A stretch of DNA of 59,303 nt from the NCBI GenBank assembly GCA_903893975.1, contig CAITOL010000202.1, positions 1 to 59,303 on the forward strand. The letters run 5' to 3'. This DNA comes from an uncultured Rhodospirillales bacterium. GTDB lineage: Bacteria; Pseudomonadota; Alphaproteobacteria; Acetobacterales; Acetobacteraceae. Every line of letters starts with the position of its first letter. Within the stretch, counting starts at the first letter, position 1. The position numbers and the translations under genes are program-made. The notes under the pieces are model-generated. The model searched no databases. It worked only from the letters and a program-made list of their open reading frames with translations, and was not told where the DNA came from. Shown here one piece after another: positions 1 through 59,303 of the stretch.

Positions 1-1394
1 ATGGCTTCCGAGCCGCCTTCCGAGCCGTAGCCGCTGTCTTTGATGCCGCCGAACGGCACTTCCGGCAGGGCCAGGCCGTGGTGGTTGATCGACATCATGC
101 CGGATTCGACCGCCGCGGCTACCGCATTCGCCGTCTTGGCGGAGGCGGTGTAGGCATAGGCGGCGAGGCCGTAGGGCAGGCGGTTGGCTTCGGCGATCAC
201 GTCGTCGAAGCTGCTGAACGGTGCGATGACGGCGAGCGGGCCGAATGGCTCCTCGTTCATCACCCGCATGTCGTTATTGACGTTGGTCAGCACCGTCGGC
301 TCGAAGAAGTTGCCTTTGTTGCCGATGCGCTTGCCGCCGGTTTCCAGCGTCGCGCCTTTTTGCACCGCATCGCCCACCAGGCTTTCCATGGCGGTGACCC
401 GGCGCGCATTGGCGAGCGGGCCCATCATCACGCCCTTTTCGTCGCCCGGCCCGACCTTGAGGCCTTGAGCGATGGAGACGAAGTTAGTGACGAAGCGCTG
501 ATAGACGCTTTCATGCACCAGCATGCGGGTGGGGGAGACGCAGACCTGGCCGGCATTGCGGTATTTGTTGGTCGCCAGCAGCTTGCTGGCCACGTCCACA
601 TCGGCGTCGCCGAAGACGATGGCCGGGGCATGGCCGCCGAGTTCCATCGTGACCCGCTTCATGTGCAGCCCGGCCATGGCGGCGAGTTGCTTGCCGATGG
701 CGGTGGAGCCGGTGAAAGAGATTTTTTTGATGGTCGGGTGCGGGATCAGGTAGGAGCTGATCTCAGCCGGGATACCGTAGACGAGGTTGATGACGCCGGC
801 TGGGACGCCGGCATCGGCGAAGCAGCGCACCAGTTCGGCGCAGCTGGCCGGGGTTTCTTCCGGGCCTTTCAGGATGACCGAGCAGCCGGCGGCGAGGGCG
901 GCGGAGACTTTGCGCACGGCCTGGTTGATCGGGAAGTTCCACGGGGTGAAGGCGGCGACGACGCCGACCGGTTCTTTGATGACCAGCTGATACACGCCCT
1001 CGGCGCGGGCCGGGATGACACGGCCATAGGCGCGGCGGGATTCCTCGGCGAACCAGTCGATCACATCGGCGCCGGCCATGGTTTCACCCATCGCCTCGAA
1101 GCTCGGCTTGCCCTGTTCGATGGTCATCAGGGCGGCGATGCTGGCGGCGCGTTCGCGCAGCAGGTTGGCGGCCTTGCGCATGATTTTGCTGCGCTCGTAG
1201 CTGTTCACCTTGCGCCACACCGCGAAGCCTTTTTCGGCGGCTTCCAGGGCGCGGTCGAGATCGGCGCGCTCGGCATGGGCAACCTTGCCGGCCGGCTCGC
1301 CGGTGGCGGGGTTGATCACCACCAGCATCTTGCCGGCTTCCGGCGCGATCCAGTTGCCGTCGATGAACAGGTTGACGTCGTTATAGTCTGACAT
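1..1394 (-). CDS. NAD(P)-dependent aldehyde dehydrogenase, succinate-semialdehyde dehydrogenase-like (partial)
   Basis: The reading frame starts at the ATG complementary to 1392-1394 and stays open to the window edge, so the C-terminus is missing; 464 codons are visible. Aldehyde dehydrogenase features are present: the N-terminal INPATGEP segment, the SFTGST nucleotide-binding motif, the MELGGHAP motif with the general-base glutamate, and the catalytic cysteine in QVCVSP near residue 285. The [21 protein letters not shown] stretch near the end is typical of the succinate-semialdehyde/glutarate-semialdehyde branch. The enzyme would oxidise a cytosolic semialdehyde to the acid with NAD(P). A GAGGGAA ribosome site precedes the start. 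It is divergent from the peptide ABC operon across 186 bp. The family is certain; the substrate is inferred. Confidence 0.9.
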
Positions 1395-1453
1395 AGGGGT
1401 TCCCTCTGCTTGGTTCCGTCCGGACGGGATGTGGCGCAGGTGAGCCATTTGCG

Positions 1454-1471
1454 CAACCGTCGTTATGGTTG
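1454..1471. promoter_or_regulatory. Possible operator between divergent genes
   Basis: An inverted repeat CAACC-N8-GGTTG lies midway between the divergent aldehyde dehydrogenase and ABC operon starts. The spacing suits a dimeric regulator, but the arms are only five bases and no regulator gene is adjacent, so this is weak. Confidence 0.2.
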
Positions 1472-1580
1472 AAGAAGCATAGCGTGTGGGGCGGCGCCTG
1501 TCATGTCGTTGCCATGGCGCTGTCATCGGCGTGACGCGGGGGGCTGCTATCTGCTGGGGCCCAATTGTTGGAGCTTTCAG

Positions 1581-3206
1581 ATGCGCCAGATCCGCCGCCG
1601 CACCCTCGGGCTTGCCGCCGCCGCCAGCGCCTTGCCGCGTTTTGCCATCGGCCAGGCGGATACGCGGCCGACGATTACGGTGGCGGTGCAGAAGATCGCC
1701 AACTCCAACACGCTGGATTGCCTGCGGGAGCAGTCCAATGTCGGCACGCGGATGATGGCGATGTATGTCGAGCGGCTGATCGACCTGAACTACCAGGGCC
1801 AGTTGGAAGCGCGGCCGGGGTTGGCGACGGATTGGAAGCGGATCGATGACAAGACGGTGGAGTTCAATCTGCGCCGTGGGGTGAAGATGCATGACGGGCG
1901 GGAGATGACCGCCGAGGATGTGGCGGTCAGCTTTTCGCCGGCGCGGATGTTCGGCGATACGCGGCCGACGGTGCAGGGCCGCACCTTGCCGCTTTCGGGG
2001 CAGGTGGTGACGACGACGGCGAGCAAGGAGTTGCCGCGCGAGATCCCGCCGGTGGCGCGCCGGCTGTTCCCGGCGTTCGATCGGGTGGAGGTGATCGACC
2101 GCTACACCGTGCGCATCGTCAACGGCACGCCGGACGTGACCTTGGAGGGGCGGATGTCGGCGCAGGGGGCGGGGATTGTCAGCGGGGAGGCGTTCAACGC
2201 GGCAGCGACCTGGCTGGATTATGCGCGCAAGCCGATTGGCACCGGCCCATACAGCATTCGGGAGTTCAAGGCCGACACCTCGCTGACCATGGATGCGCAT
2301 GACGCCTATTGGGGCGGGCGGCCGCCGATCAAGACGTTGCGGCTGGTGGAGGTGCCCGAGGTTTCAGCGCGGGTGGCGGGCTTGCTGGCGGGGGAATTTC
2401 AGTTCGCCTGCGATATTCCGCCGGACCAGATTCAGGATATTGAACGCCATGCCGCCTTTGAGGTGCAGGGCGGCACGATCCCCAACCATCGCATTACCGC
2501 CTTCGACAAGAACCACGCCCCGCTGCGCGATCCGCGGGTGCGGCAGGCGATGACGCATGCGATTGACCGCAAGGCGATTGTGGACAGCCTGTGGGCCGGG
2601 CGCACCCGCGTGCCGGCCGGGCTGCAATGGGAATTTTACGGCGACATGTTCATCCCGAGCTGGACGGTGCCAGAGTTCGACCCGGCCCGGGCGCGGGAAT
2701 TGGTGAAGGCGTCCGGCTACAAGGGTGACCCGATCACCTACCGCCTGCTGCCGAATTATTACACCAATCAGGTTTTCACCGCCCAGGCGCTGGTGGAAAT
2801 GTGGCGCCAGGTGGGGCTGAACGTGCAGATCACCATGAAGGAGAACTGGAGCCAGGTGTTCGAGCGTTCGCCCGAGCGGGGGATCCGCGACTGGTCGAAC
2901 TCGGCGGTGTTCTCCGACCCGGTATCCTCGATCGTGAGCCAGCACGGGCCGAACGGGGAGCAGCAGCAATATGGCGAGTGGACCAATGCGGAGATGAACA
3001 CGCTGTCCACCGAGTTGGAAACCAGCACCGACCGCGCGCGCCGCAAGCAGATTTTCGCCCGGTTGCTGCAGATATGCGAGCGGGAGGACCCGGCCTATAC
3101 CGTGCTGCACCAGAACGCGACCTTTACCGCCAAGCGCAAGGATATCCGCTGGCAGGCCGCGCCGTCGTTCGCGATGGATTTCCGCGCGACCAATTGGGGG
3201 GCCTGA
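1581..3206 (+). CDS. Peptide-type ABC transporter substrate-binding protein (SBP family 5), copy 1
   Basis: The 541-residue protein is an extracellular family 5 solute-binding protein for oligopeptides or similar solutes. It starts with a twin-arginine-like signal (RRR at residues 5-7, hydrophobic 9-19, likely cleavage near Ala26), so it should act in the periplasm. Family hallmarks include the TAEDVAVSF segment, the GTGPY motif and a C-terminal DRARRKQIF region. I chose the ATG at 1581 over an in-frame ATG at 1503 because TTGGAG precedes it and the signal peptide then begins at once. It is the first gene of a six-gene operon. It is clearly paralogous to the binding protein at 5185; the post-signal segments [13 protein letters not shown] are identical. 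The true substrate is unknown. Confidence 0.9.
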
Positions 3207-3266
3207 TCGCTGAGCCCGTTGGACCTTGCTTCCCTCCGGCCGGCGATTGCGGTTCAATTGCCGGTT

Positions 3267-4223
3267 ATGGAACCCGCAGTGACAGAACCGCTCGTCCGTA
3301 TTCGTGATTTGCAGGTGAGCTTTCACGGTGTGCTGGCGCTGCGCGGGATCGATCTTGAGGTCGGGCCGGGGGAGGCGGTGGGGCTGGTGGGGGAGTCCGG
3401 CTGCGGCAAGTCCGTCACCTGGCTGGCGGCGTTGGGGTTGTTGCCCGGCGCGGCGCGGGTGGCCGGCAGTGTGCGGTTGCGGGGGGAGGAGTTGCTGGGC
3501 GCCCCGGCGCGCGCGTTGGAGCGGGTGCGGGGCGGCAAGGTCGCGATGATTTTCCAGGACCCGGCCAGCGCGCTGAACCCGGTGATCCCGGTTGGCCGGC
3601 AGGTGATGGAGGCGCTGGCTTTGCATCGCGGCCTGACCGGGGCGGCGGTGCGGGCGGAGGCGTTGCGCCTGTTGGAGCAGGTTGGCATTCCCGATCCGGC
3701 GCGGCGGCTTGCGGCCTACCCGCATGAGATGTCCGGCGGGCAGAACCAGCGGGTGATGATCGCCATGGCGCTGGCGGGGCGGCCGGACCTGTTGATTGCC
3801 GATGAGCCGACCACGGCGCTGGATGCGACAATCCAGGCGCAGATCCTCGATCTGTTGCGCCAGATCCGCCAGGACCACGGGATGGCGCTGGTGCTGATCA
3901 GCCACGACCTGGGGGTGGTTGCCGATATGTGCGACCGGGTTGGGGTGATGTATGCCGGGCGGATGATTGAACAGGCGCCGGCCGATGCGGTGTTTGGGCA
4001 GCCGGCGCATCCGTATACGCAAGGCTTGCTGGCGGCGTTGCCGGATATGGCCGGGCCGCGTCGGCGGTTGGCGGCGATCCCCGGCGGGGTGCCGCGGCCG
4101 GAGGAGATGCCGCCGGGCTGTGCCTTTGCGCCGCGATGCCCGCGCGCGGATGCGGCCTGCGCGGCGGGCGTGCCGCCATTACGGGCGGTGGGCGCGCAGC
4201 ATCAGGCGGCCTGCGTGAAATGA
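3267..4223 (+). CDS. Peptide-type ABC transporter ATP-binding protein, DppD/OppD-like
   Basis: This 318-residue cytoplasmic ATPase has Walker A GESGCGKS (42-49), the signature MSGGQNQR (from 155) and Walker [13 protein letters not shown] (from 175). A cysteine-bearing C-terminal OppD/DppD extension follows ([11 protein letters not shown]), which in this family can bind an Fe-S cluster. ATP hydrolysis would power import through the permeases at 6729 and 7649. The ATG at 3267 was chosen; an upstream TTG at 3219 would add 16 residues unlike the family. Its last bases overlap the next start by ATGA, so translation is probably coupled. Confidence 0.92.
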
Positions 4224-5188
4224 CCGAATTGTTGCGGATTGACGCGGTGAGCAAGACCTATCCCGGCGCGCATGGGCTGCTGCGCCGTGGGCGCGATGTG
4301 CGGGCGGTGGATGAGGTGTCGTTGGTGGTGGCGCCGGGCCGCACGCTGGGGATTGTGGGGGAATCCGGCTGCGGCAAGTCTACGCTCGGGCGGTTGGCGC
4401 TCGGCCTGGAGCGGCCGAGCAGCGGGGCGGTGCAGTTTGCCGGCGAGCCGATGCCGGCGCCCGGGAGTTCCGCCTGGCGGGCGCTGCGGGCGCGGATGCA
4501 ACTGGTGTTTCAGGACCCGCTTGGCGCGTTGGACCGGCGGCTGACCATTGCCGAGCAGATTGAGGAGCCGCTGCTGATCCATGCCGCCGGCAACCAGGCG
4601 GAGCGGCGGGCGCGGGTGGCGGCGGTGCTGGAGGATGTGGGGTTGGGCGCGGATCTGGCGGCGCGGCATCCGCATTCGCTGTCCGGCGGGCAGCGCCAGC
4701 GTGCCGTGCTGGCGCGGGCCTTGGCGACGAACCCGGATCTGCTGGTGTGTGATGAGCCGGTAAGCGCGCTGGACGTGTCGATCCAGGCGCAGGTGGTGAA
4801 TATGCTGGTGGACCTGCAGCAGCGGCGCGGCATCGCGATGCTGTTTATCAGCCATGATTTGAAAGTGGTGCGGCAGGTGAGCGACGAGGTCGCGGTGATG
4901 TATCTCGGCCGGGTGGTGGAGCAGGGCGCGGCGGATACGCTGTTCGCCGCGCCGCAGCACCCGTATACCCGCGCGCTGGTGTCCGCGGTGCCGGTGCCCG
5001 GCCGCAAGGCGGCGGAGCGGATTGTGTTGCGCGGCGACCCGCCCAATCCGGCGGCAAGGCCATCCGGCTGTGCGTTTCATCCGCGTTGCCCAGCGGCGCT
5101 GCCGGTGTGCGCGCAGGTGGTTCCGGCCTTGCGCAGCCGGCCCGACGGGCGAAGAATCGCCTGCCACCTGGAACTGGATGCCGCATGA
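4220..5188 (+). CDS. Peptide-type ABC transporter ATP-binding protein, DppF/OppF-like
   Basis: This is the second ATPase of the importer, 322 residues. Walker A GESGCGKS lies at 47-54, followed by the Q-loop region LVFQDP, the signature LSGGQRQR and Walker [13 protein letters not shown]. The C-terminal CAFHPRCP segment again matches the oligopeptide/dipeptide extension. It pairs with the DppD-like protein to form the nucleotide-binding heterodimer on the inner membrane face. Its start overlaps the upstream stop (ATGA) and its stop overlaps the next gene's ATG in the same way. Confidence 0.92.
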
Positions 5189-6732
5189 TGAAGCTGACCC
5201 GCCGTATGGCGCTTGCCGCCACCCTGCTGCCGCGCGTCGCGATCGGGCAGAGCGACAGCCGGCCCACGATTACCGTGGCGGTGCAGAAGATTGCCAACAC
5301 CAACACACTCGACCCGATGCGGGAGCAATCGTCCAACGCGTCTGAGCGCTGGATGGGGTCGGTGCTGGAGACGTTGATCGGGCGCAACCAGCAGGGCCAG
5401 TTGGAGCGGGTGCCGGGGCTGGCGACTGGGTGGCGGCGGATTGATGCGCGCACGGTGGAGCTGACGCTGCGGGACGGCGTGGTGCTGCATAACGGCGATA
5501 CGCTGACCGCCGAGGATGTGGCGTTTTCGTTCGGGGAGCAGCGCATGTTCGGCGCGGGCCTGCCGGCGGATATCGTCGCCGTGGCGCGCCGCTACTGGCC
5601 GGCGTTGGAACAGGTGGCGGTGGTGGATGCGCGCACGGTGCGGTTCGTCAACGCCACGCCGGACGTAACCTTGGAGGGCCGGATTGCCGCCGGGGGCAGC
5701 CAGATCGTCTCGCGCCGTGCCTGGCTGGAGGCGGGGTCCTGGCAGGCCAATGCGCGGGCGGCGGTGGGGACGGGGCCGTATCGGCTGGTGCGGTTCACGC
5801 CGGATAGCGAGATGGTGCTGGAGGCGCATGATGCCTATTGGGGCGGTCGGCCGCCGTTGAAGCGGCTGCGCTTTGTTGAGGTGCCGGAGCAGGCGGCGCG
5901 GGTGGCGGGGCTGCAAGCCGGTGAGTTCCAGTTCGCCTGCGACATTGCGCCGGACCAGATTGCCGATATCGAGCGCGACACGCGGCTGGTGGTGCAAGGC
6001 GGGTTGGTGCTGAACCACCGCATCCTCGCCTTCGACAAGCAGCATCCGGCGCTGGTGGACCCGCGGGTGCGGCTGGCGATGGCGCATGCGATTGATGGGC
6101 AGGCGATCGTGGACAGCCTGTGGGTCGGGCGGGCCAAGGTGCCGGCCGGGCTGCAATGGCCGTTTTATGGGTCGATGTTTGTCGAGGGCTGGACGGTGCC
6201 GGCATTCGACCCGGCGCGGGCGCAGCAATTGCTGAAGGCGGCCGGCTATAACGGGGCGCCGATTACCTATCGCGCCCGCAATAATTATTACACCGCCGAG
6301 GTGGCGACCGCCCAGGTGCTGGTGGAGATGTGGCGGGCGGTTGGGCTGAATGTGGTGCTGGAGGTGCGGGAGAACTGGGCGCAGGTGCTGGAGCGGAACC
6401 AGCGCGGGGTGCGCGACTGGTCGAACTCACCCACGTTTGATGATCCGGTGTCGTCCATCGTCAACCAGCACGGGCCGCACGGCGCGCAGCAGGCCAATGG
6501 TGAGTGGAGCAATGCGGAGATGAACACGCTGGCCGGGGAATTGGAGACCAGCACCGATATGGCGCGGCGCAAGGCGATTTTCGCGCGGATGCTGACGATT
6601 TGCGAGCGCGAGGACCCGGCCTATATCGTGCTGCATCAGAACGCGACCTTTACCGCGACGCGGCGGGATTTGCCGTGGCGGGCGTCGCCGTCGTTCTTTC
6701 TGGATTTCAGCCCGCGTAACTGGCGGTCATGA
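5185..6732 (+). CDS. Peptide-type ABC transporter substrate-binding protein (SBP family 5), copy 2
   Basis: This 515-residue periplasmic binding protein is a paralog of the one at 1581. The two share [23 protein letters not shown]-like, DAYWGGRPP and CEREDPAY blocks nearly unchanged. The signal peptide has RR at residues 6-7 followed by a short hydrophobic run ending near AIGQ. ATG at 5185 overlaps the upstream stop; ATG at 5188 is an equal alternative. This copy lacks about 20 residues present in the first, mainly a loop after the RMFG segment. Two diverged binding proteins feeding one permease suggest a broadened substrate range, which is inference. Confidence 0.9.
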   Translation: MMKLTRRMALAATLLPRVAIGQSDSRPTITVAVQKIANTNTLDPMREQSSNASERWMGSVLETLIGRNQQGQLERVPGLATGWRRIDARTVELTLRDGVVLHNGDTLTAEDVAFSFGEQRMFGAGLPADIVAVARRYWPALEQVAVVDARTVRFVNATPDVTLEGRIAAGGSQIVSRRAWLEAGSWQANARAAVGTGPYRLVRFTPDSEMVLEAHDAYWGGRPPLKRLRFVEVPEQAARVAGLQAGEFQFACDIAPDQIADIERDTRLVVQGGLVLNHRILAFDKQHPALVDPRVRLAMAHAIDGQAIVDSLWVGRAKVPAGLQWPFYGSMFVEGWTVPAFDPARAQQLLKAAGYNGAPITYRARNNYYTAEVATAQVLVEMWRAVGLNVVLEVRENWAQVLERNQRGVRDWSNSPTFDDPVSSIVNQHGPHGAQQANGEWSNAEMNTLAGELETSTDMARRKAIFARMLTICEREDPAYIVLHQNATFTATRRDLPWRASPSFFLDFSPRNWRS

Positions 6733-7652
6733 TCCGCTATCTCGGCTTGCGGCTGGCGCGGGCGGCGCTGACGATTGCGCTGGTGGTTAGCTTTGCCTTT
6801 GTGGTGCTGCGGCTGTCCGGCGATCCGGCGTTGACGATTATGTCGCCCGAGGCGCCGCCGGAGGCGATTGCCGCCTTCCGCCGCGCCTGGGGGTTGGATC
6901 AGCCGATCTGGGTGCAATATCTGCGCTATTTTGCGGCGATTTTGCAGGGCGAGCTGGGTCAGTCCATGCGTGATGGCCGGCCGGCGCTGGCGATTGTGCT
7001 GGAGCGGATTCCGGCGACGCTGCTGCTGACCTTGCCGGCCCTGGTGCTGAAGGTGGGGATTGGCGTGCCGGCGGGGATTTACGCCGCGCTGCATCGCAAT
7101 TCACTGACCGACCGGCTGGTGATGGCGCTGTCGGTGGCCGGGTTTACGGTGCCGAGCTTTGTGCTGGGGCTGGTGCTGGTGCTGGTGTTCGCGGTGGATC
7201 TGGGCTGGCTGCCATCGGGCGGGCAGGAGAGCTGGCGCAGCGTGGTGTTGCCGGTGGTGACGATGTCGCTCGGCGGCGCTGGGGTGCTGGCGCGCTTTAC
7301 CCGCTCGGCCATGCTGGAAGTGCTCGGCCAGCCGTATATCCGCACCGCGAGTGCCAAGGGTGTGCCGTGGGGTGCGGTGGTGCGGGGCCATGCGCTGCCG
7401 AATGCGGCGGTGCCGGTGGTGACGATCGTGGGCTTTATGGTCGGCAGTCTGATCGCCGGTGCGGTGGTGGTGGAAAGCGTATTTTCCTGGCCCGGCGTGG
7501 GCCGGTTGATGGTGGTGGCAGTGGCCAATCGGGACCTTGCGGTGGTGCAGTGCATCTTGTTGCTGGTGGCGAGCACGATGGTGGCGTCCAATCTGATGGT
7601 GGATTTGTTGTACGGGGTGTTGGACCCACGCTTGCGCGCGGTGCGGGCGTGA
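6729..7652 (+). CDS. Peptide-type ABC transporter permease, DppB/OppB-like
   Basis: This 307-residue inner-membrane permease has the N-terminal helix typical of DppB (LGLRLARAALTIALVVSFAF) and the substrate-path motif GDPA. The EAA-type loop near TASAKGVPWGAVVRGHALPNA contacts the ATPases. About six membrane helices are visible. The start overlaps the binding-protein stop (ATGA) and the stop overlaps the next gene's GTG. Confidence 0.92.
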   Translation: MIRYLGLRLARAALTIALVVSFAFVVLRLSGDPALTIMSPEAPPEAIAAFRRAWGLDQPIWVQYLRYFAAILQGELGQSMRDGRPALAIVLERIPATLLLTLPALVLKVGIGVPAGIYAALHRNSLTDRLVMALSVAGFTVPSFVLGLVLVLVFAVDLGWLPSGGQESWRSVVLPVVTMSLGGAGVLARFTRSAMLEVLGQPYIRTASAKGVPWGAVVRGHALPNAAVPVVTIVGFMVGSLIAGAVVVESVFSWPGVGRLMVVAVANRDLAVVQCILLLVASTMVASNLMVDLLYGVLDPRLRAVRA

Positions 7653-8482
7653 GCCGCCGCCTGGGTATGCCGCCCGGCGTTGGGGTGGCAGCGGGCTGGC
7701 TGGTGGTGGTGGTGCTGGTGGCGGTTTTTGCCGATGGGCTGCGGCCGTTCGGCATTACGGCGATGGATTTGCGGGCGCGGTTAATGGCGCCGGTGCTGTT
7801 TGGCGGCGGCTGGACGCATGCGCTCGGCACGGATGAGCTCGGGCGCGATGTGTTGAGCCGGCTGCTGGTGTCGGTCCAGATGTCGCTGCGGATTGCGTTT
7901 GGCGCCACGGTGATCGCGGCGGTGTTCGGCACGGTGATGGGGTTTCTGGCGGCGCATTTTCGCGGCTGGCCGGAGCAGATTGTGCTGGGGCTGATCGATT
8001 TTCAGGCGTCGATGCCGTTTTTGATTCTGGCGCTGTCGGTGCTGGCGTTTTTCGGCAACTCGCTGCTGCTGTTTACCTGCCTGATGGGGCTGTATGGCTG
8101 GGAGCGGTATGCGCGGATTGCGCGCGGGCTGGCGATTGCCGCCAATGCCCAGGGCTATGCGGCGGCGGTGCGCCAGCTCGGGGCGGGGCCGGCGCGGATA
8201 TATCTGCGGCATGTGCTGCCCAATATCGCGGCGACGTTGATTGTCGCCGCGACGCTGTCGTTCCCCGAGGTGGTGTTGCTGGAAAGCGGGCTGTCATTCC
8301 TGGGCTTGGGGGTGCAGCCGCCGATGACCAGCCTGGGCAATATGGTGGGCTATGGGCGGGAATATCTGACCCGGGCGCCGTGGATTTTGCTGACGTCGAG
8401 CGCGGTGATTGTGCTGACGACGCTGGCGGTGAGCACGGTGGGGGATTGGCTGCGCGACCGGCTGGACCCGACTTTAACCTGA
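7649..8482 (+). CDS. Peptide-type ABC transporter permease, DppC/OppC-like
   Basis: This 277-residue permease carries the DppC hallmark GTDELGRDVLSRLL near the N-terminus. It also has an EAA-type loop ending in YLRHVLPNIAATLIV and the conserved segment ESGLSFLGLGVQPP. It would form the membrane channel with the DppB-like protein. I chose the GTG at 7649, which overlaps the upstream TGA as GTGA; an ATG at 7667 is an alternative. It is the last gene of the operon and converges with the TPR protein gene, with 13 bp between stops. Confidence 0.9.
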   Translation: MSRRLGMPPGVGVAAGWLVVVVLVAVFADGLRPFGITAMDLRARLMAPVLFGGGWTHALGTDELGRDVLSRLLVSVQMSLRIAFGATVIAAVFGTVMGFLAAHFRGWPEQIVLGLIDFQASMPFLILALSVLAFFGNSLLLFTCLMGLYGWERYARIARGLAIAANAQGYAAAVRQLGAGPARIYLRHVLPNIAATLIVAATLSFPEVVLLESGLSFLGLGVQPPMTSLGNMVGYGREYLTRAPWILLTSSAVIVLTTLAVSTVGDWLRDRLDPTLT

Positions 8483-8495
8483 TTATTCGCCCAGA

Positions 8496-10295
8496 CTATT
8501 CAGCCGGCGCGGTCATCCGCTCCAGATCCACGAGGAAGGCGGCGTTGCCCGGCGCCTGTTGCAGCGCCCGGCGCATATAGACCACCGCCGCGTTGCGCAG
8601 GCCGAGGGCTTCCAGCGCCACGGCCTTGGATTGCAGCACGCCGGGGGTGAAGACGCGGGCGGCGAGCAGGCGGTCCATCATCTCCATCGCCGGTTGCGGG
8701 CGCCCGAGCGCGAGCAGTGCCCAGCCACGGATCATGATGGCCTGGCCGGAATTGGGCGTGTCTTTCAATACCATGTCGGCATCTTGCAGGGCATCTTCCG
8801 GGCGGCCCATGGTGAGCAGGACGTTGCCGCGCAGCATGTGGGTGGAGATCCGCGCCGGGTGGTTGGCGATTTCGGTGTCCAGCTGTGCCAAAGCGGGGAT
8901 ATAGAGTTTTTTGGCCATCAGCGCATTGGCCAGCACTTCGTGCACGCCGGGCTGGTTGGGCATGAATTCCACCGCGCGACGCGCGACCGCGATGCCTTCA
9001 TCGACCCGGCCGAGCGAGCTGTGCAGCGAGCTTTCGAGGATCATACCCTCGATATCCTCAGGGTTGACGCGCAAGGCGGAGCGGACTTCGCGGTAGGCTT
9101 CGTTGAAGCGGCCGGCGGACATCAGCAGCCGGGCGGTGGCTTTGCGGCCCCAGACCGAACCGCCGTCGATCTCGATCATCCGCTGGCTGGCTTCGAGTGC
9201 GTCTTGCGCGCGGTTGCTGGCGAGGAGCGCCATAGCTTTGACATACCAGCCGGGGGCGTAGCTGGGGGCGCGGGCAGTGAGGTTTTCGGCAAAGTCCAGC
9301 GCGTCTTCCACCCGGCTGCCGTTGAGCAGCACTTTGATGAGCAGGTAGCTGACGGTGTTCAGGCTGCCAGTATCGAGGCGGCCGGTGTTGCGCAGGGCTT
9401 CCAGGTGGCCCCAGAGTTGGTCCTGCTGGTAGATCGACTGCACGGAATACCACGCATAGAGCCGGGGTTGTGCGACCTGCCACACTTCCGGGGCAGCGTC
9501 GTCCAGCATCCGGTCCAGACTGGCTTCTGGATAGGCTTTCAAATCGACGACCTGACCGAATTGTGGCACCCGCAAACGCAGATCGAGTTTGCCGTCCGGA
9601 TCTTGGGTGAGTTCGCCGGTCAGGCGGGTGGTGTTGAGGCCGAGCAGGTCGCGCAGGTTCAGGGCGGTGCGGTGCCAGAGGCCGGAGGTTGCGGTGACGT
9701 CGACCGAGATGGGTGGGCCGTTCAACTCGGCGGCCGGGCGGTCGGTCGGGTCTGCCAGGGTGCGGCGGCGGACGTCCTGGATGCGGTCAGCCAGGCGCGA
9801 GGCCAGTACATCCGGCTGGATGCCGCGTTCGATCAGGCGCTGCGGTACGGTGATGGTGCCGATTTCGACCCCGACGCCGCGGACTTCGCGCAGCATCAGC
9901 CAGCCGGGGACCAGCAGGGCGGCAGCGGGAACGCCGATGATGATGCCCCAACGCAGCAGGCGCAGCAGCACCCGGCCGAGCCAGAGGGCGATGCGGCCGG
10001 CGCGGGCATAGGCTTGTTCCAGCGCGGCTTCGATGGCCGGGCCCATCGGTTTGCGGTCTGCCCGCGAGGACCGGCGTGAACTGCTGCGCGGGCTGGGTGG
10101 CGGCACCGGGGAGGGCACTTCCTTGACCCGGTTGCGCGGCACGACCGGCGGAAGGGGCGGCGCTACAGGCGATTGTTGCCGCGAGGAATTGGCCCGCTGG
10201 TGAATGCTGGCGACCAAGACGTCATTGGCAGCAACACGGCGGGTTCGGCGACGTTTGGGCGCCAGGCCGAACAACTCGCGCAGGAATTCAAACAC
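8496..10295 (-). CDS. Membrane-anchored TPR-repeat protein of unknown function
   Basis: The 599-residue protein has three parts. Residues 1-75 are basic and proline/serine-rich and look disordered. One strong transmembrane segment (GIIIGVPAAALLVPGWLML) lies around 115-135. The rest contains an extracytoplasmic alpha/beta region followed by at least six tetratricopeptide repeats (about 310-590; motifs such as LGRVDEGIAVARRAVEF and MGRPEDALQDADMVL). TPR arrays bind partner proteins, so a scaffolding role at the membrane is likely, but no partner is indicated. It is transcribed away from ruvX with a 133-bp gap that should hold its own promoter. No catalytic motif is visible. Confidence 0.8.
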   Translation of the reverse strand: MFEFLRELFGLAPKRRRTRRVAANDVLVASIHQRANSSRQQSPVAPPLPPVVPRNRVKEVPSPVPPPSPRSSSRRSSRADRKPMGPAIEAALEQAYARAGRIALWLGRVLLRLLRWGIIIGVPAAALLVPGWLMLREVRGVGVEIGTITVPQRLIERGIQPDVLASRLADRIQDVRRRTLADPTDRPAAELNGPPISVDVTATSGLWHRTALNLRDLLGLNTTRLTGELTQDPDGKLDLRLRVPQFGQVVDLKAYPEASLDRMLDDAAPEVWQVAQPRLYAWYSVQSIYQQDQLWGHLEALRNTGRLDTGSLNTVSYLLIKVLLNGSRVEDALDFAENLTARAPSYAPGWYVKAMALLASNRAQDALEASQRMIEIDGGSVWGRKATARLLMSAGRFNEAYREVRSALRVNPEDIEGMILESSLHSSLGRVDEGIAVARRAVEFMPNQPGVHEVLANALMAKKLYIPALAQLDTEIANHPARISTHMLRGNVLLTMGRPEDALQDADMVLKDTPNSGQAIMIRGWALLALGRPQPAMEMMDRLLAARVFTPGVLQSKAVALEALGLRNAAVVYMRRALQQAPGNAAFLVDLERMTAPAE

Positions 10296-10428
10296 GGCGC
10301 TGCGAGGCCGAGCCGACCAGGTGGATCAAAATGGCTACGTCAGTCATGGTATCGGCCTAATATCCGTTCGCAATCGACAGTCTGTAATAGCATGATGATG
10401 AACGCAAACACACAGGCTTGGCGTTCTT

Positions 10429-10932
10429 TTACAATATGACATTTTGCCCATCGGCGCGAGAGTCTGCGCGGGGGCGGCTGGCATCCAGGGCGGCTTGCAG
10501 CATGTAGCTGGCCGCCATGGCGTCTACCAGCTGGGCGCGGCGGGCGCGGCTGAGATCGGCTTCCCCCACCAGCACCCGGTTGGCGGCGGAGGAGGAGAGC
10601 CGTTCATCCCACATCGCCGCTGGCAGGTGCAGGGCGGCGCTGAGTGCGTGGGTCCAGTCTTTGGCGGCCTGGGCGGCCGGGCCGGTGCTGCCATCCATCG
10701 ACAACGGCAAGCCGACGACAAGGCCGCCGACGCCTTGCGCGGTGATGATCCGGGCCAGTTCGGCGACGTTGGTGCCGAACTTCGCCCGCCGGATCTGCGC
10801 GAACGGGCTGGCCAGCATCAGGCCGACATCGGACAGCGCCACCCCGATTGTCTTGGCCCCCGGGTCTAACCCCAGCAGGCGCTGCCCGCGGCTGAGCCCG
10901 GCCCGCAGCGCCACCATATCCACCACCGCCAT
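10429..10932 (-). CDS. ruvX: Putative pre-16S rRNA nuclease / Holliday junction resolvase-like protein RuvX (YqgF)
   Basis: This 167-residue protein has an RNase H-like fold signature: LLGLDPGAKTIGVALSD places the first acidic residue at Asp23, VVGLPLSMDG follows, and the third motif is WDERLSS. The family matures the 5' end of 16S rRNA and was earlier annotated as a Holliday resolvase. The C-terminal DAMAASYMLQ helix also fits. An internal ATG six codons in could be the real start. It lies 3 bp downstream of arfB on the same strand, so the two RNA/ribosome-quality genes probably share a transcript. Confidence 0.92.
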   Translation of the reverse strand: MAVVDMVALRAGLSRGQRLLGLDPGAKTIGVALSDVGLMLASPFAQIRRAKFGTNVAELARIITAQGVGGLVVGLPLSMDGSTGPAAQAAKDWTHALSAALHLPAAMWDERLSSSAANRVLVGEADLSRARRAQLVDAMAASYMLQAALDASRPRADSRADGQNVIL

Positions 10933-10935
10933 GTG

Positions 10936-11358
10936 CTATTCCCCATCACGCGGGGCTTTGCGCCCCGCTTTTATGCCGGCCCGCTTGCCTTTGCCTTCAA
11001 GCCGGCGCAGCTGCGAGCCGTAGGTCGGTTTGGTCGGGCGCCGCCGCACCGGGCGGATGCAGGCCTGTTCGATCAGCGCCAGCAGGCGGTCCCGTGCGTC
11101 CTGGCGGTTGCGGTCCTGGCTGCGGAAACGCTGCGCGGTGAGCACGAGGACGCCATCATTGGTCAGGCTTTGTCCGGCGAGGCGGACCAGCCGCGCCCGC
11201 ACATCCTCGGGCAGGCCGGGCGAGAGCCGCACGTTGAAGCGGAGCTGCACCGCCGAGGAGACCTTGTTGACGTTCTGCCCGCCCGGCCCGCTGGCGCGGA
11301 TGAAGCTTTCCTCCAGCTCGGTCTCGTCCAGGGATACCAGGGCATTGACGCGGATCAC
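10936..11358 (-). CDS. arfB: Alternative ribosome-rescue factor / peptidyl-tRNA hydrolase ArfB
   Basis: At 140 residues it matches the ArfB (YaeJ) length. The catalytic GGQ motif sits at residues 26-28 within SGPGGQNVNKVSS. The protein ends in a lysine/arginine-rich tail (LRRLEGKGKRAGIKAGRK), which in this family inserts into the empty mRNA channel of stalled ribosomes. It would release peptides from non-stop ribosomes. It lacks the codon-recognition domains of RF1/RF2, which excludes a standard release factor. It is probably co-transcribed with ruvX. Confidence 0.93.
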   Translation of the reverse strand: MIRVNALVSLDETELEESFIRASGPGGQNVNKVSSAVQLRFNVRLSPGLPEDVRARLVRLAGQSLTNDGVLVLTAQRFRSQDRNRQDARDRLLALIEQACIRPVRRRPTKPTYGSQLRRLEGKGKRAGIKAGRKAPRDGE

Positions 11359-11395
11359 GCAGGCTTCTCCGAAAGGCGAGGCCCCGTAAGCAGAC

Positions 11396-11435
11396 GGGGG
11401 CGCAGGCAGGGGACGGGCCCCCTACCTACGCCCCC
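11396..11435 (-). terminator. GC-rich nested hairpin, possible terminator of the SDR gene
   Basis: Outer arms GGGGGCG (11396-11402) and CGCCCCC (11429-11435) enclose inner arms AGGGG (11408-11412) and CCCCT (11419-11423). It lies between the SDR stop and the arfB start. There is no U-tract, so intrinsic termination is uncertain. Confidence 0.35.
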
Positions 11436-11469
11436 TGCGTGTCGGGCGCTAATGTTGCGTGGGGCGGGG

Positions 11470-12258
11470 TTAGTCGTCATCCCCCAGCGCCGGGGCGCCG
11501 CAGGTGACGCCGCCATCGATGACCATGGTCTGGCCGGTGGTGAAGCTGCCGGCGGGGGAGGCGAGATAGACGGCGGCGCCGGCGATTTCATCCGGTTCCC
11601 CAATGCGTTGCAGCGGGGTGGTGCGGCTGCGGCGCTTGGCGTTGGCCGGGTTTTCCCACAAAGCGCGGGCGAAGTCGGTTTTGATCAGGCCGGGGGCGAT
11701 GGCGTTGACGCGGATGTTGTTGGGGCCCCATTCGCAGGCCAGGTTGCGCACCAGCTGCATATCCGCCGCCTTGGAGATGGCGTAGGCGCCGAGATGGGTG
11801 GAGCCTTTCAGCCCGCCGATGGAGGAGACCACAATCACCGCACCGCCGCCGTTCGCCGCCATGCCCGGCAGCACCATGTTGCAGAGCCAGTGGTTGGAGC
11901 GGATGTTGGAGTTCATCACCCGGTCCCACGCATCGTCAGGGATGTCGGCCGACAAGCCATAGAACGGATTGACCGCCGCGTTGCAGACCAGAATGTCGAT
12001 CCGGCCATAGGTGGCGATGGCGAAATCCACCAGGGCTTGCAGTTCTTCCTTGCGGCCGATGTTGCAGGTTTTGGTGATCGCGGTGCCGCCGGCGGCGTTG
12101 ATCGCGTTGGTGACCACGTCGCAGCCATCCTGCTTGCGGCTGGAGACGACGACCTTGGCGCCATGTTCGGCCATCCGTTCCGCGATGGCGCGGCCAATGC
12201 CTTTGGAGGAGCCGGTGATGACGGCGACTTTGCCGGTGAGGTCGAAGAGCGAGGCCAT
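11470..12258 (-). CDS. SDR-family NAD(P)-dependent oxidoreductase
   Basis: This 262-residue classical short-chain dehydrogenase has the cofactor motif TGSSKGIG (from about residue 15) and the NAA motif (VCNAAVN). The catalytic serine is in VVSSIGG and the YxxxK pair in YAISK. The C-terminal GQTMVIDGG is standard for the family. It would oxidise or reduce an alcohol/ketone in the cytosol; the substrate is not evident. Its ATG lies 37 bp downstream of the copA stop on the same strand. SDRs of this type often accompany CoA-ester metabolism, but no partner is adjacent here. Confidence 0.9.
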   Translation of the reverse strand: MASLFDLTGKVAVITGSSKGIGRAIAERMAEHGAKVVVSSRKQDGCDVVTNAINAAGGTAITKTCNIGRKEELQALVDFAIATYGRIDILVCNAAVNPFYGLSADIPDDAWDRVMNSNIRSNHWLCNMVLPGMAANGGGAVIVVSSIGGLKGSTHLGAYAISKAADMQLVRNLACEWGPNNIRVNAIAPGLIKTDFARALWENPANAKRRSRTTPLQRIGEPDEIAGAAVYLASPAGSFTTGQTMVIDGGVTCGAPALGDDD

Positions 12259-12295
12259 GGTTGTTTCTCCCTGAAGCGATTAGCCGCAGCCTCGC

Positions 12296-14428
12296 TCAGT
12301 CCGTGCGATGATGCAACCGCAGGGCGAGGGCGTTGAGGACGACGCTGACCGAGGACATGGCCATGGCGGCGCCGGCGAGCATGGGGTTGAGCCAGCCGAG
12401 GGCGGCGAGGGGAATGCCGAGGGTGTTGTAGGCAAAGGCCCAGAACAGCCCGAGGCGCAGGGTGCGCCAGGTGCGGCGGGAGAGGGTGATGGCCTGCGCC
12501 ACCAGCGCCGGGTCGCCGCGCATGAGGGTGATGCCGGCGGCCTGCATGGCGACATCGGTTCCGGTGGCCATGGCAAAGCCGATATCGGCGCTGGCGAGGG
12601 CGGCGGCGTCGTTCACGCCGTCGCCGACCATGGCGACGATCTCCCCCGCTTCGCGGAAGGCTTGGATGCGGGCGGTTTTGTCGGCGGGCAGCAGGCCGGC
12701 GGCGACGGTTGGGATGCCGAGCGCGGCGGCGACGCGGGCAGCGGCGGCCGGGCTGTCCCCAGAGAGGAGGGCGGTTTTCAGGCCCATGGCGTGCAACTGC
12801 GCGATGGCGTGGCCAGCGTTGGGTTTGAGCGTGTCGCCAAAGGCGAGCAGGCCCAGCAGGCCGTCATGTTCGCTGGCGAGCCAGGCGATGGTGTGGCCTG
12901 CGGCGGCGCAGGCGGCGTCCTCCGCTGCCAGGGCGCGCGTGTCGATCCCGGCTTCGGTCAGCATTTTGCTGCTGCCGAGCAGCAGGCGCTGGCCGTCCAG
13001 CATCGCTTCGATGCCGCGCCCGGGGATGGTGCGGAAGCCGCTGGCGCTGGGCACCGGCCCGGGGACGGCGCGCAGCACGGCGCGGGCGAGCGGGTGTTCC
13101 GAGCCGGCTTGCAGTGCGGCGGCCTGGGCGAGGACGCCGGCTTCGGTTTGCCCTGGCGCGGGGTGGCAGGCGAGCAGGCGGGGCTGGCCTTGGGTGAGGG
13201 TGCCGGTTTTGTCGAAGGCGACCAGGGTGACCGCCTGGGCACGTTCCAAGGCTGCGGCATCGCGCACCAGAATGCCGGCGCGGGCGGCCATGCCGGTGCC
13301 GACCATGATGGCGGTGGGGGTTGCCAGCCCCATGGCGCAGGGGCAGGCGATGACCAGCACGGCGACGGCGTTGAGGATGGCGGTGTCGGGCGCGGCGCCG
13401 GCCAGCGCCCATGCCAGGGCGGTGAGGGCTGCGAGTACGATGACGACTGGCACGAAGACGGCGCTGACCTGATCGGCGAGGCGTTGGATGGCCGGCTTGC
13501 CGATCTGTGCGTCCTCCACCAGCCGCACCATGCGGGCCAGCACGGTTTCCCGGCCGACGGCGGTGATGGTGACGTGCAGCAGGCCTTCGCCGTTGATGGC
13601 GCCGCCGGTGACGTGATCGCCGGCGGCTTTGGCCTGCGGCATCGGCTCCCCGGTCAGCAGGCTTTCATCGACATGGCTGGCGCCGGATTGCACGATGCCG
13701 TCGGCGGCGAGGCGTTCGCCGGGGCGGGCAAGCAGGGTATCGCCAACGGCCAGAGCCTCGACCGGGATTGCGACTTCGGCGCCGTCGCGCAGCACCGTGG
13801 CGTGGTCTGGCCGCAGGGCGCCAAGGGCGGCGATGGCGGAAGCGGTGCTGCGGCGGGCGCGGTCTTCGAGGAAGCGGCCGAGCAGCACCAGGGTGGTGAC
13901 CATGGCGGCGCTTTCAAAATAAAGCGCCGCGTGTTCGCCGTGGATGAGCAGGTTGAAGCAGGACAGCAGGAAGGCCGCCGAGGTGCCGAGCACCACCAGC
14001 GCATCCATGCTGCCATGCAGGCCGCGCAGCCCGAGCCAGGCGGCACGGTAGAACGGCGCTGCGACCCAGATTTGCACCGGCAGGGCCAGCAGGCATTGCG
14101 CCCAGCCAGGCAGCATATAGCGATGGCCGAACAGCATGGGCGGCGCGAGCGGCAGGGTGAGCAGCGCACCGGCCAGCAGCCGCCAGGGGAGTTGCTGGAC
14201 GTCCGCCCGGTCTGGCCGCAACGGGCTGGCGCCATAGCCGGCCTTGGCGACGGCGGCTTGCAGGGTGCGGATATCCAACCCTTCCGCGCCACGGACCCGG
14301 GCGCGATGGGTGGCGAGATTGACCTCTGCCAGGGTGACGCCGGGCACGCGGCCGAGCACCTTTTCCACCCGCGCGACGCAGGCCGCGCAGGTCATCCCCT
14401 CGATATCGAGGTCAATGGGATCTGCCAT
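12296..14428 (-). CDS. copA: Copper-translocating P-type ATPase
   Basis: This 710-residue inner-membrane pump would export Cu(I) from the cytosol. A single N-terminal heavy-metal domain has GMTCAAC (Cys14, Cys17). The actuator motif TGEPMP, the transmembrane CPC metal site (Cys362-Pro-Cys364), the phosphorylated Asp406 in DKTGTLT, the SEHPLA motif and the hinge GDGVNDAAAL are all present and in order. I chose ATG at 14428; upstream in-frame codons would add 26 residues before the metal-binding domain that look unlike protein. It is divergent from a CopZ-like metallochaperone gene at 14530, which supports copper as substrate. Confidence 0.94.
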   Translation of the reverse strand: MADPIDLDIEGMTCAACVARVEKVLGRVPGVTLAEVNLATHRARVRGAEGLDIRTLQAAVAKAGYGASPLRPDRADVQQLPWRLLAGALLTLPLAPPMLFGHRYMLPGWAQCLLALPVQIWVAAPFYRAAWLGLRGLHGSMDALVVLGTSAAFLLSCFNLLIHGEHAALYFESAAMVTTLVLLGRFLEDRARRSTASAIAALGALRPDHATVLRDGAEVAIPVEALAVGDTLLARPGERLAADGIVQSGASHVDESLLTGEPMPQAKAAGDHVTGGAINGEGLLHVTITAVGRETVLARMVRLVEDAQIGKPAIQRLADQVSAVFVPVVIVLAALTALAWALAGAAPDTAILNAVAVLVIACPCAMGLATPTAIMVGTGMAARAGILVRDAAALERAQAVTLVAFDKTGTLTQGQPRLLACHPAPGQTEAGVLAQAAALQAGSEHPLARAVLRAVPGPVPSASGFRTIPGRGIEAMLDGQRLLLGSSKMLTEAGIDTRALAAEDAACAAAGHTIAWLASEHDGLLGLLAFGDTLKPNAGHAIAQLHAMGLKTALLSGDSPAAAARVAAALGIPTVAAGLLPADKTARIQAFREAGEIVAMVGDGVNDAAALASADIGFAMATGTDVAMQAAGITLMRGDPALVAQAITLSRRTWRTLRLGLFWAFAYNTLGIPLAALGWLNPMLAGAAMAMSSVSVVLNALALRLHHRTD

Positions 14429-14529
14429 GGATGCAGCATGGTGCCGATGGCGGGGGGATGTAAACGGGCTACCGGGCGGGACAGCAAGGCGGTAAAGGGG
14501 GAGCATAAAAGCCGCCGGAGGTTGATGGC

Positions 14530-14730
14530 ATGCCCCAGTTCACGGTTCCCGAAATGCATTGCGACGGCTGCATCGCCGCCGTGACCAAGGCAATCCAGGC
14601 GGTTGATCCGCAGGCCCAGGTGGTGGCCGAACTGGCGACGCATCGTGTGGCGGTGCAGTCGGCGGCGAGCGCGGCGGCGCTGGCGGCGGCGATTGATGCG
14701 GCCGGCTTTACGGTGACCGCCGCACAATGA
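14530..14730 (+). CDS. HMA-domain metallochaperone, CopZ-like
   Basis: This 66-residue single-domain protein has the MHCDGC metal-binding motif near residues 9-14 and a beta-alpha-beta-beta-alpha-beta length, as in CopZ/Atx1. It should carry Cu(I) in the cytosol and hand it to the divergent CopA. GGAGG lies about 8 bases before the ATG. Its stop overlaps the uppP start (ATGA), so the two are translationally coupled. Confidence 0.85.
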   Translation: MPQFTVPEMHCDGCIAAVTKAIQAVDPQAQVVAELATHRVAVQSAASAAALAAAIDAAGFTVTAAQ

Positions 14731-15563
14731 CCGCGATCCAGGCTTTCCTCATCGCGGTGCTGCAAGGTGCGAGCGAGTTGTTCCCGGTTTCCAGCCTTGG
14801 CCATGCCGTGGTGGTGCCGGCGTTGCTGCATTGGCCGCTCGACCAGAAGGCGCCGGCGTTTCTGCCGTTTCTGGTGCTGCTGCATACCGGCACGGCGGCG
14901 GCGTTGCTGGCGTTTTTCTGGCGCGACTGGTGGGCGCTGGCCTGCGGCGTGTTCGGCCGTGGCGATGATGCGACGGTGAACGCCATGCGCCGGCGGTTTG
15001 TGTTGATTGTGATTGCCACCATACCGGCGGTGATTTTGGGCGCGACGCTGGAAAAATTCGTGCGCGGGCTGTTTGCCTCCCCCATTCTGGCCGCAGCGAT
15101 GCTGGTGCTGAACGGGATGCTGCTGCTGTTTGGCGAGCGGTTGCGCAAAACCGGTGGCGCGCGCGATCTGGACTCGCTGAATGGGTGGGATGCGCTGGCG
15201 ATTGGCTGCTGGCAATGCACCGCGCTGGTGCCGGGGATTTCCCGCGCCGGGGCCACGATGGTGGGCGGGCTGCTGCGCGGGTTGAACCATGGCGCGAGCG
15301 CGCATTTCAGCTTTTTGATCGCCACCCCGATCATCATTGGCGCGACGGTGCTGGAGACCCGGCATTTGTTTGGTGCCGCCGTGCCGCCGGGCACGTTTCA
15401 ACTGGCAGCGATGGCGGCGGTGGCGGCGGGGATTGTCGCCTGGGCGTCCACCTGGTTTCTGATGCGCTATTTCCGCCATCATGATGACTGGGCGCTGAAC
15501 CCGTTTGCGTATTACTGCATCGCGTTCGGTCTGGCGGCGTCGCTTTGGCTGGGGTTGGCGTAA
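14727..15563 (+). CDS. uppP: Undecaprenyl-diphosphatase (UppP/BacA family)
   Basis: This 278-residue integral membrane protein dephosphorylates undecaprenyl pyrophosphate at the outer face, recycling the lipid carrier for peptidoglycan and other polymers. The two family motifs are present: QGASELFPVSSLGH (residues 13-26, with the QxxxE acidic motif and the PVSS segment) and PGISRAGATM around 170. About eight hydrophobic segments are visible. The second motif has Ile for the usual Thr. It overlaps the genes on both sides by one to four bases, an unusual setting between a metallochaperone and a CoA-transferase. Confidence 0.92.
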   Translation: MTAIQAFLIAVLQGASELFPVSSLGHAVVVPALLHWPLDQKAPAFLPFLVLLHTGTAAALLAFFWRDWWALACGVFGRGDDATVNAMRRRFVLIVIATIPAVILGATLEKFVRGLFASPILAAAMLVLNGMLLLFGERLRKTGGARDLDSLNGWDALAIGCWQCTALVPGISRAGATMVGGLLRGLNHGASAHFSFLIATPIIIGATVLETRHLFGAAVPPGTFQLAAMAAVAAGIVAWASTWFLMRYFRHHDDWALNPFAYYCIAFGLAASLWLGLA

Positions 15564-16741
15564 TGGCCGGGCCGCTGGACGGGATTCGGGTGGTGGATCT
15601 GACCACCGTGGTGCTGGGGCCGATCGCCACCCAGATGCTGGGCGATGCCGGGGCGGATGTGATTAAGGTGGAAACCCCGGCGGGGGATATGACGCGCTTT
15701 ATCGGGCCGGGACGGTCGCCGGATCAGAGCGCGTATTTCGCCAACCTTAACCGCAATAAGCGCAGCCTTGTGCTGGATTTGAAACGGCCGGAGGCGCGGG
15801 CGGCGCTGCTGCGGCTGATCGATACGGCGGATGTGTTTGTGCACAATATGCGCGCCGGCGCCGCCGCCCGGCTGGGGCTGGACCCGGAGACGTTGCTGGC
15901 GCGGCATCCACGGCTGATCCATGCCTCGGCCAGCGGCTACCGGCTGGGCAGTTCGAAGGCGGAGGACCCGGCCTATGACGATATCATTCAGGGCATGTGC
16001 GGCCTGGCGAGCCTGAATGGGGAGGCCAACGGCACGGACGGGCCGCGCTATGTCCCATCGGTGATGGCGGATAAAATATCGGGGCATACGCTGACCACCG
16101 CCATCACCATGGCGCTGTTCGCCCGCGAGCGCACCGGGCGTGGCCAGGCGTTGCATGTGCCGATGCTGGACAGCCTGATCGCGTTTCTGCTGCCGGAGCA
16201 TATCTGGGGCGTGACCATCGACCATCCGGTGGAGGGCATGCGTTACCCCCGCCTGATGACGCCGCATCGGCGGCCATATGCGACGGCGGATGGCTATCTG
16301 TGCCTGATTGCCGCGACTGACGAGCAATGGCGGCGGCTGTTCGCGGTGCTCGGCCAGCCAGAATTGATCGCCGATCCCCGCTTTGCCGATGTGGCGGCGC
16401 GCAGTGACAATATTGATGCCGCCTATGGCGTAGTGGCCGCCGGGTTGAAGGCGCGTACGACGGCGGAGTGGTTGCCGTTGCTGGCGGCGGCGGATCTGCC
16501 GCACGGGCCGGCGCATACGATGGAGGATTTGCTGGAGGACCCGTATCTGCGCGAGGTCGGGGCATTCCGCAGTTTCACCCACGAAACCGAGGGGCCGATT
16601 ACGGTGATTGCCCCGGCGGTGGACTTTGCCGACACGCCGCTGGCACTGACCCGGGGGGCGCCGGGGTTGGGGGCGCAGTCGGCGGAGATTTTGCGCGAGG
16701 CGGGCCTGTCGGACGCCGAGATTGCCGAGTTGGCGCTATGA
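15563..16741 (+). CDS. CaiB/BaiF family (class III) CoA-transferase
   Basis: This 392-residue cytosolic enzyme transfers CoA between carboxylic acids. Family features are the N-terminal GIRVVDLTTVVLGP and GADVIKVE segments, the NLNRNKRSLVLDLK motif and the C-terminal PHGPAHTMEDLLEDP region. A catalytic Asp is expected near the DDIIQGMCGLASLNG stretch. ATG at 15563 overlaps the uppP stop by one base (TAATG). The acyl substrate cannot be told from sequence. The gene runs straight into an SGNH hydrolase gene by an ATGA overlap. Confidence 0.9.
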   Translation: MAGPLDGIRVVDLTTVVLGPIATQMLGDAGADVIKVETPAGDMTRFIGPGRSPDQSAYFANLNRNKRSLVLDLKRPEARAALLRLIDTADVFVHNMRAGAAARLGLDPETLLARHPRLIHASASGYRLGSSKAEDPAYDDIIQGMCGLASLNGEANGTDGPRYVPSVMADKISGHTLTTAITMALFARERTGRGQALHVPMLDSLIAFLLPEHIWGVTIDHPVEGMRYPRLMTPHRRPYATADGYLCLIAATDEQWRRLFAVLGQPELIADPRFADVAARSDNIDAAYGVVAAGLKARTTAEWLPLLAAADLPHGPAHTMEDLLEDPYLREVGAFRSFTHETEGPITVIAPAVDFADTPLALTRGAPGLGAQSAEILREAGLSDAEIAELAL

Positions 16742-17514
16742 GCCTGCGCCGCCGTGCCGTGCTGGCGGCGGGGCTGGCCGCGGCAGCCTGGCCGGCGCAG
16801 GCGGCGGGGCCGCTGGCGACGGTGGCGATTGACCGCTCGCAGACCGGTTGGTGGCGGGATCGCCATGCCGCGAAGCTGCGGGAGTTGAAGGCGGGGCCGG
16901 TGGAGCTGATCGTCCTCGGCGATTCGATTTTGCATAATTTTGAACGGGTTGGACCGCCTGCTTACTACGACTATCAGCCAGTCTGGCAGCGGTTTTATGG
17001 CGACCGGCATGCGGTCAATCTCGGGTTCAAGGGCGATGCGACCAGCCATTTGCTGTGGCGCATGGGTCATGGCGAGTTGGACGGGATTGCGCCGAAAGTG
17101 GCGGTGGTGCTGATCGGGGCGAATAATCTGGGGCGGGTGCATTGGCCGACGGCGGAAAATATCGCGGGCGTGACGGCGGTGGTGGACACGGCGCGGAAGA
17201 AGCTGCCGCGGACGCATATTCTGCTGCTGGGCATTTTGCCGTCCGATCGTTCGCCTTGGGCTAGCCAGACTACGCTGGAGGTGAATGCTGGGCTCGCCGC
17301 GCGCTATGGCAGTGGGGCGGTGGCCGGGGTGAGCTATCTGGATGTGGGCAAGGTGCTGCTGCGTGACGGGCGGGCCGATCATGCGCTGTATTACGACCCG
17401 ATGCTGTCGCCGCCAGAGCCGACGCTGCACCCGACGCCGGAGGGGATGACGCGGATTGCCCGGGCGATGGAGCCGACATTGGCGCGGCTGCTGGGCGATA
17501 AGCTGCACGGCTGA
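16738..17514 (+). CDS. Exported SGNH/GDSL-type hydrolase
   Basis: The 258-residue protein begins with a signal peptide (RRR followed by an alanine-rich core, likely cleaved after AQA near residue 23). Block I GDSILHNF gives the catalytic serine, block II GFKGDAT the oxyanion glycine, and block III GANN the asparagine. The block V histidine is in PTLHPTPEGM, but the usual aspartate three residues earlier is proline. It resembles the platelet-activating-factor acetylhydrolase branch and probably cleaves an ester in the periplasm. It is the last gene of the overlapping chain from 14530. Confidence 0.82.
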   Translation: MSLRRRAVLAAGLAAAAWPAQAAGPLATVAIDRSQTGWWRDRHAAKLRELKAGPVELIVLGDSILHNFERVGPPAYYDYQPVWQRFYGDRHAVNLGFKGDATSHLLWRMGHGELDGIAPKVAVVLIGANNLGRVHWPTAENIAGVTAVVDTARKKLPRTHILLLGILPSDRSPWASQTTLEVNAGLAARYGSGAVAGVSYLDVGKVLLRDGRADHALYYDPMLSPPEPTLHPTPEGMTRIARAMEPTLARLLGDKLHG

Positions 17515-17597
17515 CGGCGCAGTTTGCGCTGCCGGCCGCGCCGTTGGCATAGTGCAGTCAATCACGCGTCCCCCCATGATCCGCTGAGGAACACGCC

Positions 17598-18962
17598 ATG
17601 CCGACACTTGCCGAAACCCTGGCCGCCTATGCCGTTGGTGAGCGCAGCGCGCCGCTGTCTGACGAGGTGCGCCATCACGCCCGGCGCGCGCTGATCGACT
17701 GGTTTGCCGCCTTGCTGCCCGGGGCGTTGCTGGCGCCGGCGACGTTGCTGGCGGAGGGGTTGGCGGATGAGTTGGATCACGGCAAGGCGATTGTCTACGG
17801 CAGCAATCGGCGGGCGAGTTTGCGGGCGGCGGCGCTGATCAACGCCACCGCGTCCCACACCATCGAGTTCGACGATATTTTCCGCGATGCGGTCTACCAT
17901 CCCGGCTGCCCGGTGATAGGGGCGGCGCTGGCGGCGGCGCAGGCGCGCGGGGCGTCCGGGGACGCGTTGCTGCGGGCGATTGTGGTGGGCTACGAGGTGT
18001 CCACCCGGATCGGGGTGGCGGTGCAGCCGTCGCATTACAAGTTCTGGCACACCACGGGCACCATCGGCACGTTTGGCGCGGCGGCGGCGGTGGCGTCGAT
18101 CCTGGGGGCGACCGCCGAACAGACCGCACATGCCCTGGCCAATGCCGGCACATTCGCGGCGGCGTTGCAGCAGGCGTTCCGGTCCGACGCAATGTCCAAG
18201 CCGTTGCATGCCGGCCACGCCGCTGATGCCGGGGCGATGGCCGCTTTGGGGGCGGCGCGCGGGGTGACCGGGGCGCTGGATGTGCTGGAGGGCGAGGCCG
18301 GGTTTGGCGCGGCGATGTCGGTGAACCCGAACTGGGCGGCGGTGACCGATGGGTTGGGCAGCCGCTACAACATCACGCAAATGACGTTCAAGAACCACGG
18401 CTGTTGCGGCCACACCTTCGCCGCGATTGATGCGGCGTTGGTTTTGCAGGAAAAACATCGCTTCAGCCATCGCGACGTGGCGCGCATCAGCGTCGGCGGG
18501 TATCGGGCGACGCTGGATGTGACCGGGCGCAAATCTGTCGCCACGCCGTTTGAGGGCCGGTTCAGCACGCCGTTCACCGTGGCGATGGCGCTGGTGCATG
18601 GCAGTGTGCGCCTGGTGGCGTTCGAGCCGCATCGGCTGGCCGATGCCGAGGTGCAGGCGCTGATGCAGAAGGTGGATGTGTTCATCGATCCGGCCTGCGA
18701 TGCGGCCTTCCCGGGGGCGCGGTCGGCGCGGGTGACGATTACGCTGCGGGATGGCCGGGAGTTCAGCCATTTCCAGCCCACCCGCAAGGGCGATCCGGAA
18801 ATGCCGCTGAGCGATGCCGAGTTGGAGGCGAAGTTCTTTGAGTTGAGCGAGCCGGCGGTCGGCACGCCGGCAGCGCGGGGGCTGCTGGCGCGGTTGTGGC
18901 GCATCGATAGCACCGATGATGTCGGGCTGGTGCCGCAGGCGCTGGCGCAGGCGGCGGAGTAG
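17598..18962 (+). CDS. MmgE/PrpD family protein
   Basis: This 454-residue protein matches the 2-methylcitrate dehydratase/cis-aconitate decarboxylase fold family. The helical N-terminal half has the ARRALIDWFAALLPG, ASHTIEFDDIF and HPGCPVIGAALA motifs. The lid domain contains FKNHGCCGHTF. Members include PrpD but also many enzymes of unknown dehydratase or decarboxylase function, and prpB/prpC are absent, so the substrate is open. GAGGA precedes the ATG by about 8 bases. Its stop lies 5 bp from the stop of the convergent YhaN-like gene. Confidence 0.88.
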   Translation: MPTLAETLAAYAVGERSAPLSDEVRHHARRALIDWFAALLPGALLAPATLLAEGLADELDHGKAIVYGSNRRASLRAAALINATASHTIEFDDIFRDAVYHPGCPVIGAALAAAQARGASGDALLRAIVVGYEVSTRIGVAVQPSHYKFWHTTGTIGTFGAAAAVASILGATAEQTAHALANAGTFAAALQQAFRSDAMSKPLHAGHAADAGAMAALGAARGVTGALDVLEGEAGFGAAMSVNPNWAAVTDGLGSRYNITQMTFKNHGCCGHTFAAIDAALVLQEKHRFSHRDVARISVGGYRATLDVTGRKSVATPFEGRFSTPFTVAMALVHGSVRLVAFEPHRLADAEVQALMQKVDVFIDPACDAAFPGARSARVTITLRDGREFSHFQPTRKGDPEMPLSDAELEAKFFELSEPAVGTPAARGLLARLWRIDSTDDVGLVPQALAQAAE

Positions 18963-18967
18963 CCGGC

Positions 18968-21900
18968 TTACCGCGCCAGATCCAGCAGATTGACCGACCC
19001 GGCCGGCAGGCGGCTGGCGAGGGCGGCGATGTGCGGGTGATGGGTGAGGGCGATGACCTGCACCTTGCTCGACAGGTCTAGCAGGGCGGCGAGGATGGCG
19101 GCGCTGCGGTCGTCGTCCGAGGTTTGCAGCACGTCGTCCACCAGCAATGGCAGCGGCGGCGACTTGCTGGCGTAGTCGTCTACCGCCGCGATACGCAGGG
19201 CGAGGTAAAGCTGGTCGCAGGTGCCTTCGCTGAGTTGTTCCAGCGCCTTGCGGCCCTGGCCGTCGGCATCGAGGGCGACCATGGTTTGCCCGGTGCGGCC
19301 ATCTTCGATCGCAACCCCGGCATGCACGCCGCCGGTGATGCTGCGGAAGGCGGCGCTGATGCGGTTGAGCAGCGGTTGGTCCGCATTGGCGGCCTGCCGG
19401 TCGAGCGCGCGCTGGAGCAAAGCGTGCGTGGCGTGCAGCAGCAACGCGTCTTCCGCGGTGCGGGCCAGGGCGGCCTGGGCCTGCTGCCGGCGTTGCGCGG
19501 CATCTGCGGCATCGGTGCCGTCGCGGGCCTGATCCAGCGCGCGGCGGGCGTCGTCCGCGGCTTTGCTGGCGGCTTCGATTTCGGCGGCGAGGATGGGGTG
19601 GCGGGCGTCGAGGTCGGCCAAGGCGGCGAGGTCGGCGGCATCGGTGGTGGCGTCCGCCTGGGCTTGCAGCGCGTCGAGCGCCTGGCCCTGGCCTTGGCGG
19701 GCGATTTCCGCGTGCGCGTCGGCGCGGTCTTTGCGGGCGGTGGCGGCGTGCAGCGCGCTTTGCAGTTGCGCTTCCGCCGCCTCGTCGGTTTCAACGTGCA
19801 GGGCGGCGCGGAGGGCGTGCAGGTTGCGCGCGGCATCGTCTGCCGCCCGCTGTTGCGCGTGCAGATACTGTTGCGCCTGGAGGATCTGGCTATCGGCGGC
19901 GGCGCAGCGTGTGGCGGTGTCGCGTTCGGCCAGCGCGCGGCGTTGCAAGGCGGTTGCGGCATCGAGCGGCGGCAGGGCAGCGAGGTCTGGCGCCAGTGGG
20001 GCGAGGTGTTCCAGGGTGCGGGACAGGGTGGTGATGGCGGCGGCCATGGCGTCCACCCGCCGTTGCGTGTCGGTCGCGGTGGCTTCGGCGCTGCGCAGGG
20101 CTTCGATTTGGGTGAGCGCGTCGCTGCTGGCCTCTGGCGTTTCCGGCGCGGGGCGGTGCAGGCCGGTCGCGATTTCGCGCCAGCTTTGCTGCCAGGCCTG
20201 GGCGTCGGCTTCGGCTTGGCTGACGGCGGCCTCGGCGGCGGCGCGTGTCGCGGCCTGGGTGGCGGCCTGACGGGCCAGTTCGCTGCGCTGGACCTGGGCG
20301 GCGCGGGCGGCGGCGACCCGGCGTTCGGCTTCGGCCAGCAGCGCGTCCAGCGCATCGAGCGGCACCGGGGCGAGGGCGAGAGCGGCGGCCAGCGCGGTGC
20401 CTTGGCTGGTCAGGACAGCTTGGAGATCGGCGAGGGTTGCGGCGGCGCGGTCGCGCTCGGCTTGCCGGGTGACGGCGTCCGCCCGGCCGCGCAGGAAGGC
20501 GCGGAGCGCGGGCATGTTGTCGGCATTGCCGCCGGCGGCCTGTGCCATGGCGGCGAGTTCGGCCCGTGCGGTGGTGGCGGCGTGGTCGGCGTGGGCGACG
20601 GTGGCATCGTCGCGCAACAACGCGGCGTGCAGTGCGTCTAATTCCCGCCGCAGGGTGAGGGCTTCGGCGACATCCTGGCCGTGGGCGATGAGGGCGTCCG
20701 CAACCGCATCGGCGGCGCGCAAAGCGCGGTCGAAGCTGACGGCGTGGGCGGGGTTGTGCGAGTCCAGCGTTTGCCACAGCGCATCGCGGGCCGCGCGGGC
20801 GGTGGCGAGCGCATCGGGCGGCGGCAGCGCGGCGCGCTGTTCCAGCGCTGCCAGGGCGGTGCGGCGCTGGGCCTGGGTCTGGCGGCGCTGGTCGCGGTCG
20901 CGTTGAGCTTGGGCCAAGGCGGCTTCGGCGTGCGACAGGGCGCGGTCTGCCGCTTCCAGCCGTTCATGCGAGGGCGCGGCGGTGCTGGCGAGGGTGGCCT
21001 CCGAGAGCGGGCTGTCGGGGATGGCGGCCAGAGCCTGGGCCAAGGCGGCTTCCGCATCGCGCAGGGTGCGGCGGGCCTGGTGCAGGCGGGTGGCGGGGGT
21101 GCCAGCGTCGCGCAGCAGCACCGCGAGATCGGCGATCAGGGTGGTATCGGTCTCGGCGGGGAGGGCGGCCTGGGCGGTGGCGAGGTCGCGGGCGGCGCGG
21201 GTGGCGGCGGCGTGCTGGGCGGTGGCGGTGGCTTGGGCGGCGCGCAGCGGCGGCAGGGCTTGCAGGTGCTTGCGGGCGCGGGCGACCAGCGGGGCGGCGG
21301 GCACCGGCAGGTCGGCGGCCCAGCCGAGGTCGCGGCGCAGGGTGGCGGCATCCGCTTGGGCGCGGCGCAGGGCTTCGGTGACGCCGGGGAGGTCGCGCAA
21401 TGCCCCGGCGGCTTCGCCGCGATGTTGGTCCAGCATGGCCAGCCGGTCGGCGGCGTCGGCCCAGGCGGGGGCGAATTGCAGGCCGGCGCGGGCTTGCTGG
21501 GCTTGGGCGAGCGCGTCCGCCGCCGCTTGCAGGGCGCTGGCGGTGCGGGCTTGGGCTTCCAGCGCGGCGCGCCAGCGTGGGGCGAAATCTGCATCCAGCA
21601 GCGGGACCTGCGCGGTTTGGCGCAGGATGTCCTCGGCGGCGCGCAGGCGGGCGAGCCATGGCCGGATGGCGCGGATGAGTTGCAGGTGGCGCTGGGTGGC
21701 GGTGAGGTCGCGCAACTCGGTCTGCAAGGCAAGCAAGGCGGCGCTGGCGTTGGTGGCCGTGCTTTCGAGCTTGGCCCAGCCGTCTGGCCGGATGGCGGCC
21801 TGGCGCAGATCGCGCGCGGCGGCTTCCCAGTCGGCGAAGGCGCTCCATAACGGGGCGGCTTTGTGCCTGGAGGTGCGGCCGAGTTTGTCGCGCTGTTCCT

Positions 21901-22393
21901 CGAGCGATTTCAGCAGGTCCCGCACCCGGCCCATGCCGCCGCCGGCGGCGAACAGCACCTGGCCGAGCCGGCCTTGGCTGTTGATCAGTTCCTGGCCGCC
22001 TTTGCGCAGTAAGGCGGTATCGAGGCCGAATAATTCACGGAACAACGCCAGATCCGCGCTGCCCAGCCAGGCGCGCAGGACCTCTGGCGCGACCGGCGTG
22101 CCATCGGCGAAAGCGAGGGTGTTGCCGTGCCCTTTGCGCCGCACCAGCGCGGCCTGGCCGGTGGCGGTGGTGACATCGGCCAGCAGGCGCATGCGCTCGG
22201 TGCCGAAGCGGAAATCCATCGGCGTGCGGGCGTGGATGCCGAACAGCAGGTCGCTGATGGCGGTGCGGATGACCGATTTGCCGTAGCCGTTGGGGGCGAC
22301 GATCAGGTTCAGCCGCCCCGGTGCGGGGTCGAAGGGCAGATGCAGGGTTTCGAACGGGCCGTAGCGTTCCAGCGTGAGGGTGCCGAGGCGCAT
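18968..22393 (-). CDS. Rad50/SbcC-like SMC-family ATPase (YhaN type)
   Basis: This 1141-residue protein has a nucleotide-binding head split by a very long Ala/Gln/Arg-rich coiled coil (roughly 180-970), as in SbcC, Rad50 and YhaN. The N-terminal P-loop reads APNGYGKS (33-40), with Ala in place of the first glycine. The C-terminus carries a signature-like LSEGTCDQ, Walker B PLLVDDVL and a terminal ALTHHPH switch. The ATG at 22393 shares a base with the upstream stop (TGATG), so it is coupled to the nuclease. An in-frame upstream extension to 23113 is shadow of the nuclease gene. It should form a DNA-end processing complex with that nuclease. Confidence 0.88.
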   Translation of the reverse strand: MRLGTLTLERYGPFETLHLPFDPAPGRLNLIVAPNGYGKSVIRTAISDLLFGIHARTPMDFRFGTERMRLLADVTTATGQAALVRRKGHGNTLAFADGTPVAPEVLRAWLGSADLALFRELFGLDTALLRKGGQELINSQGRLGQVLFAAGGGMGRVRDLLKSLEEQRDKLGRTSRHKAAPLWSAFADWEAAARDLRQAAIRPDGWAKLESTATNASAALLALQTELRDLTATQRHLQLIRAIRPWLARLRAAEDILRQTAQVPLLDADFAPRWRAALEAQARTASALQAAADALAQAQQARAGLQFAPAWADAADRLAMLDQHRGEAAGALRDLPGVTEALRRAQADAATLRRDLGWAADLPVPAAPLVARARKHLQALPPLRAAQATATAQHAAATRAARDLATAQAALPAETDTTLIADLAVLLRDAGTPATRLHQARRTLRDAEAALAQALAAIPDSPLSEATLASTAAPSHERLEAADRALSHAEAALAQAQRDRDQRRQTQAQRRTALAALEQRAALPPPDALATARAARDALWQTLDSHNPAHAVSFDRALRAADAVADALIAHGQDVAEALTLRRELDALHAALLRDDATVAHADHAATTARAELAAMAQAAGGNADNMPALRAFLRGRADAVTRQAERDRAAATLADLQAVLTSQGTALAAALALAPVPLDALDALLAEAERRVAAARAAQVQRSELARQAATQAATRAAAEAAVSQAEADAQAWQQSWREIATGLHRPAPETPEASSDALTQIEALRSAEATATDTQRRVDAMAAAITTLSRTLEHLAPLAPDLAALPPLDAATALQRRALAERDTATRCAAADSQILQAQQYLHAQQRAADDAARNLHALRAALHVETDEAAEAQLQSALHAATARKDRADAHAEIARQGQGQALDALQAQADATTDAADLAALADLDARHPILAAEIEAASKAADDARRALDQARDGTDAADAAQRRQQAQAALARTAEDALLLHATHALLQRALDRQAANADQPLLNRISAAFRSITGGVHAGVAIEDGRTGQTMVALDADGQGRKALEQLSEGTCDQLYLALRIAAVDDYASKSPPLPLLVDDVLQTSDDDRSAAILAALLDLSSKVQVIALTHHPHIAALASRLPAGSVNLLDLAR

Positions 22394-23643
22394 CAGCCTT
22401 GCTCCGCCAGCGCGGCTTCGAGCGTGGCGCGGGCGCGCTGCAGCAGGTCTGCGATATCCCCGGTGCTGGCGGCTTGCAGCGCGTGTGGATCCGGCAGGCC
22501 GTCGCGCAGTTTGCCCCACATGGTGGCCGGCCAGTCGCCGAGCAGATCGGGCTCCGGCGTGGCGACCAGGGCGTCGATTTCCGCCAGCAACTGGCCGAGG
22601 TGATCGGCGCGCTGGCGCAGGCTGGCGAGATCCGCCGCCGGGCGGGTTTGCAGCCGCACGGCTTCCAGCCAGAGCCGGGCGCCGTCGGGCAGAGCGTGGG
22701 CTTCGTGCAGGATTTTCTCGCGCAGGCCGCTGCTGGCGAGCGCGGTGTGGGCCGCGGTGGCGCCGATGAGGCTGAGCCGCAGGGCGAGCGGCAAGGGGGC
22801 GACGGCCTGCAAGGCAGCGTCCATCGCCGTTTGGGTGCGGGCGAGCGCGTCGGCTTCGTCCGTGGCGGCAGAGAGGTCGATGGTGAGGTTGGCCCAGCGC
22901 AGGACGTCGAGCGGATGATGCTCGACTGCGCTGACCTGGCCATCCTGCACGCTGACGATGCAGGCCCCTTTGGGGCCGGTTTCGCCGATATGGCGGCCTT
23001 GCAGATTGCCGGGAAAGACCACGTAGGGATCGCGCGACAGGATTTCGAAGCTGTGGATATGGCCGAGCGCCCAATAGTCGTAGCCATGGCTGCGCAGGCG
23101 GTTGACGTCGCACGGGGCGTAGGTTTCGTGCCCGCTATAGCCGGCGGCGGAGGTGTGCAGGATGCCGATGTTGAACAGGCCGGGGATCGGGGCGGGGTAG
23201 TCGCGCGACAGATCGTTCGGCACCGCCGGTTCGGCGAAGCTTTGCCCGTGCAGGGCGACGCCAAGGGCTTCCAGGCTGCGGATGGTGTGGGCGTGTTTAT
23301 GGTCGAAGATCGTGACATCCGGCATGCGCAGCGACCGGGTCATGCGGTTGGCGGCGTCGTGATTGCCGCGAATGGCGAAGACGGGGATGTCGGCGGTGTG
23401 CAGCCGCCGCATCTGGGCGGCGAAGAACATGCCGGTGCCGAAATCCGGCCAGTCACCATCGTAGATATCGCCGGCGATGATGACGAAGGCGACCTGTTCG
23501 CTGAGCGCCAGATCGACCATGCGGCCCAAAGCGCGCCGTGTGGCGCTGCGGATCACCTCCACCGGCGCTTCGGGATCGGCTTCCAGCCCACGCAAGGGGC
23601 TGTCCAGATGCAGGTCGGCGGCGTGGAGGAATTTGAAATCCAT
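22393..23643 (-). CDS. Mre11/SbcD-like DNA repair exonuclease (YhaO type)
   Basis: This 416-residue metallophosphoesterase nuclease has all the metal motifs in order: DLHLDSP (10-16), GDIYDGDW, GNHD, a histidine in ILHTS and GHIH. These bind two metals for cleavage of DNA ends. The C-terminal part would be the capping domain that contacts the Rad50-like partner encoded next. I chose ATG at 23643, where the protein begins MDFKFLHAADLHLD; five codons upstream there is another possible start. It lies only 31 bp after the nifJ stop on the same strand, so co-transcription with the PFOR genes is possible. Confidence 0.9.
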   Translation of the reverse strand: MDFKFLHAADLHLDSPLRGLEADPEAPVEVIRSATRRALGRMVDLALSEQVAFVIIAGDIYDGDWPDFGTGMFFAAQMRRLHTADIPVFAIRGNHDAANRMTRSLRMPDVTIFDHKHAHTIRSLEALGVALHGQSFAEPAVPNDLSRDYPAPIPGLFNIGILHTSAAGYSGHETYAPCDVNRLRSHGYDYWALGHIHSFEILSRDPYVVFPGNLQGRHIGETGPKGACIVSVQDGQVSAVEHHPLDVLRWANLTIDLSAATDEADALARTQTAMDAALQAVAPLPLALRLSLIGATAAHTALASSGLREKILHEAHALPDGARLWLEAVRLQTRPAADLASLRQRADHLGQLLAEIDALVATPEPDLLGDWPATMWGKLRDGLPDPHALQAASTGDIADLLQRARATLEAALAEQG

Positions 23644-23674
23644 GTTGCTTGATAGCACAGGTTTTCGTTTTGGT

Positions 23675-26600
23675 TTACCCAGGCCCGGCCGCAGGGTGGA
23701 AGCGGGTATGGGCCCAGCCGGCCATGTCTTCGTAGAGGCGGTATTTTTCCGTGATGGCTTGCTCGGCGTCGCGCATCAGGGCGGCGGCGTCTTCAGGGTG
23801 GGCATCGGCCAGGGCTTTGTAGCGCAGCTCGGCATAGGCGTAGTCGCGGAAGGGCAGGGTTGGGCGGGGGCTGTCCAGATGGAACGGGGCTTCGCCGCGT
23901 TCGCGCAGCACCGGGTTGTAGCGGAACAGCGGCCAGTAGGCGCTGGCGACGGCGCGATCCTGTTGTTGCAGGCCTTTTTGCATGTCTATGCCGTGGGCGA
24001 TGCAGTGGCTGTAGGCGAGGATGATGGAGGGGCCGGGATAGGCTTCGGCCTCCCGGAAGGCCAGCAGGGTTTGTTGCGGGTTGGCGCCCATGGCGACCTG
24101 GGCGACGTAGACATTGCCGTAGGCGATGGCTTGCAGTGCCAGATCTTTGCGCGCGGTGCGTTTGCCGCCTGCGGCGAATTTGGCGATGGCGCCGAGCGGA
24201 GTGGCTTTGGAGGCCTGGCCGCCGGTGTTGGAATAAACCTCGGTATCCATCACCAGCACATTGATGTCGCGCCCGGTGGAGAGCACGTGGTCGAGCCCGC
24301 CATAGCCGATATCGTAGGCCCAGCCATCGCCGCCGACGATCCAGACGCTGCGGCGGACCAGGTGTTCGACGACGGAGAGCAGGTGCGGGGCGGATGGATC
24401 GTCGAGCGTGGCTACGCGGCGGGCCAGTTCGGCGACGCGGTCGCGTTGCAGGCGGATTTCGGTTTCGCCGATTTGCGGCGCGGTAAGGATGGCGGCGACG
24501 AGGTCTGGCCCCAGTTGCGGTGCGAGGTCTTGCGCCAGCCGTGTGGCCATGTCGCGGTGCTGGTCGGCGGCGAGGCGGAAGCCGAGGCCGAATTCGGCGT
24601 TGTCTTCAAACAGCGAGTTCGACCAGGCCGGGCCGCGGCCTTCGTGGTTTTTGGTCCAGGGCGTGACCGGCAGGTTGCCGCCATAGATGGAACTGCATCC
24701 GGTGGCGTTGGCGACCAGCATGCGGTCGCCGAAGAGTTGCGACAGCAGCTTGAGATAGGGGGTTTCCCCGCAGCCGGCGCAGGCGCCGGAGAAGGCGAAG
24801 AGCGGTTCGAGGAATTGCACGCCGCGCACGTTGGCGAAATCCACCCGGGCGCGGTCGTTGACCGGCAACGTGTCGAAAAACGCGGCGTTGATCCGTTCGG
24901 GCGCGATGAGCGGGGTTTTGTCCACCAGATCGATGGCCTTGTGCCCGGCGCGGCTGGGGCTGAGCGATGGGCAGGTTTCCGTGCACAGGCCGCAGCCGGT
25001 GCAGTCTTCCAGCAGGAATTGCAGGGTGAAGCGGATGTTGGGGAAGCCGCGGGCGTTGATGGGGGCGGAGGGGAAGCCGGACGGGGCGTCGGCGAGGCGG
25101 TCGGCATCGTAATATTTGGCGCGGATGACGCCGTGCGGGCAGACGAAGGCGCATTGGCCGCATTGGATGCACAAATCGGCATCCCAAAGCGGCACCAGTT
25201 CGGCGACGTCGCGCTTTTCCCAGGCGGCGGTGCCGGAGGGGAAGGTGCCATCGACCGGCATGGCGCTGACCGGGATATCGTCGCCGCGCCCGTCCATCAT
25301 CATGCCGGTGACCTGGCGGACAAAATCGGGGGCGGTGGCGGGGATGTGCGCCACCCGGTCCCACTGGCTGCTGGCGGTGGTGGGGATGGTGACTTGCTGG
25401 AGCAGCGCGAGGGTTTCATCGACCGCGCGGTAGTTGCGCTGCACGACATCCGCGCCTTTGCGGCCATAGGTTTTGGCGATGGATTTTTTCACCTGCGCGA
25501 TGGCGGCGGCGCGGGGCAGCACGCCGGAAATGGCGAAGAAGCAGGTTTGCAGGATGGTGTTGGTGCGGCCACGCAGGCCGACGGCGGCGGCGGCTTTGGT
25601 GGCGTCGATGACGTAGAGCCGCAGGCCGAGGTCGATGATGCGTTGCTGCATGGCGCGCGGCAGCCTGTCCCAGACCGTTGCGGCATCATGCGGGGCGTTG
25701 AGCAGCAGTGTGCCGCCGGGGGCGGCGAGGCGGAGGATGTCGAAACGTTCGACGAAGCCCCATTGATGGCAGGCGATGAAATCGGCCTGGCCGATCAGGT
25801 AGGGCGCGCGGATGGGCTGCGGGCCGAAGCGGAGATGGGAGACGGTTTGCGCGCCGGATTTATGGCTGTCGTAGACGAAGTAACCTTGCGCGTGCAGGCC
25901 GGCATCTTCGGCGATGATCTTCACGGTGTTCTTGTTGGCGCCCACGGTGCCGTCCGCGCCGAGGCCGTAGAACACCGCCTGCACCATGCCCGGCGTGGGC
26001 AGCACGAAGCTGGGGTCGGGCGTGAGATGGGTGAAGGAGACGTCGTCGGTAATGCCGAGGGTGAAGCCGTGGCGCGGGCTGGGCTGGGCGAGTTCGTCGA
26101 AGGCGGCTTTGACCAGGGCGGGCGGGAAATCCTTCGAGGCCAGACCGTAGCGGCCACCGACGACGCGGGGCAGGGTGGCGCGTTGGCCGGTGGTGTAGGC
26201 GTGGGCGAGGGTGGCGAGCACAGCTTGGTAGAGCGGTTCGCCGACCGCGCCGGGTTCCTTGGTTTGTTCCAGCACGGCGATGGCGCGTGTGCTGGCGGGC
26301 AGGGCTTGCAGGAACGCATCGACCGGGAAAGGGAGAAAAAGGCGGATTTGCAGCACGCCGAGCTTTGCGCCCTGGGCGATCAGGGCTTCCGCCGTGGCGC
26401 GGGCGGTTTGCCCGCCGGAGCCCATGATGACGATCACCCGTTCCGCATCGGCGGCGCCGTGATATTCGGCGAGGTGGTAGGGACGGCCGGTGCGGGCGGC
26501 GAGGCGGTTCATCGCCACCTGCACGATGGCGGGCAGGCGGGCGTAAAACGGGCTGACGGTTTCGCGCGCCTGGAAGAAGGTATCCGGGTTATGGGCGGTG

Positions 26601-27241
26601 CCGCGGATGAATGGCCGGTCGGGCGACAAAGCGCGGGCGCGGTGGGCGCGCACCAGGTCATCGTCGATCATGGCGCGGATGTCGGCGTCATCGAGCAGGT
26701 CGATGCTGGCGACTTCGTGCGAGGTGCGGAAGCCGTCGAAGAAATGCAGGAACGGCACCCGGCTTTGCAGGGTGGCGGCTTGGGCGATGAGCGCGAAATC
26801 ATGCGCTTCCTGCACCGAGGCGGAGGAGAGCAGGGCGAAACCGGTGGTGCGGGCGGCCATGACGTCTGAATGGTCGCCGAAGATCGACAGCGCCTGGGTG
26901 GCCAAAGCGCGGGCGGCGACGTGGAAGACGGTGGGGGTGAGTTCGCCGGCGATTTTGAACATGTTCGGCAGCATCAGCAGCAGGCCCTGCGATGCGGTGA
27001 AGGTGGTGGTGAGCGCGCCGGATTGCAGCGCGCCGTGCACGGTGCCGGCAGCCCCGCCTTCGGACTGCATTTCCTGCACCACCGGCACGGTGCCCCAGAG
27101 ATTGGGCTTGCCTTCGGCCGACCATTGATCGGCCAGTTCGGCCATGGTCGAGCTTGGGGTGATCGGGTAGATGGCGCAGACTTCGTTGACGCGATAGGCG
27201 ATGAAGGCTGCGGCTTCATTGCCGTCGATGGTGGCCTTCAT
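23675..27241 (-). CDS. nifJ: Pyruvate:ferredoxin (flavodoxin) oxidoreductase
   Basis: This is a single-chain 1188-residue PFOR of the usual length. It converts pyruvate and CoA to acetyl-CoA and CO2 with reduction of ferredoxin or flavodoxin. Visible are the N-terminal YPITPSSTMAE segment and the TTTFTASQGLLLMLPNM motif. Two 4Fe-4S sets follow (CIQCGQCAFVCPHG and CTGCGLCTETCP), then the CAGCGETPY site and the TPP-binding GDGWAYDIGYGG. ATG at 27241 overlaps the stop of the upstream FAD/Fe-S oxidoreductase; a track extension to 27436 reads antisense-like sequence of that gene. The enzyme is oxygen-sensitive in most bacteria, which fits the FNR-like box ahead of the operon. Confidence 0.95.
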   Translation of the reverse strand: MKATIDGNEAAAFIAYRVNEVCAIYPITPSSTMAELADQWSAEGKPNLWGTVPVVQEMQSEGGAAGTVHGALQSGALTTTFTASQGLLLMLPNMFKIAGELTPTVFHVAARALATQALSIFGDHSDVMAARTTGFALLSSASVQEAHDFALIAQAATLQSRVPFLHFFDGFRTSHEVASIDLLDDADIRAMIDDDLVRAHRARALSPDRPFIRGTAHNPDTFFQARETVSPFYARLPAIVQVAMNRLAARTGRPYHLAEYHGAADAERVIVIMGSGGQTARATAEALIAQGAKLGVLQIRLFLPFPVDAFLQALPASTRAIAVLEQTKEPGAVGEPLYQAVLATLAHAYTTGQRATLPRVVGGRYGLASKDFPPALVKAAFDELAQPSPRHGFTLGITDDVSFTHLTPDPSFVLPTPGMVQAVFYGLGADGTVGANKNTVKIIAEDAGLHAQGYFVYDSHKSGAQTVSHLRFGPQPIRAPYLIGQADFIACHQWGFVERFDILRLAAPGGTLLLNAPHDAATVWDRLPRAMQQRIIDLGLRLYVIDATKAAAAVGLRGRTNTILQTCFFAISGVLPRAAAIAQVKKSIAKTYGRKGADVVQRNYRAVDETLALLQQVTIPTTASSQWDRVAHIPATAPDFVRQVTGMMMDGRGDDIPVSAMPVDGTFPSGTAAWEKRDVAELVPLWDADLCIQCGQCAFVCPHGVIRAKYYDADRLADAPSGFPSAPINARGFPNIRFTLQFLLEDCTGCGLCTETCPSLSPSRAGHKAIDLVDKTPLIAPERINAAFFDTLPVNDRARVDFANVRGVQFLEPLFAFSGACAGCGETPYLKLLSQLFGDRMLVANATGCSSIYGGNLPVTPWTKNHEGRGPAWSNSLFEDNAEFGLGFRLAADQHRDMATRLAQDLAPQLGPDLVAAILTAPQIGETEIRLQRDRVAELARRVATLDDPSAPHLLSVVEHLVRRSVWIVGGDGWAYDIGYGGLDHVLSTGRDINVLVMDTEVYSNTGGQASKATPLGAIAKFAAGGKRTARKDLALQAIAYGNVYVAQVAMGANPQQTLLAFREAEAYPGPSIILAYSHCIAHGIDMQKGLQQQDRAVASAYWPLFRYNPVLRERGEAPFHLDSPRPTLPFRDYAYAELRYKALADAHPEDAAALMRDAEQAITEKYRLYEDMAGWAHTRFHPAAGPG

Positions 27242-28899
27242 GTGCGTGGCTCCGCCGTGCTGGCTGGATCGGGGATCATTTCGATGGCGTGGCAGGGGCA
27301 CTGGTCGTAGCAGACCGCGCAGCCGGTGCAGGTGCGATCGTCGATGCGGTAGAACGGCGTTGCGGTCTGGTTGGGGCCGAGCTTGATGATGGCCTGTTCC
27401 GGACAGGCGGCGAAGCAGTTGTCGCAGGCGAAACAATTGCCGCAGGACAGGCAGCGCTGGGCCTCCCGCAGGGCGGCGGCGGCGGTGAGGCCGCTGAGAA
27501 TTTCGCCGAAATTGCCTTCGCGGCTGGGCAGGCTGCGGCTGGGCTGGGTGGCCGGTGCGGCATCGGTGAATACGGGCAGATGCAGCATGGGGAAGCTGAC
27601 CAGCGGATGTTTCGCGGTGTGGGGGAGCGGGATTTGCCGCAGATAGGCGTCGATATGGCGGGCGGCTTTTTTGCCGTGGCCGGTGGCGATGGTGACGGTG
27701 CGTTCGCTGGGCACCATGTCGCCGCCGGCGAAGATGCCTGCGGCGCCGGTCATCATATCCGGCCCGACGATCACGGTGCCATCCGGCTTGAAGGCGATGC
27801 CGGGCATGGCGCGCAGGAAGCCGCTATCGGTTTCCTGGCCCAGAGCGAGGATGACGGCGTCGGCGGGCAAGGTGTCGAACTCCCCGGTGGGTTCTGGCCG
27901 GCCATCGACCAGGCGCATGCGCTCGACGGTGAGTTCCTGGCCGGCGAAATCGGTAATGGTGGAGAGCCAGCGGATTTTGACCCCTTCCTCGATCGCCTCA
28001 TCGGCTTCGAACCCGTGCGCGGGCATGTGCGCCCGGTCGCGGCGATAGACGATGACGGCTTCATCCGCGCCGAGCCGGCGGGCGGTGCGGGCAGCGTCCA
28101 TCGCCGTATTGCCGCCGCCGTAGATGACCACGCGGCGGCCGAGTTGCGGCGGGGTGCCGGCGCTGACATCGTGCAGATACGAGACTGCATCGAGCACGCG
28201 GGCGGCTTCGCGCGCGGGAATGTCGGCATGGCGGGAGACATGGGCGCCGATGGCGATGAAGGCGGCATCGAACCGGCCGGCGGCCATGCTGGCGGCGAGA
28301 TCGGTCACCTTCAGGTTGCAGAGTATGCGCACGCCCATGCCGGTGATGCGGGCGATTTCCTGCGCCAGCACATCGCGCGGCAGGCGGTAGGCGGGGATGC
28401 CGAAATGCAGCATGCCGCCGGGCAGCGGCCCGGCTTCGTGCAGCTCAACCGTGTGGCCAGCGCGGGCGAGGTGGTAGGCGGCGGCGAGGCCGGATGGCCC
28501 GGCGCCGACGATCAGGACACGTTTGCCGGAAGGTGGCGCGGTGATGCGAGGCAGCCAGCCTTGCGCCAGGGCGGTGTCGCCAAGGAAACGTTCGACGGCG
28601 TGGATGCTGACCGCTGCGTCCAGCGGTGTGCGATTGCAGCTGGTTTCGCACGGGTGGTAGCAGACGCGGCCGTGTACGGCGGGCATGGGGTTGTCATTTA
28701 ACAACACCTCCCATGCAGCTTGGTAATGGCCGGCTTGGGCCAGAGCGAGCCATGCCTGGATGTTTTCGCCGGCCGGGCAGGCGTGGTTGCATGGCGGCAG
28801 CAGGTCGACGAAGGCAGGTTTGCGGGCGCGGACGGGGCCGGCGCCGTGTTCGGCTTGCAAATTAATGGCGGGGGTGATGTCGGCCGACTGGGAGGGCAT
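27238..28899 (-). CDS. FAD-dependent NAD(P) oxidoreductase with ferredoxin domains, GltD-like
   Basis: This 553-residue protein resembles the small subunit of glutamate synthase and NfnB. An N-terminal cysteine motif (PPCNHACPAGENIQ and CYHPCETSCNR) binds Fe-S. Next comes an FAD site, VLIVGAGPSGLAAA, and an NAD(P) site, VVIYGGGNTAMDAA. The C-terminal two-cluster ferredoxin domain has CLSCGNCFACDNCF and CTGCAVCYDQCPCH. It likely passes electrons between NAD(P)H and ferredoxin for the PFOR encoded next, whose start it overlaps. I chose the ATG at 28899; a TTG at 28905 would add two residues. No glutamate synthase large subunit is nearby. Confidence 0.88.
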   Translation of the reverse strand: MPSQSADITPAINLQAEHGAGPVRARKPAFVDLLPPCNHACPAGENIQAWLALAQAGHYQAAWEVLLNDNPMPAVHGRVCYHPCETSCNRTPLDAAVSIHAVERFLGDTALAQGWLPRITAPPSGKRVLIVGAGPSGLAAAYHLARAGHTVELHEAGPLPGGMLHFGIPAYRLPRDVLAQEIARITGMGVRILCNLKVTDLAASMAAGRFDAAFIAIGAHVSRHADIPAREAARVLDAVSYLHDVSAGTPPQLGRRVVIYGGGNTAMDAARTARRLGADEAVIVYRRDRAHMPAHGFEADEAIEEGVKIRWLSTITDFAGQELTVERMRLVDGRPEPTGEFDTLPADAVILALGQETDSGFLRAMPGIAFKPDGTVIVGPDMMTGAAGIFAGGDMVPSERTVTIATGHGKKAARHIDAYLRQIPLPHTAKHPLVSFPMLHLPVFTDAAPATQPSRSLPSREGNFGEILSGLTAAAALREAQRCLSCGNCFACDNCFAACPEQAIIKLGPNQTATPFYRIDDRTCTGCAVCYDQCPCHAIEMIPDPASTAEPRT

Positions 28900-28964
28900 A
28901 TGCAACGATCATCCCGCTGAGAGGTATAACCGCCCGACCGTAGGGGGCGAATCATTGGCCCGCT

Positions 28965-28978
28965 TTGATGCAGGTCAA
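28965..28978. promoter_or_regulatory. FNR/CRP-type box between the PFOR operon and napEC
   Basis: TTGAT-GCAG-GTCAA matches the FNR consensus TTGAT-N4-ATCAA at nine of ten arm bases. Its centre (28971.5) would be at -41.5 for a start near 28930 reading toward the PFOR genes, where a TACGGT -10-like hexamer sits at the right distance (28937-28942, minus strand). No good -10 is found at the matching distance toward napE, so it may mainly serve the PFOR side. Confidence 0.6.
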
Positions 28979-29127
28979 GCCGCGGTTTGGCGACGTTCGG
29001 GGGCAGATGAACAGGCTGTAACCCGTTGTTGATTGCCCGGGATGAAGCGCGTAGCGTCGTGGCACTGGCAGGCGTGGCCGTCGCGTTTGCCGCGCAATCA
29101 CCGGCTTTCGCAGAGATGAGACACATC

Positions 29128-29289
29128 ATGCAGGCAGATCCGTCCCCCCCGTCGAAACTCCAGGAACTGATGGTGTTTCTGACGTTGTCGGTTTTCATCT
29201 GGCCGTTTCTGGCGATGGCGTTCGTCGGCACCTATGGCTTCGCTTTTTGGATTTACTTCCTAACCGCCGGGCCTCCGGGGCCGGGTTGA
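29128..29289 (+). CDS. napE: NapE-like small membrane protein
   Basis: The 53-residue peptide has one transmembrane helix and the conserved end YGFAFWIYFLTAGPPGPG, which resembles NapE proteins of periplasmic nitrate reductase clusters. The role of NapE is unknown; it lies in the inner membrane. I chose ATG at 29128; an in-frame ATG at 29116 would add four residues and longer extensions to 29026 are unlikely. napC follows after 9 bp. Confidence 0.78.
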   Translation: MQADPSPPSKLQELMVFLTLSVFIWPFLAMAFVGTYGFAFWIYFLTAGPPGPG

Positions 29290-29298
29290 GGTACGCAC

Positions 29299-29931
29299 AT
29301 GTCCGACGCACCCAAACGCCCCAGCCTGTGGGCGCGCATTCGCAATAACGTGTTCTTTCGGGTCGCGCTGCGGCCATCGACGCGGTACAGTCTGGCCTTC
29401 CTGACGCTTGGCGGCTTTATTGCCGGGGTTGCGTTCTGGGGGGCGTTCAATACCGCGCTGGAAGTGGCGAATACCGAGCAGTTCTGCATCACCTGTCACG
29501 AGATGAAGGACAATGTGTATCAGGAATTGCAGGGCACGATCCATTGGACCAACCGGTCTGGCGTGCGGGCGACCTGCCCGGATTGCCATGTGCCGCATCA
29601 ATGGACGTTGAAAATCGCCCGCAAAATGGCGGCCTCCCGCGAGGTGTGGGGCCATTTGTTCGGGATTATCGGCACGCGGGAGAAATTCCTCGATACGCGG
29701 CCGGAGCTGGCGGCGCATGAATGGGCGCGCATGTCGGCCAACCATTCGCAGGAATGCCGGAATTGCCACAGCCCGCAATCGATGAACTTCGCCAAGCAAA
29801 GTGAACGGGCGGCGAATATTCATAAGGAGCAGTTGCTGACTGGCGAGAAGAGCTGCATCGACTGCCATAAGGGCATCGCGCATCGTCTGCCGGTGAACAA
29901 GGCGGACGAGGTTCCGGCCTTCGACGACTGA
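29299..29931 (+). CDS. napC: NapC/NirT-family tetraheme cytochrome c quinol dehydrogenase
   Basis: This 210-residue protein has an N-terminal membrane anchor ([21 protein letters not shown]) and exactly four CxxCH heme sites: CITCH, CPDCH, CRNCH and CIDCH. NapC takes electrons from membrane quinol and delivers them to a periplasmic reductase, normally NapAB. The length and single anchor fit NapC/NirT rather than the longer TorC. No catalytic reductase gene is in the window, so its electron acceptor is unknown. GAGG precedes the ATG. Its stop faces the nucleoside hydrolase stop 18 bp away. Confidence 0.92.
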
Positions 29932-29949
29932 CCGCCGAGGTAGGATAGG

Positions 29950-30891
29950 TTATGGCAGGCGCGGGATACGGGTTGTGAGCAGCCCGTAGAACGCGTCTGC
30001 ATTGACGTTGCGGATGTAGTGCACGTTTTTCGGCCGGTCGGTGATGCGCCAGTAATCCACCACCGTCATGCCGAGGGTGAGGTCGCTGGCCAGTTCGACG
30101 CTGACATTGACCTGCCGCCCTTCGTAGATATCCGGCTGGAGCAGGTAGGCGATCACGTTCGGGTCGTGCAGCGGGGCGCCGTCCCAGCCGTATTTCGCCA
30201 GATCGAACCGTTCGGAAAAATTGAGCATGGCGGCGATGGCGCGGCCGGCCTGGTTGCCGAGCGCGCCGATGGCGTGCAGCCGGGCCGGGGTGGCCAAAGC
30301 GCGGTGGGTGACATCGAGCGGCAGCATGGTGATGGGAATGCCACTGCGCAGCACGACATCGGCGGCTTCCGGATCGACGTAGATATTGAACTCCGCCGCC
30401 GGGGTGATGTTGCCGACTTCGAAATAGGCGCCGCCCATCATGACGATTTCCCGAATGCGCGAGGCGATATCCGGGGCTTTGATCAGCGCCATGCCGATAT
30501 TGGTCAGCGGGCCGAGGGTGCAGAGGGTGTAGGTGCCGGGGGCGGCGGCGCGCAGGGCGTCGATCAGGAAATCCACCCCGTGCTGCGGCTGCAGGGGCAT
30601 GCTGGGTTCGGGCAGGTCCGGGCCGTCGAGCCCGGTTTTGCCGTGCACGTGTTCGGCGGTGACGGATTGGCGGCGCATCGGGCGGTCGCAGCCGGCGTAA
30701 ACCGGGATGTCGGTGCGTCCGGCCAGTTCCAGCACCTTGCGCGCGTTCACCCGGGTGAGGGCGAGCGGCACGTTGCCGGCGACGGTGATGATGGCGGCGA
30801 CGTCGAGCTCCGCCGGGGAGGCGAGGGCGAGCAGGATGGCGACCGCATCGTCCTGGCCAGGGTCGGTGTCAACGATGAGTTTGCGGGTCAT
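29950..30891 (-). CDS. Nucleoside hydrolase (inosine-uridine preferring family)
   Basis: This 313-residue enzyme would hydrolyse ribonucleosides to base and ribose. The calcium-binding aspartate cluster is intact in DTDPGQDDA (Asp8, Asp10, Asp15). The MMGGAY motif and the EFNIYVDPEAA substrate site are also present, and a late aspartate in LHDPNVIA completes the metal site. ATG at 30891 overlaps the acyl-CoA synthetase stop (ATGA). It is the last gene of the psuK-psuG operon, a sensible place for nucleoside salvage. Confidence 0.92.
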   Translation of the reverse strand: MTRKLIVDTDPGQDDAVAILLALASPAELDVAAIITVAGNVPLALTRVNARKVLELAGRTDIPVYAGCDRPMRRQSVTAEHVHGKTGLDGPDLPEPSMPLQPQHGVDFLIDALRAAAPGTYTLCTLGPLTNIGMALIKAPDIASRIREIVMMGGAYFEVGNITPAAEFNIYVDPEAADVVLRSGIPITMLPLDVTHRALATPARLHAIGALGNQAGRAIAAMLNFSERFDLAKYGWDGAPLHDPNVIAYLLQPDIYEGRQVNVSVELASDLTLGMTVVDYWRITDRPKNVHYIRNVNADAFYGLLTTRIPRLP

Positions 30892-33020
30892 GGGCGGGGT
30901 TCCGTGTCGCAATTGCGGATCAGCAGGGCATCGAGCACGCAGACGCCTTGGCCGCGCGGCAGGACGGCGACGGGGTTGAGGTCGAGGGCGGCGATCTGGT
31001 CGGCGTAGCTGTGGGCGATCTGGCCGAGGCGGACCAGCAGGTCGGCCAGCGCGGCACGGTCGGCGGCAGGTTGGCCGCGCAGGCCGGCGAGCAGGCCCGC
31101 GAGTTTGCTGGCGCCGATCAGCCGGTCCGCCGCGCCGGTATCGAGCGGCAGCAGGTTTAGCGCGTGGCCGCCGAGCCATTCGACCAGCACGCCGCCGGGG
31201 CCGACGGTGAGAGCGAGGCCGAAGGGCGGATGGCGGGAGAGGCCGACGAGGGCTTCGGTGCCGCGGGTGACCATTTCCTGCACCACAACGCCGGCGATGC
31301 GGGCGTTGGGGGCGTGCTGGCGGGCGGCGGCGAGGATGGCGGCATGGGCGGCGCGGGCGGCGGGCGCGGTGGTGATGTTCAGCGCCACGCCGCCGATTTC
31401 GGTTTTGTGCGGGATATCCGGGGATTCGATTTTCAGCACCACGGGATAGCCGAGGGTTTCGGCTACGGCCGCAGCGTCGTCGGCGGTCGCCGCCAGGGCT
31501 TCGCGGGTGACACGGATGCCGTGGGCGGCGAGGAAGGCTTTGGCCTCGCGCTCGGTAAGCGGTGGGCCGCTGGACAGGTGGGCGCGCCAGTCTGGCTGCG
31601 GCGGCAGGATGGGGGGCGCGGCGGCGGCGTTGGGGGTGGGCGGGTGCAAGGCGGCGGCGAGGGCGGCCATGCCTGGTGTGCCGCCGTGCAGGATTGGCAC
31701 CCCGGCGGCGGTGAGCGGGGCGCGGATGGCCGGATGCGGGCCGCTGGAGAGCAGGCTGAGCAAGGCGATGGGGGCGGGGGCGTGGGCGGCGTAGTCGGCG
31801 ACCGCGTTGGCGATGCCGGCATATTCTTCGGCGCCGGCGGCATCCAGGCCGGGCGGTGCGTCTTGCACGGCGACGATCTGGCCGACGCCGGGGTCGGCGG
31901 CGAGCAGATCCAGGGCGGCGCGATACCGCTGTGGTTCGCCGAAGACGATGCCGGTGAGGTCTAGCGGCATGTTGGGCCGGACATAGGCGGGCAGCAGGGC
32001 CGAGAGGCCGGCGGTGGTGGTGGCGGACAGGTTGGCCCAGGTGAGGCCGGCGGCGTCGGCCAGGTCCGCGACATGGGCGAGGCCGCCGCCGCTGACGCCG
32101 AGAGCGGCCAGGCCGGGGCCACGTGGTTTGGGTTGGCGGGCGGATGCCAGCACGCAGGTTTCCACCAGCGCGTCCATGTCGGCGGCTTCGATGACGCCGT
32201 GGCGGCGGAAGAAGGCGGCGAAGGCATCGTTCGAGCCGGCGAGCGCGCCGGTATGGGCGGCGGTGGCGGCGGCGCCGCGGGCGGAGCGGCCGGAGCGCAG
32301 TGCGACCACGACCAGGCCGGCGGCATGGGCGGCGTGCATGGCATGGGCGAAGGCGGCGGGGTCGCCGATTTGTTCCAGCATCAGCGCGACCACGCGGGCG
32401 CTGCCGGTGGCGGCGAAATAGCCGAGATAGTCCGCCACATCGGTGACCACGGCGTTGCCGGCGGAGATGATGGCGCTGAGGCCGAAGCGGCCGGTATTGG
32501 CGAGCGTCACCGCCCCGGCGCCGGAATGGGAGATGATGGCGACGTCGCCGCGCGGCAGGTTGGGGGCGAGGCGGGAGCTGAACAGCGCCAGATTGTCGCG
32601 CAGATTATAGAGCCCGAGGCAGTTGGGGCCGCACAGCGCCATGCCGGCGGCGCGTGCGGTGGCGGCCATGGCGCCTTGCCGGGCGGCGCCGGCGGCATCG
32701 GTTTCGGCAAAGCCGCTGCCGAGCACCACGGCGGCCTTGATGCCGAGCGAGGCTGCTTCATCGACCACCCCCACCGCCGGGGCGGCGGGAATGGCGACCA
32801 CGACGACATCGGGCGTGGTGGCGAGGTCCGCCAGCTTCGGCACCGCCGCATGGCCGTAGATGGTTGCGGCGCTGGGGTGGATGGGCAGCAGGCGGCCGGT
32901 GAAGCCGCAGCCGAGCAGGTTGCGGATGACGAAGCCGGATGGCGCGTCCGGCCGTTCGGACGCGCCGACCACGGCGACGCTGCGCGCCTGCAGCAGCCGG
33001 CGCATGGCGGGCATGGTCAA
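30888..33020 (-). CDS. ADP-forming acyl-CoA synthetase (acetate--CoA ligase family)
   Basis: This 710-residue protein has a CoA-binding Rossmann domain (VAVVGASERPDAPSGFV near the N-terminus) and succinyl-CoA-ligase-like domains with the phospho-histidine motif AHTGALAGSN. A C-terminal ATP-grasp domain starts near AKAFLAAHGI and includes VLKIESPDIPHKTEIGGV. It would activate an organic acid with CoA and ATP. Aromatic-acid members such as FerA have this architecture, and an enzyme of the hydratase family is encoded immediately upstream. The acid itself cannot be inferred. The gene overlaps both neighbours by four bases. Confidence 0.87.
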   Translation of the reverse strand: MTMPAMRRLLQARSVAVVGASERPDAPSGFVIRNLLGCGFTGRLLPIHPSAATIYGHAAVPKLADLATTPDVVVVAIPAAPAVGVVDEAASLGIKAAVVLGSGFAETDAAGAARQGAMAATARAAGMALCGPNCLGLYNLRDNLALFSSRLAPNLPRGDVAIISHSGAGAVTLANTGRFGLSAIISAGNAVVTDVADYLGYFAATGSARVVALMLEQIGDPAAFAHAMHAAHAAGLVVVALRSGRSARGAAATAAHTGALAGSNDAFAAFFRRHGVIEAADMDALVETCVLASARQPKPRGPGLAALGVSGGGLAHVADLADAAGLTWANLSATTTAGLSALLPAYVRPNMPLDLTGIVFGEPQRYRAALDLLAADPGVGQIVAVQDAPPGLDAAGAEEYAGIANAVADYAAHAPAPIALLSLLSSGPHPAIRAPLTAAGVPILHGGTPGMAALAAALHPPTPNAAAAPPILPPQPDWRAHLSSGPPLTEREAKAFLAAHGIRVTREALAATADDAAAVAETLGYPVVLKIESPDIPHKTEIGGVALNITTAPAARAAHAAILAAARQHAPNARIAGVVVQEMVTRGTEALVGLSRHPPFGLALTVGPGGVLVEWLGGHALNLLPLDTGAADRLIGASKLAGLLAGLRGQPAADRAALADLLVRLGQIAHSYADQIAALDLNPVAVLPRGQGVCVLDALLIRNCDTEPRP

Positions 33021-33826
33021 TCGAGGCCGGCGAAGGGGCTGTCGCGGAAGTGCAGATATTCCTTCAGCGACATGGTGGCCAGGTTGCGCATCCAGTCCCG
33101 CCCGCCTTTGGTGGAGTGCAGGGCTGCGATGGCTTCGATGTTGTATTGGTTGGAGGTGAGCAGGCCGGCGACCATTTGCTGATTGTTGAGCGAGGCTTTG
33201 GTGTATTTCAACGCCGGCACCGGCATGCGGGCGAGCTTGCGGGCGAGTTTGTCGGTGGCGTCGGCCAATTCCGCTTCCGGCACGATTTTGTTCACCAGGC
33301 GCATTTCGCGCGCGGTGGCGGCGTCTACCAGGTCGCCGGTGTACATCAGCCAGCGTGTGTCGCGGTTGGAGAGTGACCAGGGCATCATCAGCGAGGGCGG
33401 GCCGGAATTGTGCCGCACTTCTGGCTCGCCGAATTTGGCGGTGTCGGCGGCGATGGCCAGATCGCAGCTCAGCACCAGTTCCAGCGCGCCGGCCAGCGCG
33501 TAACCGTGGATGGAGGCGATGACCGGGATGGGGGCGCGCCAGATGTTGAGCAGGGCGGCGACGTTTTCGGCCATGTCTTCGCGCCAGAAATCCACATCGA
33601 CATCGAAATCACCGCCTTGCATGTCGTAACCGGCGGAGAAGGCGCGGCCGGCGCCGCGAATGACCAGGGCGTTGACGTCCGGATCGGCGACCGCGGCGGC
33701 GACGGCGTGATCCATTTCGCGGATCACGGTTTTGTTCATAGCGTTCAGCTTGTCCGGCCGGTTGATGGTGAGCACGGCGAATTTATCGGTGGCGTCTTTT
33801 TCCAGCAGCACGGTTTCATAGGCCAT
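33017..33826 (-). CDS. Enoyl-CoA hydratase/isomerase family protein
   Basis: This 269-residue crotonase-fold protein has the LTINRPDKLNAM segment and the oxyanion motif AFSAGYDM. The second oxyanion region is IHGYALAGALELVLSCDLAIA, and an acidic residue falls in KFGEPEVRHNSGP where the catalytic glutamate is expected. The 25-residue C-terminal tail is longer than minimal hydratases. It overlaps the acyl-CoA synthetase gene by four bases, so the two probably act in sequence on one acyl-CoA; a feruloyl-CoA-type pathway is one possibility. Confidence 0.88.
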   Translation of the reverse strand: MAYETVLLEKDATDKFAVLTINRPDKLNAMNKTVIREMDHAVAAAVADPDVNALVIRGAGRAFSAGYDMQGGDFDVDVDFWREDMAENVAALLNIWRAPIPVIASIHGYALAGALELVLSCDLAIAADTAKFGEPEVRHNSGPPSLMMPWSLSNRDTRWLMYTGDLVDAATAREMRLVNKIVPEAELADATDKLARKLARMPVPALKYTKASLNNQQMVAGLLTSNQYNIEAIAALHSTKGGRDWMRNLATMSLKEYLHFRDSPFAGLD

Positions 33827-33842
33827 AAGGGCGGTTCCTGCG

Positions 33843-34748
33843 TCAGAGGGGGAGGTGGGCCAGGGCGACGGCGATTTGGGCGGCGAGGGCGGCGTTGTTG
33901 CGCACCAGCGCGATGTTGGCGACGAGGCTGCGGCCGCCGGAGATGTCGTTGATGCGGGCGAGTAGGAACGGTGTCAGCGCCTTGCCGCCGATGCCGCGCG
34001 CGGAGGCTTCGGCAATGGCGCTGGCGATGGTGTCATCCAGATCCAGCGCGTGGGCGGCGGGGATGGGGTTGGCGATCAGCAGGCCGGAGCCGGCGCCGAG
34101 GGCGCGGTGATGCGCGATGACGGCGGCGAGTTCGGCCGGCGTGTCGAAGCGGTGATCGACTTTCAGCCCGGAGGAGCGGGCGTAGAAAGCGGGGAAATCA
34201 TCCGTGCCGAAGGCGAGCACGGGGACCCGCTGGGTTTCCAGGAATTCCAGGGTTTTGGGAATATCGAGGATGGATTTGACCCCGGCGCAGATCACGGCGG
34301 TGGGGGTGCGGCCGAGTTCGACGAGGTCGGCGGAGATGTCGAAGCTGGTTTCCGCCCCGCGATGCACGCCGCCGACGCCGCCGGTGGCGAAGATGGGGAT
34401 GCCGGCGCGCTCGGCGATCAGCATGGTGGCGGAGACGGTGGTGCCGGCGGTGGCGCGGCGGGCCATGGCGGCGGCGAGGTCGCGGCTGGAGGCTTTGACC
34501 ACGCCGGGGTCGCGGCCCAGCCGTTCCAGCATCGGCGCATCGAGGCCGGCGCGCAGCACGCCGTCGATCACCGCGATGGTGGCCGGCGTGGCGCCGTTGG
34601 CGCGGACCTCGGCCTCAATCAGCAGCGCGGTTTCGGCGTTCTGCGGCCAGGGCATGCCATGCGAGATGATGGTGGATTCCAGCGCCACCACGGGCCGGCG
34701 GTCCGCCAGCGCGGCGGCGACGTCCGGGGATAAAATCGGGGCGATCAT
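33843..34748 (-). CDS. psuG: Pseudouridine-5'-phosphate glycosidase
   Basis: This 301-residue protein contains the PsuG hallmark VALESTIISHGMPWPQN close to the N-terminus, plus TTVSATM and FATGGVGGVHRG. The active-site lysine is expected within VKASSRDL, and the C-terminal ISGGRSL motif is present. It splits pseudouridine 5'-phosphate into uracil and ribose 5-phosphate. The kinase that would make its substrate is encoded 10 bp upstream. Length and motifs are complete. Confidence 0.93.
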   Translation of the reverse strand: MIAPILSPDVAAALADRRPVVALESTIISHGMPWPQNAETALLIEAEVRANGATPATIAVIDGVLRAGLDAPMLERLGRDPGVVKASSRDLAAAMARRATAGTTVSATMLIAERAGIPIFATGGVGGVHRGAETSFDISADLVELGRTPTAVICAGVKSILDIPKTLEFLETQRVPVLAFGTDDFPAFYARSSGLKVDHRFDTPAELAAVIAHHRALGAGSGLLIANPIPAAHALDLDDTIASAIAEASARGIGGKALTPFLLARINDISGGRSLVANIALVRNNAALAAQIAVALAHLPL

Positions 34749-34758
34749 GATGGGCCTT

Positions 34759-35844
34759 TCATGGGGTGGCGCGGTCGAGCCATTCGGCGGAGAGCGCGGG
34801 CAGCACGGTGGCGTCGCTTTCCACCGTGAGCCCGGCGAGCAGGCTGCCGGTGGTGGCGGCGGCGGCGAGTTTTTCCCCGGCCAGCAACCGGTAGAGCACG
34901 CCGGCGATCAGGGCATCGCCGGCGCCGGTGACGTCGCGCGGCAGGCTGGGGCGGGCGGGGATGTGCCGGGTTCCGTCCGCATCGGCGATCAGGCAGCCAT
35001 CGCCCCCCAAGGTGAGCACGACGCGCGCGGCGCCTCGGGCGCGCAGGCGGGCCACCGTGGCTTCCGGTGTGGCGGTCGGGGTGGCCAGCAGCACGGCTGC
35101 TTCGTCGCGGTTGACGAATAGGAGGTCGATGCCCGTCAGATCGGCCGGCAGGCGGGCGGCTTTGGGGGCGGAGACGGTGTTGACCGCCAGACGGCAACTG
35201 GCGGTGCGGGCGCGGTCCACCAAGGCGGCCAGCACGTCGGCGGGCAGGTTGCAATCCGCGAAGACGAAGGCGGCGGCGGCGAGGTGTGGCCAGACACGGT
35301 CGAACTGCGCCAGGCCGAACTGGTCGAAGATGGCCATGTCGGCGATGCCGAGGGCGAGGTCGTTGTCCTGGTCCAGCACGGCGACGTATTCCGCCGTGGC
35401 GCGGCTGGTGGAGGTGGCGACCTGGGAGGTATCGACGCCCAGTTCGCGCAGTTGGCGAAGGATTTCGCGGCCGTTTTCATCGTCGCCCACCAGGGAGACG
35501 AAGCTGGCGGTGACGCCGAGGCGGGCGAGGTTTTCCACCACATTGCGGGCGACGCCGCCGAAGCTGCGGCTGCCGCGGGCGGGGTTGGAGGTGCCGGGGA
35601 CCAGTTTGGCGTCGGCGTGGTATTTGCGGTCGATCGCGGCGGCACCGAGGCAGACGATGCGCTTGGGCTGCGGCAGGACGTAGCCGCGGCCGAGCACGTA
35701 GCCCTTGCGGATGAGGCTGACGATGTGGGCGGCGACCGTGGAGCGGGCGAGGCCGAGGGTTTCGGCGATGTCGGCCTGCCCGGCGAACGGATTGGCCGCG
35801 ACCATGGCGTAGACGGCGTGTTCCTGCGGGCTGAGATCGTCCAT
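34759..35844 (-). CDS. psuK: PfkB-family kinase with N-terminal winged-helix domain, probable pseudouridine kinase
   Basis: In this 361-residue protein, residues 5-55 form a helix-turn-helix domain (VYAMVAANPFAGQADIAETL, STVAAHIVSLIRKG). A PfkB sugar kinase follows, with GGVARNVVENLARLG and the C-terminal active-site motif DVTGAGDALIAG. It should phosphorylate pseudouridine for PsuG. The HTH fusion resembles the E. coli YeiI arrangement and suggests it may also bind DNA or sense the substrate. ATG at 35844 was chosen because the HTH begins there; a longer frame to 35901 is unlikely. It heads a five-gene operon. Confidence 0.86.
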   Translation of the reverse strand: MDDLSPQEHAVYAMVAANPFAGQADIAETLGLARSTVAAHIVSLIRKGYVLGRGYVLPQPKRIVCLGAAAIDRKYHADAKLVPGTSNPARGSRSFGGVARNVVENLARLGVTASFVSLVGDDENGREILRQLRELGVDTSQVATSTSRATAEYVAVLDQDNDLALGIADMAIFDQFGLAQFDRVWPHLAAAAFVFADCNLPADVLAALVDRARTASCRLAVNTVSAPKAARLPADLTGIDLLFVNRDEAAVLLATPTATPEATVARLRARGAARVVLTLGGDGCLIADADGTRHIPARPSLPRDVTGAGDALIAGVLYRLLAGEKLAAAATTGSLLAGLTVESDATVLPALSAEWLDRATP

Positions 35845-35891
35845 GACGGGTCCGGATATCGCTGGGGACAGAAAATAAACAACAGACGGTC

Positions 35892-35920
35892 TTGTCAACA
35901 CTTGTTTGTCGCGTTAGCGT
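35892..35920 (+). promoter_or_regulatory. Possible promoter of the oxygenase-polyamine transporter operon
   Basis: TTGTCA (five of six to the -35 consensus) and TAGCGT (three of six) are 17 bases apart, with a start expected near 35927, 24 bases before the ATG. An AAACAA/TTGTTT inverted repeat (35877-35882 and 35902-35907) overlaps it and could be an operator shared with psuK. Confidence 0.35.
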
Positions 35921-35950
35921 TTTATCGGACCTCTGGAGAGGCGCAAGGGC

Positions 35951-36901
35951 ATGGCGAGCAGCGATCTTCCGATTATCGATATCGCGCCGTTCCGGCTTGG
36001 CGCGCCAGGTGCCGCTGCCGTGGTGGCGGAAACCGCGCAAGCGTGCCGGGAGATCGGGTTTTTCATCGTCACCGGGCATGGCGTGGACCGGCAGGTGACG
36101 GCGCGGCTGTATCAGACGGCCCGCGAGTTCTTCGATCTGCCGCCGCAGCAGAAGGCGGCGATGGTGGGGGGCGCGCAGGCGCTGGGCGGGGTTGGCTTTG
36201 CGCCGATGGGCGATGAGGCGCTGGCGGCAACCTTGGGGATGCAAACGCCGGGCGATATCAAGGAAAGCCTGAATTACGGGCCGCGTTTGCCGGGCAGCGC
36301 CTGGCCGGAGGCGCCGGCAGAGTTGCAGGCGGTGTTCGCGGCGTATTTTGCCGAGATGGAAGCCTTGGCGCAGGTGCTGCGGCGGATTTTCTGCGCGGCG
36401 ATCGGGCTGCCGCCGGATTATTTCGAGCCGGCGTTCGTGGACCATCTGTCGGCGTTGCGGGTGATAAATTACCCGGCTTTGACCGCGGACCCGTTGCCCG
36501 GGCAACTGCGTGCCGGGACGCATACGGATTACGGCTTCATGACCATTTTGCGGTCTGAAGCGGTGCCGGGCGGGTTGCAGGTGCAGCGGCGCGATGGGGT
36601 TTGGCTGGATGCGCCGGCGGTGGATGAGGGCTATGTGATCAACATCGCCGATGCGTTCATGCGCTGGACTAATGATGCCTGGGTTTCCACCCCGCATCGG
36701 GTGGCCAATCCGCCGCAGACCGCGCGCGGGACGGCGCGGCGGCAGTCGATCCCGTTTTTTGTTAATCCGTCCGCCGACACCCGCATTGAATGCCTGGCGC
36801 CGTTTTGCGGCCCGGACCGGCCGGCGAAATATCCGCCGGTGAGCTATCGTGACTACATCGCGTTGAAAACCAGCCAGGCATTTGCCAAGCCCGTGACCTG
36901 A
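35951..36901 (+). CDS. 2-oxoglutarate/Fe(II)-dependent oxygenase, isopenicillin N synthase family
   Basis: In this 316-residue protein the iron triad is visible: His191 and Asp193 in GTHTDYGF, and His249 in STPHRVANP. The 2OG-binding arginine/serine pair lies in RRQSIPFF. The N-terminal DIAPFRLG segment and the EIGFFIVTGHGV motif are also typical. It would hydroxylate or desaturate a small substrate in the cytosol. It leads an operon with a polyamine-type importer, which may supply the substrate. GGAGAGG precedes the ATG by about 10 bases. Confidence 0.9.
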   Translation: MASSDLPIIDIAPFRLGAPGAAAVVAETAQACREIGFFIVTGHGVDRQVTARLYQTAREFFDLPPQQKAAMVGGAQALGGVGFAPMGDEALAATLGMQTPGDIKESLNYGPRLPGSAWPEAPAELQAVFAAYFAEMEALAQVLRRIFCAAIGLPPDYFEPAFVDHLSALRVINYPALTADPLPGQLRAGTHTDYGFMTILRSEAVPGGLQVQRRDGVWLDAPAVDEGYVINIADAFMRWTNDAWVSTPHRVANPPQTARGTARRQSIPFFVNPSADTRIECLAPFCGPDRPAKYPPVSYRDYIALKTSQAFAKPVT

Positions 36902-36925
36902 ACCCCGAACACGAAGGACTGCGTT

Positions 36926-37954
36926 ATGGTGAAGCTCGACCGTCGACAGATGCTGGCCGCCAGTGCGGGGGCGATGCTGCTGCCGTCTTTCTTGGCAGCG
37001 CAGGGCAAGACCCTGGTGGTGCCGACGCTGGGCGGGGTGTGGGAACAGTTCTGGCGCAAGGAGATTGTGCCGCGGTTTGAGAAGGCTTCGGGCGCCAAGG
37101 TGACGTTGGATGTGGGCAATGGCCGGGTGTTCGGCGCCAATATGCGGGCGGCCGGGATTGAGAAGCCGCCCTATTCGATTATCATGACCAACGAGGTGTT
37201 TGCCTCTGGCCTGCGCAAGGAGGGGTATTTCGAGAAGCTCGATCTGAGCAAGCTGCCGAACTACGCCGATTTGTATCCGATGGCGCGGGCGACCGGGGGG
37301 TGGAGCGCGCTGGGGGCGGTGTCCCCGATTGGGATTGGCTATCGCACCGATCTGGTCAAGACCAAGCCGAAAGCGTGGAAGGACCTTTGGACCAATCCGG
37401 AATTCAAGGGCAAAATCGGCCTCTATAACTTCGCCAATAGCGCGGGGAAGATGGAGTTGCTGCTGGCGGCGAAGATTTTCGGCAAGGACCAGTATGACGT
37501 GGATGCCGGGTTTACCGCGCTGGGCAAACTGGGGCGGGTGATCCAGGTGGATTTCAACCTTTCCACCGCACTGGCAGCGGGGGAAATTGTTGTCGCCCCG
37601 TATGATTTTGGCGAGATTTCCCGCCTGCGCAAACAGGGCCTGCCGGTGGATTGCATTATCCCCGAGGAAGGCATGGTGATGTTCGATCAGTCGATCAACA
37701 TCCTGGCGCATGGGCCGGATAAGGAGTTGGCGTATCAATATATGAACTTCCTGATTTCGCCGGACATTCAGACCTTGCTGATGCGGGAGTTTTTCGTCTC
37801 CCCCACCAATCAGAAGGTGGTGGTGCCGGCGGATTTGCAGGCCGATGTGCCGGTTTCCGGCGCGGAGATGGCGAAAATTCTGTCGTGGGACTGGGATTTT
37901 ATCAACCAGAACCAGGCGGCGTTGGGTGAGCGCTGGGCGAAGACGTTCAGTTGA
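36926..37954 (+). CDS. Spermidine/putrescine-type ABC transporter substrate-binding protein
   Basis: This 342-residue periplasmic protein has a twin-arginine-like signal (DRRQMLAASAGAMLLPSFLA, cleavage near AAQG). A family 1/8 binding fold follows, as in PotD and related proteins (VPTLGGVWEQFWRKEIVPRF). A late YQYMNFLISPDIQ segment is shared with polyamine and opine binders. It would capture the substrate for the ABC proteins encoded next. The gene starts 25 bp after the oxygenase. The ligand is not determined. Confidence 0.88.
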   Translation: MVKLDRRQMLAASAGAMLLPSFLAAQGKTLVVPTLGGVWEQFWRKEIVPRFEKASGAKVTLDVGNGRVFGANMRAAGIEKPPYSIIMTNEVFASGLRKEGYFEKLDLSKLPNYADLYPMARATGGWSALGAVSPIGIGYRTDLVKTKPKAWKDLWTNPEFKGKIGLYNFANSAGKMELLLAAKIFGKDQYDVDAGFTALGKLGRVIQVDFNLSTALAAGEIVVAPYDFGEISRLRKQGLPVDCIIPEEGMVMFDQSINILAHGPDKELAYQYMNFLISPDIQTLLMREFFVSPTNQKVVVPADLQADVPVSGAEMAKILSWDWDFINQNQAALGERWAKTFS

Positions 37955-37955
37955 G

Positions 37956-38987
37956 ATGACGGAAGTATCGCTGCGGCAGCTGACGAAGCAGTTCGGGTCG
38001 TTCCGGGCGGTTGATGGGATTTCATTGGAGATCGGGCATGGGGCGTTTGTCTCCCTGCTCGGCCCGTCCGGCTGTGGCAAGACGACGACGCTGAAGCTGA
38101 TTGCCGGCTTTGAGGCGGTGGATGGCGGGGCGATTTTGTTTGATGGCGCCGATGTGGCCCGCCTGCCGGCGGAGCGGCGCGATATTGGCATGGTGTTTCA
38201 GAACTACGCGCTGTTTCCGCACCTGACGGTGGGCGGCAATCTGGCGTTTGGGCTGGAGATGCGGAAGCGCCCGCGCGAGGAGATTGCCCGGCGCACCGCC
38301 GAGGTGCTGGAGATGGTGCAGTTGCAGGGGCTGGCGGGGCGGTATCCGCGGGAGTTGTCCGGCGGGCAGCAGCAGCGTGTGGCGCTGGCGCGGGCGTTGG
38401 TAATTGAGCCGCGGATTTTGCTGTTGGACGAACCGCTGGCCAATCTGGATGCGAAACTGCGCGACGAGATGCGGTTTTTTATTCGTGATCTGCAAAAGCG
38501 CGTTGGTATTACCACGATTTATGTGACCCATGATCAGTCTGAAGCGTTAACCATGTCGGATCAGGTGGTGGTGATGTTTGGCGGGCGGATCGCGCAGATT
38601 GGCGCGCCGGAGGATATTTACGACCGGCCGGCGAGCCGGGCGGTGGCGGATTTTGTTGGCCGGGTGAATGTGATCGACGCGCGCGTGACGGCGGCGGCGG
38701 CGGGCGGGTTTCAGGTGGCGACCGAGTTGGGCGCGTTCGGGCTGGCGGGCACGGCGCAGCCGGGCCAGACCTTGGCGTTGGCGTTGCGGCCGGAGGCGAT
38801 CGGGCTGACGGCCGGCGGCGATGCGACGGTGATTGCGGCGGCGTATTCGGGCGGGCTGGTGGATTATCGGGTGCGCACGGCGCAGGGCCGGGTGTTGGAT
38901 GTGCAGGCCTTTCCGGTGCCGCGCTTTGCGGTGGGCGATGCGGTGCGGCTGGATGTGGCCGCCGAGCGGCTTTGGCCGTTGGCATGA
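37956..38987 (+). CDS. Spermidine/putrescine-type ABC transporter ATP-binding protein, PotA-like
   Basis: This 343-residue ATPase has Walker A GPSGCGKT, the Q-loop FQNYALFPHLT, the signature LSGGQQQR and Walker B ILLLDEPLANLD, with the switch histidine in VTHDQSEA. A C-terminal TOBE domain starts near residue 230. ATG at 37956 begins two bases after the binding-protein stop; a longer frame to 37845 is shadow of that gene. It overlaps the next gene by ATGA. Confidence 0.92.
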   Translation: MTEVSLRQLTKQFGSFRAVDGISLEIGHGAFVSLLGPSGCGKTTTLKLIAGFEAVDGGAILFDGADVARLPAERRDIGMVFQNYALFPHLTVGGNLAFGLEMRKRPREEIARRTAEVLEMVQLQGLAGRYPRELSGGQQQRVALARALVIEPRILLLDEPLANLDAKLRDEMRFFIRDLQKRVGITTIYVTHDQSEALTMSDQVVVMFGGRIAQIGAPEDIYDRPASRAVADFVGRVNVIDARVTAAAAGGFQVATELGAFGLAGTAQPGQTLALALRPEAIGLTAGGDATVIAAAYSGGLVDYRVRTAQGRVLDVQAFPVPRFAVGDAVRLDVAAERLWPLA

Positions 38988-39835
38988 CGCGCCGGGCCGC
39001 GCCGCTGCTGCTGATTTTGCCGGCGGCCCTGGTGCTGACGGTGTTTTTGCTGATCCCGTATTTCAACATCGTGCTGATGAGCGTGCGGATGCCCGGCAAT
39101 GGCGTGCCGTATGCGCCGGGTTGGACGCTGGGCAATTTCGCCAAGTTTTTCGCCGACCCGTTTTACCTGGAGCAACTGGGCAATACGCTGTGGATTGGCG
39201 CGGTGACCACCTTGGCCTGCCTGGTGATCGGCTATCCAGTGGCGCTGCAACTGGCCCGTGGGTCGGGGGCGCTGCGGGGGTTGCGCTATGGCATTGTGCT
39301 GACCCCATTGTTGGTTGGCATTGTGATCCGCAGTTATGGCTGGACGATTTTGCTGGGCAATAACGGGGTGATCAATCGCAGCCTGGTGGGGTGGGGGCTG
39401 ATCGAGGCGCCGTTGCCGCTGATGTATAACGGGCTGGGCATTATCATCGCGCTGACCCATGTGCTGCTGCCGTTCATGATTTTGCCGATTATGGGGGCCA
39501 TTCAGGGCATAGACCCGGCGTTGGAACTGGCGGCGCGGTCGTTGGGGGCGGGGCGGAATACTGCGTTCCGCCGTGTGGTGGTGCCTTTGTCGCTGCCGGG
39601 GATTCAGGCCGGGTGCATTCTGGTGTTTGTGCTGGCGATCAGCGCCTATGTCACCCCGGCGCTGATCGGCGGGTTGCGGGTGAAGACGGCGGCGGTTTCG
39701 GTGGTGGATGCGCTGATTGACAGTTTCCAATGGCCGTTTGGCTCGGCGATGGCGTTGATCCTGGCGGTGATTGGCGGCGGGGTCGTGCTCGGGTTTGCCC
39801 GGGCGACGCGGATGGCGTGGGTGCGCCGGCGATGA
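38984..39835 (+). CDS. Spermidine/putrescine-type ABC transporter permease, PotB-like
   Basis: This 283-residue inner-membrane permease has six predicted helices, starting with LLLILPAALVLTVFLLIPYF. The EAA loop is ELAARSLGAGRNTAFRRVVVPLSLPGI. It pairs with the PotC-like permease encoded next, which it overlaps by four bases. Confidence 0.92.
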   Translation: MTRRAAPLLLILPAALVLTVFLLIPYFNIVLMSVRMPGNGVPYAPGWTLGNFAKFFADPFYLEQLGNTLWIGAVTTLACLVIGYPVALQLARGSGALRGLRYGIVLTPLLVGIVIRSYGWTILLGNNGVINRSLVGWGLIEAPLPLMYNGLGIIIALTHVLLPFMILPIMGAIQGIDPALELAARSLGAGRNTAFRRVVVPLSLPGIQAGCILVFVLAISAYVTPALIGGLRVKTAAVSVVDALIDSFQWPFGSAMALILAVIGGGVVLGFARATRMAWVRRR

Positions 39836-40623
39836 AATCTGTGCGCGCCGTGGTGTTCAACGCCTATTGCTGGGTGGTGTACGGATTTTTGCTGGCGCCG
39901 ATTGCCGTGGTGGTGCTGGCGTCGTTCAATTCCGGGGCGTTTCTGACCTTTCCGCCGCAGGGATTGTCGTTGCGGTGGTATTACGTGTTTTTCGACAATG
40001 AGGTGTTCTGGCGCGCGATCCGCACCTCGCTGTGGGTGGCGGCGGTGGCGACGGTGATTTCGGGCGCGGTGGGCACGGCGGCGGCGATTTTTCAGGTGCG
40101 CTATGCCGGGCGCGGCAAGGAGGCGGTGCGGATGGCCATGCTGGCGCCGTTGCTGCTGCCGGAAGTGCTGACGGCGATTGCGCTGCTGTTTTTCGTCTAC
40201 GGGCTGGGCATTGGCACCAAGGGCATGGTGGGGCTGCTGGCCGGTCATTTGCTGGTGACGCTGCCGTTTGTGTTCATGAATGTGGCGGCATCGCTGGAAA
40301 GTTTTGAGCCGGATTGGGATCTGGCGGCGCGCAGCCTGGGCGCCGGGCGGTGGGCGCGGTTTCGGCGGGTGATGTTGCCGATGATCAAGCCTGGGGTGAT
40401 CGGCGGCTGCCTGTTCGCGTTTATTATTTCGTTCGACACGTTCACCATGTCGTTCCTGCTGAAAAGCGTGGGGACGGCGACGTTGCCGATCCAGCTTTAT
40501 GATTATCTGCGCACCAATTTTACCCCGGAGGCGGCGGCGGTGTCGTCGTTCAGCGTGATTTTGACCTTGGTGGTGGTGGTGGTTTCGGAAAAGCTGCTGG
40601 GGTTGAAGATCCGCCGGTTTTAG
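39832..40623 (+). CDS. Spermidine/putrescine-type ABC transporter permease, PotC-like
   Basis: This 263-residue permease has an N-terminal helix ending in the PotC-like VVLASFNSGAF. Its EAA loop is DLAARSLGAGRWARFRRVMLPMIKPGV. It completes the five-gene oxygenase-importer operon. Its stop overlaps the stop of the convergent indolepyruvate oxidoreductase gene by four bases. Confidence 0.92.
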   Translation: MKSVRAVVFNAYCWVVYGFLLAPIAVVVLASFNSGAFLTFPPQGLSLRWYYVFFDNEVFWRAIRTSLWVAAVATVISGAVGTAAAIFQVRYAGRGKEAVRMAMLAPLLLPEVLTAIALLFFVYGLGIGTKGMVGLLAGHLLVTLPFVFMNVAASLESFEPDWDLAARSLGAGRWARFRRVMLPMIKPGVIGGCLFAFIISFDTFTMSFLLKSVGTATLPIQLYDYLRTNFTPEAAAVSSFSVILTLVVVVVSEKLLGLKIRRF

Positions 40624-43600
40624 TCCGCCAAGGCGTGCAGCAGGGCGGCTTGTTGTGCGGCGGCGCGGGCGGCGGCCTGGCGTTTGACCGGGCCGAAGCC
40701 GCGCACGGTATCGGCCAGACCGGCGATTTCGACGATTTTGCTGTGGTTGGCGGCGGAGAGCCGGGGCAGCAAGGTGGCGAGCAGGGCTTCATAGTCGTGC
40801 GGCGCCTGCCGTTCGGCGCGGCGTTCGGCGGTCCAGCCGAACGGGTCGTACCACTGGCCGCGCACCGATTTCAGGCCGGCGAGCAGGCGGAAGGCAGGCT
40901 CGATCCAGCGGCCGACGCTGATTTTGGCCGGGGCGCCGGTGCGGGCGTCGCGGCGGAAGGATAGCAGCGGCGGGGCGAGGTGGTAGCGGAAGCGGGCGCC
41001 GGGGCTGAACTGGCGGGCCAGCGCGCTGCGGAAGCGTGGATCGAGGTGCAGGCGGGCGAATTCGTACTCGTCCTTATAGGCCATCAGGCGGAAGGCGCTG
41101 TTGGCGACGGCGCGCGCCAGGGCGGTGCGGCCGGGGGCGACGGCGGCCTCGGCTTCGGCGGCGCGGGCGACGAGGTCGCGGTAGCGTTGCGCGTAGGCGG
41201 CGTTCTGATAGGCCTGCAAATGCGCGGCGCGGGTGGCGACCAGTTCGGCGAAGCTGGCGGGTGCGGCCGGTTGGGCGGGGGTGGCGTTGGCGGCCAGGCG
41301 GCCCCAGGCGAAGGCCATGAGGTTCATTTCCACCGCCGCGCCGTTCAGCGTGATCGCCTCCATCAGCGCGGCGTGCGAGAGCGGCACCAGACCGCGCTGC
41401 CAGGCATTGCCGAGCAGCCACATATTGGCGGCGACACTGTCGCCAAGTTGTGCCAGGGCGGCGGTGGTTGCATCCACCAACGCCAGACGGTCGCGGAGCG
41501 CGGTGCGCAGGCTGTGGCGCAGGCCGGCTTCCTGCAGGTCGATGCCGGTATCGCGCACGAAGGCGGCGGTGGGGGTGACGTGGCTGTTGACCAGCGCCTG
41601 GGTGCGGCCGGGGGCGACGGCTTTGAGTGCGGTATCGCCCGCGGCGACCACCATATCGAAGCCGAGCAGCAGATCGGCTTCGGCGAGGCCGATTTTGGTG
41701 GGGGTGACGGCGGCGTGGGCCGGGCGCAGGCGGAGATGCGAGACGACGGCGCCGTTTTTCTGCGCCAGCCCGGTTTGGTCGAGCAGGGAGACGTGCCAGC
41801 CATCCTGCTGCGCGGCTTCTGCCATGATGGCGGCCACGGTGATGACCCCGGTGCCGCCGATGCCGGCGAGCAGGATGTCGCACTGATCCGCCGCCGGGCG
41901 GCTGGGGGTGGGGAGGGCGGCGAGCGCGGCAGGGTCTGCCGCGGTGGCGCGGGCGGGGCGGGCGAGGCCGCCGGTGACGGTGACGAAGCTGGGGCAGAAG
42001 CCTTTGACGCAGGAGAGATCGATATTGCAACTGGATTGGTTGATCCGGCGCTTGCGGCCGAGATCGGTTTCCACCGGTTCGATGGAAATGCAGTTGGAGA
42101 CGGCCGAGCAGTCGCCGCAGCCTTCGCAGACCAGATCGTTGATGAAGGCGCGGGCGGGTGGGGTGGGCAGGGCGCCGCGCTTGCGGCGGCGGCGTTTTTC
42201 CGCGGCGCAGACCTGATCGAACACCATCACGGTGACACCGGGCACGGCGCGCAGGTCGCGCTGCACGGCGTCCAACTGGTCGCGGTCGCGCAGCAGGACC
42301 TGGGTGGGGAGGTGGCCGCGATGGCGGGACGGGTCTTCGGCGACCACGGCGACTTTGGCGGCACCTTCGGCCAGAACCTGGGCCACGACCTGCGGCACGG
42401 TCAGGGTGCCGTCCAGCTTTTGCCCGCCGGTCATGGCGACGGCGTCGTTATAGAGGATTTTGTAAGTGGCGTTGACGCCGGCGGCGATGGCGGCGCGGAT
42501 GGCGAGGATGCCGGAGTGGAAATACGTTCCGTCGCCGATATTGACGAAGATGTGGTTTTCATCGGTGAACGGCGCCATGCCGGTCCAGGCGACGCCTTCG
42601 CCGCCCATTTGGGTGAAGGTGGCGGTGGCGCGGTCGGGGTTGCCGATGATCATCATATGGCAGCCGATGCCGGTGCTGGCGCGGCTGCCATCGGGCACGC
42701 GGGTGGAGATGGAATGCGGGCAGCCGGAGCAGAAATACGGCTCCCGCTGCACGCCGGGGATGCTGGTCGGGCGGGGGGTGGTGCTGGCAGCGAGGCGTTG
42801 CGCGGCGTCTGCGAGATCGGCCGCGAGGTCTGGGAAGGCGGCGAGGATGGCGCGGGCGACGCTGACCGGTTCGATTTCGCCCCAGGCGGGCAGCAGCACA
42901 TCGCCGGAGGGGCCGGTTTTGCCGAAAATGCGCGGGCGGGCGTCGGCGGGGGCGTTGTAGAGCTGGGTGCGCATCTGGTCTTCGATGACGCCGCGTTTTT
43001 CTTCCACCACCAGCACCGTGCTGAGGCCGTTGGCGAAGGTGGCGATGCCGGTGGGCTCCAGCGGCCAGACCAGGCCGACTTTGTAGAGCCGCAAGCTCAG
43101 TTGCTCGGCCCGGGCGGTGTCGATGCCGAGGCGGGTGAGGGCGCCTTGCAGGTCTAGCCAGGCTTTGCCGGAGGCGACGATGCCGAAGCGGGCGCGCGGC
43201 GGGGCAGTGGTTTGCTGGTCGAGCTGGTTGGCGGCGGCGAAGCGGGTGACGGCGTGCAGCTTATCTTGCAGCAGGCGGCGTTCCATGGCGTGCGAGCCGT
43301 CTGGCCAGCGGGCGGAGAGGCTTTCGCCATGGGCAAGCGCGGGGTGGATAATGGTGGGGAGCGTGTCGGCGAGCGGGATGGTGGCGGTGCATTCGACGAT
43401 GTCGGTCTGGCATTTGAAGCCGGTCCAGGCGCCGGAATAGCGGCTCATCGCCCAGCCGAGCAGGCCGAAGCGGATGAATTCAGCCAGGCCGGCCGGGCTG
43501 AGCAGCGGCACGCCGGCGGAGATGAGGTTTTGCTCGCTCTGATGCGGCAGGGTGGAGGAGGAGGCGCCGTGGTCGTCGCCGACCAGCAGCAGCACGCCGC

Positions 43601-44009
43601 CATGTGGCTGGGTGCCGGCGGCGTTGGCGTGGCGGATGACGTCCATGCTGCGGTCGACGCCCGGGCCTTTGCCGTACCACATGGCGAAGACGCCGTCGTA
43701 GCGCGCGCCGGGGAAGAAGCCGAGTTGCTGGCTGCCCCAGACGGCGGTGGCGGCCAGATCTTCGTTGATGCCCGGGCGGAAGACGACGTGCTCGGCGGCG
43801 AGAAAGCGTTGCGCGCGGGTGAATTCACGGTCGAGCCCGCCGAGCGGGGAGCCACGGTAGCCGGAGACGAAGCCGGCGGTGTTCAGCCCGGCCTGCTGGT
43901 CTAGCCGCCGTTGGGTCAAAGCGAGCCGCACCAAAGCCTGATTGCCGGAGAGCAGCGCGGATTGGGCGGTGGGGCCGTAACGCTGGTCGAGCAAATCCGC
44001 TGTCATCAT
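40620..44009 (-). CDS. Indolepyruvate ferredoxin oxidoreductase family protein (fused alpha and beta)
   Basis: This 1129-residue fused 2-oxoacid:ferredoxin oxidoreductase decarboxylates aryl or branched 2-oxoacids to acyl-CoA. The N-terminal pyrimidine domain includes NTAGFVSGYRGSPLGG. The TPP region has CSGCPHSISTRVPDG and VNIGDGTYFHSG. A cysteine-rich Fe-S region reads CEGCGDCSAVSNC and later CNIDLSCVKGFCP. The C-terminal gamma-type domain has LLAGIGGTGVITVAAIMAEA. I chose ATG at 44009 (a second ATG follows at once); the extension to 44060 is not protein-like. The fused forms often run aerobically in proteobacteria, unlike the archaeal two-subunit enzyme. Confidence 0.9.
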   Translation of the reverse strand: MMTADLLDQRYGPTAQSALLSGNQALVRLALTQRRLDQQAGLNTAGFVSGYRGSPLGGLDREFTRAQRFLAAEHVVFRPGINEDLAATAVWGSQQLGFFPGARYDGVFAMWYGKGPGVDRSMDVIRHANAAGTQPHGGVLLLVGDDHGASSSTLPHQSEQNLISAGVPLLSPAGLAEFIRFGLLGWAMSRYSGAWTGFKCQTDIVECTATIPLADTLPTIIHPALAHGESLSARWPDGSHAMERRLLQDKLHAVTRFAAANQLDQQTTAPPRARFGIVASGKAWLDLQGALTRLGIDTARAEQLSLRLYKVGLVWPLEPTGIATFANGLSTVLVVEEKRGVIEDQMRTQLYNAPADARPRIFGKTGPSGDVLLPAWGEIEPVSVARAILAAFPDLAADLADAAQRLAASTTPRPTSIPGVQREPYFCSGCPHSISTRVPDGSRASTGIGCHMMIIGNPDRATATFTQMGGEGVAWTGMAPFTDENHIFVNIGDGTYFHSGILAIRAAIAAGVNATYKILYNDAVAMTGGQKLDGTLTVPQVVAQVLAEGAAKVAVVAEDPSRHRGHLPTQVLLRDRDQLDAVQRDLRAVPGVTVMVFDQVCAAEKRRRRKRGALPTPPARAFINDLVCEGCGDCSAVSNCISIEPVETDLGRKRRINQSSCNIDLSCVKGFCPSFVTVTGGLARPARATAADPAALAALPTPSRPAADQCDILLAGIGGTGVITVAAIMAEAAQQDGWHVSLLDQTGLAQKNGAVVSHLRLRPAHAAVTPTKIGLAEADLLLGFDMVVAAGDTALKAVAPGRTQALVNSHVTPTAAFVRDTGIDLQEAGLRHSLRTALRDRLALVDATTAALAQLGDSVAANMWLLGNAWQRGLVPLSHAALMEAITLNGAAVEMNLMAFAWGRLAANATPAQPAAPASFAELVATRAAHLQAYQNAAYAQRYRDLVARAAEAEAAVAPGRTALARAVANSAFRLMAYKDEYEFARLHLDPRFRSALARQFSPGARFRYHLAPPLLSFRRDARTGAPAKISVGRWIEPAFRLLAGLKSVRGQWYDPFGWTAERRAERQAPHDYEALLATLLPRLSAANHSKIVEIAGLADTVRGFGPVKRQAAARAAAQQAALLHALAD

Positions 44010-44101
44010 GCGCACCGTTGCTGAAAGGCAGACGATGGCATAGCGCCGCGCGCGCCACAAATGCGGTTTGCGTGGCGCGGGCTGGTGACGGGGATTGGTA
44101 T

Positions 44102-44114
44102 GTTATATTATAAC
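44102..44114. promoter_or_regulatory. Zur-like operator overlapping the znu promoter
   Basis: GTTATATTATAAC is a perfect 13-base palindrome (GTTATA-T-TATAAC) matching the core of proteobacterial Zur sites. It covers a TATAAC -10-like hexamer (44109-44114), with GTGACG 18 bases upstream as a possible -35. Repression when zinc is sufficient is inferred from the znuC and znuB genes downstream. Confidence 0.75.
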
Positions 44115-44117
44115 CAA

Positions 44118-44231
44118 ATGATGTTCCGCTTTTCCGATCCACTGTCCCCGACCGCTGGCCTGGCTGCGCGCCTGACGCTGGCGGTGGGGCTGTTGGCGGT
44201 GATCTGGCTGGCGGTGCTGTGGGCGCTGTGA
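44118..44231 (+). CDS. 37-residue single-span membrane peptide coupled to znuC
   Basis: The short frame encodes a basic/polar N-terminus (MMFRFSDPLSPTAGLAAR) and one hydrophobic helix (LTLAVGLLAVIWLAVLWAL). Its TGA overlaps the znuC GTG as GTGA, the same coupling used by real genes nearby. There is no ribosome site before either ATG (44118 or 44121). A -10 ending at 44114 would place the transcript start at about 44121, so it may be translated from a leaderless message. I do not recognise a family; a role in zinc uptake is inferred from position only. Confidence 0.6.
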   Translation: MMFRFSDPLSPTAGLAARLTLAVGLLAVIWLAVLWAL

Positions 44232-44950
44232 TCCGGCTGGAGGATGTGGGCTGCCGTTACCGCCAGGCTTGGGCGGTGGAGGCGGTCAGCGGTGGGTTTG
44301 CGCCGGGGAGCCTGACCGCCGTGGTGGGGCCGAACGGGGCGGGCAAGACCACGTTGCTGCGGGCGATTGCCGGGGTGCATCCGGTGGCGGCCGGGCGGAT
44401 TGACCGGGGCGGGCTGGCGGCGAACGCGATTGCGTTGTTGCCGCAGGCGAGCCGGATGGACCGGAGTTTTCCGCTGAGCTGCGCCGATGTGGTCGCGCTG
44501 GGGGCCTGGCCGCGCATGGGCGCGTTTGCCGCATTGAAGGCCGGAGATGCGCGGCGGGTGCTGGCGGCGTTGGCGCGGGTGGGGCTGGCGGATGTGGGCG
44601 ACCGGCTGGTGGGGGCGCTGTCGGTGGGGCAGTTTCAGCGGCTGCTTTGGGCGCGGCTGCTGGTGCAGGATGCGCCGGTGCTACTGCTGGACGAGCCGGT
44701 GGCCGGGGTGGATGTGGCCAGCGAGGCGATTTTTCAGGACATGCTGGCCGAGTGGCAGCGCGAGGGCCGCACGGTGATTGCGGTGCTGCACGATCTGGAT
44801 TTGGTGCTGCGCCGGTTTCCGCAGACGCTGTTGCTGGCGCGGCGGATGATTGCCTGGGGGGAGACCGGGCAGGTGCTGTCGGCGGCCAATCGGCAGCGGG
44901 CGCGGCTGTCACTGGACCCGTGGGATGCGGCGTTGTTGGACGCGTCGTGA
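44228..44950 (+). CDS. znuC: Zinc ABC transporter ATP-binding protein
   Basis: This 240-residue ATPase of the manganese/zinc family has Walker A GPNGAGKTT, the signature variant LSVGQFQR and Walker B VLLLDEPVAGVD, then the switch histidine in VLHDLD. The Val in the signature (usually SGGQ) is a deviation. The start is GTG at 44228, overlapping the upstream micropeptide stop. Zinc is inferred from the Zur-like box; manganese cannot be excluded from sequence. Its stop shares a base with the znuB start (TGATG). Confidence 0.88.
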   Translation: MIRLEDVGCRYRQAWAVEAVSGGFAPGSLTAVVGPNGAGKTTLLRAIAGVHPVAAGRIDRGGLAANAIALLPQASRMDRSFPLSCADVVALGAWPRMGAFAALKAGDARRVLAALARVGLADVGDRLVGALSVGQFQRLLWARLLVQDAPVLLLDEPVAGVDVASEAIFQDMLAEWQREGRTVIAVLHDLDLVLRRFPQTLLLARRMIAWGETGQVLSAANRQRARLSLDPWDAALLDAS

Positions 44951-45795
44951 TGTTCGACCTGTTGTTCGACCCGTTCAGCATGGGGTTCATGCGCCGGGCG
45001 TTGGCTGGGTGCATTGCGCTGTCGCTCGCCGGGCCGCCGCTGGGGGTGTTTCTGGTGCTGCGGCGGATGAGCCTGACCACGGATGTGTTGCAGCACGGGA
45101 TTTTGCCCGGCATCGCCTTGGGCGCGGTGTTCGGCGGCATGTCGCTGCTGGCGATGGGGGCGGGCGGGTTGGTGGCCGGGCTCGCGGTGACGCTGCTGGC
45201 CGGGTGGCTGGCGCGGGTGACGGCGGGGCGGGAAGATAGCCAGCTGGCGGCGGTGACGTTGATCGCGTTGGCGGCGGGGGTGGCGATGGTCTCGCTCGGG
45301 CGCGGCATCGATCTGACGCATCTGCTGTTCGGCAGCGTGCTGGCGGTGGATGATGCGGCGCTGGTGCTGATGGCCGGGGTGGCGAGCGTGGCGCTGCTGG
45401 GGCTGGCGGTGATCTGGCGGCCGTTGATTTTGCAGAGCTTCGATCCCGGGTTTCTTGATGCGCTCGGCGGGCGTGGCGCGGTGTGGCATCTCGGCTTCAT
45501 GGCGCTGGTGGTGGCGTGCGTGGTGGGCGGGTTCGCGGCGTTGGGCACGCTGATGTCGGTGGGGTTGATGATGCTGCCGGCGGTGGCGGCGCGGCATTGG
45601 GCGGCGAGTTTGGCCGGGCAGGTTCGGGTGGCGGTTGGGGTGGCGCTGGCTTCGTCGTATGGCGGGTTGCTGGTGTCGTACTACGCCGACATCCCGGCGG
45701 GGCCGGCGATTGTGCTGGCGGCCGGGCTGGTTTGGGTGGCGGGGGTGCTGGTGGGGCGCCATGACAGCCTGCTGGGAACGTTGCGGCGCGGTTGA
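44950..45795 (+). CDS. znuB: Zinc ABC transporter permease
   Basis: This 281-residue ABC-3 family permease has about eight hydrophobic helices. Conserved segments are VLRRMSLTTDVLQHGILPGIALG and GTLMSVGLMMLPAVAARHWA. It forms the channel for ZnuC. No binding protein (znuA) or zur gene is in the window, so they must lie elsewhere. The last codons overlap the FNR box that serves the next gene. Confidence 0.9.
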   Translation: MFDLLFDPFSMGFMRRALAGCIALSLAGPPLGVFLVLRRMSLTTDVLQHGILPGIALGAVFGGMSLLAMGAGGLVAGLAVTLLAGWLARVTAGREDSQLAAVTLIALAAGVAMVSLGRGIDLTHLLFGSVLAVDDAALVLMAGVASVALLGLAVIWRPLILQSFDPGFLDALGGRGAVWHLGFMALVVACVVGGFAALGTLMSVGLMMLPAVAARHWAASLAGQVRVAVGVALASSYGGLLVSYYADIPAGPAIVLAAGLVWVAGVLVGRHDSLLGTLRRG

Positions 45796-45805
45796 TATCG
45801 ATCAA
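45792..45805 (+). promoter_or_regulatory. Perfect FNR/Anr box upstream of the universal stress gene
   Basis: TTGAT-ATCG-ATCAA is an exact match to the FNR consensus. With its centre at -41.5 the start would be near 45840, and a CATGAT -10-like hexamer (45828-45833) sits exactly where a class II FNR promoter needs it. AGGAGG follows at 45847, before the ATG at 45858. Confidence 0.8.
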
Positions 45806-45857
45806 TGCACGCGGGCCGTCTGATCGGCATGATCGGGGCATTGATCAGGAGGACGCC

Positions 45858-46706
45858 ATGGCGCTCAAAGAAATTCTCGTGCATCTCGACACCTCGGCGC
45901 GCAGCACGTTGCGGCTGAAGATTGCCGCGGAGATTGCCGCCAAGCAGGGCGCGGTGCTGGTGGGGTTGCACAGTTACGACATGCCGACCTCGGAGATTTT
46001 TATCGGCGATCCGCCGATGTATTTCGATGCCAAGCAGGTGGACGATATTCTGGAGCGCATGCGCGCGACCAAGGATGAGGAATGCGGCAAAATCCGTGCG
46101 GTGTTCGAGGCGGAGATTGCCGCCCACGGCATCACCGGTGAGTGGCGCCAGGTGGAGGGGTTTGCGACCGATGTGCTGAGCCTGCACGGGCGGTACGTGG
46201 ATCTGGTGGTGGTGGGCCAGCCGGCGCCGGATGGCGATCAGGCCGGGGTGATTGATCCGGCATTGCTGATGGGGTCTGGCCGGCCATTGCTGGTGATCCC
46301 GTATGCCGGGAGTTTCCCGCATGTGGGGCAGACGGCGCTGATCGGCTGGAACGCGACGCCGGAAGCGGCGCGGGCGGTGGCCGAGGCGCTGCCGCTGCTG
46401 CAAACTGCGGGCCGGGTGATTGTGGTTTCGATCAATCCGCAGCGCGGCATTACCGCCGATGGCGAAAAGCCGGCCGATGATCTGGTGCGCCATCTGGCGC
46501 GGCACGGCATTAAGGCGGAGGGGCGGCAGATTACCGCGGGTGGGATTTCCGAGGGTGAAGCGCTGCTGTCCTATGCGTCTGACGTCGGCGCGGATTTGCT
46601 GGTGTGTGGGATGTACGGCCATAGCCGGTTCCGCGAGATGGCGTTTGGCGGGGTGACGCGCAGCCTGCTGGCGGCGATGACGTTGCCGAGTTTCCTGGCG
46701 CATTAA
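45858..46706 (+). CDS. Tandem-domain universal stress protein (UspA family)
   Basis: This 282-residue protein has two Usp folds. The first begins ALKEILVHLDTSARS and the second near ALIGWNATPEAARAVAEAL. The C-terminal ATP-binding motif is GMYGHSRFREMAFGGVTRSLL. Tandem Usp proteins support survival under stress, including oxygen limitation. A full AGGAGG Shine-Dalgarno precedes ATG at 45858, which decides the start over an upstream ATA/ATG frame at 45792. The perfect FNR box ahead predicts anaerobic induction. Confidence 0.9.
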   Translation: MALKEILVHLDTSARSTLRLKIAAEIAAKQGAVLVGLHSYDMPTSEIFIGDPPMYFDAKQVDDILERMRATKDEECGKIRAVFEAEIAAHGITGEWRQVEGFATDVLSLHGRYVDLVVVGQPAPDGDQAGVIDPALLMGSGRPLLVIPYAGSFPHVGQTALIGWNATPEAARAVAEALPLLQTAGRVIVVSINPQRGITADGEKPADDLVRHLARHGIKAEGRQITAGGISEGEALLSYASDVGADLLVCGMYGHSRFREMAFGGVTRSLLAAMTLPSFLAH

Positions 46707-46772
46707 CAACCGTGCATTGACGGCGACGCGGCGGGCGTGGACGATCGGGGAAAATTCCCGGAGGGTTCGTGC

Positions 46773-47561
46773 ATGCCGCGTCGTCTGATCGATATTTCCA
46801 GCCCGTTGCAGGCCGGCATCAAAAGCGATCCGCCGCATATGCTGCCGCAGATCGAGTATGTGGATCATCACCAGTCTGCCGGTGCGATGGCGGCGTTTTT
46901 CGAGGTGCCGGTGTCCGCGCTGCCGGATGGCGAGTATGCGGCCGTGGAGCGGGTGCAGATCAGCACCCATAACGGCACCCATCTGGATGCGCCGTATCAT
47001 TACTTTAGCAGCATGAACCACGCGCTGAAGCCGGGTGGCGAGCCATCGTGGCGGATTGATGAGGTGCCGCTGGAATGGTGCTACCAGCCGGCGGTGAAGC
47101 TGGATTTTCGCCATTTGCCGGATGGGTATGTGGCCACGCCCGGCGATGTGCAGGCAGAGTTGAAGCGGATTGGCCACACGCTGGCGCCGCTGGAGATTGT
47201 GGTGGTGAACACCGCCGCCGGGGCGAAATACGGCCAGGACGACTATGTGGATAGCGGCTGCGGCATGGGCAAGGCGGCGACGCTGTGGATGCTGGAGCAA
47301 GGGGTGCGGCTGGTGGGCACGGATGCGTGGAGTTGGGACGCGCCGTTCAGCCACACCAAAAAGCGGGTGGCGGAGACCGGCGATGCCGGGTTGATCTGGG
47401 AAGGCCATCGGGCCGGGCGGGAGATTGGCTACTCGCATCTGGAGAAGCTCGGCAACCTCGCCGCGTTGCCGGCGGATGGGTTTGAGGTGATTTGCTTTCC
47501 GGTGAAAGTGCATCGCGGCAGCGCGGGATGGACCCGGGCGGTGGCGGTGTTGCCGGCGTAG
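46773..47561 (+). CDS. Cyclase-family metal-dependent hydrolase (kynurenine formamidase-like)
   Basis: This 262-residue protein has the family signature HNGTHLDAPYHY, the HxGTHxDxPxH zinc-binding motif. Late residues include GTDAWSWD and the FEVICFPVKVH end. Relatives hydrolyse formylkynurenine or act in lactam or polyketide chemistry, so the substrate is open. GGAGGG at 46760 sets the start at ATG 46773 rather than the GTG at 46737. Confidence 0.87.
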   Translation: MPRRLIDISSPLQAGIKSDPPHMLPQIEYVDHHQSAGAMAAFFEVPVSALPDGEYAAVERVQISTHNGTHLDAPYHYFSSMNHALKPGGEPSWRIDEVPLEWCYQPAVKLDFRHLPDGYVATPGDVQAELKRIGHTLAPLEIVVVNTAAGAKYGQDDYVDSGCGMGKAATLWMLEQGVRLVGTDAWSWDAPFSHTKKRVAETGDAGLIWEGHRAGREIGYSHLEKLGNLAALPADGFEVICFPVKVHRGSAGWTRAVAVLPA

Positions 47562-47715
47562 TGCGGTCCGGGGGAATTGACGCGTAATTGCGGGCAATGC
47601 ACGGCAATATGCCGATGGGTTAGATAGATCACACGCGCAACGACCGTTAGCTTCATGGGCGCAGGCAGGCATCGGATTTCCGTTGTGATACCGTTGCAGT
47701 GTCCAGGAGCCGTCG

Positions 47716-48411
47716 ATGTTCGCGCAATCCCCCCACGTGTCTGGCCTGACGGTCGCTGTGCTGCTGGCCGCCTGCCTGGTTGCCGGCCCGGCCGGCCCGG
47801 CCGGCGCGACGGTCTACAGCTACACCGAAACCGGAACGATTGCGGCGGGGCAGATTGACTACAACGGGGTTTTCGGCGCCGGCGGTGCTAATCTCGGCGG
47901 CCAGACGGTCAGCTTCACCTATCGTTTCGATACCTCCCTTGCCACGGCCGGCGGTAGCTACCTGACCTATAATTATCTGCAATATACCGGCGGCGATCCG
48001 GCTGGGATGGTGGCGCGCGTCACAGTCGGCGGGGTGACCATCGCCGCCGCTTCAACCGGGTTTTCACAGATCACCGACAGTAATCCGACCGGCAACCCGG
48101 GCTTGGCTAGCACCGTCGATACCGCCATCGCCTTTACCGTCGAAGACGCGGTGGATGTGATCGCGCTGCGGCTGAATGCCTCGGCCGTCTTTAGTCTTGG
48201 CGACCTTATCGCCACCGGCTTGGGGGCGATCGATCCGTCGCAGCAACAGGCATTCTATGCCAGCAACCAAGGCGTCGGGCGGGAGGAGTTGCTGTATTTC
48301 ACCGCAAATCCTGTGCCTGAACCCGCGGGCGCGAGCGTGTTCGGCATCCTGGGGCTGGTCGGCTTGGTTGCGAGATGGCGCGCCCGAACTGTCGGGATAG
48401 TTTACAGTTGA
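47716..48411 (+). CDS. Secreted PEP-CTERM-like protein, copy 1
   Basis: The 231-residue protein has a signal peptide (hydrophobic LTVAVLLAACLVAG, cleavage near GPAGA) and a beta-rich, Ser/Thr/Gly-rich body. The tail has PVPEPAGASVFGILGLVGLV followed by RWRAR, the layout of a PEP-CTERM sorting signal. Such proteins are processed by exosortase and tied to exopolysaccharide or biofilm. The ETGTIAAGQID motif and later blocks match the next gene, so they are tandem paralogs. No exosortase gene is in the window. GGAG precedes the ATG. Confidence 0.78.
   Translation: MFAQSPHVSGLTVAVLLAACLVAGPAGPAGATVYSYTETGTIAAGQIDYNGVFGAGGANLGGQTVSFTYRFDTSLATAGGSYLTYNYLQYTGGDPAGMVARVTVGGVTIAAASTGFSQITDSNPTGNPGLASTVDTAIAFTVEDAVDVIALRLNASAVFSLGDLIATGLGAIDPSQQQAFYASNQGVGREELLYFTANPVPEPAGASVFGILGLVGLVARWRARTVGIVYS
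47783..47805 (+). repeat. Nine-base tandem repeat in the signal-peptide region
   Basis: The unit CCGGCCCGG occurs about two and a half times and encodes AGPAGPAG at the end of the signal peptide. Copy-number change would keep the frame. Confidence 0.6.
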
Positions 48412-48466
48412 ACCGCATTCGAAGCGATATCTATCCGTAAGATGATGTTTTGGCATGTAAATTTTG

Positions 48467-48484
48467 TTGGCGCAGTTCCTGCTT
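48467..48484 (+). promoter_or_regulatory. Sigma-54-like promoter ahead of PEP-CTERM copy 2
   Basis: TTGGCGCAGTTCCTGCTT has the invariant GG (48469-48470) and GC (48481-48482) ten bases apart and TGGC and TGCT flanks close to consensus. A start near 48494 would leave about 47 bases before the ATG. Confidence 0.5.
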
Positions 48485-48540
48485 AATAGGCTTTGAACGT
48501 CGTATTACTGGCGCTCCGACCGTCAACCTGGGAGTATTCA

Positions 48541-49251
48541 ATGCAAATCGTGCGGCGCAGTTTAACTTTGGCCCAGCTTGGACGTGTAGGGTTGGGAGTT
48601 GTCGGGCTTGGACTCGCTGCGCTTGGTGCGCCGGCGGCTATCGCCGCACCGTTCAGCTACACTCTGACCGGAACGATTTTAAGTGGCCAGACCGACAACA
48701 TCGGCGCGTTTGGCACCGCCGGGGCAAGTTTGTCCGGCCAGGCAGTCAGTTTTACCTTCAGCTACGACCCGACACTTGTCAGCTATTCCGGCCAGCAGAG
48801 TTACTATGAATTTCTGATCTACAACAACGCTGCCGGGGCTGCCGATTCGGTCACCATCGGCAACACCACCTATTCCGTGAGTTCGGGGACGGGCTACTCG
48901 GCGGTGCAAACCGAAAACGGAACCGGCAATCCTGCGCTCGCCGACCTGTATGACACCCAAATCAGTTTCAACATGACCGACGGCACCCAAGATCTCGTCC
49001 TTAATCTCTATTCTTTAAGTCATTTCGCCATCGGTCAGATCGGCACTGTCGGGCTAGGGCCGATCGACCCGACGCGTCCGCTGGATTTCTTCCTCAGCAC
49101 GGATGGTGGGACGACGTATGACAACATCTACTTCACGGCTGACGCGCAGACGACGCCGGCACCCGAGCCGGCCACGCTGGCGCTGCTGGGCGCCGGGCTT
49201 GCGGGCCTTGGCGGTGTACGCCGGCGCCGTGCTGGGTTCAAGCCCGGCTGA
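48541..49251 (+). CDS. Secreted PEP-CTERM-domain protein, copy 2
   Basis: The 236-residue protein has a signal peptide ending near PAAIAAP. The beta-rich body shares the YTLTGTILSGQ, NPALADLYDTQISF and GLGPIDPT blocks with copy 1. A clean PEP-CTERM tail follows: PAPEPATLALLGAGLAGLGG then RRRR. It should be exported, anchored and processed by exosortase. ATG at 48541 follows GGGAG; a longer frame to 48493 would precede the signal peptide. Base composition is slightly less GC-rich than neighbours. Confidence 0.88.
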   Translation: MQIVRRSLTLAQLGRVGLGVVGLGLAALGAPAAIAAPFSYTLTGTILSGQTDNIGAFGTAGASLSGQAVSFTFSYDPTLVSYSGQQSYYEFLIYNNAAGAADSVTIGNTTYSVSSGTGYSAVQTENGTGNPALADLYDTQISFNMTDGTQDLVLNLYSLSHFAIGQIGTVGLGPIDPTRPLDFFLSTDGGTTYDNIYFTADAQTTPAPEPATLALLGAGLAGLGGVRRRRAGFKPG

Positions 49252-49263
49252 TTGGGCCTGCGA

Positions 49264-49292
49264 GAGCGGTTTCACGCTCGGTGAAACCGCTC
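49264..49292. terminator. Bidirectional hairpin between PEP-CTERM copy 2 and phaC
   Basis: Twelve-base perfect arms GAGCGGTTTCAC and GTGAAACCGCTC flank the loop GCTCG, between two convergent genes. No U-tract follows on the plus strand, so it may be a Rho-assisted or bidirectional terminator, or a dispersed palindromic element. Confidence 0.6.
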
Positions 49293-49350
49293 CAGATCAT
49301 CGTGCATCAGGCTAAGAGTGGTTCGCGACGGCAGCCAATGTGATGCGGCC

Positions 49351-51240
49351 TTAGGTGGCGATCACTTTCACATAGCTCCCCGGAGCGTCCTCAATCACCG
49401 CAAGCCCGCCCTCGCCAGGGGTGCGCGCCTTGACTTGCTTTTTGTCGTGCTCGCGGATCCAGCGATTCCAGTCCGGCCACCACGAGCCTGCCATTTCGGT
49501 GGCGCCGGTGAACCAGTCTTCCGGCTCGGCGGGCAGTTCGGTGTTGATCCAATGGCCGTATTTGCCGCCATCGGGCGCGTTGACCACGCCGGCGATGTGG
49601 CCGGAGGCGGCGAGGACGAAGCGGTTTTCGCCGCCGAGCAGGTGAGTGCCGCGATAGGTGGCACGCCAGGGGGCGATATGATCCTCGCGGGTCGAGAGGA
49701 AATAGGCCGGGGTTTTCACCGTTGAGAGGTCGATCGGGGTGCCCGAGAGGGTGATGCCGTTCGGCTTGGCCAGCAGGTTGGCCTGATACATGTTGCGCAG
49801 GTAGAAGCTGTGCATCTTCGCCGGCATGCGGGTGGAATCGCTGTTCCAGTAAAGCAGGTCGAACGGGAACGGATCATTGCCGAGCAGGTAGTTGTTGACC
49901 ACGAACGACCAGATGAGGTCGTTGGCGCGCAGCATGTTGAAGGTGGTGGCCATTTCGGCGCCTTCGAGGTAGCCGCGCTTGTTCATTTTATCTTCGAGGG
50001 CGGAGAGTTGCTCCTCGTCGATGAACACGTTCAGCTCGCCGCTGTCGCGGAAATCCATCAGGCAGACGAAGAAGGTGGCGGTTTTGATCCGGGCGTCGTT
50101 ATGCGCGGTCATGTAGGCGAGGGTGGAGGCGAGCAGGGTGCCGCCGAGGCAGTAGCCGATGGCGTTGACCTCCCGCTCCCCCGTGGCCGCCTCGATCGCG
50201 TCGAGGGCGGCGAGGATACCTTCCTGCATGTAATCGTCGAAGTTTTTTTCCGCCAGTGTCTCATCCGGGTTGACCCAGCTGACCATGAACACGGTGTGAC
50301 CCTGGTCTGTGGCCCATTTGACGAAGCTGTTCCGCGGCCGCAGGTCGAGGATGTAGAATTTGTTGATCCAGGGCGGCACGATCAGCAGCGGGCGCTTCAG
50401 CACCTTCTCGGTCGTCGGGGTGTACTGGATGAGCTGCATCAGGTCGTTTTGGTAGACCACCTTGCCCGGCGTGACGGCGATGTTGTCGCCGATGCGGAAG
50501 GCGTCGGTATCGGTCATTTTGATTCGCAGGTCGCCCTTGCCGCGTTCCAGGTCGGAGAGCAGGTTGTTCAGGCCCTTGATGAGGTTTTCGCCGCCGGTTT
50601 CGGCGGTTTTGCGCAGCACTTCGGGGTTGGTGAACAGGAAGTTGGACGGTGACATCGCGTCGATAAACTGGCGGGCGTAGAAATCCACCTTTTGCGCGGT
50701 GGCGGGGTCGAGGCCCTCGGCGTCTTTCACCACGTCGTTCACGTAGCGGGCGGAGAGCAGGTAGGACTGGCGGATGAAGTCGAAGACTTCGTTATCCTTC
50801 CAGGCTTCGTCCTTGAAGCGTTTGTCCTTCGGGTCGCCCTTGATGATGTCCTGCGAGGCGATGCCCATCATGCGGCGGGTGGTGGACTGCCAGAGCGACA
50901 TATAGTCCTGCCAGAAGCCGAGCTGGGTTTGCAGCAGCTTGGCCGGGTTGGCCATGAGCTTGGCGGTCATTTCCAGGAAGGCGTGGCCGATGTTCAGCGG
51001 GTCCGGCTTGGCGGGGGCGCCTTCGGACTGGCGCTTCAGCCAATCCTGCACGATACGCTGCGAGCGTTCGGCGATGCTGGCCATGGATTGGCTGAGCTCC
51101 GCCGGATCGGGCATTTTGACCTGGCTTAGGTCGGGCATGCCGGCGGCGAGGCCGGCGAGCCCGACCGGCATTTCGGCCTTGCCGGCCGCCGGTTTGGGGG
51201 TGGCGGGGCCTGCGTTGGCTGGCTTCTTCGCGTCGGCCAT
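49351..51240 (-). CDS. phaC: Class I polyhydroxyalkanoate synthase
   Basis: This 629-residue enzyme polymerises hydroxyacyl-CoA to PHA on storage granules. The lipase-like box GYCLGG places the catalytic cysteine at about residue 364. The aspartate is in STREDHIAPW and the histidine in ASGHIAGVVN. The N-terminal half has the class I pattern (NPAKLLQTQLGFWQDY and SQDIIKGDPKDKRFKD). ATG at 51240 was chosen; upstream frame to 51339 reads through the palindrome region. The first 45 residues are a Pro/Ala-rich linker. It is divergent from an OmpA-like lipoprotein. No phaA or phaB lies here. Confidence 0.95.
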   Translation of the reverse strand: MADAKKPANAGPATPKPAAGKAEMPVGLAGLAAGMPDLSQVKMPDPAELSQSMASIAERSQRIVQDWLKRQSEGAPAKPDPLNIGHAFLEMTAKLMANPAKLLQTQLGFWQDYMSLWQSTTRRMMGIASQDIIKGDPKDKRFKDEAWKDNEVFDFIRQSYLLSARYVNDVVKDAEGLDPATAQKVDFYARQFIDAMSPSNFLFTNPEVLRKTAETGGENLIKGLNNLLSDLERGKGDLRIKMTDTDAFRIGDNIAVTPGKVVYQNDLMQLIQYTPTTEKVLKRPLLIVPPWINKFYILDLRPRNSFVKWATDQGHTVFMVSWVNPDETLAEKNFDDYMQEGILAALDAIEAATGEREVNAIGYCLGGTLLASTLAYMTAHNDARIKTATFFVCLMDFRDSGELNVFIDEEQLSALEDKMNKRGYLEGAEMATTFNMLRANDLIWSFVVNNYLLGNDPFPFDLLYWNSDSTRMPAKMHSFYLRNMYQANLLAKPNGITLSGTPIDLSTVKTPAYFLSTREDHIAPWRATYRGTHLLGGENRFVLAASGHIAGVVNAPDGGKYGHWINTELPAEPEDWFTGATEMAGSWWPDWNRWIREHDKKQVKARTPGEGGLAVIEDAPGSYVKVIAT

Positions 51241-51284
51241 TCCTGTGGTCCTTTCCGTCGGCGGGCGGGCGCTGCTACATCTGG

Positions 51285-51305
51285 TGCCGGCCGTCACGGC
51301 CGGCA
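51285..51305. promoter_or_regulatory. 21-base palindrome between phaC and the lipoprotein gene
   Basis: TGCCGGCCGT-C-ACGGCCGGCA is perfect over ten-base arms and ends at the AGGAG ribosome site of the lipoprotein gene (51305-51309). It could be an operator or an mRNA hairpin that controls access to that site. Confidence 0.45.
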
Positions 51306-51320
51306 GGAGAGACAACGAAA

Positions 51321-52238
51321 ATGAAAGCGCGCCGCGCATCGGTTGTTACAGGGCTGAGCAGGGCGGTTCAAGCCCGTGGGGTGCATGCCGTGCATACCAT
51401 CGGAGGGCCGGCGCTGCTGGCCGCCGCGCTGGCGCTGGGGGGATGCGCGGGCAAGGCGGGCGATGGCCCGGTGGCGTGGTGGCATCAGCTGGAAGGCGGG
51501 CGGATTGCGCAGGACCGGCCGGCGCCGCCGAATGCGGATGCGCCGTATCCCAATCTGGCCAGCGTGCCGGCGCGGCCGGCGGCCACGCCATCGGATGTGC
51601 GGGCCAAGATTGCCGAGGGGCTGGTGGCGGACCGGGCCAATGCGGCCTATGGCGCCAGCCAGATTCCGTTGCAGCCGGCGCGGCCGGTGATTGTGCAGCA
51701 TCCGCCGCAGCAGGCGGACGCATCGAGTGCCACGATGGCGGCGGCGGAGCCACCGCGCGCGGCGCCGCGCGGCAAGGTGGCATCCGTGCCGCTGGCGGCA
51801 CCGGAGGCGAGCACGCCGGAGATGCCGGCGATGCCGGCGACCCCGCCGGCGCCGCCGAGCCTGCCTGGCGTGGCGCAAACCACGGCGGCCAGCCCGCCGC
51901 CAGTGGCGCCGCCGGTGGTGGCGCCGCTGCCGGCCGAGCCGGTGGCGGGGGCGCCGGTGGTGCTGAGCTTCGCCCCCGGATCGGCGGCGTTGCCCGCCAG
52001 CGCGGCCAAGGCGTTGCAGGCGCTGGCGGCGCAGCGTGGCCGCCGCAGCATTGTGGCGGCCGGATTTGGCGATGCGGCGGGGGTGGATGCGGCGAGCCAG
52101 GAGGCGGCCCTGGCGCTGGCTTTGGCGCGGGCGCGGGCCATTGCGCTGGGGCTGGCGCAGGCTGGGGTGCCAGAGGCGGCGATCCGCCAGGAGGCGCAGG
52201 CGCTGGGCGGCGGCGGGATCGCCCGCATTCAGGACTAA
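51321..52238 (+). CDS. OmpA-like lipoprotein
   Basis: The 305-residue protein has an unusually long n-region, then a hydrophobic core and lipobox LALGGC with the lipidated cysteine at 42. A Pro/Ala-rich linker spans about 100-210. The C-terminal domain (about 212-305) resembles OmpA-like peptidoglycan-binding domains (VLSFAPGSAALPASAAKALQAL), but the usual arginine/aspartate ligands are weak. It would link the outer membrane or periplasm to peptidoglycan. AGGAGAG precedes the ATG. Confidence 0.75.
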   Translation: MKARRASVVTGLSRAVQARGVHAVHTIGGPALLAAALALGGCAGKAGDGPVAWWHQLEGGRIAQDRPAPPNADAPYPNLASVPARPAATPSDVRAKIAEGLVADRANAAYGASQIPLQPARPVIVQHPPQQADASSATMAAAEPPRAAPRGKVASVPLAAPEASTPEMPAMPATPPAPPSLPGVAQTTAASPPPVAPPVVAPLPAEPVAGAPVVLSFAPGSAALPASAAKALQALAAQRGRRSIVAAGFGDAAGVDAASQEAALALALARARAIALGLAQAGVPEAAIRQEAQALGGGGIARIQD

Positions 52239-52325
52239 GCAGCCTTCGCAACTTCGCTACTGCACAAACGCCGGCTTGGCTTTATCACGCGCTAACGCTT
52301 CGCCCTTCCGACCTGGACCCTCGCC

Positions 52326-53543
52326 ATGCAAAACGACGAATTTCACCGTATCCGCCGCCTGCCGCCTTATGTGTTTGCGGAGGTGAATGCCGCCAAGGCG
52401 CAGGCCCGAGGGGTGGGGGAGGATATTATCGACCTCGGGATGGGCAATCCGGATAGCCCGACGCCGCCGCATATCGTCGCCAAGCTGGTGGAAGCGGTGC
52501 AGGACCCGCGGACGCATCGGTATTCGACCTCGAAGGGGATTCCCGGGCTGCGGCGGGCTTTGGCCGGCTATTACGAGCGGCGCTTCGGGGTGACGCTGGA
52601 CCCGGAGACCGAGGTGGTGGCGACCTTGGGGTCTAAGGAAGGGTTGGCCAATCTGGCGGCGGCGATTACCTCGCCCGGTGATACGATTCTGGTGCCCAAT
52701 CCGTCCTACCCGATCCATCAGTTCGGCTTCATCATCGCCGGGGCATCCGTGCGCTCGATCCCGGCGACGCCGAACGAGGATATGCTGCGGGCGCTGGATG
52801 TGGCGGTGCGGCATTCGGTGCCGCATCCGACGGTGCTGATTGTGAACTTCCCGTCCAACCCGACGGCGTATCTGGCGGATCTGGATTTCTACCGCGAGGT
52901 GGTGGCGTTCTGCCGCAAGCATAATATCTGGATTATGTCCGACCTGGCCTATGCGGAGATTTATTTTGAGGGCGAGCCGCCGCCGTCGATTTTGCAGGTG
53001 CCGGGGGCGATGGATATTGCGGTGGAGTTCACCAGCCTGTCCAAAACCTACAACATGCCCGGCTGGCGGATGGGGTTTGCGGCGGGCAATCGCAAGCTGA
53101 TTACCGCGCTGACGCGGATGAAGTCGTATCTGGATTATGGTGCGTTCACCCCGATTCAGGTGGCGGCGACGGCGGCGTTGAACGGCCCGCAAGACTGCGT
53201 GGAGGAGATGCGCACGCTGTATCGGGAACGGCGCGATGTGCTGATCAAGGGCTTGCAGGGGGCGGGGTGGGATGTGCCGTCGCCGCGCGGCTCGATGTTC
53301 GCGTGGGCGCCGATCCCGGAGCGGTTCGCCCATCTGGGCAGCGTTGGCTTTTCCAAGCTGTTGCTGGCACGGGCGCAGGTGGCGGTGGCGCCGGGGATTG
53401 GCTTTGGCGAATTCGGCGACACGCATGTGCGCATCGCGCTGGTGGAAAACACCCAGCGCTTGCGGCAGGCCTTGCGTAACATCCGCACCTTCCTGCAAAC
53501 CGATAATGCATCGCCTGTCGTCCTAGAGGAAAACGCCCCATGA
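52326..53543 (+). CDS. alaC: PLP-dependent aminotransferase, AlaC/LL-DAP aminotransferase type
   Basis: This 405-residue class I/II aminotransferase has the PLP lysine at about 240 in SLSKTYNMPGWRMGF. It also has the IDLGMGNPDSPTP substrate segment, YSTSKGIPGLRRAL and the NFPSNPTA motif. It would transaminate alanine or a related amino acid in the cytosol. Overlap with hom (ATGA) supports amino-acid biosynthesis. AlaC versus other members of this subgroup cannot be settled from sequence. Confidence 0.85.
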   Translation: MQNDEFHRIRRLPPYVFAEVNAAKAQARGVGEDIIDLGMGNPDSPTPPHIVAKLVEAVQDPRTHRYSTSKGIPGLRRALAGYYERRFGVTLDPETEVVATLGSKEGLANLAAAITSPGDTILVPNPSYPIHQFGFIIAGASVRSIPATPNEDMLRALDVAVRHSVPHPTVLIVNFPSNPTAYLADLDFYREVVAFCRKHNIWIMSDLAYAEIYFEGEPPPSILQVPGAMDIAVEFTSLSKTYNMPGWRMGFAAGNRKLITALTRMKSYLDYGAFTPIQVAATAALNGPQDCVEEMRTLYRERRDVLIKGLQGAGWDVPSPRGSMFAWAPIPERFAHLGSVGFSKLLLARAQVAVAPGIGFGEFGDTHVRIALVENTQRLRQALRNIRTFLQTDNASPVVLEENAP

Positions 53544-54841
53544 CCATCCGTCCGCTTTCTGTTGGCCTTGCTGGGCTTGGCACTGTTGGTGCTGGGGTGC
53601 TGGCGGTGTTGCGGGACAATGCCGAGCTGATCACCGCCCGCGCCGGCCGCCCGATTGTGGTGACCGCCGTGTCCGCCCGCGACCGGACCCGCGACCGCGG
53701 GATCAGCGTGGGTGGGTTCCGCTGGTACGATGACCCGGTGGCGCTGGCGCATGATGGCGGCGTGGATGTGGTGGTGGAGGCGATTGGCGGGTCTGAAGGC
53801 TCGGCCCGGCAGTTGGTGACGGCGGCGCTGAGTGCGCGCAAGCCGGTGGTGACGGCCAATAAGGCGTTGCTGGCGGTGCATGGCGCGGAGCTGGCGCTGC
53901 TGGCGGAGCGCGAGCAGGTGAGCCTGGCGTTTGAGGCGGCGGTGGCCGGGGGGATTCCGGCGATTAAGGCGCTGCGCGAGGGGCTTGCGGCCAATCGGAT
54001 TTCCCGCGTGGCCGGGATTCTGAACGGCACCTGCAACTATATTCTGACGGTGATGCGCGAGCAGGGCCGTGAATTCGCCGAGGTTCTGGCCGATGCGCAG
54101 CGGCTCGGCTATGCCGAGGCCGATCCGGCGTTCGACGTGGACGGCATTGATGCGGCGCATAAGCTGGCCATCCTGGCAGCGTTGGCCTTCGGCCGGCCGG
54201 TGGCGTTCGATGAAGTGCATGTTGAGGGTATCCGGCGGATTTCGGCGCTGGATATCGAACTGGCCGGGGAGCTGGGCTATCGGATCAAGCTGCTGGGGAT
54301 TGCGGCGCGGTCTGATGCCGGGATTGAGGCACGGGTGCATCCGTGCATGGTGCCGGCGACCGCGCCGATTGCGCTGGTGGACGGGGTGTTCAACGCCGTG
54401 GTGGCGGAGGGCGATTTTGTTGGCCGGGTGATGCTGCAAGGCCGTGGCGCCGGGGCGGGGCCGACGGCGTCCGCCGTGGTGGCCGATCTTATCGACATTG
54501 CGCGCGGCCGCAACACGCCGGTTTGGGGTGCGGCGCGGGCGGATCTGTCGCACGCGCCGTCGGTGCCGATGTCGTCGCATGTGGGGGCGTATTATCTGCG
54601 GTTGATGGTGCTGGACCGCCCCGGCGTGATCGCGGATGTGACGGCGGCGCTGCGCGATGCCGGGATTTCCATGGAATCGATGTTGCAGCGTGGCCGGGGC
54701 CGTAGCCCTGGGGAGGCGGTGCCGGTGGTGCTGACCACGCATGAGACGCGGGAATCGGCGATGCGGCTGGCATTGGCGCGCATTGCGGAGTTGAATACGG
54801 TGCTGGAAGCGCCGGCGATGATCCGTATTGAAGCAGCCTGA
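53540..54841 (+). CDS. hom: Homoserine dehydrogenase
   Basis: The 433-residue enzyme reduces aspartate semialdehyde to homoserine for threonine and methionine synthesis. The nucleotide motif GLGTVGAGV is near residue 12. The catalytic region includes VTANKALLAVHG, AGILNGTCNYIL and the acidic EADPAFDVDGIDAAHKL motif. A C-terminal ACT domain starts near 350 (YYLRLMVLDRPGVIADVT), which usually gives threonine feedback. The gene overlaps alaC and precedes glpX by 14 bp. Confidence 0.95.
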   Translation: MTIRPLSVGLAGLGTVGAGVLAVLRDNAELITARAGRPIVVTAVSARDRTRDRGISVGGFRWYDDPVALAHDGGVDVVVEAIGGSEGSARQLVTAALSARKPVVTANKALLAVHGAELALLAEREQVSLAFEAAVAGGIPAIKALREGLAANRISRVAGILNGTCNYILTVMREQGREFAEVLADAQRLGYAEADPAFDVDGIDAAHKLAILAALAFGRPVAFDEVHVEGIRRISALDIELAGELGYRIKLLGIAARSDAGIEARVHPCMVPATAPIALVDGVFNAVVAEGDFVGRVMLQGRGAGAGPTASAVVADLIDIARGRNTPVWGAARADLSHAPSVPMSSHVGAYYLRLMVLDRPGVIADVTAALRDAGISMESMLQRGRGRSPGEAVPVVLTTHETRESAMRLALARIAELNTVLEAPAMIRIEAA

Positions 54842-54855
54842 AGGAAAATCAGAAA

Positions 54856-55832
<977 letters not shown>

Positions 55833-55836
<4 letters not shown>

Positions 55837-57602
55837 GCGCTTCGTCGCTCGGCAACATAACCTCTCTCAGCGGTCGGCGCTGGGTCTGGCGGGAGGCGGA
55901 GGAGCGGATTGGCCTCGGCATCGCCCAGCGCCTGGGGGTGCCAGAGATTCTGGGCCGGATGCTGGCCGCGCGCGGCGTGGGGCTGGAGGCGGCGCAGGAT
56001 TTTCTGAACCCGACGCTGCGCGCGCTGCTGCCAGACCCGAGTGTGCTGGTGGATATGGATGCGGCGGCGGAGCGGCTGGCGCAGGCGGTGCGGCGTGGTG
56101 AGACCGTGGCCGTGTTTGGCGATTACGACGTGGATGGCGCGTGCAGCGCGGCGGTGATGACGCTGCTGCTGCGCGGGCTGGGCTGCCGGGTGCTGACGCA
56201 TGTGCCGGACCGGCTGACCGAGGGCTATGGGCCAAATTTGCCGGCGTTACAGGCATTGGCGGCAGACGGTGCCAGCCTGATTGTGTGTGTGGATTGCGGC
56301 ACGGCGGCAGGGGCGGTGCTGGCGGGTATGGCTGGGCGGGCGGATATCGTGGTGCTGGACCATCACAAATCCGAAGGCCCGCCGCCGGATGTGGTGGCGA
56401 CGGTGAACCCGAACCGGTTGGATTGCCAGTCTGGCCTCGGGCACTTATGCGCCGGGGCGATTGCGTTTTTAACCGCCATTGCCGTGGTGCGGGCGCTGCG
56501 GCGTGCCGGGTATTTTGCCGGGCGGGCGGAGCCGGATTTGCTCGCGTTGCTGGATCTGGTGGCGCTGTCGAGCGTGTGCGACGTGATGCCGCTGGTGGGG
56601 TTGAACCGGGCGTTTGTGCATCAGGGGCTGAAAATTCTCGGCCAGCGTCGCCGGCCCGGCCTGGCGGCGTTGATGGATGCGGCCGGGGTGAAGGAGCGGC
56701 CGAGCGCGATGACGCTGGGCTTTGCCTTGGGGCCGCGGATTAACGCGGGCGGCCGCATCGGCGATTCGGGCATGGGGCTGCGGCTGCTGCTGACCGAGGA
56801 CGAGGTGGAGGCGCGTGCGCTGGCGCAGACCCTGGATTCGGTGAACCGGCAGCGGCAGATGGTCGAGGCCGATATGCTGGCCGATGCGCTGGAGCAGGCG
56901 GAGGCGCAGCTGGCGGCCGGGCATGCGGCGGTGCTGGTGGCCGGGGCGGCCTGGCATCCGGGCGTGGTGGGGATTGTGGCTGGCCGGATCAAGGAAAAGT
57001 TCAACCGCCCGGCCTGCGTCGCCGGAATTATCGACGGGCTGGCCAAAGGGTCGGGCCGGTCGATCACCGGGTTGGATTTGGGCGCGGCGGTGATTGCGGC
57101 GCGCCAGCTGGGGATTTTGGCCACTGGCGGCGGGCATGCGATGGCGGCGGGGTTTTCGCTGCCGGAAGGCGGGCTGGCGGAGTTTCATGCCTTCCTCGAT
57201 GAGCGGTTGGCGGCGGCGCGGAGCTATCCATCGGCGGCGGATCTGCTGGTGGAGGGGAGCGTTGCGGTGCCGGGATGCACGGTGGCGTTTGCCGAGCAAC
57301 TGGCGCGGCTGGCGCCGTTTGGCGCTGGCAATGACGAGCCGACTTTGGTGCTGCCGCGGGTGCGGGTGGTGCGGGCGGACCGAATCGGCAAAGAGGGCGC
57401 GACGGTGCGTGCGTTCCTGGAAGGCGAGGGCGGCGGGCAAAGAATCAAGGCTGTTATGTTTCGCGCGAAGGACGGCCCGGTGGCCGAGGCACTGCTGCAA
57501 CCCCGCGGCGCACCGCTGCATTTGGCCGGTCATGTGCGGGTGGAAGAGTGGAACGGCAATATTTCGGCGAATTTTATCATCCAGGACGCAGCCCTGATCT
57601 GA
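55833..57602 (+). CDS. recJ: Single-stranded-DNA-specific exonuclease RecJ
   Basis: The 589-residue 5'-3' exonuclease acts in recombination and mismatch repair. The DHH domain has DYDVDG (97-102) and DHHKSEG (from 176). The DHHA1 domain has HPGVVGIVAGRIKEKF and GGGHAMAAGF. A C-terminal OB-like region ends the protein. The start is a TTG at 55833 overlapping the glpX stop (TTGA); the following SLSGRRW segment is conserved at RecJ N-termini, which supports this start over any later ATG. A terminator-like hairpin follows. Confidence 0.94.
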
Positions 57603-57623
57603 GCATAACGCCTTGACCGGGCC

Positions 57624-57644
57624 GGCTGGGTCGGCTACCCAGCC
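57624..57644 (+). terminator. Hairpin after recJ, possible terminator
   Basis: GGCTGGGT-CGGCT-ACCCAGCC forms a perfect eight-base stem 22 bases after the recJ stop and just before tRNA-Glu. No U-tract follows. Confidence 0.5.
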
Positions 57645-57653
57645 TGCCACGCG

Positions 57654-57729
57654 GTCCCGTTCGTCTAGAGGCCTAGGACACTGCCCTTTCACGGCGGCGA
57701 CAGGGGTTCGAATCCCCTACGGGACGCCA
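57654..57729 (+). tRNA. tRNA-Glu (anticodon UUC)
   Basis: The 76-base gene folds as a cloverleaf: acceptor arms GTCCCGT and ACGGGAC pair fully, the T-arm has the GTTCGAATC loop region, and the loop CTTTCAC gives anticodon TTC at 57688-57690. The 3' CCA is encoded. One G-U pair is in the anticodon stem. Confidence 0.97.
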
Positions 57730-57997
57730 CGTTTTCTTCATAAAATCAATAACTTAACACAACTCCCCTTTTGGGGCACCAGAGTTGTGTCCCGTCTTTG
57801 TCCCGTCGGCGATTTTAGCCAGACCAGGAAGAGGTGACCTCACAATTTTTCTCCAACACGCGTTTGTCGGTATCTGCGGGCGAAGACGTCGGGGGGTTGC
57901 CGGAAACTTGCTATGCGTAACGCGTCACCCGTCGGCTTGGTGATGCATGGCCTTTTGACTTACCAGACGGCGTTCTTTGCCTCTTTAAGCGTAACCT
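57730..57997. other. Gene-free 268-bp gap after tRNA-Glu with a composite hairpin
   Basis: The first 50 bases are AT-rich compared with the rest of the window. A hairpin with nine-base arms ACACAACTC (57757-57765) and GAGTTGTGT (57782-57790) encloses a small CCCC/GGGG stem. GTCCCGT, the 5' end of the tRNA, recurs twice (57789 and 57800). No integrase or clear attachment site is seen. Confidence 0.5.
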
Positions 57998-58456
57998 CTA
58001 CCCCGCCGCCTTCGCCGCCAGCAACGCCACCTTCAACGCCTCACGCGCGTCTGCTGGCAAAGACCGGGCGTCGATCGTCGCTATCTGCTGAACTTGCACC
58101 GGCCCACCACCGTCGCCGGCATGTTCAAGCTTGTGCATGTCTACCCACCCCGATGCCGACCGGCTGCGGTTACGCAACCCCAGGGAGACAATTTGTGCGC
58201 TTCCCGGGCTGCCACCGGCCATCGCTAGTGCCTTGCGCTCCCACCACAGCAGCGCCCGCGTGCGGCCTTCGTGAATGGCGCTCTGAAACTCTTCGTGCTT
58301 CTGCTGCCATTCGTGCAGGGCGCGCACGCTGATACCTATCGACGCCCCAGCAGCCTCAGCAGATAAGCCATCGGCCATGGCGGCGATCATCTGCTCGCCG
58401 AATTCTGCGCGATAGAGGCTCGGCCTGCCGCCGGGGTGTTTGGGTAAGGTTTTCAT
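57998..58456 (-). CDS. Phage terminase small-subunit-like DNA-binding protein
   Basis: The 152-residue protein has an N-terminal helix-turn-helix (GRPSLYRAEFGEQMIAAMAD, then ASIGISVRALHEWQQKHEEF) as in small terminase subunits, which recognise phage DNA for packaging. A less conserved tail ends in an alanine-rich helix. No large terminase, portal or capsid gene is visible, so this is a lone remnant or the edge of an element beyond the window. Another frame (57913-58332, plus) overlaps it and was judged a shadow. No good ribosome site precedes the ATG. Confidence 0.75.
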   Translation of the reverse strand: MKTLPKHPGGRPSLYRAEFGEQMIAAMADGLSAEAAGASIGISVRALHEWQQKHEEFQSAIHEGRTRALLWWERKALAMAGGSPGSAQIVSLGLRNRSRSASGWVDMHKLEHAGDGGGPVQVQQIATIDARSLPADAREALKVALLAAKAAG

Positions 58457-58473
58457 GTGGAAAATATTACCAC
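58457..58473. promoter_or_regulatory. AT-rich inverted repeat at the terminase-like start
   Basis: GTGG-AAAATATTA-CCAC lies directly upstream of the start codon of the HTH gene and could be an operator. The arms are only four bases, so this is weak. Confidence 0.2.
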
Positions 58474-58572
58474 AATGTAGCGTCTGGTTGAAGTAAAACG
58501 TCCTGTCGCCGGCACTTATATGGCAGGTATGGTGCCGTAGTTCCCGTTGCCGTGGTGCGGCTTGCGGCGACC

Positions 58573-59303
58573 TTATTCCAGCACCAGCAAGCCCTGGCTG
58601 TAGTCGAACTTCACGGATTTGAACCGGCTTAGGAAGCTCTGCCCCAGCAGCAGGCTGCCGTTCACGTCCGAGATGCTGCCCAGCACATTCTCGATCACTC
58701 GTTCCCCTACCTTTAGCTGCCGGATGCGGAATGTATTTGACTTCACCTTGCTGCCGTCGGCGAGGATATAGGTCTGTTCGCCCACAAAGTCGCTATCGGT
58801 GATCGTTCCCATTCGGGCCAGCGTCATCACAACGTCGGCTGGGATGCTTACGTCTGCGGCGCCGCTATCTACGGTAAAGTGTAGGGGGATGATGCCGTTG
58901 ATCAGAACCGGTACCTTGAAGGTGCCGCCTTCTTTGACAAGAAGAACGCTACCTGGAGCGCCTGCAATCCGGGGGATTAAAGGAACGCTCGGTGGTCTCG
59001 TATTCGCTGCTATGAATTCGCCGTTCTGCCAAATTCCATTCCGAATGACCACGCCATCTCGGTTATAAGACGTACCCTGGCCGTTTTGCTTACCATCCCG
59101 GAATTCACCGACGTATTTGTTGCCATTGGCCAAAGTCAAGGTGCCCTGGCCGTTTTGCTTACCATCCCGGACTTCACCGACATATCGCGCGCCGCTGGGC
59201 CATGTGAAGGTGCCCTGGCCGTTGAAGTTACCATCCTGGAATTCACCGACGTATTTGGAACCATTAGCCGATGTGTAGGTGCCCTGGCCGTTTTGCTTAC
59301 CAT
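58573..59303 (-). CDS. MORN-repeat/retropepsin-like aspartic protease fusion (partial)
   Basis: The frame enters from the right edge, so the N-terminus is missing. The visible part begins with tandem MORN repeats (GKQNGQGTYTSANGSKYVGE-type, about 23 residues each). A linker follows, then a retropepsin-like domain with the catalytic FTVDSGAADVSIP and the later GSLLLGQSFLSRF. MORN repeats bind lipid or protein surfaces and retropepsin-like enzymes cleave peptides, so a membrane-tethered protease is a reasonable guess. The TTG at 59139 is inside the repeats and is not the start. The repeat DNA is nearly identical from unit to unit. Confidence 0.85.
   Translation of the reverse strand, partial: GKQNGQGTYTSANGSKYVGEFQDGNFNGQGTFTWPSGARYVGEVRDGKQNGQGTLTLANGNKYVGEFRDGKQNGQGTSYNRDGVVIRNGIWQNGEFIAANTRPPSVPLIPRIAGAPGSVLLVKEGGTFKVPVLINGIIPLHFTVDSGAADVSIPADVVMTLARMGTITDSDFVGEQTYILADGSKVKSNTFRIRQLKVGERVIENVLGSISDVNGSLLLGQSFLSRFKSVKFDYSQGLLVLE
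59074..59303 (-). repeat. 69-base tandem repeats encoding MORN units
   Basis: Units start at 59074, 59143, 59212 and 59281, each 69 bases (23 codons), running past the window end. The CCCTGGCCGTT core is nearly unchanged, which suggests recent duplication or gene conversion. Confidence 0.9.

Follow-up and report, generated by a model that had tools for sequence, protein, structure and literature searches.

A conserved small open reading frame, predicted to encode a single-pass membrane protein, at the head of Zni-type zinc importer operons

The stretch of DNA analyzed here (the window, 59,303 nucleotides in length) carries a zinc ABC transporter operon that begins with a palindromic operator and a short open reading frame (ORF). 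The Zur-type operator, a perfect palindrome of the form GTTATA-T-TATAAC (GTTATATTATAAC), occupies positions 44102-44114 and is followed by CAA and then by an ATG at 44118, a spacing of three nucleotides that is too short for a Shine-Dalgarno sequence. This ATG opens a frame of 37 codons on the forward strand (44118-44231) with the product MMFRFSDPLSPTAGLAARLTLAVGLLAVIWLAVLWAL. A second in-frame ATG lies at 44121, and the TGA stop codon at 44229-44231 overlaps the GTG start codon (44228) of an ATPase gene as GTGA. The frame stays open for 19 codons further 5' (ORF 44061-44231), and its conserved part begins at or after 44118. The ATPase gene (AztA/ZniC-like, 44228-44950, forward strand) is followed on the same strand by a permease gene, AztB/ZniB-like by its NCBIfam scores (44950-45795). 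The operon has no gene for the metallochaperone AztD, and genes for a universal-stress-like protein and others come after the permease. An earlier interpretation made without database searches (the sequence-only reading) had described the palindrome three bases before an ATG, and a 37-codon frame with one transmembrane helix, a GTGA overlap and no ribosome site; all of these descriptions held. Around the operon, a large indolepyruvate ferredoxin oxidoreductase-like gene (40620-44060, reverse strand) diverges from the zinc genes, with a listed start within about 45 nucleotides of the operator, while two tandem genes for secreted proteins with PEP-CTERM-like C-termini (47716-48411 and 48493-49251) lie downstream.

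The sequence-only reading had identified the operon as znuCB, an assignment that is corrected here. The ATPase, permease and substrate-binding protein (SBP) score 190, 216 and 266 bits against the NCBIfam models of AztA, AztB and AztC, short of the cut-offs of 220, 280 and 350. Against ZnuC, ZnuB and ZnuA they score only 85, 69 and 51 bits (cut-offs 306, 284 and 268), and the criterion for an E. coli-type ZnuABC is not met. The labels znuC and znuB are loose, and the transporter is nearer to the Azt/Zni type than to E. coli ZnuCB. All three proteins score best against AztA, AztB and AztC of the AztABCD system of Paracoccus denitrificans (PMC5387054, PMC7731109). However, that system has AztD and no small protein, and the window operon is the reverse on both counts. 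Identity with AztABCD was rejected, as all three equivalog cut-offs are missed and the small protein is absent from true azt operons. ZniCBA, described in Klebsiella pneumoniae (PMC10797113) and Rhizobium leguminosarum (PMC12183173), is a Zur-regulated transporter of the same type, and the ATPase of the window is 46% identical to the Zni ATPase of K. pneumoniae. One criterion for the ZniCBA type, that of cluster A-I zinc ABC proteins nearer to AztABC than to ZnuABC and controlled by Zur, is met, in the absence of Zur binding data. A second criterion, an SBP gene within the same operon, is not. Unlike in ZniCBA, the SBP gene is separate, lying on another contig behind its own operator, and therefore the operon is classed as Zni-like rather than as a ZniCBA operon.

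The operator fits the description of the alphaproteobacterial Zur operator, an AT-rich inverted repeat GTTATA-N-TATAAC near zinc-uptake genes. It has a single exact match in the whole window, and the 4.2 Mb genome contains just two sites with one mismatch or fewer to the palindrome. The second of these is located 24 nucleotides upstream of the SBP gene, which is of the same Azt/Zni-like type as the ATPase and permease. The genome also has two Fur-family genes, one of which, on contig 199 (at about position 17336), is Zur-like with CxxC pairs and adjoins a COG0523/CobW-type GTPase gene. A Zur-like gene and a COG0523/CobW-type GTPase gene are a usual zinc-shortage pair. Because near-perfect sites precede both the small ORF and the SBP gene, and a Zur-like gene is present, the operator assignment is well supported. 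The same evidence, with the conservation of the site, supports the earlier proposal that Zur represses the operon through this operator, although Zur control is inferred from sequence alone, without binding data.

The sequence-only reading had stated that the absence of a conserved frame would refute it. This check was run, and the frame proved strikingly conserved and nearly always located at a zinc operon. Among orthologous loci retrieved through the ATPase, nearly all relatives within the family Acetobacteraceae have a similar small frame in the same position. A family profile, built from 14 small frames and searched against 200 family genomes, returned 85 matches in 83 genomes, with one strong match per genome, adjoining the ATPase. 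Of the 85 matches, 80 share the strand of a zinc-ABC ATPase gene and lie 5' of it, with a gap of no more than 71 nucleotides in 79. The gap has one phase (2 mod 3) in 75 of the 80, as a stop codon overlapping the ATPase start would produce. When 385 genomes of the class were searched with a wider profile, 29 of 29 fetched non-own loci proved to lie at the ATPase/permease pair, and a third profile, applied to 398 genomes of the phylum, gave 49 of 49 non-own loci at this operon, with loci fetched down to weak E-values (78 non-own loci in all, from two genome sets that share a few members). Carriers include Pseudomonas, Bradyrhizobium, Chromobacterium, Klebsiella and Neisseria.

The linkage also holds in the opposite direction. 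The peptide is encoded upstream in 27 of 27 loci selected by the ATPase alone, including all 15 that were unused in profile building, and in 62 of 80 named loci selected by the permease alone. In a set of 206 upstream regions, which includes loci brought in through the peptide itself, matches of at least 10 bits within 440 nucleotides were found in 184 regions; the reverse strands gave 0 in 206, and 1030 shuffles gave only 1. Conservation and near-exclusive linkage are thereby shown. Two metagenome bins labeled Planctomycetota and Gemmatimonadetes (L217 and L283) contain the same operon and small gene, which may reflect horizontal transfer or misbinning. In another relative (G050; L021/L103), a similar small transmembrane frame (MKAPDTPNSSSSAARRSSGWIGLLGWGIGRRLGLAAVLLIAIWAAVYWALA) precedes an EamA-like transporter gene, after which come a Zur-type box and zinc ABC genes.

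Long open frames are common in the genome of the window, and the small ORF could in principle be a spurious open frame in GC-rich DNA. This explanation is all but excluded, being refuted by the conservation and linkage described above and by the pattern of selection. Close pairs within the family give dN/dS values of 0.06-0.37 for the small ORF, and pS exceeds pN in frame (0.53 and 0.32), a relation that is reversed in the other two frames. The small ORF is under purifying selection, and it very likely encodes a real translated protein, though there are no expression data. An AlphaFold2 model of the product has a single helix at residues 15-36 (codons at 44160-44225, forward strand), with a mean pLDDT of 98 over residues 21-37, and the product is thus predicted to be a single-pass membrane protein. 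Short and His-rich members, scanned against Pfam and NCBIfam, matched no described family, the sole near-match being a sub-threshold hit of DUF7550 to a His-rich tail (E 0.2).

A survey of 217 distinct loci gave a median product length of 42 residues, with the N-terminal start of the longest members uncertain. Arginine and tryptophan residues are near-invariant across the phylum, and the stop codon overlaps an NTG start codon (NTGA) in 174 loci. Lysine and arginine residues average 3.1 on the N-terminal side versus 0.11 in the last five residues, and therefore the N-terminus is predicted, by the positive-inside rule only, to be probably cytoplasmic. At least three histidines are present in 36 of the 217 products and at least five in 22, as in members from Vogesella, Methylopila and Microvirga (L259, L231 and L233), and 292 of 306 histidines lie before the last 22 residues.

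Comparison of relatives also bears on how the small ORF is transcribed. In 49 of 51 distinct loci from the family, the operator ends 0-5 nucleotides before the ATG (3 in 20 loci and 1 in 16), leaving no space for a ribosome site ahead of the small ORF. A TTG, mostly as TTGCC, is found 19-22 nucleotides before the operator in 35 of the 51 loci, versus 7 elsewhere in the 30 nucleotides examined, and the distance from its first T to the A of the ATG is 35-36 nucleotides in 28 of these 35. Where the operator is shifted towards the TTG, the gap between operator and ATG is larger in compensation. In the window, the corresponding -35 region (44080-44088, forward strand) is degenerate (GGCTGGTGA), and for this reason a consensus promoter scan of the window found no promoter; the -35 region is visible only through its relatives. 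From the spacing in relatives, a -10 element, TATATT, is predicted at 44104-44109 (forward strand), within the operator, and the transcript is inferred to start at about 44116-44118 with standard sigma-70 geometry.

The constant spacing between TTG and ATG, taken with this geometry, therefore places the predicted start at the ATG itself or no more than about 2 nucleotides away. By this comparison, and in the absence of a mapped 5' end, transcripts of the Acetobacteraceae loci are likely to be leaderless from the first ATG. For the species of the window itself the claim rests on relatives, because its own -35 region is degenerate. The leaderless transcript proposed by the sequence-only reading is supported to this extent, but its -10 element at 44109-44114, with a start near 44121 on the second ATG, ranks behind a start on the first ATG or no more than about 2 nucleotides from it. 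A start at the second ATG is disfavored, as just one ATG, at 1 or 3 nucleotides, is present in most relatives and the distance from TTG to ATG is fixed at 35-36. Translation of leaderless small ORFs, beginning at the first AUG of the transcript, has been documented in Alphaproteobacteria (PMC10117765). Outside the family, the operator lies further upstream in many loci, and a GAGG stretch resembling a ribosome site precedes the small ORF of K. pneumoniae, suggesting that leaderlessness is restricted locally, unlike the protein itself, which is general.

This arrangement could also be explained if the small ORF were mainly a translated leader, loading ribosomes and coupling translation to the ATPase, with a product of little function. 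In favor of this explanation are the NTGA overlap (174/217), the constant phase (75/80) and the lack of space for a ribosome site (49/51). However, a leader would not readily account for the phylum-wide conservation of residues such as the near-invariant arginine and tryptophan, dN/dS values well below 1, the maintained helix and polarity, or the His-rich tails. In addition, the stop codon of the small ORF lies 50-128 nucleotides from the ATPase in some loci, and in one relative (G116; locus L041, at about 1501-2760) the peptide gene is intact but stands apart from the ATPase gene, which it overlaps elsewhere, with a glyoxalase/VOC-type gene in between. The intact gene at this insertion therefore argues that the product itself has been kept, and the leader explanation is considered unlikely.

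A related explanation, in which the ORF is a regulatory leader peptide (attenuator) whose translation senses a condition and controls downstream transcription, draws on its location at the operon's 5' end and on a moderately stable RNA fold (z -2.07). Against it, the window scan found no terminator-like element, the fold excess is weak, there is no regulatory codon run, conservation is at the protein level across phylum-wide divergence, and Zur already provides control, so that attenuation appears very unlikely. The peTrpL ORF of Sinorhizobium meliloti is likewise small and leaderless, but it encodes a 14-residue attenuator peptide (PMC10117765), unlike the conserved membrane protein predicted here.

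In the main, the small protein tracks Zni-type importers. The Zni operon of K. pneumoniae carries a small ORF (MFTSIFMASGAVRAAIAGVLLAALWLATWWAVTLP) overlapping the ATPase start, and the zinc operon of Neisseria gonorrhoeae also carries one. The peptide is absent from Mn-type operons, from the operons of Mesorhizobium and relatives among the permease-selected loci, and from the true aztABCD/aztABC operons of Paracoccus (including Paracoccus alcaliphilus) and Phyllobacterium. In P. alcaliphilus and Phyllobacterium, the azt operons score above the AztA cut-off, and the operator lies about 70-100 nucleotides from the ATPase. Operator-less ATPase relatives (L200-L203 and L205-L207) lack the peptide too, and these relatives with neither operator nor peptide show that such an ORF is not common to every metal ABC ATPase. 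One exception is the ATPase of Skermanella, which scores just above the AztA cut-off (223 vs 220 bits) and yet is accompanied by the peptide.

In the relevant passages of the ZniCBA papers the operon consists of three genes, with no word of a small ORF (PMC10797113, PMC12183173). In R. leguminosarum, the Zur-box regulatory region spans 258-88 bp ahead of the first annotated ATG (PMC12183173), a spacing that would leave space for a hidden ORF, a possibility resting on published distances alone. In public records, the small gene appears as a hypothetical protein in Skermanella (WP_202684557) and Comamonas (WP_175506313), and it is not listed in the gene tables of Neorhizobium, Thioclava and K. 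pneumoniae CP125156. Plasmid gene tables are known to be incomplete, and thus its absence there is weak evidence. The open-access literature searched on small proteins of zinc transporters, including the Zni and Azt papers, contained nothing on the small gene.

Taken together with its genetic context, the product is proposed to be a small membrane protein, so far undescribed, that serves Zni-type zinc importers as an accessory or regulator, with a probability of roughly 0.6, its function and binding being inferred. It meets the criteria for a transporter-linked small membrane protein, namely one short helix, conservation and genetic linkage to a transporter. That it acts on the Zni-type importer is favored by a modest margin, through guilt by association and the His-rich tails. 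There are no expression, localization or interaction data, and physical association with the importer and a role in transport remain inferences. The undescribed small membrane component of zinc uptake put forward by the sequence-only reading is accordingly supported as an association, its role inferred and its function undemonstrated. KdpF, AcrZ, MgtS/MgtR/MgtU and MntS are likewise transporter-tied proteins of about 30-50 residues with one helix. However, no sequence relation between these partners and the small protein was found in Pfam or NCBIfam, and the His-rich cytoplasmic tails of many members are a further difference. A 2023 review (PMC10710835) lists MgtS, MntS, AcrZ, SgrT and others as small single-pass transporter partners, and its relevant passages include no small partner of a zinc ABC importer. 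Such partners are a known kind of protein, and none was found for a zinc ABC importer in the open-access literature searched.

Alternatively, the product could be a protease adaptor or stabilizer, comparable to MgtR/MgtS/MgtU of Mg pumps, or a modulator of some other membrane protein under zinc shortage. Known small single-pass proteins act in this way on metal transporters (PMC10710835), and one small helix would be compatible with such a role. However, the small gene is strictly linked to a single transporter subtype and missing from sister subtypes, which points to the transporter as the target, and this alternative is regarded as unlikely. It remains possible that the core is conserved for a partner other than the importer. 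Since Mesorhizobium-type operons and true aztABCD operons work without it, the small protein is not essential to the transporter fold. Among roles at the importer, that of accessory subunit or activity modulator is ranked first, followed by a zinc-sensing or zinc-receiving tail (where present) and then by a stabilizer.

Under the preferred reading of an importer-associated protein, the small ORF would be the first gene of a Zur-repressed operon that continues with the zniC/aztA-like ATPase and zniB/aztB-like permease genes. Zur with zinc would occupy the operator over the predicted -10 element and block transcription, and when zinc is scarce the transcript would begin at or within about 2 nucleotides of the first ATG. 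The small protein would then be made from the leaderless, or nearly leaderless, end and the ATPase through the stop-start overlap (NTGA), so that small protein and importer would be produced together in zinc shortage. The product would reside in the inner membrane with its N-terminus in the cytoplasm and its helix beside the permease, most likely associating with permease or ATPase as a small accessory subunit or activity regulator.

Where zinc is scarce, bacterial survival depends centrally on zinc ABC importers, and work on the Zni/Azt type in Klebsiella, Rhizobium and Paracoccus has treated it as a system of three or four genes. On present evidence, most Zni-type operons across Pseudomonadota begin with an extra gene, one that the gene tables of several records (Klebsiella, Neorhizobium and Thioclava) omit. 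Should its product turn out to be a subunit or regulator, Zni/Azt importers have been reconstituted and studied structurally without one of their parts, and ATPase gene deletions may have affected two genes. The gene is short, easy to test and found in tractable organisms.

Finally, the predicted cytoplasmic His-rich tail present in many relatives could sense zinc emerging from the pore or take it up. As a general function, zinc sensing by the tail is no more than a possibility, and the scarcity of the tail (most members lack it, with three or more histidines in only 36 of 217) counts against the main reading as well. In a bolder and tentative reading, the small protein would be a phylum-wide importer subunit whose tail senses cytoplasmic zinc and throttles the importer or hands over pore zinc, acting as a feedback valve, and whose leaderless message has an operator abutting the start codon. 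The member encoded in the window is a core without a His-rich tail, which it has either lost or never had. In a subgroup from another class of the phylum (L173, L174, L177, L183 and L190), a short His-containing start is followed by a conserved Cys/His motif, EGPCHFSLMSL or DGPCHFSLMSL, which represents another possible set of metal ligands.
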